Shown here piece by piece: positions 1 through 42,259 of a stretch of 42,259 nt of DNA. How positions within the stretch are numbered: the stretch's first letter is position 1; each line of letters begins with the position of its first letter. Position numbers and translations under genes: made by a program. Location of the stretch: assembly GCA_020692205.1 (NCBI GenBank), contig JAIMKV010000018.1, positions 24,594 through 66,852 of the forward strand, in the 5' to 3' direction. This DNA comes from Myxosarcina sp. GA_180221_E-2-1-MAG-40_15 (GTDB taxonomy: Bacteria; Cyanobacteriota; Cyanobacteriia; Cyanobacteriales; Xenococcaceae). The notes beneath the pieces were generated by a model. It was not told where the DNA came from and made no database searches. It worked only from the letters and a program-made list of their open reading frames with translations.

Positions 1-259
1 CGTCACTATAGCTCTCAGTTTTTTCGATCTCTTGGAGCGTTTTCCATCCTGGTAACCATAAGGAGTCGTCCTTAAGCTGAGACGCATTAACCCAAAAGCG
101 GGTTTGAGAATCGCAAGCTGCTACCATCTCGGCAAAGACCCATTTTCCTTGATTTTGGCGATTGGTTACCAGAAAATGTCTCCACCCCCAGTTTTTTTGC
201 TTGGCCGTCCATTTTGAACCAATTAAGTAGGGGAACTTTCGTTTTGGTTTTTTCGACAT
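1..259 (-). CDS. Trp-rich protein, TIGR02450 family (3' part missing)
   Basis: An open frame runs from an ATG at 259 leftwards off the window edge, giving 86 codons without a stop. The protein starts MSKKPKRKFPYLIGSKWTAK and is unusually rich in tryptophan (SKWTAK, NWGWRHF, GKWVF, RFWV, LWLPGW). This spacing of Trp-containing blocks after a basic start matches the small tryptophan-rich family TIGR02450, found in cyanobacteria and some proteobacteria; its function is unknown. A GAGG ribosome-binding site lies 6 bases upstream of the ATG (reverse strand TTGAGGTTAAAATG), which supports the start. It is divergent from the wza-like gene with only 67 bases between the two starts. The C-terminus is beyond the window, so completeness cannot be judged. 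Confidence 0.75.
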   Translation of the reverse strand, partial: MSKKPKRKFPYLIGSKWTAKQKNWGWRHFLVTNRQNQGKWVFAEMVAACDSQTRFWVNASQLKDDSLWLPGWKTLQEIEKTESYSD

Positions 260-326
260 TTTAACCTCAAGAGACAATAATGTTAGTCTAGTCGCAATAA
301 TCTAATTTTTTCATTGTGATATTTTT

Positions 327-1898
327 ATGAAAATTCCATCTGTTTTGTATCAATTATTTTTAGAACGAGTTAATAGCTACAGCGCGATCGCTCTATCTTT
401 CTGTTTGGCTCTTGCATCGTCTCCCGCAATTGCTCAGGAAAACACCATCGAATTACAGAATACCAATTCAGGACAATCATCAACCGAACCACAACAATTT
501 AACTATCGAGAGTTACCTCCCCTAGAAAACCAGACAAGTCCTGAATCTAACCCAGCACCAAATACATCTGCTCTACCCCCAGCCAACGTAGAATTTGCGA
601 CTGAGGAAACTGACTATACCTTGGGAGCTGGCGATATGATCAATCTCAACATCTTCCAGGTAGAAGAATATAGCGGGCAATATCCTGTTTTAGTAGATGG
701 TACTATTAGTTTACCCTTAGTGGGACGAGTTGATGTTAGAGGTTTGAGTCTTAAGCAAACCTCCGATGTAGTCTCTAAACAATATGCAACCTATCTTAAA
801 AGACCAATTATTACTGTTGGTTTAGTTACACCTCGTCCTTTAAGAATTGGTATTGCGGGGGAAGTAGCGAATCCAGGAGCTTATGAAGTTGCTCTAACTA
901 CTGATAGTCCTCAGTTTCCTAGCATCACTGATCTGCTAGAACAGGCTGGCGGTATTACTACTATCGCTGACGTGCGCAACGTTAGAGTGACCAGAGAAAA
1001 TAACGGCAAAGAAGTTGTTTTCAATGCTAATCTTTGGGATCTATTGACCAGAAATCAAATTAGGCAGGATATCTCGCTTCGAGATGGAGACACGATCTTT
1101 GTCCCGACAACTGCCGAGATTAATACTGCTGAACTAGATCGTTTAGCTGAAGCTAGCTTTGGCTTACAATCAGATAGGCCGATTAAGATAGCGGTAGTAG
1201 GAGAAGTGTATCGTCCAGGCTCTCACTTTATTCAACCCGAACTACTCAGCCGAGATAACAATACTGGAACCAATCAAGGAAAGCAACCCTCGATTCCTCC
1301 CAGGCTTTCGCAAGCTATTGGTGCTGCTAATGGAATTAAACCTCTAGCAGATATTAAACAGGTACAGGTTAAACGTACTGCGTGGAATGGCGAAGAGAAG
1401 GTTATTGCGGTAAATCTCTGGGAAGTTATTCAATCTGGAGATACTGGCCAAGATATCATTTTGCAAGAAGGAGATAGAGTAATTATTCCTCAAGCAACTG
1501 CACCTACTGAACAAGAAAGGCGACAACTGGCATCAGCTACTTTTTCTCCAGCCACAATTACTGTTAACGTCGTAGGAGAAGTAGTTACCCCAGGTCCAGT
1601 GCAAGTTGAGCCAAACACCCCACTCAACCAGGCTATTTTAGCTGCTGGTGGATTTGATACTCGGCGTGCCAACAGTAAAGAGGTAGAACTAGTTAGCCTC
1701 AAGCCAAACGGTACGGTAGAAAAGCGTAAAATTCAAGTCGACTTGGGTGCGGAAGTTAATGAGGAAACTAATCCAGTTCTCGGTCAAAATGATGTTGTGG
1801 TCGTTGGTCGTTCTGGTACAACTTCAACTAGCGATAGTATTGGTAATGTAACTAGCCCTTTTATGGGACTATTTGGTTTGTTTAATGCCATCTTTTAG
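327..1898 (+). CDS. wza: Polysaccharide export outer-membrane protein, Wza/GumB-like, SLBB domains
   Basis: Predicted outer-membrane channel component for export of capsular or extracellular polysaccharide. Residues 1-36 form a long signal peptide ending SSPAIA, with cleavage likely before Q37. A low-complexity Ser/Pro/Asn/Gln linker follows to about residue 90. The Poly_export domain spans roughly 95-170 (YTLGAGDMINLNIF, DGTISLPLVGRVDVRGL). Three SLBB-type repeats follow, each opened by a V/AGEV-x-x-PG motif: IAGEVANPGAY near 176, VVGEVYRPGSH near 291, VVGEVVTPGPV near 416. The 523-residue length and several SLBB repeats are usual for cyanobacterial Wza homologues. The gene sits 114 bases upstream of a Wzc-like kinase, the classic partner for assembly and length control. 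The family call is firm; which polymer it exports is unknown. Confidence 0.9.
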   Translation: MKIPSVLYQLFLERVNSYSAIALSFCLALASSPAIAQENTIELQNTNSGQSSTEPQQFNYRELPPLENQTSPESNPAPNTSALPPANVEFATEETDYTLGAGDMINLNIFQVEEYSGQYPVLVDGTISLPLVGRVDVRGLSLKQTSDVVSKQYATYLKRPIITVGLVTPRPLRIGIAGEVANPGAYEVALTTDSPQFPSITDLLEQAGGITTIADVRNVRVTRENNGKEVVFNANLWDLLTRNQIRQDISLRDGDTIFVPTTAEINTAELDRLAEASFGLQSDRPIKIAVVGEVYRPGSHFIQPELLSRDNNTGTNQGKQPSIPPRLSQAIGAANGIKPLADIKQVQVKRTAWNGEEKVIAVNLWEVIQSGDTGQDIILQEGDRVIIPQATAPTEQERRQLASATFSPATITVNVVGEVVTPGPVQVEPNTPLNQAILAAGGFDTRRANSKEVELVSLKPNGTVEKRKIQVDLGAEVNEETNPVLGQNDVVVVGRSGTTSTSDSIGNVTSPFMGLFGLFNAIF

Positions 1899-1921
1899 GT
1901 AAGAATGTGCTTTCAAATGTT

Positions 1922-1963
1922 AGCCCATTGCTCTACTGCTGCATTTTGCAGTGGCAATGGGCT
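1922..1963 (+). promoter_or_regulatory. Intercistronic stem-loop between wza and wzc
   Basis: Bases 1922-1931 (AGCCCATTGC) pair perfectly with 1954-1963 (GCAATGGGCT). An inner ACTGC/GCAGT stem (1935-1939 with 1948-1952) extends the hairpin. No run of T follows, so a simple intrinsic terminator is unlikely. It could be an mRNA-processing or stability element, or an attenuator, setting the ratio of Wza to Wzc within one operon. The structure is seen directly; the role is inferred. Confidence 0.55.
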
Positions 1964-2012
1964 GTTATGTGACTAATTTAACCTAATCCGTGTTGTGAGG
2001 ATTAATAAAATA

Positions 2013-4367
2013 ATGCCCGATAGAAGTTCAAATCGTTCTACTTATCTTCCTTCAAAAGATGAAAATGGTAATGGGATTGGGCACAAAAATGGAAACGATA
2101 CCTATACCTATTCTTTGCCTGTAGCTGATCAATCAGGAGAAGAAGGAGATAGTATCGATCTACGCCAATTAACCAGTATAGTTAAACATCGTCTACGTTT
2201 AATTTGTGCTGTAGTTGCTGGCGTTACTGCTATATCGGCAATTGTAACTTTTAATCAGGAAACCAAATATGAGGGTAGGTTCAAACTTTTAGTCGAGCCA
2301 GTAGCAGAAGAGAAAGAAGATACTCTTTCAATATTGCAGCAGGATTTAGGGGGATTAGATTATGAAACCCAAATTGAAGTACTCCAAAGCCCTCGCGTTC
2401 TCGAACCAATAGTTAAGAATCTCTCTACCAAATATTCAGAAATAGAATATGATGAGCTGATCAAGCTGAAAAAGTCTCCCCTAAAAATTGAGCAGCTAAA
2501 CGAAACCAAAATATTAGAAGTATCTTACGTTGACAGCGATCCAGATAAAATTCAGTTTGTTTTAGATAATCTCTTAGAAGCTTATCTACGTTATTCTTTA
2601 GAAGAAAGAAGAGTAGAGGTAAAACAAGGCATTGATTTTGTTAAGAGCCAATTACCAGAGGTAAGGTCAAGAGTTGACCAGTTGCAAGGTAAGCTACAAA
2701 GATTTCGCCAGCAATATAATCTATTAGATCCAGAACAGCAGGCAAACATGTTAGCCCAGCAGCAGGTTGATTTTGAGCAAAAATATTTTAATACTCAGGC
2801 TGAATTAAAAGAAACAAAATCTTTATATGCTTTGCTGAAAAATCAGTTAAGGTTAGAACCGCAACAGGCTTTAGCCGCCAGCTACCTAAGCGAATCACCA
2901 CGATACCAGAATTTGCTAAATGAACTTCAGCAAGTAGAGGTAGAGCTGGCTAAGGAATCTTCACGCTTTTCGGCTCAGAATCCAGTTGTTCAAGCCCTGG
3001 AAGATAAAAAGACTCGTTTATCTACACTGCTGCAACAGGAAGCCAGTGGAGTTTTGGGTCAAAATTTGACCAATACAGTAGAAAACACGCCTAATCTAAC
3101 TTCTCCTAGCTCTTTACGCCTGGGACTCAATCAAAAGTATATTGAAGCAGCTAATCAAATTCAAATACTCGAGCTGAGAGAGCAGGTTCTGCAAGAAGCG
3201 ATCGCTGAGTTAAATAGCTTGACCAAGCAAATGCCAGTTATCGCCCGTCAATATACTGATTTAAATAGACAACTAATTGTAGCTACCGAAAGTTTAAACC
3301 GCTTTTTAACTGCTCAAGAAGAATTACAGCTTCAAGGAGCGCAACAAGCACTTCCCTGGCAAACAATTTCACAACCAAGCATTTCAGAAGAGCCAATATC
3401 ACCTAATCCTGCTCGTAATTTAGCGCTAGGGTTAGTTTCGGGTTTGATGCTAGGTTGTGCTGCTGCATTATTAGCAGAACGTCTCGATCCAGTTTTTCAC
3501 TCTTCAGAAGAGCTAAAAGAGATGATCAAATTGCCCATATTAGGTTTGATTCCAGTGCAAAAAGATCTTAAACCCCTAGATGAATTATCAGCAGCACCTA
3601 CAAAAGAAAAAGCTAATTTGCCTCGGTTACAAATTGGTAACAGCACGCTTAATTTTAATCAACCTTTTAAATCTGCGGCAAGGTTTAGTGATGACCAGCA
3701 GAAATGGTACGGTGCTTCTCCTTTCTTAGAATCTTTTCGCTCTCTTAATACCAATATCAAGCTTTTAGGCTCTGACACTTCAATTCGCTCTTTTGTAATT
3801 AGTTCCTCGATTCCCTCAGAAGGCAAATCGACCGTTTCTTGCCATTTAGCCCAGGCAGCAGCAGCAATGGAGCAAAGAGTATTGTTAATCGATGCCGATT
3901 TGCGTCGTCCTCAAGTTCATCGCTGGATTGGGATTGAGAATCAAGAAGGCTTGAGTAACGTTTTAGCTACTGGCTTGGACGTTGAAAAAGCAATTGTCAA
4001 AGTTCCTCAATGGGAAAATTTATCTATAATCACGGCAGGAGATATTCCCCCAGATCCAACTCGGTTGCTTTCTTCTCAAAAAATGTATGCTTTAATGGAC
4101 GACTTAAAAAATAGTAGAAAATATGACTTAATTATTTACGATACTCCACCGATATTAGGCTTTGCTGATGGGAGAATTTTGTCCAGTCGCACTGATGGAG
4201 TAATATTGGTAGTCAGAATTGGCAAAACTGATCGCTCTTTACTCAAGCAAAATATTGATAATATTAAGATGTCTAACGTTCCTGTTCTTGGAATAATAGC
4301 AAATCAAGTCAACCGCACTACTAACTCTTATCATTATTACAATCATTATTATGCTGATCGCAAATAG
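2013..4367 (+). CDS. wzc: Wzc-like polysaccharide co-polymerase and BY-type tyrosine autokinase
   Basis: Inner-membrane chain-length regulator fused to a bacterial tyrosine kinase, acting with Wza in polysaccharide export. I use the ATG at 2013; a GTG six codons upstream (1995) is in frame but has no better signal. Numbered from that GTG, a Wzz domain begins near 54, the first membrane helix is about 67-85, a long coiled-coil periplasmic region (about 200-450) follows, and the second helix is about 474-493 after a Pro-rich turn (EEPISPNPARN). The cytoplasmic kinase shows Walker A SSSIPSEGKST (603-613), Walker A' LLIDADLRRP (630-639) and Walker B DLIIYDTPP (711-719). The C-terminus is a tyrosine cluster (SYHYYNHYYADRK), the usual autophosphorylation tail. 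All key elements are present. No Wzb-type phosphatase gene lies next to it. Confidence 0.92.
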   Translation: MPDRSSNRSTYLPSKDENGNGIGHKNGNDTYTYSLPVADQSGEEGDSIDLRQLTSIVKHRLRLICAVVAGVTAISAIVTFNQETKYEGRFKLLVEPVAEEKEDTLSILQQDLGGLDYETQIEVLQSPRVLEPIVKNLSTKYSEIEYDELIKLKKSPLKIEQLNETKILEVSYVDSDPDKIQFVLDNLLEAYLRYSLEERRVEVKQGIDFVKSQLPEVRSRVDQLQGKLQRFRQQYNLLDPEQQANMLAQQQVDFEQKYFNTQAELKETKSLYALLKNQLRLEPQQALAASYLSESPRYQNLLNELQQVEVELAKESSRFSAQNPVVQALEDKKTRLSTLLQQEASGVLGQNLTNTVENTPNLTSPSSLRLGLNQKYIEAANQIQILELREQVLQEAIAELNSLTKQMPVIARQYTDLNRQLIVATESLNRFLTAQEELQLQGAQQALPWQTISQPSISEEPISPNPARNLALGLVSGLMLGCAAALLAERLDPVFHSSEELKEMIKLPILGLIPVQKDLKPLDELSAAPTKEKANLPRLQIGNSTLNFNQPFKSAARFSDDQQKWYGASPFLESFRSLNTNIKLLGSDTSIRSFVISSSIPSEGKSTVSCHLAQAAAAMEQRVLLIDADLRRPQVHRWIGIENQEGLSNVLATGLDVEKAIVKVPQWENLSIITAGDIPPDPTRLLSSQKMYALMDDLKNSRKYDLIIYDTPPILGFADGRILSSRTDGVILVVRIGKTDRSLLKQNIDNIKMSNVPVLGIIANQVNRTTNSYHYYNHYYADRK

Positions 4368-4445
4368 CAGAATTTTTAGTCCGCGCGATAAAACTTGCCA
4401 TGTATTCTAAAATATTCTTTTGATCATCAATCCGAATTTAATTTA

Positions 4446-4967
4446 GTGAACTTGCCAGTTGTTTCCTCGACCTTTTTTCTAACCCTGTTGATGCTGATCG
4501 GGTTATTTTTCTTCATTCGCGCTTCAGTCAAAGATCGCACTAAGCAAATACAACTTATTCCTGCTGAATCAGAAGATATTTTGCTCAAAAAACTGCAAGA
4601 CTATTTTGAAGCTAGGGCTTACCGACTAACTGCCGTTAATGTAGAAAATAAGCAGATTGCTTTTAAAGGATTTGTAAAACCTAGCCTTTTCTTAGCAATA
4701 TTGTTAAGTTTTTTGGCATTAGTAGGTTTATCTTGTTTAGCTTTGGTGTTGTTTTTGTTGTTTCCTAATGTTGAAAATGTATTCTGGCTGTTAGTGTTGA
4801 TCGCACCCTTAGCTGGCGTTTTTTATTGGCGCAAAGCTGGTCGGTGGGAAGAAATATTATTACAGGTCACATCCAAAACAGATAGCCCTAATTTAGTCAC
4901 CGTTACTGCTCATCGAGACGAATTGATTCAATTACAGGAAAACCTATCTGTGCAAACAGTGGATTAA
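4446..4967 (+). CDS. Cofactor assembly of complex C subunit B, CCB2/CCB4-like
   Basis: Predicted thylakoid membrane factor for covalent attachment of heme c(i) to cytochrome b6, related to chloroplast CCB2/CCB4. The protein has an N-terminal hydrophobic helix (FFLTLLMLIGLFFFIRASV) followed by KDRT, a soluble loop, and two further hydrophobic segments (SLFLAILLSFLALVGL and the segment ending LAGVFYWRKAGR). FFIRASVKDRT and FYWRKAGR are what I recall as conserved in the cyanobacterial family. The frame is open from a TTG at 4395, but the extra 17 residues look non-conserved, so I prefer the GTG at 4446, which puts the first membrane helix near the N-terminus; neither start has a clear ribosome-binding site. 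It follows wzc closely but its function is unrelated, so shared transcription is uncertain. The family assignment rests on recalled motifs. Confidence 0.75.
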   Translation: MNLPVVSSTFFLTLLMLIGLFFFIRASVKDRTKQIQLIPAESEDILLKKLQDYFEARAYRLTAVNVENKQIAFKGFVKPSLFLAILLSFLALVGLSCLALVLFLLFPNVENVFWLLVLIAPLAGVFYWRKAGRWEEILLQVTSKTDSPNLVTVTAHRDELIQLQENLSVQTVD

Positions 4968-5004
4968 ATTAACTCTTGTTGATTAAAGTTTAGGGTTAAA
5001 TCGT

Positions 5005-5039
5005 TAAAGGGAGATAAACAGTATGTTTATCTCCCTTTA
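5005..5039. terminator. Bidirectional terminator hairpin
   Basis: A perfect 16-base-pair inverted repeat (5005-5020 with 5024-5039; core AAAGGGAGATAAAC / GTTTATCTCCCTTT) with a 3-base centre. It lies between the convergent CCB-like and DUF3155 genes, close to both stop codons. A-rich and T-rich ends on the two sides make it suitable for stopping transcription from either direction. The structure is direct; termination is inferred. Confidence 0.8.
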
Positions 5040-5060
5040 CAAAGACCTAAATGCTTTGCT

Positions 5061-5387
5061 TTAACGAGTTGCTGCTGTAGCAACCGCTTTATCATTATCC
5101 CACTCTTGAAGATCGATTGATTGTAGACTGGGAAAGAGAAAATGGTTTTCCTCTACATATTGAGCGCCGAACAAACCTTTTTCTGCCCAGAAATAACGAT
5201 CTGTGGTGTGTTCGTTTCTCTTAACCACCAAAACTGATGGAGGCTGAATACCAAAGGAGGCTATGTAGTTGCGAGCAGCAGTTACTGGCTTATCTTCACC
5301 GCTTTCGATATGATACTGAGGAACGAGTTCTAAAATTTTGCGACCTTCTTGGCGACGACGGCTCTTGCGTTTGCGTTTCCTTGCCAA
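5061..5387 (-). CDS. DUF3155 protein, cyanobacterial conserved hypothetical
   Basis: A 108-residue protein with a very basic N-terminus (ARKRKRKSRRRQEGRKIL) followed by a conserved-looking body (SGEDKPVTAARNYI, VVKRNEHTTDRYFWAEKGLFG, QYVEENHFLFPSL). This is the DUF3155 family, confined as far as I know to cyanobacteria; its function is unknown. The basic tail suggests nucleic-acid or ribosome binding, which is inference only. The start is a TTG at 5387, well supported by a perfect AGGAGG ribosome-binding site 8 bases upstream (reverse strand AGGAGGTCAAGGGGTTG). A good sigma-70-type promoter lies about 65 bases further upstream, so the gene is probably monocistronic and well expressed. Confidence 0.88.
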   Translation of the reverse strand: MARKRKRKSRRRQEGRKILELVPQYHIESGEDKPVTAARNYIASFGIQPPSVLVVKRNEHTTDRYFWAEKGLFGAQYVEENHFLFPSLQSIDLQEWDNDKAVATAATR

Positions 5388-5449
5388 CCCCTTGACCTCC
5401 TAAAATTTACTTACTGAATACTGTGTCATTGGTTACTATTTTCCTTGCT

Positions 5450-5478
5450 ATTGTATCGTAATGAACAAAAAAAATCAA
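5450..5478 (-). promoter_or_regulatory. Sigma-70-type promoter for the DUF3155 gene
   Basis: On the reverse strand, TTGATT (5478-5473) and TACAAT (5455-5450) are separated by exactly 17 bases, close to the TTGACA-N17-TATAAT consensus. A start about 7 bases downstream of TACAAT would leave a leader of roughly 55 bases containing the AGGAGG site. Prediction from sequence only. Confidence 0.6.
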
Positions 5479-5666
5479 CTACTTTCCAAAGAAATTACTG
5501 AATAAGAATTAGAGAAAGATGCAATCTAAAAACAGATGTTGTTTAATATTTTATAATGAGAAAAGATCGAGTAACAACAAACCAAAATTAGAGATATATG
5601 TTAAGTTGGCAGCTATTTTCATGACTACCATCTAATTTTCTGGAAATCTCTGCCCGTGGAGCATTA

Positions 5667-6983
5667 ATGTCGAACAATCATATTTCTAGCACTGAATTTG
5701 CTTCTTTGTGTCAATCTCAGATCAATTTATTGTCTCAAAGTTTGGGTGCGGTTTGGAGTGTCATCTATTTGACAGAAGAAATGAGTGAAGATGTCCAAAC
5801 ACAATTGTTTCCTTTTGCGATCTATCCTCCAACCTCAAATCAAAGTTTTTTAAAGCTTCCTCCTACTAAGTTATCTGAAATCTGGCAGGCTTTACAGTCT
5901 CATTCTACAGCCCAATTATTACCTAATAATTCTGCAATCAAGATGGAAACGAGAGCGGCAGAGTTTACTTGGAATCTAAAGCCGACAGAGACACAACAAA
6001 TAATCTTACCGTTGATTCATCAGGATACTTTTATTGGTCTTTTAGTAACTGGACGTGACGATAGAGAATGGTTACAAAGCGAGCTACAACAGATAGAAGA
6101 AATAGCTCGGACGATCGCGATCGCTCGCTTCATTGAGCTTCAATATCATTGGACACAAGATGAGTTGAACGCCCAGGAAAATCTAAGGCGGATTGAACAT
6201 GATCGCCTAGATAATTTACTCCATCAGTTACGCAACCCGTTAACTGCACTACGGACATTTGGCAAATTGCTGCTCAAACGGCTTCTATCAGATGACCCTA
6301 ACAGTGAGTTAGCCAGAAGCATTTTGGCACAGAGCGATCGCTTTCAAGCCTTGCTAGAGCAGTTTGAGACAGAATCAAACCAGCTAGCTAATTTTAATTC
6401 TCAAGTTGCGCCTGAGAACAATTCCTTTGCTTTGTTGTCAACTAAAACAAATCACAAAGTTGATCGCAGCAGTTTTCTGTTACCAAGTTTTGCTACCGAA
6501 CTGACTTCTGTTGATTTAACCCAGATTTTGACCCCGCTGATCAATACGGCAATAGCGATCGCCACCGAAAGGGAGATCGAGCTGATTAATCATATTCCGA
6601 AAACCATACCAGAAGTTAGGGCAGATGCCTCAGCTCTTAGAGAAATTCTGAATAATTTGATTGATAACGCTTTGAAATACACCCTTTCAGGAGGAAAAAT
6701 TTTGCTCGAGCTTGAGATGACCAAGCCTGCTATGTTAGGTATAGCAATTAAAGATACGGGATGTGGTATTCCCCTAGCGGATCAAGCGCGAATTTTTGAA
6801 CGGCATTACCGAGGCAGACAGACTCAAAGCAATATTCCAGGTACCGGGTTGGGGTTGGCGATCGCTCAAGAATTGGCGACAAAAATGCAGGGAAAAATTG
6901 AATTAATCAGCCCCAATAATTTATCAGAACATAGTCTGGGAACTACTTTTATTATCTGGATTCCTCTTGCAAGTCATAATTGA
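5667..6983 (+). CDS. Soluble GAF-type sensor histidine kinase (Hik2/CSK-like architecture)
   Basis: Two-component sensor kinase without membrane segments. Residues 1-165 look like a GAF-type sensor (LCQSQINLLSQSLGAVWSVI at the start, ILPLIHQDTFIGLLVTGR near 113-130). A coiled linker leads to the dimerisation/phosphoacceptor region with H186 in LLHQLRNPLTALRTFGKLL. The ATPase domain has the N box LNNLIDNALKY (N334), G1 DTGCGIP (363-369), F box IFERHY and G2 GTGLGLA. All catalytic boxes are intact. A 438-residue GAF plus kinase arrangement resembles cyanobacterial Hik2, the relative of the chloroplast sensor kinase, but I cannot confirm orthology by eye. The ATG start has TGGAG 7 bases upstream. 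A glycosyltransferase gene starts 18 bases after its stop, so the two are probably co-transcribed. Confidence 0.85.
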   Translation: MSNNHISSTEFASLCQSQINLLSQSLGAVWSVIYLTEEMSEDVQTQLFPFAIYPPTSNQSFLKLPPTKLSEIWQALQSHSTAQLLPNNSAIKMETRAAEFTWNLKPTETQQIILPLIHQDTFIGLLVTGRDDREWLQSELQQIEEIARTIAIARFIELQYHWTQDELNAQENLRRIEHDRLDNLLHQLRNPLTALRTFGKLLLKRLLSDDPNSELARSILAQSDRFQALLEQFETESNQLANFNSQVAPENNSFALLSTKTNHKVDRSSFLLPSFATELTSVDLTQILTPLINTAIAIATEREIELINHIPKTIPEVRADASALREILNNLIDNALKYTLSGGKILLELEMTKPAMLGIAIKDTGCGIPLADQARIFERHYRGRQTQSNIPGTGLGLAIAQELATKMQGKIELISPNNLSEHSLGTTFIIWIPLASHN

Positions 6984-7001
6984 CAATCTCATGATTAATT
7001 A

Positions 7002-7994
7002 ATGCGAAAATTATATTTTTTATTACCTGGAACAACAGGCCAATTCGGTGGTGGTGGACTGTGGGCAGAATTAAATACTTGTGTTTTGGCGCAACAGATC
7101 TGTTCGGCAGAAGTGGTTACTTATCGGCAAAGAGAAGCAGAGCATTTGTTTTTAGAGGATATATTGCCCAAGATCAGTCCAAAATCAGCAATTTTTATCA
7201 TTGGCTGGGGCTTTGATGTGCCTAAAATTATCAGTCAGCTTAAAGGTCAAAATATTATTTATCATGCACACAGCACCAAATATGGCTTTGCTCTACCTCC
7301 TGAAATTCCGATTATTGCAGTTAGCCGAAATACCATGGGGTACTGGGGAGAAAAGGCTGTCAATGGATTACTTTACTATTTACCTAACCAGATTAGCAAT
7401 GAGTTTCATAATTTAGACCAACCGCGAAATATTGATATTCTAGTACAGACTCGTAAAGCATCAGAATATTTACTGCACCAGCTCATTCCTGCTCTAGAGT
7501 CTGATTATCGGGTGGAGATTATCGATAGCTACGTTCCAGATTTAGCAGGATTGTTTAACCGCAGCAAAATTTATCTTTATGATTCCGCCGAATATTGGGC
7601 AACCAGCGGCTTAACCGAAGGATTTGGTTTACCACCTTTAGAAGCTTTGGCTTGTGGGTGCGAAGTATTTTCTAGCGTTAATCATGGACTAGCCGATTAT
7701 CTAGACCCTGGATTTAACTGCCACAAGATTGCTGGATATTCTCTAGAGTACGATTTACAGAGAATTGCTCAAGTATTACAACAACCCACCAAGATTTCCC
7801 AATCTTGGTTAACCCAATATCGCAGTGAGCATTTAGTAGCCAGATTGAGAGTAATTTTAACCGAAATCAATCAGTTTTTTGATGGGAAATTGCAATATCC
7901 TGCGAATATTAAAAGCTTAGACAATAGACGCATTAATCAGTTAAAAATTAAGCAAATAATTGCTAAATTAAAGCAGAAACTACAGCAAAAATAG
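7002..7994 (+). CDS. Glycosyltransferase, GT4/GT1-like (GT-B fold)
   Basis: Predicted retaining GT-B glycosyltransferase of 330 residues. The N-terminus has a glycine-rich loop (LPGTTGQFGGGGLWAEL) like the acceptor/phosphate-binding loop of GT4 enzymes. The C-terminal half has the nucleotide-sugar signature EGFGLPPLEALACG, the E-x7-E motif that binds the donor, followed by EVFSSVNHGLADYL. It is shorter than typical GT4 enzymes (about 370-400 residues), and the tail is a Lys/Gln-rich helix (KQIIAKLKQKLQQK) that may contact membrane or partner. It lies 18 bases downstream of the GAF histidine kinase and is probably in the same transcript, an odd pairing that may be fortuitous. Donor and acceptor cannot be predicted. 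Confidence 0.82.
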   Translation: MRKLYFLLPGTTGQFGGGGLWAELNTCVLAQQICSAEVVTYRQREAEHLFLEDILPKISPKSAIFIIGWGFDVPKIISQLKGQNIIYHAHSTKYGFALPPEIPIIAVSRNTMGYWGEKAVNGLLYYLPNQISNEFHNLDQPRNIDILVQTRKASEYLLHQLIPALESDYRVEIIDSYVPDLAGLFNRSKIYLYDSAEYWATSGLTEGFGLPPLEALACGCEVFSSVNHGLADYLDPGFNCHKIAGYSLEYDLQRIAQVLQQPTKISQSWLTQYRSEHLVARLRVILTEINQFFDGKLQYPANIKSLDNRRINQLKIKQIIAKLKQKLQQK

Positions 7995-8194
7995 TAATTA
8001 AGAATTAGAGAAAATTTTCAAGACTTCTATGGTAGTTAGGGCAAGGTTTTTGTGTCACCAGAATATACCAAAATGTGCTAAAATTCTATTATAAAATGCT
8101 ATTATATTGGGCTTTATTGGCTATAAAAGAAAGAAACGCGCAGTTTATCAGCCATTAATCCAAATTATTGCATATATTTGGAGTTTTTCAGAGT

Positions 8195-10747
8195 ATGACC
8201 ACTTCCCAGGAACGGATTATCCCCATCGATCTGAGTAACGAAATGTCTCGCTCCTATTTGGAGTACGCTATGAGCGTAATTGTAGGCAGAGCATTGCCAG
8301 ATGCTAGGGATGGTTTAAAGCCAGTCCATCGTCGCATTCTCTACGCTATGTACGAACTAGGACTTACCCCAGACCGCCCGTTTCGTAAGTGTGCCCGTGT
8401 TGTGGGGGAAGTATTAGGTAAATATCATCCTCATGGTGATACCGCTGTTTACGATGCTTTGGTGAGGATGGCACAGGATTTCTCAATGAGAAGCCCTTTA
8501 ATCAACGGACATGGTAACTTTGGTTCAATTGATAACGATCCTCCCGCAGCAATGCGTTATACCGAGTGTCGTTTGCAATCTTTGGCAACGGATTCATTGC
8601 TACGGGATATTGAAGCAGAAACGGTAGACTTTGCCGATAATTTTGATGGTTCAGAACAAGAACCAGTAGTGTTACCTGCGAGGATTCCCCAACTGCTAAT
8701 CAATGGTTCTTCTGGGATTGCTGTAGGGATGGCCACTAATATCCCGCCCCACAATTTGGGAGAAGTGATTGAAGGTACGATCGCCTTAATTCATCATCCA
8801 GAAATTAGCGATCTAGAATTGTTGCAGTATATCAAAGGCCCTGACTTTCCGACAGGAGGGCAAATTATCGGGAGAACGGGCATCAAAGAAGCCTACACTA
8901 CGGGACGGGGTTCGGTGACGATGCGGGGAATAGCAGAGATCGAAACCTTGCAACAACGAGGTAGGGCGGACAAAGAAGCAATTATTATTACTCAGCTACC
9001 CTATCAAACTAATAAAGCAGCCCTAATTGAAAAGATTGCCGACTTGGTTAACGACAAGAAAATTGAGGGAATTTCTGATATCCGGGACGAAAGCGATCGC
9101 ACTGGGATGCGGATTGTCATTGAACTAAAGCGTGATGCCTATCCCCGCGTTGTCCTGAATAATCTTTACAAGCAAACTGCGATCCAGGCAAACTTTGGTG
9201 CTAATATGTTGGCATTGGTCAATAGCGAACCTCAACTATTAACCATTCGTCAGTTTCTCAAAGTATTTTTAGACTTTCGCGTCGAAGCAATTACCCGCAG
9301 AACTCGCTATCAGCTACGCAAAGCCGAAGCCAGAGATCATCTACTACAAGGCTTATTAATTGCTTTAGAAAATATTGATTCAATTATCCAATTATTGCGA
9401 GGGGCGGCTGATGCTACCACGGCTAAAAACGAGCTAGTAGAGCGATTTGGTCTGTCCCATACTCAAGCTGATGCTATTCTTCAGATGCAGTTGCGTCGTT
9501 TAACTGCTTTAGAAGCCGAAAAAATTCAGGCAGAACATGAAGATTTGCAAAGTCAGATTAGCGATCTCAATGACATACTGGCAAGAAAAGAACGGATTGA
9601 AGGCATCATTGAGTCAGAACTGACCGAGATTAAAAATGTTCACGCAACTCCTCGCCGTACCGAAATTGTTCAAGGAGAAGGAGAACTATTAGATAAAGAT
9701 CTCATTGCCAATGAACAGTCGGTTATTTTGCTGACGGAACAAGGCTACATTAAACGGATGCCCGTCAGTACCTTTGAAGCCCAAAGTCGGGCTACTAGAG
9801 GAAAAGCCGCCGCCAAAATGAAAGAAAACGACGGCGTAGAGCATTTTATGACCTGTTGTGACCACGATACGGTATTGTTCTTTAGCGATCGCGGTGTAGT
9901 CTATTCCTTCTCTGCTTACCAGATTCCTGCTGCCTCCCGTACTGCTAGAGGTATTCCCCTGATTCAAATGTTACCGATGTCTCAGTCAGAAAAAGTTACC
10001 TCGCTGATTGCAGTGAGCGAATTTACTGAAGATGAATATCTGGTGATGCTGACTCGTAAGGGGAACATTAAAAAAACCGCTTTAGCGGCTTTTGCCAATA
10101 TTCGCTCTAACGGTTTAATTGCGATCTCCCTGCAAGAGGAAGACGAATTACGCTGGGTACGTCTAGCCAGCCAAGAAGATAGCGTGATTATTGGCACACG
10201 TAAGGGGATGGCAATCCATTTTAAAACCAATAACCAACAACTACGTCCTTTGGGTAGATCAACCAAAGGAGTTAAATCGATGAAGCTCAAAGGCAATGAT
10301 GAGCTGATTAGTATGGATATTATTCCTGCTCAGATAGTTGCCACCATTGATACGGGAATAGATGAAGAAGAGGACGATAATGCAGAAGAGTTGATTGATG
10401 AGGCACAAGATCGAGGTCCTTGGCTACTGGCTATTACTAATAATGGCTATGGCAAAAGAGTGCCTATTGCTAAATTCCGCCTGCAAAATCGGGCAGGAAT
10501 GGGAGTAAGAGCCATCAAATTCAAGTCTAAAGACGATCGCCTTGTGGCAATTGATATTGTTAACCCAGACGATGAACTGATGATTGTCACCAACAGAGGT
10601 ATTATGATCCGTCAGACAGTCCTGGCAATATCTTTACAGTCGCGAAATGCTACTGGGGTGAGGGTTCAAAGGTTAGACAAAGATGATGCGATTGCAGCAG
10701 TTGCTCCTGTTCCGCCAATAGAAGCTGAACTAGAAGCAACATCGTAA
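8195..10747 (+). CDS. gyrA: DNA gyrase subunit A
   Basis: Catalytic breakage-reunion subunit of DNA gyrase, which introduces negative supercoils together with GyrB. The start is the ATG at 8195 ([20 protein letters not shown]) with GGAG upstream; a TTG nine codons earlier is in frame but less likely. The quinolone-region motif [20 protein letters not shown] is present, with Thr where E. coli has Ser83. The active-site tyrosine is in RYTECRL. The C-terminal half carries the beta-pinwheel repeats ([57 protein letters not shown]). The GyrA box is the variant QSRATRGKA rather than QRRGGKG. Length about 850 fits. A strong terminator follows. ParC-like paralogues exist in some cyanobacteria, but the length and pinwheel favour gyrA. 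Confidence 0.96.
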
Positions 10748-10772
10748 TCGAAACAACTAGCTAAATTGTTTG

Positions 10773-10800
10773 GTAGAGGAAATTTCCTCTACTTTTTTTA
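10773..10800 (+). terminator. Intrinsic terminator after gyrA
   Basis: A perfect 20-base palindrome at 10773-10792 (half-site GTAGAGGAAA) is followed directly by seven T residues (10793-10799). It lies 26 bases after the gyrA stop codon. This is the clearest Rho-independent-type terminator in the window. Confidence 0.88.
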
Positions 10801-10925
10801 GTTCAGCAATGCGATTCCCCAGTGTCCTAGGATTAGTCACCAGTACTAAATGTTTCTTCTTTAGAAGTAAAGTAAGTATTAAAATTATGAAGACTTAGTT
10901 AGCAGTCTTTTAAACATTTGCGTCG

Positions 10926-12566
10926 ATGGATAACAATCTTGTAGGACAAACTATTCAGGGACGTTATTACGTCGTCAAACAATTGGGACGGGGTGGAGTA
11001 GGAGTAACTTTTTTAGCTCAAGATCGGCAGTGTTTTGATAGCCAATGTGTAGTTAAGCAGCTTAAGCCCAGAAAGGTCAATCCCAAAACTTTAGCTATAG
11101 CCAGAAGGTTATTTAAACGAGAAGCTGAAATTATGAACCGATTGGGACATTGCGATCGCATTCCCCGACTGTTAGCTTATTTTGAATACAATAACGATTT
11201 TTTCCTAGTTCAAGAATTAATCGAAGGACATGACCTAAGCCAAGAAATCATCTCAGGTAAGCCTTGGACTGAAGCCAAAACGATTGATTTGTTACAAGAT
11301 ATTCTCGAAGTATTGTTAATTGTGCAGCAGCACAGGGTGATCCATCGCGATCTCAAGCCTTCAAATTTGATGCGTCGTCGTCAAGATCAGAAAATTGTCT
11401 TAATTGATTTTGGCTCAGTCAAGCAAGTAAGTACTCAAATTATTGATCCAACAGGACAGGTTAAACAGACCATAGCAGTTGGAACTAAATCCTATATGCC
11501 GATGGAGCAAATAATGGGTCGTCCTGGATTTTACAGTGATATTTATGCTGTGGGAGTTATCGCCATCCAAGCCTTGACGGGAATGAGACCCCAAGAATTA
11601 GCGATTGACGAAGACAATGCCATAATTTGGCGCAATCAGCTTGATTGCCATCAGAATTATCGACCTCGGTTACTCGATATTTTAGATAAAATGATCTGCT
11701 ATCGTCATCAAGAAAGGTATACCTCAGCAGAAGTTGTCTTATCGGAGCTAAAACAGTTAAATACAGCTCAAAACAACACCGAGGATCCAATTTCTCATCG
11801 CAGCCCTATTTCACCTCAACTAACTCGACTGCCGCGATCAAACTCTAGTCCTAAAATAACGTTTTTAACCAGCAAGCCTACTCCTATAGTCGCAAAAGCG
11901 GTGAGCCAAAATCTGTTAGTTACTACTGACTCGGAAAAAGTTGCTGCGTCTCCAGTAAAACCCAAGATCGGATCTAACCTTGCCAAGTCTTGGCGAAACC
12001 CTAACTTGGCTACAGTTTTTGCTGTAATTGTGACGCTGACGATACTAACTACGGCTTGGGGAGGATTGTTAATCCACAAGCAAAAGACAACCGAGTCAGA
12101 AATTGCACTATCGCTTTATGAAAATTCCGAGCTAGGTTTTCAAGTCAATTATCCTCAAGTTTGGTCACAACAAAATAGAGATGACTTTTTTGCTACGGGG
12201 GTGATATTTTTCTCGCCCCTCGAAGATGATTCGGATCGATTTAAGGAAACAGTAAGTGTTTTAGTCGAAAATCTCTCTGAAGATATAACTCTAGAGCAGT
12301 ATACCGCTCAATCCATCTCGGAAATCAAAAAACTATCCGATCCTAACGTTGGCAAAGCTCAAATCATCAGCTTAGGTGAAACTGAAGGGCGACAAGTTGT
12401 TTATGGCGGAGAGGAGAATGGTAAGCGGGTGCGAAGAATGCAAACCTGGTCAATTCAAGATAATCGGGCTTACGTGATTACTTATACTGCTTTACCCGAA
12501 AGCTTTGAGAGCTATTTAGTCCCTGTGGAAAAGATAATTGAATCTTTTGAATTTATTGATCGCTAA
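10926..12566 (+). CDS. Membrane Ser/Thr protein kinase with extracytoplasmic PsbP-like domain
   Basis: Hanks-type protein kinase of 546 residues with one membrane helix. The kinase domain is about residues 14-275: glycine loop LGRGGVG (20-26), catalytic lysine K44 (CVVKQL), HRDLKPSN (140-147), DFG (161-163) and the PxEQ activation-segment form common in cyanobacterial kinases (MPMEQ, 181-185). All catalytic residues are present. A Ser/Pro-rich linker (about 280-358) leads to a hydrophobic helix at about 361-383. The C-terminal 150 residues (about 395-546) begin SLYENSELGFQVNYPQVWS and end ALPESFESYLVPVEKIIESF, the pattern of PsbP/Mog1-like domains: a Y/F-x-NYP-x-xW opening and a late F-E-x-Y...I-x-x-S-F closing. 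The layout suggests the outer domain senses something beyond the membrane. Known spk genes were not matched. Confidence 0.88.
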   Translation: MDNNLVGQTIQGRYYVVKQLGRGGVGVTFLAQDRQCFDSQCVVKQLKPRKVNPKTLAIARRLFKREAEIMNRLGHCDRIPRLLAYFEYNNDFFLVQELIEGHDLSQEIISGKPWTEAKTIDLLQDILEVLLIVQQHRVIHRDLKPSNLMRRRQDQKIVLIDFGSVKQVSTQIIDPTGQVKQTIAVGTKSYMPMEQIMGRPGFYSDIYAVGVIAIQALTGMRPQELAIDEDNAIIWRNQLDCHQNYRPRLLDILDKMICYRHQERYTSAEVVLSELKQLNTAQNNTEDPISHRSPISPQLTRLPRSNSSPKITFLTSKPTPIVAKAVSQNLLVTTDSEKVAASPVKPKIGSNLAKSWRNPNLATVFAVIVTLTILTTAWGGLLIHKQKTTESEIALSLYENSELGFQVNYPQVWSQQNRDDFFATGVIFFSPLEDDSDRFKETVSVLVENLSEDITLEQYTAQSISEIKKLSDPNVGKAQIISLGETEGRQVVYGGEENGKRVRRMQTWSIQDNRAYVITYTALPESFESYLVPVEKIIESFEFIDR

Positions 12567-12589
12567 TTGAGTTTTAATCCCCTGATTAA

Positions 12590-14401
12590 TCAAGCAGTCA
12601 GGTTGACTTGTTCTTTCCCGCCTAAACCAAAGGCTTCATGAACTGCTTTGAGAGCTTTGATTGCATCTACTTCATCGATGACGCAGCTAATTTTAATTTC
12701 CGAGGTAGTAATCATTTGAATGTTAATTTTTTCTTGGGAAAGAGCAGCAAAAAATTTAGCAGCTACCCCTGGATGCCCAATCATTCCTGCACCAACTACA
12801 CTTAATTTAGCGATCGCCCGATCTCCTGAAACTTGACCACAGCCAATTTGCCGATCCAGTTCCGCAATTACTTCACAGGCTAAATCCACATCTTGCTGGG
12901 CAACCGTAAAAGCAATATCGCGGGTAGGAACATGATTAATAATATGACAACGTTGAGATTGAATAATCGCGTCGACGCTGATATTTTTCTTGGCTAATAG
13001 GGTAAAAATCTGCGCTGCCATACCGGGAGTATCTGGTACGTGGCGAATCGCAATTCTGGCCTGATTAGTATCGAGGGCAACGCCTCTAACCGGGGGATGC
13101 TTACCTCGATACTGGTTTTGCGTAATTTCTTTTTGTGAACTGAGATCCACATCAAAGGCTTGGGAAAGCAAATGTAGAGCGCGATCGCAATGAACTTCAT
13201 CAATTACGCAGCTCACCTTGACTTCCGAAGTCGAAATCATTTGGATGTTGATCTTCGCATCCGCTAGAGTTTTAAACATTTTAGCGGCGATGCCAGGACG
13301 ACCAATCATTCCCGCGCCAGAAATTGCTACCTTAGCGATTTGCCGATCTATCATTACCTCTGCTTCATCGGTTGCGGCGGGATGAGTCCGCAAGGAGGGA
13401 GCGATCGCCTCGGCTACAGATGATGCTGCCTGTAAAACACGGTTAACTACGGTAAAAGCAATATCATTGGTATTGCCTTCATGAATTGATTGAATAATTA
13501 GATCTACGTCGATATTTTGCGCCGATATTTCGCCAAATAAGCTGGCGGCTACCCCAGGAAAATCTGGCACCCGCAAGAGGGCAATTTTTGCCTGATCGCG
13601 GTCAACTTCTACGCCGTCAACTGGTTTGGCAATTTCCATCCCCTGTAAGGAACGAGGTTGGGGTAAACGGGAAACTACTTTAGTGCCAGGGCGATCGCTC
13701 CAGCTCGATAAAACTACCAGAGGCATTCCGTAATTGCGGGCAATTTCTACGGCACGGGGATGTAATACCTTAGCTCCTAAACTAGCCAACTCTAACATCT
13801 CGTCGGCAGTGATCTCAGGCATTAGTTGAGCCGAAGGCACAAGACGCGGATCGGTGGTTAAAATTCCTGGAACATCAGTATAAATCTCACAGCGATCTGC
13901 CTTGAGTGAAGCCGCCAATGCCACCGCCGAAGTATCAGAACCACCTCTACCCAGAGTGGTAATTTCGAGAATATCAGTATGGCTCACACCTTGAAAACCA
14001 GCAACGACAACGACTTCTCCTTTACTAAGATGCTTTTCAATCCGATCTGTACATACCTGTAAAATTCGCGCCCGACTATGTTCTGCTTCTGTGACAATAC
14101 CTACCTGCGCTCCAGTCAAAGAAATTGCTGGTTGTCCCAATTCTTGTAATGCCATGCTTAAAAGAGCAATAGTTACCTGCTCACCCGTAGACAGCAGCAT
14201 ATCCATCTCTCGACGGCAGGGACTAGCAGATATCTCGTTAGCTAGCTTAACCAAAGTGTCCGTGGTTTTGCCCATTGCTGAGACAACTACTACTAAACTA
14301 TTTCCTTGCTGTACGGACTTACGTATTCTGTTGGCTACAGCCTGAATCCGCTCTACTGAACCAACAGACGTACCACCATATTTTTGAACAACTAACGCCA
14401 T
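12590..14401 (-). CDS. lysC: Aspartate kinase with four ACT domains
   Basis: Phosphorylates L-aspartate, the first step toward lysine, threonine and methionine. The true start is the ATG at 14401 ([15 protein letters not shown]); the open frame continues 19 codons upstream to a TTG without family resemblance. The kinase domain (about 1-250) shows [22 protein letters not shown] and [13 protein letters not shown]. Two tandem pairs of ACT domains follow: [16 protein letters not shown]..., [18 protein letters not shown]..., [16 protein letters not shown]... and [18 protein letters not shown].... The second pair is clearly a duplicate of the first. About 600 residues with four ACT domains is known for cyanobacterial aspartate kinases; the ACT domains give feedback control by lysine and/or threonine. 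It ends 23 bases from the convergent protein kinase gene and follows the Gfo/Idh/MocA gene on the same strand. Confidence 0.95.
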
Positions 14402-14639
14402 AATCTTTATCTCAATCCCACCAGAAGCATCGCTTATATTATCAGTTATTAGCCCCAAGTTGCCAGTGATTTGTTACAGCTTATCTTCAAATATTGATGA
14501 TTTCTACTGGAGTGAAAATAAGAGCGATCGCCTCTGCGCCTCATTTATCAATGATTATTTTTAGGCGGAAATATTACCCCAAAAAATTTTGGAGAAATGC
14601 AGTTATTAGATTGATTTTGTATATTAGTTGCAAGTTAGC

Positions 14640-15707
14640 TTAAAGAATAGACATACTTGGCGAATCAATTTTAGGTTGAAGATCCGAATGCCAAATCTGA
14701 CCATCTAATGCCATCTGCTCAATTAAACTAGCCAAACGTAAAGCTTTGAGAGCCTGCTCACCTCCTACGGATGGACGTTCTCCACCACGAATACAGTTAA
14801 CAAAATGCTCTATTTCAGCATAAATTGGTTCAACATTATTAGTACAAACTTTTTCGGTAATACCATCTCGCTTGTAAAATATCTGCTGTTCTGCTGGCAA
14901 GTTGGTTTGCTGATGGCGATGAATTAGAATTTCATTGGTTAAGAAATCCGTTTCAATTAAAGATTTTTGGCAATGCGCTGCTAGACAACGAATTTTGCGA
15001 TGAGTTACTTTAGAAGCGATCAAAGTTGCTACTACACCATTAGCAAAACCGAGATTTGCCGTCACGTAGTCTAAATTTCCCGAACTGCTTGAAGTACTAC
15101 CACTAGCAGTCAGCTTAACCACTGATGAAGCTGATAGTTCTAACAATAGGTCAATATCGTGGATCATTAAATCTAAAACAACGGAAACATCATTAGCACG
15201 TTCAGAATATGGGCTAAGACGGCGTGCTTCGAGGGCAAGTATATTTTCCGTCTGGATAACTTTACTTAATTCTTTAAAAGCTGGATTAAATCTTTCAATA
15301 TGACCTACTTGCAGAATACATCCAGTTTCCGCTGCTAGATTGACCAAAGATTCTGCTTCAGCGATTGAGGCAGCAATTGGCTTTTCAATTAAAACATGAA
15401 CTCCAGACTGAAGACAGCGAACTCCAACCTCATGATGAAGTTTAGTAGGAACTGCAATACAAACTGCGTCAACCGAAGCCAGCATATCTTCATAATTCTC
15501 ATAAAAGTGAGTCTGATATTGACTAGCAATTTCAATCCCTCGTGCCAAATCTATGTCAGATACACCAATTAACTCGATGTCTTTGAGTACACTAAGGATG
15601 CGGACATGATGCTGTCCCATATTGCCAACACCAATAACTCCCATTTTTAATGGCTGCAACTGATTTTTATTGCCGTTTAGCAATTGCCCTGATAAATTAG
15701 CTTGCAC
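14640..15707 (-). CDS. Gfo/Idh/MocA-family NAD(P)-dependent oxidoreductase
   Basis: Predicted sugar or cyclitol dehydrogenase of 355 residues. The N-terminal Rossmann fold has GVIGVGNMGQHH (23-34) and the family's EKP motif at 108-110 (VLIEKPIAASIAEAE), whose lysine contacts substrate. HIERFNPAF and the later MIHDIDLLLEL contain the conserved acid/histidine region of the C-terminal alpha/beta domain. The start is a GTG at 15707 with GGAGGAG 11 bases upstream; an internal ATG at 15644 would remove part of the Rossmann strand. Family members that make 3-keto UDP-amino sugars or act on inositol look similar, so substrate is undetermined. It lies 238 bases upstream of lysC on the same strand; a functional link is not evident. 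Confidence 0.85.
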   Translation of the reverse strand: MQANLSGQLLNGNKNQLQPLKMGVIGVGNMGQHHVRILSVLKDIELIGVSDIDLARGIEIASQYQTHFYENYEDMLASVDAVCIAVPTKLHHEVGVRCLQSGVHVLIEKPIAASIAEAESLVNLAAETGCILQVGHIERFNPAFKELSKVIQTENILALEARRLSPYSERANDVSVVLDLMIHDIDLLLELSASSVVKLTASGSTSSSSGNLDYVTANLGFANGVVATLIASKVTHRKIRCLAAHCQKSLIETDFLTNEILIHRHQQTNLPAEQQIFYKRDGITEKVCTNNVEPIYAEIEHFVNCIRGGERPSVGGEQALKALRLASLIEQMALDGQIWHSDLQPKIDSPSMSIL

Positions 15708-16020
15708 TTTTAAATAAACTCCTCCACCAATAAGTCGATTAGTATAACCGATAATTCGACTACCCTAATAAATCACCCAGATAGTATCATACAGACATCA
15801 AGTGTAAATAACTTATTAGCTACACTGTCAACCTAGCGAAAGGTGCGATCGCCCTAAGCATTTTAAGATCTTCTTTACAATATGCCTTAGTTAGATAGTT
15901 GTAAGGCAATAGCTTGTGGCGATTTGTGACCCGTCTGTTTTTAGAGTAATTTACAGATGGCAGAAGAGGCTTTCAATGGTAGCCTTGACAACAGTAAGTT
16001 TGTGAAGAGTAGGTCAAAAA
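15708..16020. other. 313-bp spacer between divergent genes
   Basis: This spacer separates the Gfo/Idh/MocA gene (reverse) from the outer-membrane protein gene (forward), so it must hold promoters for both. Apart from the candidate reverse promoter at 15781-15808 and a near-HIP1 site (GCGATCGCC, from 15846), I see no gene, RNA or strong hairpin. Confidence 0.5.
15781..15808 (-). promoter_or_regulatory. Candidate promoter for the Gfo/Idh/MocA gene
   Basis: On the reverse strand TTTACA (15808-15803) and TACTAT (15786-15781) are separated by 16 bases. The boxes match the sigma-70 consensus at five and four of six positions. The predicted leader would be about 65-70 bases and contains the GGAGGAG site. 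Weakly supported. Confidence 0.35.
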
Positions 16021-17082
16021 ATGAGTCATCTAAAAATCAATATGAGGCTGAGTTGGCTATGGTCATGCCTTGGTCTAATTAGCTTTGCAGCTCAACCAGC
16101 AGCAGCAGAATTAATTGAGCATCATCAGGCTCATGCAGAGCGAGTAGCGCTAGCCCCATTTGAAGCTGTTTCGACTCAGGCCAAAGATTTATTGTTGCCG
16201 TCAGCTAATAGTCCTTTGGCAGATATCACCTTGCCAACCTATCAGCTGGTTCAAAGAGAATTAGATTTAGCCAAATTTTGCCAAAATTATCCGTACAATG
16301 CTAAATGTACTGAGGTTACACCATCTAATGAACCTAGCTCGCAAGAGCGAGCGCCTATTCCTGTTCTTGTGCCACCTCCTGCCTCCCCAACACCAACTCA
16401 AGACGCGGTTAGTCAACAAAAAAGTGGCTGGGCAATTGTTCCCGAGGCAAGTAGTCTAGGTTTTGGTGGTTCTATAGTTAGACAAATCACTCCCAATTTT
16501 AACGCTAGAGCTGGAGTTAATGCTTTTGCACTAGGTATCAATATAGAAGAAACAGATTTTGATTATGAAGGAGACTTGAATTTGTTCAATGTTTCTAGTT
16601 TGATTGATCTTCATCCGACTCAAAGTTCAGGATTTAGAATTAGTGGCGGTTTGATTTTTGGCAATAATAATATTGAAGGGACGGCAGATGTCTCAGAACA
16701 GGTTGCCGATGGACTAGGCGAAGTTGAAGTTGATGGACAAACAATTGATGTCAGGCAACTAAATATTGACGGGCTAGCTACTATAGACACTGATATTGAG
16801 ATCAGTAATGGTGTCTCGCCATATTTGGGCATTGGCGGTGGAAATGCGGTAAGAGAAGGCAAGGCAATTGGATTTTGGTGGAATTTGGGAGTAGTATTTG
16901 CTGGTTCTCCTGAAGCTGAAGTAACTAGCAATATTTCTGCCGAGCTTCCTGAGTCACTTAGAGAAGAAGTTGAAGCTGAAACCAATAGAGTTCTTCAGGA
17001 TGAAGAGCAAGATTTAGAAGATGCATTAGACTTTCTTAAAGTTTATCCTGTGCTGTCTTTGGGGTTGTCTTATCAATTTTAG
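16021..17082 (+). CDS. Predicted outer-membrane beta-barrel protein
   Basis: A 353-residue exported protein that I do not recognise as a named family member. Residues 1-29 are a signal peptide ending QPAAA, with cleavage likely before E30. An exported N-terminal region (with CQNYPYNAKC, two cysteines able to form a disulfide) is followed by a Pro-rich linker (PIPVLVPPPASPTPTQ) near 115-130. From about 137 the sequence alternates polar and hydrophobic residues in beta-strand style (SSLGFGGSIVRQITPNFNARAGV, GFRISGGLIFGN, VSPYLGIGGG, IGFWWNLGVVF) and ends LSLGLSYQF, with the terminal phenylalanine typical of barrel-assembly signals. An acidic helix (EEVEAETNRVLQDEEQDLED) lies between the last strands. 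It may be a small OmpA/OprF-like barrel; ligand unknown. Confidence 0.7.
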   Translation: MSHLKINMRLSWLWSCLGLISFAAQPAAAELIEHHQAHAERVALAPFEAVSTQAKDLLLPSANSPLADITLPTYQLVQRELDLAKFCQNYPYNAKCTEVTPSNEPSSQERAPIPVLVPPPASPTPTQDAVSQQKSGWAIVPEASSLGFGGSIVRQITPNFNARAGVNAFALGINIEETDFDYEGDLNLFNVSSLIDLHPTQSSGFRISGGLIFGNNNIEGTADVSEQVADGLGEVEVDGQTIDVRQLNIDGLATIDTDIEISNGVSPYLGIGGGNAVREGKAIGFWWNLGVVFAGSPEAEVTSNISAELPESLREEVEAETNRVLQDEEQDLEDALDFLKVYPVLSLGLSYQF

Positions 17083-17221
17083 ATGCTGTAGGTTTTAGAG
17101 GTTGGATAGCTAAATCAGCGCTCTTAATTCCATTACAAAACTTTGCGGGGGTGGTAATGCCCATAGCTATTGCTTTAATCTGACAGTTATTACTTAATTG
17201 CGATTAATATTGTTCTTCTAT

Positions 17222-18412
17222 ATGACTGTTTCTCCCCACAAAAAAGCCAAAGCACTTAAATCTGGTAGTCGCCGCCCTGCTAAAGAACTTTGTAGTGAGT
17301 GCGGACTATGTGATACTTACTATATTCATTATGTTAAAGATGCCTGTGCTTTTTTGAATCAACAAATCGCTGAACTAGAAACAGTGGCTCATGGGCGCAG
17401 CCGTAATTTAGATAATGAAGACGATTGGTACTTTGGTGTCACTCAAGAAATGATCGCTGCTCGTAAGAAAAAGCCGATTGAAGGGGCGCAGTGGACAGGA
17501 ATTGTCAGCGCGATCGCCTGTGAAATGTTAGACCAGGATTTGGTAGAGGGGGTCGTCTGTGTGCAAAACACTGCCGAAGATCGTTTCCAGCCGATGCCAA
17601 TTATCGCTAGAACTCCTCAAGAGGTTTTGGCTGCCAAGGTCAACAAGCCGACTCTTTCGCCTAACTTGAATGTACTAGAGCAGATCGAACAATCAGGTAT
17701 GAAACGTCTGTTGGTGATTGGTGTCGGCTGTCAGATTCAGGCATTGCGAGCCGTAGAACAGGAATTGGGCTTAGAAAAACTTTATATTTTGGGTACGCCC
17801 TGCGTCGATAATGTCAGTCGTGAAGGATTACAGAAGTTTCTGGATACGACCAGCAGATCGCCTGAAACTGTTGTGCATTATGAGTTTATGCAGGATTTTC
17901 GGATTCACTTTAAACATGAAGATGGTTCGATTGAGAAAGTACCGTTCTTTGGTTTAAAAACTAATAAATTAAAAGATGTCTTTGCGCCTTCTTGTATGAG
18001 CTGCTTTGATTATGTCAATTCTCTGGCTGATTTAGTGGTGGGATACATGGGTGCGCCCTTTGGTTGGCAATGGATTGTAGTTCGCAACCAGACTGGTGCG
18101 CAAATGCTGGATCTGGTTCGAGAACAATTAGATACCCAAGCAGTAATGTCCAAAGGCGATCGCCATCAGGCGGTACAGCAGAGTATTCCCGCCTACGATA
18201 AGGGTGTTACCTTACCGATGTGGGCAGCCAAAATGATGGGAGTGGTAATTGAGCAAATTGGCCCTAAAGGACTTGAATATGCTCGTTTTTCAATTGATTC
18301 TCACTTCACCCGCAACTATCTCAATCTGAAACGCAACTATCCCGAAAAATTAGAGGCACATGTTCCTGAGTACGCTAAAAAAATTGTCGGACAATATAAG
18401 TTGCCCGAATAA
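17222..18412 (+). CDS. bciB: Ferredoxin-dependent 3,8-divinyl chlorophyllide reductase (F420 hydrogenase beta-subunit family)
   Basis: Predicted to reduce the 8-vinyl group of divinyl (proto)chlorophyllide in chlorophyll synthesis, using Fe-S clusters, FAD and ferredoxin. The start is the ATG at 17222 (MTVSPHKKAKALKSGSRRPA); an upstream TTG at 17198 adds a short hydrophobic stretch not expected in the family. Cys-rich motifs are present: ELCSECGLCDTYYIHY near the start and APSCMSCFDYVNSLADLVVG later, plus GVGCQIQALR and LGTPCVDNVSREG. Length 396 agrees with the cyanobacterial enzyme (Synechocystis Slr1923 type). The related 7-hydroxymethyl chlorophyll a reductase of plants has the same fold, but in cyanobacteria this family is chiefly BciB. 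The gene appears monocistronic. Confidence 0.9.
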   Translation: MTVSPHKKAKALKSGSRRPAKELCSECGLCDTYYIHYVKDACAFLNQQIAELETVAHGRSRNLDNEDDWYFGVTQEMIAARKKKPIEGAQWTGIVSAIACEMLDQDLVEGVVCVQNTAEDRFQPMPIIARTPQEVLAAKVNKPTLSPNLNVLEQIEQSGMKRLLVIGVGCQIQALRAVEQELGLEKLYILGTPCVDNVSREGLQKFLDTTSRSPETVVHYEFMQDFRIHFKHEDGSIEKVPFFGLKTNKLKDVFAPSCMSCFDYVNSLADLVVGYMGAPFGWQWIVVRNQTGAQMLDLVREQLDTQAVMSKGDRHQAVQQSIPAYDKGVTLPMWAAKMMGVVIEQIGPKGLEYARFSIDSHFTRNYLNLKRNYPEKLEAHVPEYAKKIVGQYKLPE

Positions 18413-18692
18413 ACATTCATTTCTAGTTACACCTACAGCTTGATCAAGCAAGATTAATTGAGAATGTTTCAAAGCTAAGTTTCTTGATGCAATTATCTTA
18501 AATTCGCTCTAAGCGATCGCACTCACAAGCAACATAGTTAAGTCGAATCAGTAAATCGAGCTTTCAGCTTTCAATTAAATGAGTTAAAACAAGATATTAA
18601 GATGTAGACTGAAATATTTTAAAGGAATTTCGGCTAAGAATTATTCTCCCCAACGTTATTTTAGAACTCAATTTTGCTAGAGGCTAAGGCTT

Positions 18693-21686
18693 ATGGAAGA
18701 TACTGCTCCAAATCAATCTGTAATTATCATGACGGGAATGCACCGTTCAGGTACTTCTCTGACCGCATCTTTATTGCAAAGTGCAGGAATTGACGTTGGC
18801 GATCGCTTGATGGGCAAAAATACAGGTAACGACAAGGGGCATTTTGAAGACTTAGATTTTGTTGAATTTCATCAAAGTGTGCTGCGATCCCAGGGAATCA
18901 GCGTGGCAGGATGGACAGAGCAGAATAAGATCCAGGTTCAGCAACAGTATTTAGCTAAGGCTCAAAATTTAATTTTGGCTCGTAAAGAGCTGGCTATTTG
19001 GGGCTGGAAAGATCCCAGAACTACGCTATTTTTGGATTTTTGGTCGCAGTTAATCCCTAATGCCAAATATATTTTTATCTATCGTTCACCTTGGGAAGTA
19101 ATTGACTCGCTGTTTCGTCGCGGCGACGTTGTGTTTCGGGATAATCCCAACTTTGCTGTACAGCAGTGGTGTAACTATAATCAGGCGGTTTTGGATTTTT
19201 ATCAAGATCACCGTGATCAATCTCTATTAATCGAAATCGGTAGCGTCATTCAAAATTGTGATCTGGTTGAGCTGATTAAGCAGAAATTTGACCTAGAATT
19301 GCGATCGCCAGAATCGCTTTATGAACCAACTTTATTTACCGTTGACAGCAATGCTTATTACCGCAAGGCTCTAATTAGCCAGTTTTTCCCTCAAGCTATA
19401 GATATATACAGTCAACTGGAACAACAGGCAGATCGTAGTAGTCCCATTTCCTTAGAACAGCCAGCTGTTGAATTAACCCAAGCTTGGATTCTACAAGACT
19501 GGATTGATCTCAAACGAGCCTTAAGCGAGAAACGTAAGGCAGAAACCGAACTAACTCAAGCACAACAGCAGCTAGAATCACTAACTCAGACACAACAGCA
19601 GCTAGATGCGACTACTGCCCAACTAACTCAGACACAGCAACAGTTAGATGCGACTACTGCCCAACTAACTCAGACACAACAGCAGCTAGATGCGACCACT
19701 ACCGAACTAACTCAGACACAACAGCAGCTACACATAGCCCAAGACCAACTAAGTCAATCTCAAAAACAGCTACACATAGCTCAAATGCAAACTGAGCAAT
19801 ACAAACTTTTAGTCGTGGCGATGGAAAGTAGCAAGTTTTGGAAATTAAGAAAATGGTGGTTCGATGTCAAGCAAAAAAGCAATGTAGCGGCAGTAGACAC
19901 CTTATATCAAAACTATCTAATCTCTCACAATAAATTGCCCTCCTTAGAACAGGCTGCTATGGTGAATATTGATGGCGAGATTCCCGTCAGTGATAATCTT
20001 CAATATCAAAAGTGGTTGGTGGGTAATTATCCCAAATCTGCCGAGATTAAAAAGATGAAGCAAGCCTGCCTAGCAAAGGCTTATCAGCCTCTAATTAGCC
20101 TAATTGTGCCAGTATATAATCCTGATGAAGATTTTCTCCGTCAGGCGATTGAATCAATTTTAGAACAGGCTTATACCAATTGGGAACTATGTTTGGCCGA
20201 TGACTGCTCTAGTAAGCCTCACGTTAAATCTGTACTGGAAGAATATGCCCGACAAGACGATCGCATTAAAGTGGTCTATCGTGCCAAAAATGGTCATATC
20301 TGCCGTACCTCCAATTCTGCTTTAGAACTAGCAACAGGAGAATACATTGCTCTATTAGACCATGATGATTTGTTACCGCCCCATGCTTTGGCTAAGGTAG
20401 TCGAGTTACTCAATGAGCATCCTGAAGCAGATTTTATTTATTCCGACGAGGATAAAGTAGACGAGCAGAACATCCATAAAGATCCTTTTTTTAAGCCAGA
20501 TTGGTGTCCCGATTCATTTTTGGCGCGGATGTATACTTGTCACTTAGGAATTTATCGGCGATCGCTAGTTACGGAAGTAGGCAATTTTCGCGTTGGGTTT
20601 GAAGGTAGCCAAGATTACGATCTGGTGCTGCGAGTTACCGAAAAAACCGACAAAATTTTTCATATTCCTGATGTTCTCTACCACTGGCGGATTCATCGAC
20701 AATCTACTGCTGCCACCTCTGATGCTAAACCTTATGCTGCTAATGCGGCTCAAAAAGCCCTAACCGAGGCAATTGAACGTCGGGGAGAGCCAGGTAAAAT
20801 TACGACTCGCTCTAATTTCCCTGGTGTCTATACGGTTCGTTATCAGATTAAAGAGCCTAAACTAGTTAGCATTATTATCCCTACTAAAGATTTAGCGTCT
20901 ACCTTAGATGTCTGTTTAAAGTCGATTTTTACCCAGACTACTTATCCTAACTATGAGGTAGTGGTTATCGATAATGGCAGCACGGAAGCTGAGACGTTTA
21001 AATGTTTGCAATTTTGGCATCAGCAACAGCCCAAACGCTTCAGTTGTCATGCCTATAATGTGCCGTTTAACTATTCTGAGATTAATAACTATGCAGTAAA
21101 AAAAGCTCAGGGAGATTACCTGCTATTTTTGAATAACGATACTCAAGTTATTACCCCAGATTGGTTAGAAGGAATGGTGGAACAGGCTCAAAGACCGTCG
21201 ATTGGTGCGGTGGGAAGTCTGTTGCTCTATCCTGATGATACGATTCAGCACGCGGGAGTAGTTTTGGGTGTTGGTGGTGTGGCAGGGCATAGCCATAAGC
21301 ATCTGCACGTTTCTCAACCAGGATATATTTCTCAGGCAGCTTCGACTAATAACTACTCAGCAGTAACGGCGGCTTGTTTAATGTGTCGGCGAGAAGTTTT
21401 TGCAGCGGTAGGAGGCTTTGAAGAACAACTGGCGATCGCTTTTAATGATGTCGATCTATGTCTAAAAATTGCTAGTCGTGGCTACCGCAATATATATCTG
21501 CCTCATGTGGTTTTATATCACTATGAATCAAAAAGTCGTGGCTATGAAAATACTCCAGAAAAACAAATGCGCTTTGCAGGAGAAATTAATTATATGAAAG
21601 AAAAATGGCAGCAAATTTGCGATCGCGATCCCTGCTACAATCCTCATCTGACTAAGAACCATGAGGACTACAGCCTCAATGTTTAA
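18693..21686 (+). CDS. Fusion protein: sulfotransferase, tandem-repeat coiled coil, and two GT2 glycosyltransferase domains
   Basis: A 997-residue multi-domain enzyme for a surface glycan. Residues about 8-235 are a sulfotransferase-like domain: the PAPS phosphate loop GMHRSGTSL (15-23), WGWKDPRTT near 103-111, and the 3'-phosphate motif YRSPWEVIDSLFRRGD (130-145). Residues about 275-370 are a Gln/Thr-rich coiled coil built from 14-residue repeats (QQQLDATTAQLTQT). The first GT2 domain starts near 466 (LISLIVPVYNPDEDFL) with its DxD-like DHDD near 556 and a late QDYDLVLR. The second GT2 domain starts near 723 (LVSIIIPTKDLAS) with NNDTQ and DVDLCLK. Both GT2 domains look intact. Such fusions occur in O-antigen or S-layer glycan clusters, so one chain could both extend and sulfate a polymer. 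No membrane segment is evident. Confidence 0.88.
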   Translation: MEDTAPNQSVIIMTGMHRSGTSLTASLLQSAGIDVGDRLMGKNTGNDKGHFEDLDFVEFHQSVLRSQGISVAGWTEQNKIQVQQQYLAKAQNLILARKELAIWGWKDPRTTLFLDFWSQLIPNAKYIFIYRSPWEVIDSLFRRGDVVFRDNPNFAVQQWCNYNQAVLDFYQDHRDQSLLIEIGSVIQNCDLVELIKQKFDLELRSPESLYEPTLFTVDSNAYYRKALISQFFPQAIDIYSQLEQQADRSSPISLEQPAVELTQAWILQDWIDLKRALSEKRKAETELTQAQQQLESLTQTQQQLDATTAQLTQTQQQLDATTAQLTQTQQQLDATTTELTQTQQQLHIAQDQLSQSQKQLHIAQMQTEQYKLLVVAMESSKFWKLRKWWFDVKQKSNVAAVDTLYQNYLISHNKLPSLEQAAMVNIDGEIPVSDNLQYQKWLVGNYPKSAEIKKMKQACLAKAYQPLISLIVPVYNPDEDFLRQAIESILEQAYTNWELCLADDCSSKPHVKSVLEEYARQDDRIKVVYRAKNGHICRTSNSALELATGEYIALLDHDDLLPPHALAKVVELLNEHPEADFIYSDEDKVDEQNIHKDPFFKPDWCPDSFLARMYTCHLGIYRRSLVTEVGNFRVGFEGSQDYDLVLRVTEKTDKIFHIPDVLYHWRIHRQSTAATSDAKPYAANAAQKALTEAIERRGEPGKITTRSNFPGVYTVRYQIKEPKLVSIIIPTKDLASTLDVCLKSIFTQTTYPNYEVVVIDNGSTEAETFKCLQFWHQQQPKRFSCHAYNVPFNYSEINNYAVKKAQGDYLLFLNNDTQVITPDWLEGMVEQAQRPSIGAVGSLLLYPDDTIQHAGVVLGVGGVAGHSHKHLHVSQPGYISQAASTNNYSAVTAACLMCRREVFAAVGGFEEQLAIAFNDVDLCLKIASRGYRNIYLPHVVLYHYESKSRGYENTPEKQMRFAGEINYMKEKWQQICDRDPCYNPHLTKNHEDYSLNV
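19551..19748 (+). repeat. 42-bp in-frame tandem repeats in the fusion gene
   Basis: Units begin CTAACTCAGACACA at 19581, 19623, 19665 and 19707 and are 42 bases long. The first two are almost identical, the third differs at a few bases, and the fourth diverges in its second half. A shorter 30-base unit precedes them at 19551-19580. Each full unit encodes 14 residues, two heptads of the coiled coil. Near identity at DNA level points to recent slippage or unequal recombination, so copy number may vary between strains. Confidence 0.9.
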
Positions 21687-21856
21687 CCCCGAGCATCCCG
21701 TTCAATTGGTATAGACTACGCTGTTGGTTAACTAGCTTTTAGCTTTTAGCTTCTTTAAAGATAATATCCTAATATTTTTCTTTAGCTCTATAGTAGCGAT
21801 CGCCTAACAGGATAATTTAGTCGATAATTAGTTGATTTTCATCGCTCATTAATTAC

Positions 21857-21905
21857 TGACTTCTGACTTCTGACTTCTGACTTCTGACTTCTGACTTCTG
21901 ATTTC
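21857..21905. repeat. Heptameric tandem repeat TGACTTC, seven copies
   Basis: Six perfect TGACTTC units (21857-21898) and one TGATTTC unit (21899-21905) form an array that ends one base before the stop codon of the reverse-strand PHP gene (21907-21909). A second, shorter heptamer tract (AGCTTTT type) lies at about 21731-21750 in the same spacer. Heptameric short tandem repeats are a known feature of many cyanobacterial genomes. Confidence 0.93.
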
Positions 21906-21906
21906 A

Positions 21907-22605
21907 CTAGAGTCGTTGTAAGATATTTAATCCGTGCGTGTCTGTACCACAGGTGCTATACAAATCGTATTTTTCAGCTAGGGCTAAAACTATTTGAGTT
22001 TTACCAGGGCTAGGCTGCCAAACTTGAGGATTATTATAGGCATAAAAACTTTCGACACCATCAATACCCAACTCAGCACCAGCAGGAATTAGCTGTTCAG
22101 CGGGACGACGATATCGTTCTGGATGGGCTAAAACCACTAAACCGCCTGCCTGATGAATATTGTCAATTACCTGTTTGGCTTCAGCATTTTCACCTTGAGG
22201 TCTATTTCCCTGAAGATATAACTCCATCGAGGGATGTTTAGGGTTAAATCCATATCCCAATATATGTACTTCAACTTCCAGTAAACTAGAAGTTATTTCT
22301 ACTCCTGTCCATAAATAAGGTAGATTAATCGCTTCATTGTCTGAACTTACGGCAGCAAGATATTGTTCTGCTTGTTGATAGCTATCCACCGAGTGATGAT
22401 CGGTAATGGCAAAACCTCTAAGACCAATAGCGATCGCCTGCTCTACTAGGTTGAACGGTGTTAATCTACCATCAGAAGCCTGTGTATGCAGATGAAAGTT
22501 ATAAAGCCGAGGACAACTAGCATAGTCAATGGTTTCCCAAACACTTTTAAGATAGGTCGTGTCCTGTGCTGTTGATTTGAGAGAATATGTAGCTATCATA
22601 CGCAT
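21907..22605 (-). CDS. PHP-domain phosphoesterase
   Basis: A 232-residue metal-dependent phosphoesterase of the PHP superfamily. The ligand motifs are present in order: FHLHTQASDG (37-46), ITDHHSVDSY (67-76), GVEITSSL, LAHPERYRR, and GTDTHG at the C-terminus. This is the set expected for a trinuclear metal site. Stand-alone bacterial PHP proteins of this size include 3',5'-nucleoside bisphosphate phosphatases and RNase AM-type 5'-3' exonucleases; the substrate cannot be fixed here. The start is the ATG at 22605; a second ATG two codons later is also possible. It is divergent from the AEC transporter with about 90-190 bases between starts. The heptameric repeat array abuts its stop codon. Confidence 0.88.
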   Translation of the reverse strand: MRMIATYSLKSTAQDTTYLKSVWETIDYASCPRLYNFHLHTQASDGRLTPFNLVEQAIAIGLRGFAITDHHSVDSYQQAEQYLAAVSSDNEAINLPYLWTGVEITSSLLEVEVHILGYGFNPKHPSMELYLQGNRPQGENAEAKQVIDNIHQAGGLVVLAHPERYRRPAEQLIPAGAELGIDGVESFYAYNNPQVWQPSPGKTQIVLALAEKYDLYSTCGTDTHGLNILQRL

Positions 22606-22798
22606 CGAAGAGTGGGAGAAAAATGTTTCTAATTGTTACAAATACCATAACAAAATAAAACAGCCACTGGCGACTACTTTTGGGGAGAGATAACCATGAA
22701 GAAACTGTTCAATCCCTTGATAGATATACGCTATAGACAGGTTTGGTTATCAGTTGCGATCCCCAAGAAAATATATCACATTATCTTATCGACCTTCT

Positions 22799-23698
22799 AT
22801 GACGACCTTATTACCTGCTGTTCTTCCTGTAGGCTTAATCATTTTAATTGGCTTTGTTGTAGGTCGTACACTACCGCTCCAGCATTCAACCTTATCTCAA
22901 TTAGCATTATATGTCTTATCTCCAGCTTTGGTCATTGATAGTTTGTATCGTACTGAGCTATCAATTGATAGTTCGAGCAAGTTACTGATCGGATTTATGC
23001 TCACCTCGATCTCAATCTATGCTCTAGTTGGAATCATTAATCGACTTTTTAAGCTACCTGACTCTTTAAGTAGAGCTATTACTGCCGTGGTGATGTTTCC
23101 TAATAGCGGCAATATGGGATTACCTATGGCAACATTTGCCTTCGGCGCACCAGGATTAGAGCGAGCCATTGTTTATATGCTTGGCTCTAGTTTTTTAATG
23201 TTTTGCTTTGGTCCTGCCATGATCCAAGGCAAAGGGATCATTCAGGGATTGAAGCTAACTCTGAGATTGCCTTTACTTTGGGCAATTTTATTTGGCTTGG
23301 GTTTGCGTTTGTTGTCAGTTAAGGTTCCCTGGGGATTGGATCGAGGAGTTCAACAGTTAGGTGCAGCCGATATTCCGATCGCTTTGATTTTATTGGGAAT
23401 GCAATTATCAAAAACTCGTTTCCAGCCAGGAATTAAAGAAATGATAACGGCGATCGCCCGTTTATTAATTGCGCCGATCATTGCTTACTATATCGGCAGA
23501 CTGTTGCAGCTAGAAACTCTCAATTTACAGGTGTTAGTTTTACAGAGTGCTATGCCTACTGCGGTTAGTTCTTTTGTTATTGTCAGCGAGTTTGGTGGCG
23601 ACAAAGATCTGGTTGCTAGGGCGATCGTTAGTTCGACACTGATGAGCTTTATTACTTTGCCAATAGTGTTATCGTTTTTATTAACTTTAAATCCTTAG
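22799..23698 (+). CDS. AEC (auxin efflux carrier) family transporter
   Basis: Integral membrane secondary transporter of about 299 residues, almost entirely hydrophobic helices. The pattern includes LPAVLPVGLIILIGFVVG, LALYVLSPALVIDSLY, the unwound-helix motif FPNSGNMGLPMATFAFG and a related AMPTAVSSFVIVSEFGG in the second half, as expected for the bile-acid/AEC fold with inverted repeats. The substrate is probably an organic anion; it cannot be predicted. I place the start at the ATG at 22799 (MTTLLPAVLPVG). The frame stays open to a TTG at 22754, but the added segment is polar and unlike the family. No clear ribosome-binding site precedes 22799, whereas an out-of-frame ATG at 22696 has a strong one (see findings). 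A hairpin at 23741-23768 follows. Confidence 0.85.
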   Translation: MTTLLPAVLPVGLIILIGFVVGRTLPLQHSTLSQLALYVLSPALVIDSLYRTELSIDSSSKLLIGFMLTSISIYALVGIINRLFKLPDSLSRAITAVVMFPNSGNMGLPMATFAFGAPGLERAIVYMLGSSFLMFCFGPAMIQGKGIIQGLKLTLRLPLLWAILFGLGLRLLSVKVPWGLDRGVQQLGAADIPIALILLGMQLSKTRFQPGIKEMITAIARLLIAPIIAYYIGRLLQLETLNLQVLVLQSAMPTAVSSFVIVSEFGGDKDLVARAIVSSTLMSFITLPIVLSFLLTLNP

Positions 23699-24009
23699 AT
23701 TTTAGTCGGCTAACTCTCAAGATCTCTCAAAATATAATATGCACCCAATTTATCTCAGTTTTGGGTGCGGTATTTATAAGTCAGCTCTTTTATATATCTT
23801 GGCTGACGGTATTGACTTGTATATATATATTAACTAATTTGGAGTTATTTAGCTAAATTTAATACAGTTTTTATATTTTCTTTATATTGGCGATTTCATC
23901 CCCATCTTTGATCGTCAATCATGTTGAAATTTATTACTCAAGACAGACAGTCGAGCCAGAAAATATCTGTATTATTGTTGTTGCAACTATTCCTTACCAA
24001 AACACAACC
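23699..24009. other. 311-bp AT-rich spacer upstream of the GH13 gene
   Basis: Beyond the hairpin at 23741-23768 this spacer is AT-rich, with an alternating TATATATATAT tract near 23820-23831. The frame of the GH13 gene stays open to a TTG at 23887, but that extension has no family resemblance. No RNA gene or other coding region is seen. Confidence 0.5.
23741..23768 (+). terminator. Hairpin downstream of the AEC transporter
   Basis: GCACCCAA (23741-23748) pairs perfectly with TTGGGTGC (23761-23768) around a 12-base loop, about 43 bases after the AEC stop. The following sequence GGTATTTAT is only weakly T-rich, so termination is plausible but not certain. Confidence 0.55.
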
Positions 24010-25650
24010 ATGGCTAGCTCAATTGAATTCAAGTTGTTTGCTCCTTACAATAACCAAGTGAATTTAACAGGAAGCTTCTGTGACTGGTCAGAAATAGCAA
24101 TGCAAAAAGATGATCACGGTTATTTTCGTACTTCAGTTGAGCTAGAAGATGGAGTATATCAGTATAAATTTCGCGTCCAGTCTCAGTCTTGGTTTTTAGA
24201 ACCTGATGAATGGATTGAAGTTAGCGATCCTTATGCCACAGCGATCGCCCTGGAAAATGAAAACAGCATTGTTCAGCTTAAAGACGGCAAAAAAGTTCTT
24301 GATACTTATACTTGGCGACACGATGACAAATCCTTACCCAGCAATGAAGAGTTAGTCATCTACGAACTATTTGTCGGCGGCTTTACTGAAGGAGAAAGCG
24401 ATCGCCAACAGAGTAATTTTCAAGCTATTATAAGTAAATTAGACTATCTCTGCGAACTTGGAATTAATACTATTGAACTGATGCCGATTACCGAATCGCC
24501 ATGGGAGATGAGTTGGGGTTATACACCTCGTCACTATTTTGCTGTGAAATCTGGTTATGGTTCATCGGCAGATCTAAAACATCTAATTGATGAATGTCAC
24601 GGCAGAGGGATTCGAGTCATGCTCGACTTTATTTTTAACCATTCTGATGCCGAAGCACCCTTAACTAAAATAAATTTTGATTACTGGTATAGTCGCGAAC
24701 CTGGTGATCCTGACAATAGCTGGGGGCCAGAATTTAACTACGAAAAGTACGATGAAAATTTAGAGATCAAACCTGCATGGCAGTTTATCGGGGATGTCGT
24801 TCGATTTTGGCTGGAAGAGTATCACATTGATGGGATTCGCTTTGATGCGGCTAAACAAATCGGCAACTATGATTTTATGTCTTGGATTACTCAGCAAGCG
24901 AGAGAAGTGGTTACGAATAAACCCTTTTTCAACACGGCTGAATATATTCCCGAAAATCCCGATTTGGTCGGATACGGTAAACCAATGGATGCTTGCTGGC
25001 ATGAAAGTTTTTATCAACAGGTTCTCAAACATATCTGCGGTGATGGTTTCGATCTCAAATCTTTAGCAGAGGTGATTGACTGCCGACGACAGGATTATGA
25101 AGGTGCAGCCAGCGTAATAAATTACGTAACCTCCCATGATCATCAATATATTTTTGCCGAATTAGGGCAACGGGAGATCTTTGGCGATGAGGCTTACAAA
25201 CGAGCCAAATTGGGTGCTGTTTTGCTATTAACTGCCGTTGGCGTACCTTTAGTCTGGATGGGTAGTGAATTTGGGGAATACAACCCAGAAGAGGAGGTAA
25301 AGCTTGATTGGAACTTATTAGAGAATGAAAACAATCAAAACTTATTAGCTTATTATCGGGGTTTAATCGCTTTGAAAAAAGAAAACCACGCTCTACGTAC
25401 TAGTAACATTGAATTTATCCATGAAGACCATGAAAGTAAGGTTTTAGCCTATACACGCTGGAACAATGAAGGTTCGCGAGTGGTAGTTGTAATTAATTTT
25501 TCGGATAATTTTTTACAAGACTATCAAATTAACCATTTTCCTCAATCGGGTACTTGGCATGAATGGACGCAAAACTATGATGTGGAGGCGCAGTCAGAAA
25601 AGCTTATCATTGATCTAGGAGAATATGAAGCAAAAGTTTTGGTTCAATAG
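24010..25650 (+). CDS. CBM48-GH13 alpha-glucan-active enzyme
   Basis: Predicted glycoside hydrolase or glucanotransferase of family 13, 546 residues from the ATG at 24010 (MASSIEFKLFAPYNNQVNLT). The N-terminal CBM48-like domain (about 1-95) has the FAPYNNQVNLTGSFCDW and GVYQYKFRV pattern. The TIM barrel carries the GH13 regions: LDFIFNHSD (region I), GIRFDAAK with nucleophile D279, NTAEYIP with acid/base E311, and VTSHDHQY with D377, where the usual NHD is SHD. A C-terminal beta domain follows. The catalytic triad is complete. The architecture is shared by branching, debranching and trehalohydrolase-type enzymes; GlgB, GlgX and TreZ are usually longer or have different signatures, so the specificity is unassigned. 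A role in glycogen metabolism is likely. There is no signal peptide. Confidence 0.88.
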   Translation: MASSIEFKLFAPYNNQVNLTGSFCDWSEIAMQKDDHGYFRTSVELEDGVYQYKFRVQSQSWFLEPDEWIEVSDPYATAIALENENSIVQLKDGKKVLDTYTWRHDDKSLPSNEELVIYELFVGGFTEGESDRQQSNFQAIISKLDYLCELGINTIELMPITESPWEMSWGYTPRHYFAVKSGYGSSADLKHLIDECHGRGIRVMLDFIFNHSDAEAPLTKINFDYWYSREPGDPDNSWGPEFNYEKYDENLEIKPAWQFIGDVVRFWLEEYHIDGIRFDAAKQIGNYDFMSWITQQAREVVTNKPFFNTAEYIPENPDLVGYGKPMDACWHESFYQQVLKHICGDGFDLKSLAEVIDCRRQDYEGAASVINYVTSHDHQYIFAELGQREIFGDEAYKRAKLGAVLLLTAVGVPLVWMGSEFGEYNPEEEVKLDWNLLENENNQNLLAYYRGLIALKKENHALRTSNIEFIHEDHESKVLAYTRWNNEGSRVVVVINFSDNFLQDYQINHFPQSGTWHEWTQNYDVEAQSEKLIIDLGEYEAKVLVQ

Positions 25651-25793
25651 ATCGTAGACTGAGAAGTAGCAAGTATTTAATTTTCTCTTAGTTCCCTAGT
25701 TTATTAGTCTCTTTTGCACTAATGCGTCCAGTTTTATTTAACATTTAATTTATTGAGTCTGCAACGATTTCTGGCTTAAAATTATAGCCATTA

Positions 25794-25808
25794 GCGAATG
25801 GCATTCGC
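25794..25808. repeat. Palindromic intergenic element
   Basis: GCGAATG (25794-25800) and CATTCGC (25802-25808) form a 7-bp stem about a single base, followed by CCCTAC. The phrase recalls a short palindrome I associate with dispersed cyanobacterial intergenic repeats. It lies midway between the GH13 gene and the first hybrid kinase. Only one copy is seen here, so repeat status rests on recollection. Confidence 0.45.
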
Positions 25809-25932
25809 CCCTACTGGGAAAAAGTATTTTATGAATCGAATTTAGTATTATATTTTTATACCTCAAATGACAAAACAATAAAGTTCTAAGTTTTAGCTTT
25901 AGTAGCATTGTGCAGATAGTCAAAATATCAAT

Positions 25933-28900
25933 ATGAGGACAGATTCAAATCGCGCTTCAAGCTTGATTGCACCTGTAGGAATAATCTTTCAACTTACTGA
26001 TGGAACGATTCAAAGTTGTAATGCAGAGGCGGCAATGATTCTGGGCTATACGGTTGAACAGATTATGGCAACTAACTATCTGGAACTACCCTGGCAGACG
26101 ATTAATCGAGATGGTTCACCTTTGCCTCTGGATACTCATCCAGCGATCGCCTCAATCAATACAGGACAGTCTTATTCTGGTGTTGAAATAGGGTTTTGTC
26201 GACCAGATGGCAACTTGGTTTGGCTGTTGTTAAGCTCTCAGCCAGTATTTCAAAATAATATTAGCCAATCTGGGATAATTACAACTATTCAAGATCTGAC
26301 TAATCATCCCAGCAATTTGGCTCAAGCCCAACCTCAATATTGGCAACCCGAACCAGGCTTTATTGCTTTAGCTGATGCCATTCCAGGAGTATTATATGTT
26401 TTCGATGCGATCGCCAACAAAAATATCTATATTAATTCCCAAACTTATAAATTATTAGGCTATACCCCCGAACAGGTATTAGCAATGGGTGAAGATTTTG
26501 TTTCCCAGGTAATGCACCCTGAAGATTTAGCTAAATTCCCGACACATATAGCAAGGCTAGAAAACTTAAAGCCTGGAGAAGTGTCTCAGTTTGAATATCG
26601 CATGCGGCATCAAAATGGCGAATGGCGCTGGTTTTGTACTCAAGATCGAGTACATAGCCGTACGGCTGAGGGCGATATCGAGTATGTTTTAGGCATTGCC
26701 AGAGATATTAGCGATCGCAAACAAACTGAAGCAGAATTGGCTAAGCGTAACAGTATCTTGCAGTCAATTATTAGCGAAACCACTGATTTTATTTTTGTTA
26801 AAGATCTAGAGGGACGTTATGTAATCGCTAATCAAGCAACTGCGGACTTCTTTGCTATGTCCATGGAAGAGATTTTAGGCAAAGACGATACCGCCTTATT
26901 CGAGCCGAAAATTGCTCGGGCGATTATGGCAGTGGATCGACGGGTAATCGTGGAAGAAGCAACTATTTCCTTTGAAGAAAAAATCCCCTGGCGCAAAACC
27001 ATCCAGCGATCGCTTCTGACTAGTAAATGTCCTTGGCGAGACGATACAGGAAAGATTATTGGCGTAATTGCTATTGCTAGAGATATTACCGAGTTAAAAC
27101 AATCGCAACGACAGCTCAAGGAAAACGAAGCATTACTGCAACTAGCATTAACCAATGCTAAGGCTGGTTCTTGGAACTGGGACATATCAAGTAATGAAGT
27201 GATTTGGTCGTCAGAAAACTATAATTTGTACGGTATCGATCCGCAAATTAAGCCTTTGCAATATCGGGATTGGGAAAACTCAGTCCATCCTGATGATCTA
27301 GACCAAACTAATCGCGAGGTAGCTAAAATTTTGTCACGAGAGTCGGAAGAGTTTCGGACGGAATTTCGCATCATTCATCCCCGCAAAGGAGTTCGCTGGC
27401 TGTTGGGTATTGGGAATGTTACCTGCAACGAAAAGGGCGAGCCAGTGCGCCTAAGTGGACTCAATTTAGATATCAGCGATCTCAAACAAGCCGAACAAGC
27501 TCTCGGTACAAGTAAAAATGAACTCAAATTAATCACTGAAGTTATTCCCCAGCACATTTGGACGGCAACCTCATTTGGCAAAATTGATTACATTAATCGA
27601 CGCTGCCAGGAATATACGGGAGTTTCTTTGGCAGAAATCCAACAACGTGGTTGGGCATCAGTTGTTCATCCAGATGACTTGTTTAATGTTAGAAAAGGCT
27701 GGATCGAAGCAATCAGGTTGGGCAGAAAATGTAATCTGGAGGTGCGTTTACGTAAAGCTGATGGCTCTTATTGTTGGTTTTTGAGTCGAGCTAGACCATT
27801 ACGAAATGAAGAAGGCAGAATTATTAAATGGTATGGTACAAATACCAGCATTGTGCGGATTAAAGAGCTAGAGGAAGAACTACGACAACAAACCGAAGAC
27901 TTAATTCGAGCCAATCAGCTCAAAGACGAATTTCTAGCGATCGTTTCTCATGAACTACGTACGCCACTTAATCCAATTTTAGGCTGGTCACAGTTACTTG
28001 CCTCAGGCAGATTAAGCGCCGAAAAAACAGCCGTGGGAATTAAAACAATTGAACGTAATGCTAAGTTACAAACTCAGCTGATCGACGATCTGCTCGATGT
28101 TTCCCGGATTCTCCGAGGCAAACTAAACTTAAAACAGATGCCACTTAGTTTAGAATCGGTAATTAGATCGGCACTGCAAACTGTACAGTTGACGGCCGAA
28201 GCCAAATCAATTCAAATTGAAACTGTGTTTGAACCCAACATCGGTCGAGTTTCAGGAGATGTTGGTCGATTACAACAGATAGTCTGGAATTTGATGACCA
28301 ATGCGATTAAATTTAGTCCAGAAGGAGGACGAATAATTGTTAAGCTGAATCGGCTTGGCGATCGCGCGCAAATTCAAGTTCAAGATTCGGGTAAAGGAAT
28401 TGAACCAGAGTTTTTACCTTATGTATTTGAGCGTTTTCGGCAGGCAGAAAGTAGCAACACCAGAGAGTATGGTGGTTTAGGCTTAGGACTAGCCATTGTA
28501 CGTCACTTAAGCGAACTACATAATGGCACAGTAGCCGTCGCTAGTCCTGGTTTGGGACAAGGTACTACATTTAGCGTTAACTTACCATTAATGAAAGAAC
28601 CAACAATCGAGCCATTGGACAATACACCAAACAAGGAATCTGTAGAACCTAATCGCTTTAGCGGGGTCAAAATTTTAGTAGTAGAGGATGAGGTAGACTC
28701 ACGAGATATCTTGACCCTGGTTTTAGAACAAGAAGGAGCAGCAGTAACTCCTGTAACCTCGGCACAAGAAGCTATAGAGGTTTTTAACCAATCGACCTTC
28801 GATTTAATGATTAGCGATATTGGCATGCCCGAAACTGATGGCTATAACCTGCTGTCGCAAATTCGTGCTTTGCCTCGGGGAAAAAACCTAGCCGCGATCG

Positions 28901-29022
28901 CGCTGACTGCCTATGCAGGAGAAATCGACCGACAACGTTCCCTCGATGCGGGATTTCAAGAACATCTTGCTAAACCGATTAATATTACCGAGTTGATCAC
29001 TGCTATTGTGCAATTAATTTAA
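25933..29022 (+). CDS. Multi-PAS hybrid sensor histidine kinase with C-terminal receiver
   Basis: A 1029-residue soluble signalling protein. About five PAS domains fill residues 1-655; most end in the DITELKQ/DISDRKQ type linker (for example IARDISDRKQTEAEL, IARDITELKQSQRQL, NLDISDLKQAEQAL). The phosphoacceptor helix has H673 in FLAIVSHELRTPLNPILGW. The ATPase domain shows LMTNAIKFSPEGG, DSGKGIEPEFLPYVFERF and GGLGLGLAIVRHL. A receiver domain (about 912-1029) has phosphoacceptor D962 (MISDIGMPETDGY) and the conserved lysine in HLAKPINI. All catalytic residues are intact. There is no membrane helix, so the signal is probably internal. Its closest relative in the window is the kinase at 31405, with a very similar core, and kaiB starts 262 bases downstream; I infer joint function with the Kai proteins. 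The stop codon lies inside the first copy of the 50-bp inverted repeat. Confidence 0.92.
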   Translation: MRTDSNRASSLIAPVGIIFQLTDGTIQSCNAEAAMILGYTVEQIMATNYLELPWQTINRDGSPLPLDTHPAIASINTGQSYSGVEIGFCRPDGNLVWLLLSSQPVFQNNISQSGIITTIQDLTNHPSNLAQAQPQYWQPEPGFIALADAIPGVLYVFDAIANKNIYINSQTYKLLGYTPEQVLAMGEDFVSQVMHPEDLAKFPTHIARLENLKPGEVSQFEYRMRHQNGEWRWFCTQDRVHSRTAEGDIEYVLGIARDISDRKQTEAELAKRNSILQSIISETTDFIFVKDLEGRYVIANQATADFFAMSMEEILGKDDTALFEPKIARAIMAVDRRVIVEEATISFEEKIPWRKTIQRSLLTSKCPWRDDTGKIIGVIAIARDITELKQSQRQLKENEALLQLALTNAKAGSWNWDISSNEVIWSSENYNLYGIDPQIKPLQYRDWENSVHPDDLDQTNREVAKILSRESEEFRTEFRIIHPRKGVRWLLGIGNVTCNEKGEPVRLSGLNLDISDLKQAEQALGTSKNELKLITEVIPQHIWTATSFGKIDYINRRCQEYTGVSLAEIQQRGWASVVHPDDLFNVRKGWIEAIRLGRKCNLEVRLRKADGSYCWFLSRARPLRNEEGRIIKWYGTNTSIVRIKELEEELRQQTEDLIRANQLKDEFLAIVSHELRTPLNPILGWSQLLASGRLSAEKTAVGIKTIERNAKLQTQLIDDLLDVSRILRGKLNLKQMPLSLESVIRSALQTVQLTAEAKSIQIETVFEPNIGRVSGDVGRLQQIVWNLMTNAIKFSPEGGRIIVKLNRLGDRAQIQVQDSGKGIEPEFLPYVFERFRQAESSNTREYGGLGLGLAIVRHLSELHNGTVAVASPGLGQGTTFSVNLPLMKEPTIEPLDNTPNKESVEPNRFSGVKILVVEDEVDSRDILTLVLEQEGAAVTPVTSAQEAIEVFNQSTFDLMISDIGMPETDGYNLLSQIRALPRGKNLAAIALTAYAGEIDRQRSLDAGFQEHLAKPINITELITAIVQLI

Positions 29023-29069
29023 CCTGAATTCGAGTTAAGTTCATTAAACGGTTGGGGTAGCTTTTAGCT
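29020..29069 (+). repeat. 50-bp inverted repeat, left copy
   Basis: This segment matches the reverse complement of 33373-33422 at 45 of 50 positions. It begins TAACCTGA, the TAA being the stop codon of the upstream hybrid kinase, and ends GGGTAGCTTTTAGCT. The first 20 bases can form a small imperfect hairpin centred on GAATTC. The inner end runs into a degenerate AGCTTTT-type heptamer tract. Together with the right copy it brackets kaiB, kaiC and the second hybrid kinase. Confidence 0.9.
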
Positions 29070-29284
29070 GTGAGCTTCTTAGCTCTTAGATTTTCAATAA
29101 ATTAGCCACTCTCTAACTTCCGCAAGATTATAATTTTAAAGATTAACTTTATAATTGAAAAGTATTTTACTTAATTCATTGATACGCCTCACCCCTTTGC
29201 GTGGTCAATTCTCGTCTCCTAAATCATCAAAACTTGGCTTTAATAATCATGACTGGTGTTGAGTGATTTTTTAAAACTTTTTTA

Positions 29285-29578
29285 ATGTCTCAAAAACTGA
29301 TTTTGAAACTATATGTTAGTGGCAATACACTGAGGAGTCGACAGGCGATCGCTAACTTACAGACATTTTGCGATCGCGAACTGCCAGATAATTGTGCTGT
29401 GGAAATTATCGATCTGATCGAGTTTCCTGAAATTGCCGAATTAGAGAAGATTTTGATTACACCAACTTTAGTTAAAGTATCTCCTGAACCTCAAGAAAGG
29501 ATCATCGGCGATCTATCTGATACCAAAGTTTTGTCTTTGGTTTTAAATCTTCCTTCTCATTTTCCAACAACAAAGTAA
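29285..29578 (+). CDS. kaiB: KaiB-family circadian clock protein
   Basis: Thioredoxin-like, fold-switching clock protein that binds the CI ring of KaiC. The 97-residue sequence shows the family pattern: LILKLYVSGNTLRSRQAIANL, then IDLIEFPEIAELEKILITPTLVKV, then ERIIGDLSD. The ITPTLVKV and GDLSD blocks match KaiB of Synechococcus closely. The C-terminal acidic tail of classic KaiB (about 102 residues) is shorter and altered here (LNLPSHFPTTK). The divergent helix region (RSRQAIANLQTFCDRE) suggests a KaiB2/KaiB3-type paralogue, not the central KaiB1. It starts with ATG without a clear ribosome-binding site. kaiC follows after a 279-bp spacer, and no kaiA is nearby. Confidence 0.9.
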   Translation: MSQKLILKLYVSGNTLRSRQAIANLQTFCDRELPDNCAVEIIDLIEFPEIAELEKILITPTLVKVSPEPQERIIGDLSDTKVLSLVLNLPSHFPTTK

Positions 29579-29585
29579 AAATTTC

Positions 29586-29611
29586 TGAGCATAAATACTG
29601 AGTATAAATAC
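29586..29611. repeat. 13-bp tandem direct repeat downstream of kaiB
   Basis: TGAGCATAAATAC (29586-29598) is followed at once by TGAGTATAAATAC (29599-29611), differing at one base. It begins 7 bases after the kaiB stop codon, at the head of the 279-bp spacer before kaiC. A regulator-binding site or the start of a kaiC promoter are possibilities; nothing further is known. Confidence 0.6.
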
Positions 29612-29857
29612 TTTATTTTTCCGTACCCAGGTTAAATTTCCACAGAACAGATAAGGTACTAAAATCTTATTAACGTTAGTTCAACAACTAAACCTTGAAG
29701 GACATAATGCTAAACCATTAGAAACAAAGCAACTATGTATTCTCGCTAATGTGTTTATTATTTCCTGCCTCGCAATTTTTTAGCTTTATTTTTGATCTAG
29801 CTCGCGTTTAATTATTTGCACCAATATTTATTAAAAGTCAAGCAGAAATATTAAATA

Positions 29858-31372
29858 ATGACTCAAGCTCAACCAGATCTGCTAGCTAAAATAGCTACAG
29901 GAATTCCCGGTTTTGATGTGTTTTCCGAAGGAGGATTACCAGAAGGAAGAAGTACCCTAATTGCTGGCACGGCGGGAAGTGGCAAAACGATCTTTGCTAA
30001 TCAATTTTTAATTGAAGGAATTAAACGGGGGGAAAATGGAGTTTTCGTAACTTTTGAAGAATCACCTCAGATGTTACGCAAAAATATGCGGGGTTTTAAT
30101 TGGGATATTCAACAATGGGAAGCAGAAGGTAAATGGATGTTTGTCGATGCTTCTCCTGCCGATCACAATCTGCCGTTAATTAGTGGTGAATACGATTTAG
30201 AGCCGTTAATTTCCCGTCTCAAACACGCAATTAACCAGGTTAATGCTAAGAGAGTAGCGATAGATTCATTAAGTTCAGTTTTTAGCTATGTGCCAAATAT
30301 GGCTCAGGTTAGAGCTATCTTATTTAAGCTAGCTCAGATTCTTAGAGAACTGGAAATTACGGCAGTCTTAACCTGCGAACGCACTATCGATTATGGAGCA
30401 ATTAGCCGCTACGGAGTTGAAGAGTTTGTGGCTGATAATGTAATTATTATGCGCAATGCTCTACTCAAAGAGAAACGCCGACGCACTATCGAAATTCTCA
30501 AGTATCGGGGAGTCTCTCATCAACATGGCGAGTTTCCTTTGACGATTATTCCCCATCAAGGCATTGTGGTAATCCCTTTTGCGACAGATGTTCTCAAAAG
30601 CAAATCTTCTAGTCAGCGAGTTACTACAGGAAACGAAGAACTAAATCGCATGTGTGGCGGAGGCTGGTTTAAAGGCTCAATAATTCTCGTATCGGGGGCA
30701 ACGGGTACGGGGAAAACCCTCATGACAACTGAATTTATCGACGGAGGCATAAAAAATGACGAAAAATGTCTCTTGTTTGCCTTGGAAGAAAGTCACGAAC
30801 AGCTTTTGCGCAATGCTTTGGGTTGGGGAATAGACTATGAACAAATGGAAACCGCAGGCAAATTAAAAATTATCTGTCGCTATCCCGAAACTATGGGACT
30901 AGAATCTCATTTTGTTAAGATGAGAGAAGAGATCGAGGAATTTAAACCCCAACGGGTTGCAATTGACAGTATTTCTGCCTTAGAGCGAATTTCTAGCTCT
31001 AAAGGATTTCGCGAATTTTTACTTACCTTAAATATTTTATTTAAAGAAAAGGGAATTACGACTTTGTGTACAGCTAATACAGCTAATTCACTGGAGAGTG
31101 ATTCGATTACACAATCAAATATTTCCACCAATACAGATTTAATTATTCTCTTGCGCTATGTTGAAATATATGGCGAGATCAAGCGGGGGTTAGCAATTCT
31201 TAAGATGCGTGGTTCTCAACATGATAAAAATATTCGTGAAATCTCGATTGATCAAAACGGTATGTCTATAGGTCAAACATTTCGCCACATTGTGGGTATA
31301 CTGTCAGGAAATCTGACTTACATTGATGCGAACCGAATCGATCGCTTAGACGACTTACAAACTGAGATATAA
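29858..31372 (+). CDS. kaiC: KaiC-family double-domain ATPase/autokinase, KaiC3-like
   Basis: A 504-residue RecA/RAD55-type protein with both CI and CII domains. CI has Walker A GTAGSGKT (37-44) and the catalytic pair E67-E68 (VTFEESP). CII has GATGTGKT (280-287) and E310-E311 (ALEESHEQ). The dual phosphorylation site is kept as S423-T424 (SNISTNTD), with T418 at the position of Thr426 of Synechococcus KaiC; the Asp that follows it there is Gln here. LLRYVEIYGEIKRGLAILKM and KMRGSQHDKNIRE also match the family. The protein lacks most of the C-terminal A-loop/tail that KaiA binds in KaiC1 (it ends IDRLDDLQTEI), so it probably works without KaiA1. These features, including S/T numbering, agree with KaiC3 as I recall it; assignment to KaiC2 is less likely. 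A hybrid kinase starts 32 bases downstream. Confidence 0.92.
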   Translation: MTQAQPDLLAKIATGIPGFDVFSEGGLPEGRSTLIAGTAGSGKTIFANQFLIEGIKRGENGVFVTFEESPQMLRKNMRGFNWDIQQWEAEGKWMFVDASPADHNLPLISGEYDLEPLISRLKHAINQVNAKRVAIDSLSSVFSYVPNMAQVRAILFKLAQILRELEITAVLTCERTIDYGAISRYGVEEFVADNVIIMRNALLKEKRRRTIEILKYRGVSHQHGEFPLTIIPHQGIVVIPFATDVLKSKSSSQRVTTGNEELNRMCGGGWFKGSIILVSGATGTGKTLMTTEFIDGGIKNDEKCLLFALEESHEQLLRNALGWGIDYEQMETAGKLKIICRYPETMGLESHFVKMREEIEEFKPQRVAIDSISALERISSSKGFREFLLTLNILFKEKGITTLCTANTANSLESDSITQSNISTNTDLIILLRYVEIYGEIKRGLAILKMRGSQHDKNIREISIDQNGMSIGQTFRHIVGILSGNLTYIDANRIDRLDDLQTEI

Positions 31373-31404
31373 CAAGTGCGATCGCGAAGTAACTAAAGAC
31401 GAAA

Positions 31405-33354
31405 ATGCCAGAAGAAATAAATAATTTACCAGCATCTTCACCCAAAACAAAAGTGACCTCACAAAGCATTGAGGTGTTGATTTTAGCTGATTCGACTTCA
31501 GTCGCAAATTCAATTGCTGCGGTTTTAGAACCAGCCAAATGGCAGATTAACTGGCAACAGGCAGCAAATAAACTTGAATATCGCGATCGCCTTAAGGCAA
31601 AATTAGATTTAATTCTCTGGGATGCGCAGGCTAGCCTGGAGTTAACCGAAGCGATCGCTCTTATATTTGCTCAAGACTCAGACATTCCTGTAATCGTCGT
31701 TAATGGGGAAGCCAGTATTCCCGCAGCAGTAGCAGCGATTAAAGCGGGTGCAGCTGATTATATTCCTGTAACAGAAATGGAGCGATTACCAAACGCGATC
31801 GCCAAAGCGATTACCGAACCATCTTGGCTTTGTCTTCACTCGATATGTGCAACCCAAACCGAACAACAGCTGCAAAAACTAATTACCGAAAATGCTGATG
31901 GTATTTTGGTTGTCAATCAGCAGGGAATTGTCGAGTTGGTTAATCCCGCAGCATTAAAACTCTTAGGCAAATCTAGTGCCGAATTAATTGGCGAGTCTTT
32001 AGGTTTGCCTGTAGTTAATGGTGATTTTTTAGAAGTAGATATTCCTTTGAATTCAAGCGAAATTCTCGTGGCTCAAATGCGCGTTAGTCAGATTCAATGG
32101 CAGGGTGCAAATGCTTTTGTGGTTTCTTTACGAGATATAACTAAACTTAAGCAGGCAGAAGAAAATATTGCCTTACTCCTAGAAGAAGCTCAATCTGCCA
32201 GCCGCGCTAAAGATGAATTTCTGGCGGTTTTGTCTCATGAATTGAGAACGCCTTTAAACCCGATTGTCGGCTGGTCACAACTATTAGTTAAGGGAAATCT
32301 TGCCGAATCTCAAATTAAAAAGGGTGCAGAAATTATTCAGCGTAATGCGATGTTGCAAGCTCAATTAATTGGCGACATTTTAGATATTTCGCGAATTATT
32401 CAGGGCAAGCTGAAGTTAAAAGCAACCCCCGTCGATTTAGCTGGTATTATTCATGATGCTTTGGAAACGATAAGTTTGGCGGCACAAGCTAAATCAATTC
32501 AAATCAATACCGACTTAGATGCAGATCTTGGTATGGTTCAAGGCGATCCGACTCGTCTCCAGCAGGTAATCTGGAATTTGCTTTCTAATGCGGTTAAGTT
32601 TACTCCCAATGGTGGCAGGGTAGAAGTTCGTTTGACTTCGGTCAACACATTAGTTCAAGAAAATAATCTAGAAACTAAATTAGCTTTTCCTTACGCTCAA
32701 ATTCAAATTGAAGATACAGGCAAAGGAATCGCTGCCGAATTTCTCCCCCAGGTTTTTGATTATTTTCGTCAGGCTCAAAGCACCAAAAGCAGAACTGAAG
32801 GTGGATTAGGATTAGGATTAGCAATTGTCCGTCGTTTAGTTGAACTCCATGGAGGAGAAGTAACCGCCAGTAGTCCCGGGTTAGGTTCAGGAGCAACTTT
32901 TACGATTAATCTCCCCATAGTTAATCATCAAGAGCAATCAGCAGCAGAAAATCAAGAGTGCCATGGCGGCAATCTTGATGGGGTCAAGATCCTAATTGTC
33001 GATGATCATGATAGTTCTCGAGATTTACTAGGTTTAATTTTAGAACCTGAAGGTGCAGAGACTAAGAGTGTGGCATCGGCAACAGAAGCCTTGGCAGTAA
33101 TCGAGCAGTTTTTGCCCGATATATTAATCAGCGATCTGGGAATGCCTGAAATAGATGGCTATGAGCTAATTCAGCGCATCAAAAAATTACCGTTAATGGC
33201 AAATATAAACGCGATCGCCTTAAGTGGTTATGCTTCAGAACCAGATCGCCAAAAAAGCCTTACCGTAGGATTCGATCTGCATCTCAATAAACCGATTGAC
33301 GTTGATATTTTTATTCAGGCTGTTACTCAATTGGCAAAGCCAAGTCTAGATTAA
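31405..33354 (+). CDS. Hybrid sensor histidine kinase with N-terminal degenerate receiver
   Basis: A 649-residue soluble kinase starting 32 bases after kaiC, so almost surely co-transcribed. Residues about 20-140 resemble a receiver: the strand-3 motif LDLILWDAQ gives a possible phosphoacceptor D73, but the usual acidic pair is reduced to LAD and the conserved Lys is replaced (AADYIPVTEMERL), so it may be a pseudo-receiver. A PAS domain (about 155-255) follows, ending VVSLRDITKLKQAEE. H278 lies in FLAVLSHELRTPLNPIVGW. The ATPase boxes are LLSNAVKFTPNGG, DTGKGIAAEFLPQVFDYF and GGLGLGLAIVRRL. A C-terminal receiver (about 530-649) has D577 (LISDLGMPEIDGYE) and LNKPIDV. The kinase core resembles that of the kinase at 25933. 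An output or input kinase for the adjacent KaiBC pair is the natural inference. Confidence 0.92.
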   Translation: MPEEINNLPASSPKTKVTSQSIEVLILADSTSVANSIAAVLEPAKWQINWQQAANKLEYRDRLKAKLDLILWDAQASLELTEAIALIFAQDSDIPVIVVNGEASIPAAVAAIKAGAADYIPVTEMERLPNAIAKAITEPSWLCLHSICATQTEQQLQKLITENADGILVVNQQGIVELVNPAALKLLGKSSAELIGESLGLPVVNGDFLEVDIPLNSSEILVAQMRVSQIQWQGANAFVVSLRDITKLKQAEENIALLLEEAQSASRAKDEFLAVLSHELRTPLNPIVGWSQLLVKGNLAESQIKKGAEIIQRNAMLQAQLIGDILDISRIIQGKLKLKATPVDLAGIIHDALETISLAAQAKSIQINTDLDADLGMVQGDPTRLQQVIWNLLSNAVKFTPNGGRVEVRLTSVNTLVQENNLETKLAFPYAQIQIEDTGKGIAAEFLPQVFDYFRQAQSTKSRTEGGLGLGLAIVRRLVELHGGEVTASSPGLGSGATFTINLPIVNHQEQSAAENQECHGGNLDGVKILIVDDHDSSRDLLGLILEPEGAETKSVASATEALAVIEQFLPDILISDLGMPEIDGYELIQRIKKLPLMANINAIALSGYASEPDRQKSLTVGFDLHLNKPIDVDIFIQAVTQLAKPSLD

Positions 33355-33372
33355 ACCTAATAATTGCCTAAA

Positions 33373-33422
33373 AGCTAAAAGCTACCCTAACCGTTCAATG
33401 ATCTTAACCCGAACTCAGGTTA
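33373..33422 (-). repeat. 50-bp inverted repeat, right copy
   Basis: Read on the reverse strand this copy begins TAACCTGA one base after the stop codon of the reverse gene at 33424-34116 and ends GGGTAGCTTTTAGCT, continuing as AGCTTTT heptamers. It differs from the left copy (29020-29069) at five positions, four of them transitions. The TTAACC/GGTTAA arms at its outer end pair better than in the left copy, so a small hairpin is kept. It also lies 19 bases after the stop of the second hybrid kinase. Confidence 0.9.
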
Positions 33423-33423
33423 A

Positions 33424-34116
33424 TTAAATATCTGCCGCAGAGCCATCTAATTCTTGGCTTGGCTGAATGTTATCTCGTTCAATTATTTGATACTTCGTTG
33501 AAGTATAAGAAACTGCACTCAAACACAAGATCAATCCTGCCGCAATTGCGGTACTGGTAGCGAGTTGGCGGTAACGGCGATCGCCTACTATTTTTTGCCC
33601 TAATTTTTGCAGACGCTGTTTTGGTGTCTGTTTGCTGTTCGATTCTGACCAAAGCTGTTGTTGTTGCTTGGCTAGTAATTTATCAATTCGTTCTGGGGTA
33701 ATGTTTTCTAATCTCTCTTCTTGAAGAGCTTCAACTCTTTCTCGCAACACAATTAAATTACTAATTCGATATTTAAAGCCAGTAAGATCGACTAAAACTT
33801 TATCTAAATCATTGACTAGAAAATCTAATTCTGTTTCTGTTTCTTCAATCTGCGATCGCGCAGCAGATCTAAAAGGTAAGCCCTCAAATGAACCTACCTG
33901 CAACTCTACCATAGATGAATTAAGATAACCTTGAGTAGAGATTTCATTTTCCAGCAATTTTGCCTGTTTTTTTAAACGTTCCATTCTCTCGGGTAACGCA
34001 TTCAATTTATCTTGAGCCTTATTGGCTTCTTTGGCAAACGCGAGACAAAGTTCGATTAGCGGAATTAAATTAGCGATTTGACGTTGAATATTTTTTGGAC
34101 TAGTTTTTTTTTTCAT
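33424..34116 (-). CDS. Hypothetical coiled-coil protein with one C-terminal membrane helix
   Basis: A 230-residue protein I do not recognise. Residues about 1-165 are highly charged and helical, with heptad-like segments (ANKAQDKLNALPERMERLKK, ERVEALQEERLENITPERI). One hydrophobic segment near 186-207 (LATSTAIAAGLILCLSAVSY) is preceded by basic residues (KIVGDRRYRQ), so the N-terminus is probably cytoplasmic and the short acidic C-terminus outside. The ATG at 34116 is followed by a run of Lys codons. The gene converges on the second hybrid kinase and ends next to the right inverted-repeat copy. The gene for the DUF2294 protein lies upstream on the same strand (172-bp gap). Confidence 0.7.
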   Translation of the reverse strand: MKKKTSPKNIQRQIANLIPLIELCLAFAKEANKAQDKLNALPERMERLKKQAKLLENEISTQGYLNSSMVELQVGSFEGLPFRSAARSQIEETETELDFLVNDLDKVLVDLTGFKYRISNLIVLRERVEALQEERLENITPERIDKLLAKQQQQLWSESNSKQTPKQRLQKLGQKIVGDRRYRQLATSTAIAAGLILCLSAVSYTSTKYQIIERDNIQPSQELDGSAADI

Positions 34117-34288
34117 TGCTTTATTGACTTAAACATTAAACTTTTGGCATTAATTAATCTCAATCTCGATCCAGGCAAGTAATAATGTCTTGTTGAGACA
34201 TCTAACCTCCTGCTTGGTTTGATATAGGTAGTAAAATCTGGATTAATTAAATGGTGCGGCTTTGATCATTGTTTTACCTAGGGTTAGC

Positions 34289-34807
34289 TCAGACATTTGA
34301 TGTTAGATCTTTATGCTCTAGATTAACTTTGATTTCTAAACTCTCTACTTGATGTTCATTACCATAGTCGAATCTTGTTGTTGGTTTGTTGCATTGAACT
34401 ATGTTTTTTCTACGATGTGCTTTTTTAGGTCGAACTTGAGGCGCTCTAGCTAAGATGACAATGGCTATGGCACTATCAGTTTCAGTATTTGTATTGTAAA
34501 TAAACTTGTTAACTTTTACTTTGGTAGTATCTTCAATTAACCGTTCCAGTTTAGGTTTAATCGCAGTATCTAGCAAAGTACGAACCTGATTTAACAGCTC
34601 CCAAGTAGATGTTGCTTTCAAAATTTCCTCGACAGGAGTAATTACATCCTCAACAAAGATAATCAATCTGCTGTCCAATAAATGGCAATCGACTCGACTG
34701 GCTCGGTGAGCTAACTCGCTATAATACAAAGAATTGATTTTTTGTGCTACTTCTCGTTCTAATTGTCCAACGGTAGGATAAGAATTGATGTCGCGCTCCA
34801 AACTCAT
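34289..34807 (-). CDS. DUF2294 (MpsC-like) protein
   Basis: A 172-residue protein matching the DUF2294/MpsC family: TVGQLEREVAQKINSLYYSEL, VDCHLLDSRLIIFVEDVITPVEEIL and LDTAIKPKLERLIEDTTKVKV follow the family's typical order. Members are cytoplasmic and annotated as part of a sodium-translocating, membrane-potential-generating system (MpsC) in Staphylococcus; in cyanobacteria they are common but unassigned. The family core is about 115 residues; here a basic tail (RPKKAHRRKNIVQ and on) is added. The start is the ATG at 34807. A 340-bp spacer separates it from the divergent gene at 35148. Confidence 0.82.
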   Translation of the reverse strand: MSLERDINSYPTVGQLEREVAQKINSLYYSELAHRASRVDCHLLDSRLIIFVEDVITPVEEILKATSTWELLNQVRTLLDTAIKPKLERLIEDTTKVKVNKFIYNTNTETDSAIAIVILARAPQVRPKKAHRRKNIVQCNKPTTRFDYGNEHQVESLEIKVNLEHKDLTSNV

Positions 34808-35147
34808 AACTTTAAATTGATATTTCGCTCCTGGAAAAAATAACTAAAATTACATTGATACTTATCCTGGCTAGCAGTCGAAGGTACTGGACCCTAAACG
34901 GACGGCAGTCTACTTCGACTTCGTGAGAAAGTATTCAGTATTTATTGGTCGTCAATCAGGAATAGACTTGTTTAAGTTTAGGTTAATCAGCTAAACGACA
35001 GACAACATCCCTATTTAGATATAGATAACTGAAGTAGTTCTCAACTATTAACAAGGCTAAAAAGGTTATCATCGTTTGGCTTTCAATCCTCAATTTTTAT
35101 TAATTAAATTAACCTTAAATTAATATTATTTACCTATCTTTTGAAAG
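34808..35147. other. 340-bp divergent spacer with an inverted repeat
   Basis: This spacer must hold promoters for the DUF2294 gene (reverse) and the membrane-protein gene at 35148 (forward). AGTCGAAG (34876-34883) pairs with CTTCGACT (34913-34920) around a 29-base loop that is GC-richer than its surroundings. The rest is AT-rich, with TTAATTAAATTAA-type sequence just before 35148. No gene is evident. Confidence 0.5.
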
Positions 35148-35615
35148 ATGAATTTACCAGGTGATTGTGAGCCAATAGTAAGTAGATTTATTAAGCCAGA
35201 AAAAATTGTCATCGAAACTGAAGACTTTCAAGAGCCAGTTCAATTAGAGGATACCGAGGCGATCGCTAATTTGCAAACAGGAGCGATCGGTGGTGGAGTA
35301 TTAGGTGCCTTAGTTGGCTTATCGATTAGCTTGATTCTGACTAATTTTGCTGAGGTGGGACTAGCTGCATTAAGCAATTTTCAACCAATACATTACTTTT
35401 CTCCCATCATGGGTGCAATTGTCGGGGCTGCGGGAATGAGTCTAATTTCGGGTTTAAGTGGTGCTAACGTACTTAAAACTAATGCCAACAGGAATGAATA
35501 TACTGAGGCTCTTAGATACCTTGTCACGGTTGAAAAAACAACAGCAGAAATATCCCTTAGCAAAGAAATCATTGCTCAACAAGGTGGTGCAGTGGCAGAA
35601 GCAGATCGTCGTTAA
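35148..35615 (+). CDS. Hypothetical small membrane protein with glycine-rich helices
   Basis: A 155-residue protein of unknown function. After an acidic N-terminus (IVIETEDFQEPVQLEDTEAI) come two hydrophobic, glycine-rich segments: AIGGGVLGALVGLSISLIL (about 47-65) and MGAIVGAAGMSLISGLSG (about 88-105). These resemble glycine-zipper helices of small stress-related membrane proteins. The C-terminal 45 residues are soluble (YLVTVEKTTAEISLSKEIIA) and recall the YLVTV/KYIVV strand of the protein at 36340-36855, which also has glycine-rich helices. The start is an ATG preceded by GAAAG. A 63-bp gap separates it from the next forward gene. Confidence 0.65.
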   Translation: MNLPGDCEPIVSRFIKPEKIVIETEDFQEPVQLEDTEAIANLQTGAIGGGVLGALVGLSISLILTNFAEVGLAALSNFQPIHYFSPIMGAIVGAAGMSLISGLSGANVLKTNANRNEYTEALRYLVTVEKTTAEISLSKEIIAQQGGAVAEADRR

Positions 35616-35678
35616 CTAATGAAAATAGCCAAAACTCTGCTGATGTTATACCATGCGTGGTACTTCTGACTTTTAACT

Positions 35679-36305
35679 ATGGAAACAACCCTAGAAATAC
35701 GCTGGTTTATCAGGGGAATGCCACCAGTAGTTGTGCAGCATTGGTTTAAACTTGAATGCCCAGGAAAATTACTTGAGGATGAGCCTGACAGAGAAGATTT
35801 GTATGCCGCTCAAATACCTATTGATCGCCTTCGAGCCTGTTTATCTTCTACCCTAGAGCGTGAGGCAGTTAACCTTAAATTGCGTCAAGGGAATCTAGAA
35901 CTGAAGCTGAGACAGCAAGAATTGGGGACTTACCAATTTGGCAACGCTGACGATGCGGCTATTTGGTCAGGCAAGATCGAACGGTGGTCTAAGCTTGGTC
36001 AACAGGATTTAAAAGATGCGGCTTTACTGAGTTTGGAGGCGACCAATACCAGTAACTGGCTTGCTGTTTGTAAGCGGCGCGAGCAAAAAATAGCTCAAAA
36101 TGTAAAAATAGAATTAACTTACCTCAAAGTTAAGAGCGATCGTTGGTGGAGTTTGGCTTTTGAAATGCCCCAAAATACTGCAACCCAATTGAGCAAACAG
36201 CATTTTAGAGAAGTAATAGAACAAGCCGCTCAAAGTTATCAAGGACCAAAATTACTAGATCGTAATTCTTACAGCTATAGCCGCTGGCAAACTCGATTTA
36301 CTTAG
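35679..36305 (+). CDS. Conserved-looking hypothetical protein, possibly CYTH-like
   Basis: A 208-residue soluble protein starting METTLEIRWFIRGMPP. Strand-like segments with alternating Lys/Arg/Glu (VNLKLRQGNLELKLRQQELG, VKIELTYLKVKSDRWWSLAFEM) suggest a beta-rich, phosphate-binding fold. The EIRWF opening recalls the E-x-E-x-K opening of CYTH (triphosphate tunnel) domains, and a CHAD gene lies 2.5 kb downstream, but the key ExExK motif is absent, so this is only a guess. It probably shares a transcript with the membrane-protein gene upstream and converges on the glycine-rich protein gene at 36340. Confidence 0.65.
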   Translation: METTLEIRWFIRGMPPVVVQHWFKLECPGKLLEDEPDREDLYAAQIPIDRLRACLSSTLEREAVNLKLRQGNLELKLRQQELGTYQFGNADDAAIWSGKIERWSKLGQQDLKDAALLSLEATNTSNWLAVCKRREQKIAQNVKIELTYLKVKSDRWWSLAFEMPQNTATQLSKQHFREVIEQAAQSYQGPKLLDRNSYSYSRWQTRFT

Positions 36306-36339
36306 CTCAATCATTGAGGCGATCGCTTGTAATCGATCT

Positions 36340-36855
36340 TTAAGCGGTAACTGGTTCTGTATATCCTTGAATATATTCAGGGTCAAATTGACGCAACAAT
36401 TTCGTAGCTTGACGAATTACATCATCTGTTCCTTTGGTAACAACAATATACTTACCTGCGTTGAGACGGTTGCGGTAGGTTAAAGCATCGCCGCTACCCA
36501 CGGTTAAACCGACACCGCCGCCGACAATAATCGCTCCTAGTAATCCAGAAGCTGCACCCAAAACACCACCAATAATATGCTCGGCAAGAGAATTAGTAAC
36601 AGAAAAAAGGTGGATACCTGTGAGTACATTAAATACGTATCCCGCCACAAAACCAAAGGGAATTAATCCATAAGCCAGCTTTTTCGCTCCTTTACCTGCC
36701 TGCTGGTTAGGATCGATTAAGCCAAATTCATCGGCACTCTGATATCCTGCTCCTAAAATCGTAATTTGTTCTTCTGTAATACCGTTTTGGCATAAAACAG
36801 AGTGCGCTTCTTGAGCCTGTTGTTTGTCTGCTAAAACTGTAACTAAATAATTCAT
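36340..36855 (-). CDS. Glycine-rich membrane protein, general-stress-like
   Basis: A 171-residue protein. Its N-terminus (MNYLVTVLADKQQAQEAHSV, then NGITEEQITILGAGYQ) resembles the ferredoxin-like repeat of general stress proteins of the YflT/17M type. The centre has hydrophobic Gly-rich segments (LAYGLIPFGFVAGYVFNVL, and IIGGVLGAASGLLGAIIVGG about 90-109), and the C-terminus repeats the alpha/beta half (NAGKYIVVTKGTDDVIRQAT). Such membrane-anchored stress proteins are frequent in cyanobacteria but of unknown function. The start is an ATG. It lies downstream of the GT4 glycosyltransferase on the same strand (68 bp). Confidence 0.7.
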   Translation of the reverse strand: MNYLVTVLADKQQAQEAHSVLCQNGITEEQITILGAGYQSADEFGLIDPNQQAGKGAKKLAYGLIPFGFVAGYVFNVLTGIHLFSVTNSLAEHIIGGVLGAASGLLGAIIVGGGVGLTVGSGDALTYRNRLNAGKYIVVTKGTDDVIRQATKLLRQFDPEYIQGYTEPVTA

Positions 36856-36923
36856 GATGATTTTGGTTTGATTAAATGAAGTTTTGATGGAAAATGTGAT
36901 TATCTTTGCCGTATCAATCTGAT

Positions 36924-38243
36924 TTAAATTTTTGATGGTGAATCACTGAGCGTGTAATATGCGCCGTGCAACGACGCATTTCCGCTCACTAAAAGCTCTG
37001 ATGGTTGTTGATTAAATATAGTTAGGTATTGTTGTTCTAATTGTTGCGCCACACCATCCCAGCTAAACATCGACTCAACTCTTTTTCTAGCATCTTTTTC
37101 TAATTGCCTACTCCAGGCTGGATAGGATAGTACTCGGTTAATCGCTTGAGCAAAAGCTCTTTCGTCCTGGGGTGGGACTAATAATCCAGTTAATTCGTTA
37201 ATTACGGTAAATTTTAGTCCGCCGACCTCCGAAGCTACCACTGGTGTACTACAAGCCATAGCTTCAATTGCTACCAAGCCAAATGGTTCGTAGTGACTTG
37301 GTACGACGCAGACATCTGCTGCTGCGTAATAATAAGCTAAGTCTGTGTGTTCGATGCGTCCTGCAAAAGTAGTTATTGCTTCTAACCCTAACTCTTGGAC
37401 GAGTGCTTCGATTCGTGATCTTTCTTTGCCGTCTTTTCTACCTGGGGTACTGCCACCAACTATAATCAGTTTCAAATCAGGATGTAGTTTTACTTCTTTG
37501 CAACCGACTGCTCTAACCAAGGTTTCGATACCTTTACGAGGATCAAAACGTCCCACATATAAAATTACTTTGGCTGCTGGCTCAATATTTAATCTGGTTC
37601 TACTATCGTGTCGAGAAACACTACCAAAACTTTCGATATCAGTACCGCAGGGAATTACAGTAATATTACCTTGTTCTGATACAAGCGATCGCATATGTTC
37701 TTGTTCTTGTGGGGAAGTAGCAACCACCAGATCTGCAGTTTCTAGACATTGCTTTTCTATCTCTAAACGAGTTTGCGAAATTTCAGGGATTTTCTTAATT
37801 GATTTGTATTTAACCGCGCCTAAAGAATGATATGTATGCACAAGTTTGCTTGACTGCTGTTTTTTCAACTCCATTCCTACCCAGGCAGAAAGCCAGTAGT
37901 TGGTATGAATGAGAGGATAAATAGTCTCGTGCTGTTCTTGAAACTCTAAGAAAGCTGTCACAAATTCTGGTAAATACTGAAAAATCTGTTGTCTTTTAAT
38001 AAATACTTTTGGACCTGCATTTAAACGTATCGTACGACAGTTGGAATTATGTTTGACGATGTCTGCTTGCGTCTCATTACTGCGACGGGTAAACATATCT
38101 ACCTGCCAACCCAAACCAGCCAGTGCTTCTCCTACTTTCCTAACATATACGTTTTGTCCCCCAGCTTCTTCTTTGCCAATGTCAATGGCTGGATCTCCAT
38201 GAACTGAGATGAGAGCGACTTTTCTTTTATTGTTAGGTGACAT
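36924..38243 (-). CDS. GT4-family glycosyltransferase
   Basis: Predicted GT-B glycosyltransferase of 439 residues. The N-terminus VALISVHGDPAIDIGKEEAG followed by GQNVYVRKVGEALAGLGWQV is the pattern of sucrose-synthase/sucrose-phosphate-synthase-like and MshA-like GT4 enzymes. The donor-binding half shows ILYVGRFDPRKGIETLVRA, then FAGRIEHTDLAYYYAAADV and the E-x7-E motif EPFGLVAIEAMACSTPVV. All motifs are intact. Sucrose-phosphate synthases are longer and carry a phosphatase-like domain, so this is more likely a glycan or compatible-solute glycosyltransferase. It is followed on the same strand by a stress-like membrane protein gene and preceded by a 563-bp spacer. Confidence 0.85.
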   Translation of the reverse strand: MSPNNKRKVALISVHGDPAIDIGKEEAGGQNVYVRKVGEALAGLGWQVDMFTRRSNETQADIVKHNSNCRTIRLNAGPKVFIKRQQIFQYLPEFVTAFLEFQEQHETIYPLIHTNYWLSAWVGMELKKQQSSKLVHTYHSLGAVKYKSIKKIPEISQTRLEIEKQCLETADLVVATSPQEQEHMRSLVSEQGNITVIPCGTDIESFGSVSRHDSRTRLNIEPAAKVILYVGRFDPRKGIETLVRAVGCKEVKLHPDLKLIIVGGSTPGRKDGKERSRIEALVQELGLEAITTFAGRIEHTDLAYYYAAADVCVVPSHYEPFGLVAIEAMACSTPVVASEVGGLKFTVINELTGLLVPPQDERAFAQAINRVLSYPAWSRQLEKDARKRVESMFSWDGVAQQLEQQYLTIFNQQPSELLVSGNASLHGAYYTLSDSPSKI

Positions 38244-38806
38244 AACCTTGGCATTATTTATAATTTATTTAATAATCGATAGTTCTCATCCAAGAAGTTT
38301 GCTAAAGCTGTAATAATTAGCCTGAGTAAGCAGTATTTTGTGAGACTTATATTTTGATTCTTTTCAGACTAAATTTAGTCAAATTTTCCTTGTCGAGATA
38401 GAACTGTTGTTTTTAAACTTATTAAAATTAGCCAAAATATACATCTTTCCTGAGTCGTAGTTTGCTGAGTCAAGCTATTATTTGGGAAACCAGCAGCCAA
38501 GACCGTGTTTACCGAACCAAAGTTAAAGGTGATTTTTATTGCTTCGAGCTAAAATAATAAATATATCAATAAACAAATGTCGTTCATTTCTCGAACCTAA
38601 GAATAGAGAGACAAAAGTAAGGAATAGCTCCTGAAGGAATATGACCTGATTGAATCGACTAAAGCTGTACCTAAAGTTGACGAAATTACTTTTAATCTGA
38701 GATTGAATGAACAGACTTATTAATTATGTCTTGAGGTATAAAGTTTATTAGCTTGCTGCCTCAAAATTATTATCTATACCGTTTACTTTATTACTTAAAT
38801 CAGTCA
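38244..38806. other. 563-bp spacer with possible gene remnants
   Basis: This is the longest gene-free stretch in the window, between the divergent GT4 and CHAD genes. Two short stop-bounded stretches look protein-like: 38462-38557 (TTG start, 31 codons, ending VKGDFYCFELK) and 38628-38723 (no usual start codon, ending VDEITFNLRLNEQTY). They lie in different frames and could be debris of a decayed gene or chance. The remainder is AT-rich with no clear RNA or terminator. Confidence 0.45.
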
Positions 38807-39727
38807 ATGAGCTACCAATTAAAAGGCAAAGAATCTGTGTCTAAAGGAATTAAAAGAATTGCCTCAGAACAAACAGAAAAAGCAATAAATGAATTGGCTA
38901 GTACCGATAAACTTGGTGTTGATGAAGCAGTTCATCAAGCTCGTAAACGGTTGAAAAAAACTAGAGCAGTGCTTCGCCTGGTAAGATATAGTCTTCCTCC
39001 CTCGACTTATAAACAAAACAATAAGATCTTTCGCGATATAGGACGTAATCTATCTGAGTTGCGAGATGGCGAGGTTCGGATCGAAACTTTGGATAATTTA
39101 GTCACCCATGTTAGTGACACCGTTTCTCCCGAGTTGTTTACCAATATTCGTCGAGAACTTTGCGTTGATTATCGGCAAGAATATCAGCGTGCTTTAGATG
39201 ATGATGTTTTGATCTTAGTTAAAAATGAACTAAAAGATACTAAAGACGACATTAATAACTGGGAAATTAAGCCCAATAATTGGTCAGCAGTTGATCAAAG
39301 TTTGAAACGAGTTTACGCTCATGGTTACAAAAATTTGAATGCAGCTAGATCCAAACCAACAGCAGAAAATCTCCATGAATGGCGTAAGCGAGTTAAATAT
39401 CTCCGTTATCAACTAAAAGTTATTAATCCTATCTGGACAGATTTAGTTAAAACATGGGTTGAACAAACTCACGATTTATCCAATTATCTGGGTGAAGATC
39501 ACGATTTAGCGGTATTAAAAGAGTTTGTTTCTAGTCAACCAGAAAGATTTGAACAGCGCGAATTAGACTCTTTAATTATTCTGATTGATCGCCGTCGGGA
39601 AGAATTGCAGTCAGCAGCAATATCTTTGGGTAAAAAGATTTATACTGAAAAGCCGAAAAAGTTTGTTCGTCGCTTAGGTAATTACTGGCAAGTTTGGCGA
39701 GAAGATAATCGCAAGCTTGCTCGCTGA
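38807..39727 (+). CDS. CHAD domain protein
   Basis: A 306-residue all-helical protein of the CHAD family (conserved histidine alpha-helical domain), which binds inorganic polyphosphate. Two basic signatures are present: VHQARKRLKKTRAVLRLVR (H43, R46, K47) and LHEWRKRVKYLRYQL, the paired faces that hold polyphosphate. GRNLSELRDGEVRIE and LSNYLGEDHDLAVLKEF are the characteristic L-R/G-D segments. I use the ATG at 38807 (MSYQLKGKESVSKGIKRI); the frame is open to a TTG at 38753, but the upstream segment is Tyr/Leu-rich and unlike the family. No CYTH domain is fused. Confidence 0.88.
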   Translation: MSYQLKGKESVSKGIKRIASEQTEKAINELASTDKLGVDEAVHQARKRLKKTRAVLRLVRYSLPPSTYKQNNKIFRDIGRNLSELRDGEVRIETLDNLVTHVSDTVSPELFTNIRRELCVDYRQEYQRALDDDVLILVKNELKDTKDDINNWEIKPNNWSAVDQSLKRVYAHGYKNLNAARSKPTAENLHEWRKRVKYLRYQLKVINPIWTDLVKTWVEQTHDLSNYLGEDHDLAVLKEFVSSQPERFEQRELDSLIILIDRRREELQSAAISLGKKIYTEKPKKFVRRLGNYWQVWREDNRKLAR

Positions 39728-39889
39728 AAAAATCGGGCGTTGCTGATTTGAAGTATCAAACTGAATAATTGTCTTATAGCCACTTAAACATAAAAATATA
39801 TTTCGACTAACATTATTAACTTTAATGATACAAATTAACAAGTTGCCTATTTGTCAAGGTCAACTTATCAATAAAAAGCAGGATATTTG

Positions 39890-40081
39890 ATGAGTATTTG
39901 TATCTGTTGTCACGACCATTTACTGAGACATATAAATAATCATCGAGTTTATTGGTTTTGTCCTACCTGCTATCAAGAAATGCCTAATATTGAGAGTTTA
40001 AAATCTATCAATAAAATTGAAATACCCAAAAATAAACCTAAAACATCAGAATTAATTTTAAATAGTAAAAAACTTATGTAG
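39890..40081 (+). CDS. Small protein with two CxxC motifs, zinc-ribbon-like
   Basis: A 63-residue protein (MSICICCHDHLLRHINNHRV, then YWFCPTCYQEMP). C-x-C-C near the start and C-P-T-C about 24 residues later provide four possible metal ligands, as in a minimal zinc ribbon; the C-terminal half is Lys-rich and probably disordered. I recall similar LLRH...YWFCxxCxQEMP miniature proteins in many cyanobacteria, without known function. The ATG at 39890 has AGGA 8 bases upstream; a TTG directly before it is in frame. Confidence 0.7.
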   Translation: MSICICCHDHLLRHINNHRVYWFCPTCYQEMPNIESLKSINKIEIPKNKPKTSELILNSKKLM

Positions 40082-40225
40082 CTCAACTTCAAACTAGCAG
40101 GGAATCAGGAATTTAAAATTATAATAGAATTAGCTTAATCCTGTAAAAATTACAATTAACACCATATATAAAACACAAGCTATAAATCTAAAAATATTGA
40201 ATAAATTGAGTTTGGTTGATTAGCA

Positions 40226-41128
40226 TTGCACAGCATAAAACAGTTGAAAACCTCGATTTTGGAATGGTCTTACAATCTTTTTGTACAACTAATTATTTAT
40301 CCCAGTGTTTGGGTTGCTGCGGCGATCGCTTCTCTCGGAATATACGTTCAAGAAATATTGGCATTAAATCACTATTGGCAGCCAATTGCTTTAATTTTTG
40401 TAACTGCATTAATTCCCTATAATTTAGACCGTATTTTTGATTCTTATCTGCAAAAGATACCTGATGCCAAAGCACAGTTATTTTTTCGACAGCCTTGTAT
40501 TTGGGCTTTATTGCTTTTGGCGATCTCTACTACGACTGGGTTACTGATCTACGCACCTTTAAGAGTCAGATATGTAAGTATTGTTGGAGTTATTCCCCTA
40601 CTTTATGGCATACCTTTGTTCCCAGTAAAACATCAATTAGCTTGGCGATGGTATCGCTTAAAAGATATTCCTGGTTCAAAAGCTTGGATTGTCGGTAGCG
40701 TTTTAACCTATGCTGTTATTGTCATACCTCTAGCTTATACTGATATCCAATTCGATTTAGTCACGGCTTTGACAACTCTATTTATGTTTGTTTTTATTGT
40801 GACTAATTCTCATGTTTTTGATATTCGAGATGTAGCATCTGATCGACAGAAGGGGGTAGTTACTTTGCCAATTATGGCAGGAGTTAAAGGAACAAAAATT
40901 ATTTTGACGGTAATGAATTTGTTAATGTTGCTAACTATAACTGCTGCTTGGATTGCCCATATTTTTCCCTATAGCCCAGAAATTATTATTGCTACATTAG
41001 TCAATCTTACTTATATTTGGCAGGTAAATATTGATACGCCTCGCTGGGTTTATAATATTCTAATAGAAGGCTGTTTATTTGCACCAATCATAGCCAAAGG
41101 GGCGATTAAAATAATGCTTGTTAATTAA
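40226..41128 (+). CDS. UbiA-family membrane prenyltransferase-like protein
   Basis: An integral membrane protein of 300 residues with about eight hydrophobic helices. The two Asp motifs of UbiA enzymes are in place: NLDRIFDSYLQKIPD near 66-80 (N-x-x-D-x-x-x-D) and DIRDVASDRQKGVVTLPIMAG near 199-219 (the D-x-x-D-x-x-x-D plus VxTLP pattern). UbiA enzymes transfer prenyl chains to aromatic acceptors such as quinone, heme, tocopherol or chlorophyll precursors. Divergence elsewhere prevents naming the acceptor. The start is uncertain: TTG at 40226 is the first option and no ATG occurs before the membrane core. Its stop codon overlaps that of the next, convergent gene. Confidence 0.75.
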   Translation: MHSIKQLKTSILEWSYNLFVQLIIYPSVWVAAAIASLGIYVQEILALNHYWQPIALIFVTALIPYNLDRIFDSYLQKIPDAKAQLFFRQPCIWALLLLAISTTTGLLIYAPLRVRYVSIVGVIPLLYGIPLFPVKHQLAWRWYRLKDIPGSKAWIVGSVLTYAVIVIPLAYTDIQFDLVTALTTLFMFVFIVTNSHVFDIRDVASDRQKGVVTLPIMAGVKGTKIILTVMNLLMLLTITAAWIAHIFPYSPEIIIATLVNLTYIWQVNIDTPRWVYNILIEGCLFAPIIAKGAIKIMLVN

Positions 41129-41345
41129 GCTGGCTATTTACTTGGCGAATATCTTGTTCTGCTAAAAGAATAGTCGTTTCTGCCCCCACTCGCCCAAAAT
41201 CAGGTTTTGCTCCTAGGCTCATTTCGATCGTATATGTCCAGAGATGATCCTGTTGTTGCACAGATTTGACCGTGCCAATTCCGCCGACAAAGCTAACTAT
41301 TTGATTGAGCTTGAATTTGGGTTGATTTAAACAATTGCTGTTCAT
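41121..41345 (-). CDS. Small conserved-looking hypothetical protein
   Basis: A 74-residue protein from the ATG at 41345 (MNSNCLNQPKFKLNQIVSFV); upstream in-frame starts at 41351 (ATG) and 41372 (TTG) are possible. It reads as a small beta-barrel-like domain (FKLNQIVSFVGGIGTVKSV, TYTIEMSLGAKPDFGRVGAE, TTILLAEQDI). I recall short cyanobacterial proteins with a similar GxGTVK...GRVGxETTILL pattern, but know no function. Its stop and the UbiA-like gene's stop share the palindrome TTAATTAA (41121-41128). Confidence 0.65.
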   Translation of the reverse strand: MNSNCLNQPKFKLNQIVSFVGGIGTVKSVQQQDHLWTYTIEMSLGAKPDFGRVGAETTILLAEQDIRQVNSQLN

Positions 41346-41574
41346 AATCATTCTAGTTTTAAAAATAACCAATTAATAAAAAAAGCTGAGCAAGATATTT
41401 TATCAAGTGGAGTTCGGTCTTGAAGCGGTTTTCTTTGCGTGGTAGCCAGCACATTCCTTTTATATTGAACCCAACTTTTTTTCTGTAGATTTGTCTTTAT
41501 GCTAGAAAAAATTGCTAAGAAACGATTACTTTTGATCCCCAATAATAAAGATAAGTAGCATTTTACATAAGATC

Positions 41575-42006
41575 TTATTTATTAAATAATTTTGATGATT
41601 GATTAGTGGAATTATTATCTGCCGTCGCCAAAGTATGAGCAACTTCTGATAGCAATTCATCAATTTCAATTGGTTTATAAATTATACCGTTGGCACCAGC
41701 TGCGATCGCTTCATCGTAGTCAGTATATTTATCGGCTGTAACAAAATAAATTGGGATTGATGGTAAGTTCTGATCTTTTCGTAGTTGATGAACTACTTCA
41801 TATCCATCCATCTTTGGCATCATTACATCCAAAAAAATCAGATCTGGCTGATAGCTTTCAACTTGATTCAAAGCCATTTCGCCGCTATCTGCTATTCCCA
41901 CTTTATATCCTTGATTTTCAAGAATTAGCTGCATTAAATATAAATTATCTTTAGAGTCATCTACTACTAAGATCGACTTTTCTTGGTTGTATTCTGCCAC
42001 GTCCAT
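41575..42006 (-). CDS. Single-domain response regulator (CheY-like)
   Basis: A 143-residue stand-alone receiver. The acidic pair is D16-D17 (ILVVDDSKDN), the phosphoacceptor D60 (LIFLDVMMPKMDGYE), with T90 (FVTADK) and K111 (IIYKPIEI) completing the active site. No output domain follows; the C-terminal 20 residues are Asn/Ser-rich. It could relay phosphate from hybrid kinases such as those at 25933 and 31405, but there is no direct evidence. The ATG at 42006 is the first start. About 250 bases upstream to the window edge hold no gene. Confidence 0.92.
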   Translation of the reverse strand: MDVAEYNQEKSILVVDDSKDNLYLMQLILENQGYKVGIADSGEMALNQVESYQPDLIFLDVMMPKMDGYEVVHQLRKDQNLPSIPIYFVTADKYTDYDEAIAAGANGIIYKPIEIDELLSEVAHTLATADNNSTNQSSKLFNK

Positions 42007-42259
42007 TGCTCAAGCTTGTCTGCATATCTTATTCTGATTAACTTAATATTACAAAAATATAACCCAGTTATAGGTCTATCAAACGATAGAATCTGAGACA
42101 AAATATTTAGCTTGAGCGGTATCTCAATCAGTCAAAAAAATCAAGCTAGTAATTGATGTTAAAAAAATTTAAAATTGTAATTGTATTGCCATGATTACCG
42201 CAACAATAAAAACTTTTTATTTTAAAACTGAAACTAGACTAATAATTTATTTGTAAGAA

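Follow-up and report, generated by a model that had tools for sequence, protein, structure and literature searches.

Inverted repeats around a cyanobacterial kaiB-kaiC-kinase block as probable partial copies of a dispersed MITE family

The kaiB-kaiC-kinase block of Myxosarcina sp. GA_180221_E-2-1-MAG-40_15 lies between two inverted arms, each of which is very probably a separate partial copy, a 5' end, of a non-autonomous MITE family. Nothing suggests that the repeats move or invert kaiB-kaiC-kinase, or that they are tied to the clock genes. The inverted repeat itself, first noticed in a sequence-only reading, is real. In the window, that is, the whole stretch of 42,259 nt that was analysed, positions 29020-29069 and the reverse complement of 33373-33422 are identical at 45 of 50 positions. 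The extended arms (29013-29074 and 33368-33429) agree at 53 of 62 positions with a longest exact run of 15 nt, and about 2e-12 such inverted pairs are expected by chance in the window, where the runner-up match of the 50-mer reaches 30 of 50. The arms also begin, as had been described, at or one base after the stop codons of inward-pointing genes: the TAA at 29020-29022 lies inside arm 1, and the stop codon at 33424-33426 on the reverse strand lies one base outside arm 2.

Copy 1 (29019-29067, forward strand) consists of the TIR, the linker and the start of the heptamer tract, and copy 2 (33375-33423, reverse strand) is a 5' end in the opposite orientation. They score 51.6 and 61.5 bits, respectively, with the 49-nt model R1, although these scores are not independent, as both copies were among the sequences used to build it. 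The imperfect palindrome TTAACCTGAATTCGAGTTAA of copy 1 (29019-29038, forward strand) contains the TAA that terminates the upstream PAS-rich hybrid histidine kinase (25933-29022, forward strand; Pfam PAS families, HisKA, HATPase_c and Response_reg). It is followed by the heptamer-like tract AGCTTTTAGCTGTGAGCTTCTTAGCTCT (29059-29086, forward strand), a motif that is itself dispersed in the genome; most of the weaker matches of the repeat query cover only about query positions 46-71. The imperfect palindrome TTAACCTGAGTTCGGGTTAA of copy 2 (33404-33423, reverse strand) matches the palindrome pattern with no mismatch on one strand and one on the other. Copy 2 sits directly behind the stop codon of a gene for 230 amino acids (33424-34116, reverse strand), which has no Pfam match and has a relative of 71% identity at the same place in G012, the nearest relative found. 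Neither copy has a 3' end: the best candidate for a 3' TIR carried 5 mismatches in 14 positions, both for copy 1 (L056), searched within 600 nt, and for copy 2 (L049). Enclosed by the copies and outside the repeat are a kaiB-type gene (29285-29578; PF07689), a kaiC-type gene (29858-31372; PF06745, 86% identity in G012) and a hybrid histidine kinase (31405-33354; two stretches of Response_reg, PAS, HisKA and HATPase_c), all on the forward strand. A search of Rfam with 28900-33600 returned nothing up to E=1.

The repeat is not confined to this locus. R1, built from 11 of the 13 strong copies, finds those 13 on ten contigs of the own genome, and the palindrome pattern gave 17 forward and 17 reverse matches there versus 3 and 2 for its backwards control. 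At E<=0.1, matches were present in 42 of the 60 genomes searched, the own genome among them, with up to 58 in a single genome (G010). Within the genus, 11 of 13 genomes had a best match at E<=1e-7, as did 4 of 14 from other genera of the family, that is, 15 of 27 with the own genome included; none of the 33 genomes from other families of the order did. Among the genomes searched, strong scores for the repeat family were restricted to this cyanobacterial family. The sequence-only reading had leaned towards a dispersed 3'-end repeat that occurs twice by chance, and the spread of copies over genome and family, unlinked to kai, bears this out. Its alternatives of a cassette end and an inversion substrate found no support, and the end of a transposable element went unrecognised. 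The argument that it drew from a faint likeness at 21683-21750 also failed, as the likeness holds nothing beyond the heptamer tract: the resemblance that remains without the tract was equalled by 136 of 1000 shuffles, and R1 reported nothing over this spacer at E<=1.

What the arms are part of can be seen in relatives. There the full element carries TIRs AACCTGAGTTCGGG, holds a heptamer tract whose length varies and makes target-site duplications of 4-5 bp. We examined 73 copies for a 3' TIR within 600 nt, allowing at most 3 mismatches, and found one in 29, in one case (L051) probably by chance. The 28 full elements span 133-261 bp, with 22 of them within 159-179 bp. Exact flanking duplications of 4-5 nt accompany 22 of the 29 copies with a 3' TIR versus 2 of the 44 without, and near-identical full elements in G006 differ in heptamer number. 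The family displays TIRs at both ends, target-site duplication and short multicopy elements without a transposase gene inside, all of them features of a MITE; the two window copies, as 5' ends, do not carry a TIR at both ends. Their putative assignment to the MITE draws chiefly on relatives, since the own genome offers one clearly full-length copy (C39:348-519).

Three insertion sites of G006 were compared with G003. At L278 the TIRs are absent from G003, the flanks meet and there are no heptamers, though 9 nt close to the junction are absent as well; at L284 and L281 the TIRs are absent and a heptamer-like stretch is in place, so that these sites may be empty or remnants. One of the three sites compared therefore lacks both the MITE and the heptamers. 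At a further G006 site, L276, matches cross the junction by 17 nt but belong to a dispersed repeat. In the search for an autonomous partner, G006, G007 and G010 were scanned for the TIR pattern, allowing 2 mismatches at most, and open reading frames were inspected by eye at 20 TIR sites in G006 and G007 as well as at 7 own loci; no transposase was seen between paired TIRs in these. One TIR has an IS701-type fragment at about 280 nt to its inside, but in G005 the 3.2 kb examined around a long IS701-type frame contain no such TIR.

The MITE would presumably be moved by a DDE transposase supplied elsewhere. Its copies land between genes, and many may then lose everything beyond the heptamer tract. 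The 5' ends that survive are found mostly just behind stop codons, at times supplying the stop codon themselves, and two of the approximately 13 copies happen to flank kaiB-kaiC-kinase, oppositely oriented and 4.3 kb from each other.

A reading that adds to the MITE explanation is that solo 5' ends are retained by selection because they serve, behind stop codons, as a portable 3'-UTR hairpin for stabilising or terminating messages, as proposed for SPRITE of Streptococcus pneumoniae; we consider this possible but doubtful. The palindrome is able to fold as a hairpin, and the own genome holds about 13 5' ends against one clear 3' end. Of the 45 copies that lack a 3' end, 33 have a sense stop codon no more than 60 nt from the 5' end, compared with 5 of the 28 full-length copies (Fisher 4e-6). 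The contrast persists when G006 is excluded (29/40 versus 4/13, p=0.01), but the own genome alone gives 9/12 versus 0/1, which is not significant (p=0.31). Neutral edge protection predicts the same pattern, since deletions running into the gene are purged and the gene-side half survives. A covariation test of the hairpin was negative; it covered 42 of these 45 solo copies (L235, L239 and L240, weak or late-starting matches, were omitted): no pair was altered on both sides, and the 85.7% paired was below the shuffled mean of 86.5 and was reached by 500 of 500 shuffles. The folding of the two window copies was unremarkable compared with shuffles (z of -0.96 and -0.88), and the longest T run in the 18 nt after the palindrome was 2 in all 13 own copies. 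The missing T-tract and the unremarkable folding also led us to reject a Rho-independent terminator. Furthermore, the hairpin of site 1 has apparently been lost in G012. A more specific version, in which insertion behind a gene could supply both a stop codon (TTAACC) and a hairpin at once, the remainder would be shed via the heptamer tract, and selection would keep the 5' end behind stop codons family-wide as a portable 3'-UTR module, appears unlikely. Full-length copies that rarely lie by stop codons and solo 5' ends that mostly do offer a concrete test case for co-option versus neutral edge protection.

The comparison with G012 bears on the kai block directly. G012 has the block in the same gene order and orientation and no intact repeat copy at either place. 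Site 1 cannot count as cleanly empty there because GTTAGGGTAG and a heptamer-like stretch remain, resembling a remnant; the G012 orthologue of the upstream kinase, read in frame, continues for 3 more codons. The spacers are rearranged between the own sites and G012, so gain and loss are not cleanly separable. R1 found no copy at E<=1 in the kai neighbourhoods examined in G012, G013, G016 and G010, and a scan with the kinase gave only distant relatives among the 80 matches listed, which were of no help for synteny. A transferable cassette bordered by inverted repeats has the geometry in its favour, with inverted arms that both start at gene ends and run inward, but it is hardly credible given the many copies elsewhere in the genome and in relatives, the unchanged gene order in G012, where intact copies are lacking, the four kai neighbourhoods without a copy and the absence of a transposase among the block genes. 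A genome-wide copy count and a synteny comparison had been proposed as checks; the 13 strong copies with no link to kai genes and the G012 block without intact copies at both places each count against the cassette. A composite transposon, in which two element copies move the DNA between them, was rejected on the same G012 block. Programmed or homologous inversion of the block is equally implausible: the 62-nt inverted repeat has 85% identity, but its longest exact run of just 15 nt is short for homologous recombination, no recombinase is found among the block genes, and G012 has the same orientation. The tempting reading of a mobile or switchable clock cassette is thereby removed and replaced by a MITE family with defined ends, target duplications and host range.

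An earlier description of the element is possible. None was found by titles and abstract starts in the literature on cyanobacterial MITEs, Pleurocapsa and Xenococcus included, on dispersed repeats and on MITEs at stop codons, and a search with the TIR letters gave no cyanobacterial paper by title; this did not cover Elhai 2008, which, going by its title, reportedly deals with very small mobile repeats in cyanobacterial genomes. REP sequences and REPINs are mobilised by a RAYT and are not known to duplicate their target, and membership among them was rejected on the target duplications present here. As far as the cited accounts describe them, they are likewise extragenic palindromes, whereas the full-length elements here have TIRs at both ends and duplicate their target (PMC3116915, PMC3733652, PMC2817692). 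REPs usually exceed 100 copies in one such account (PMC2817692), compared with up to 58 matches per genome here. SPRITE, a short interspersed hairpin repeat close behind coding sequences, has been suggested to be co-opted as a terminator; its account gives a stem of 18 bp and a uridine-rich tract, with no duplication established (PMC3049150), whereas the present element has a stem of about 8 bp, lacks a T-tract and shows clear duplications in its full-length copies. BrickBuilt of Porphyromonas gingivalis, by its description, is an intergenic MITE with a tandem repeat between a leader and a tail with small inverted repeats. Its repeat unit measures 23 nt and it is found at 49-591 nt from coding sequences, whereas the unit here is 7 nt and partial copies often abut stop codons (PMC4596501). 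Bacterial MITEs, including the cyanobacterial Nezha, are likewise described as short, non-coding and intergenic, with TIRs and target duplications; the likeness to Nezha is one of description (PMC10969869).

The inverted repeat noted on either side of the kai genes is present as described, with 45 of 50 positions alike between its arms; extended to 29013-29074 and 33368-33429, the arms match at 53 of 62 positions, their longest exact shared run being 15 nt. An arm pair of such likeness is expected by chance at about 2e-12. Each arm (copy 1, 29019..29067 on the plus strand; copy 2, 33375..33423 on the minus strand) opens with an imperfect palindrome, TTAACCTGAATTCGAGTTAA and TTAACCTGAGTTCGGGTTAA, which has four strand matches in the whole window against 0.02 expected. 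The arms enclose kaiB, kaiC and a hybrid histidine kinase.

Copy 1 as a query against the own genome (4.87 Mb in 131 contigs) returned copy 2, a third copy on contig C115 and weaker matches, mostly to the internal tract of 7-nt repeats (heptamers) alone. The palindrome pattern, with up to three mismatches, occurred there 17 times forward and 17 times in reverse, compared with 3 and 2 for its backwards control. A 49-nt model of the 5' end, trained on 11 own copies, matched strongly at 13 places spread over ten contigs (E<=2.1e-11, with the next best match at 0.001); 11 of them are the training copies, so that only C58:33010 and C39:472 are independent in this genome. Matches in other genomes are all independent of model building. 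The model matched at E<=0.1 in 42 of the 60 genomes searched, the own included. Within the genus, 11 of 13 genomes have a best E of 1e-7 or lower, as do 4 of 14 in the family's other genera; none of the 33 genomes from the order's other families does, their best being 3.8e-5, and their matches may therefore be chance. By hand arithmetic, 13 copies in 4.87 Mb should yield about 0.14 pairs no more than 4.4 kb apart, half of them inverted, so the single inverted pair in the window is unremarkable. The dispersed repeat favoured in the sequence-only reading holds.

The repeat family is a MITE, and the window copies are its 5' ends only. We read 73 copies with their flanks: the 13 strong own copies and 60 taken from the top-listed matches of relatives (G006, 20 of 34 matches; G007, 13 of 33; G002, 8 of 19; G011, 7 of 26; G012, 7 of 17; G016, 2 of 6; G022, 2 of 27; G004, 1 of 17), copies of G001, G003, G005 and G010 lying outside this set. 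Fifteen near-identical elements of 159-179 bp in G006 end with the inverse of their start (AACCTGAGTTCGGG ... CCCGAACTCAGGTT) and vary mainly in heptamer number. A 3' terminal inverted repeat (TIR; up to three mismatches, within 600 nt) was found in 29 of the 73 copies; that of L051, 540 nt away, probably arose by chance, and the other 28 elements measure 133-261 bp. Exact direct repeats of 4-5 nt flank 22 of these 29, compared with 2 of the 44 lacking a 3' TIR, scored at the best chance position. For copy 1 (L056) and copy 2 (L049), no 3' TIR lies within 600 nt, the best candidate having 5 mismatches in 14. The own genome holds one clearly full-length copy (C39:348-519, duplication AAAT). When it was searched for 3' ends (up to three mismatches), one match was a clear 3' end and 11 more were of 5' type or unclear. 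In this genome, then, a copy is usually a solo 5' end.

What was observed is TIRs, duplicated targets, nearly identical copies in G006 that form a burst, and sites in relatives where the copy is missing or broken. The elements would be moved by a DDE transposase acting in trans, and their 3' part may be lost through the heptamer tract. Nine joined G006 sites were queried in eight genomes, and three junction-crossing matches, all in G003, were read. At the L278 site the flanks join without the MITE, 9 nt being absent near the junction. A 44-nt heptamer-bearing stretch replaces the MITE at the L284 site; at that of L281 the right flank matches, the left one only poorly, and heptamers occupy the place, no TIR being near. 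Rather than being empty, the L284 and L281 sites may hold remnants. With heptamer tracts free of MITE ends (L357, L369) at two of the three sites, such tracts may be leftovers of full elements, or landing places. The L276 junction is crossed by 17 nt, but the matches are to a dispersed tandem repeat; AAGTAAC-type repeats and flank (query 221-347) match many places in G011 and others. The L283 site gave a few short matches, crossing by 5-6 nt, and the remaining sites a one-sided match or none.

Solo 5' ends tend to lie behind genes. Using mechanical ORF calls of at least 100 aa, we found the stop codon of a gene reading into the copy within 60 nt of the 5' end for 33 of the 45 copies lacking a 3' end and for 5 of the 28 full-length ones (Fisher 4e-6), the latter being 26 by rule plus L231 and L260, whose 3' TIRs have three mismatches. 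Without G006 these counts are 29 of 40 and 4 of 13 (p=0.01), and in the own genome 9 of 12 and 0 of 1, which is not significant; if only the rule is applied, the full set gives 35 of 47 and 3 of 26. In six copies (L052, L056, L244, L255, L268, L287) the stop codon lies inside the TIR itself. Because the model derives from the 5' halves of own copies, it under-samples copies that retain the 3' half only; by eye, two (L297, L307) of six solo 3'-type ends inspected in G007 adjoin a stop codon. Neutral edge protection would explain this placement and is an equal candidate to selection for a 3'-UTR hairpin, which would explain it too and has a published parallel in the SPRITE of pneumococcus (PMC3049150). 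Against the hairpin, across the 42 copies compared (of 45 lacking a 3' end) the stem shows no compensatory change and slightly less pairing than shuffled columns do; folding of both window copies is average at best, and a T-tract follows the palindrome in 0 of 13 own copies.

The nearest relative found with this kai locus, G012 (kaiC 86% identical), has the window's gene order: kinase, kaiB, kaiC, kinase, facing 230-aa gene, mpsC. At E<=1 the model has no match in that stretch, and none around the kai genes fetched from G013, G016 and G010, of which G010 supplied just 3.6 kb. In the convergent gap corresponding to copy 2, the spacer of G012 is a different one and contains a separate hairpin, CTTTTGAGGAAACCTCAAAAG (L222:9354-9374). 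Behind the upstream kinase, where copy 1 lies in the window, it has AATTAATTCAGTTAGGGTAG and then a heptamer-like stretch, which we read as a putative remnant with its first ~34 nt deleted; on that reading the insertion would predate the split of the two genomes. The G012 kinase, read in frame, is three residues longer because the window's stop codon lies in the element. No intact copy occupies the G012 orthologous sites of six own copies (L050, L051, L052, L053, L055, L057), though the L051 site, judged on one alignment alone, holds fragments such as TAACCTG. The search for L047 had no reported match, and those for L058 and L059 gave nothing in G012 except repeats; one copy is common to both genomes (L048/L256, 45 of 49 positions alike). 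Spacers are so heavily rearranged that gain and loss are not cleanly separable. The reading as borders of a kai cassette does not hold, given the same order without intact copies in G012 and the lack of model matches in the fetched kai neighbourhoods of relatives, and the inversion switch does not hold either.

Other repeats and kaiC genes were also noted. The kinase-kaiB spacer is ~600 nt longer in G012 than in the window and by eye resembles G+C-rich repeat DNA. Near L058 (G000:C31; query 1458-1512) lies another G+C-rich dispersed repeat, found at dozens of places in G002, G012 and G004, with similar DNA at L222:4300-4700 of G012. Tandem repeats spaced 30-42 nt occupy 19545-19772 of the window, within the glycosyltransferase fusion gene 18693-21686. 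At G010:C344 (L225) a relative of the window-type kaiC appears broken into two parts, for which one in-frame TAG is reported. The second own kaiC (C23:35810-37282) belongs to a type that every one of the 13 genus genomes has; at C23:40660-40684, 3.4 kb past the gene, a terminator-like hairpin, AAGGTAGCTTTTAGCTACCTT, shares the heptamer word.

An autonomous partner of the MITE was sought and not found. In G007, a stretch ~280 nt inside a solo 3'-type TIR (L296:2119-2406) resembles the C-terminal part of an IS701-family transposase and may be a relic of the autonomous element. As far as the literature searches reach, with the cyanobacterial very small mobile repeats of Elhai 2008 left uncompared, the MITE family is new.
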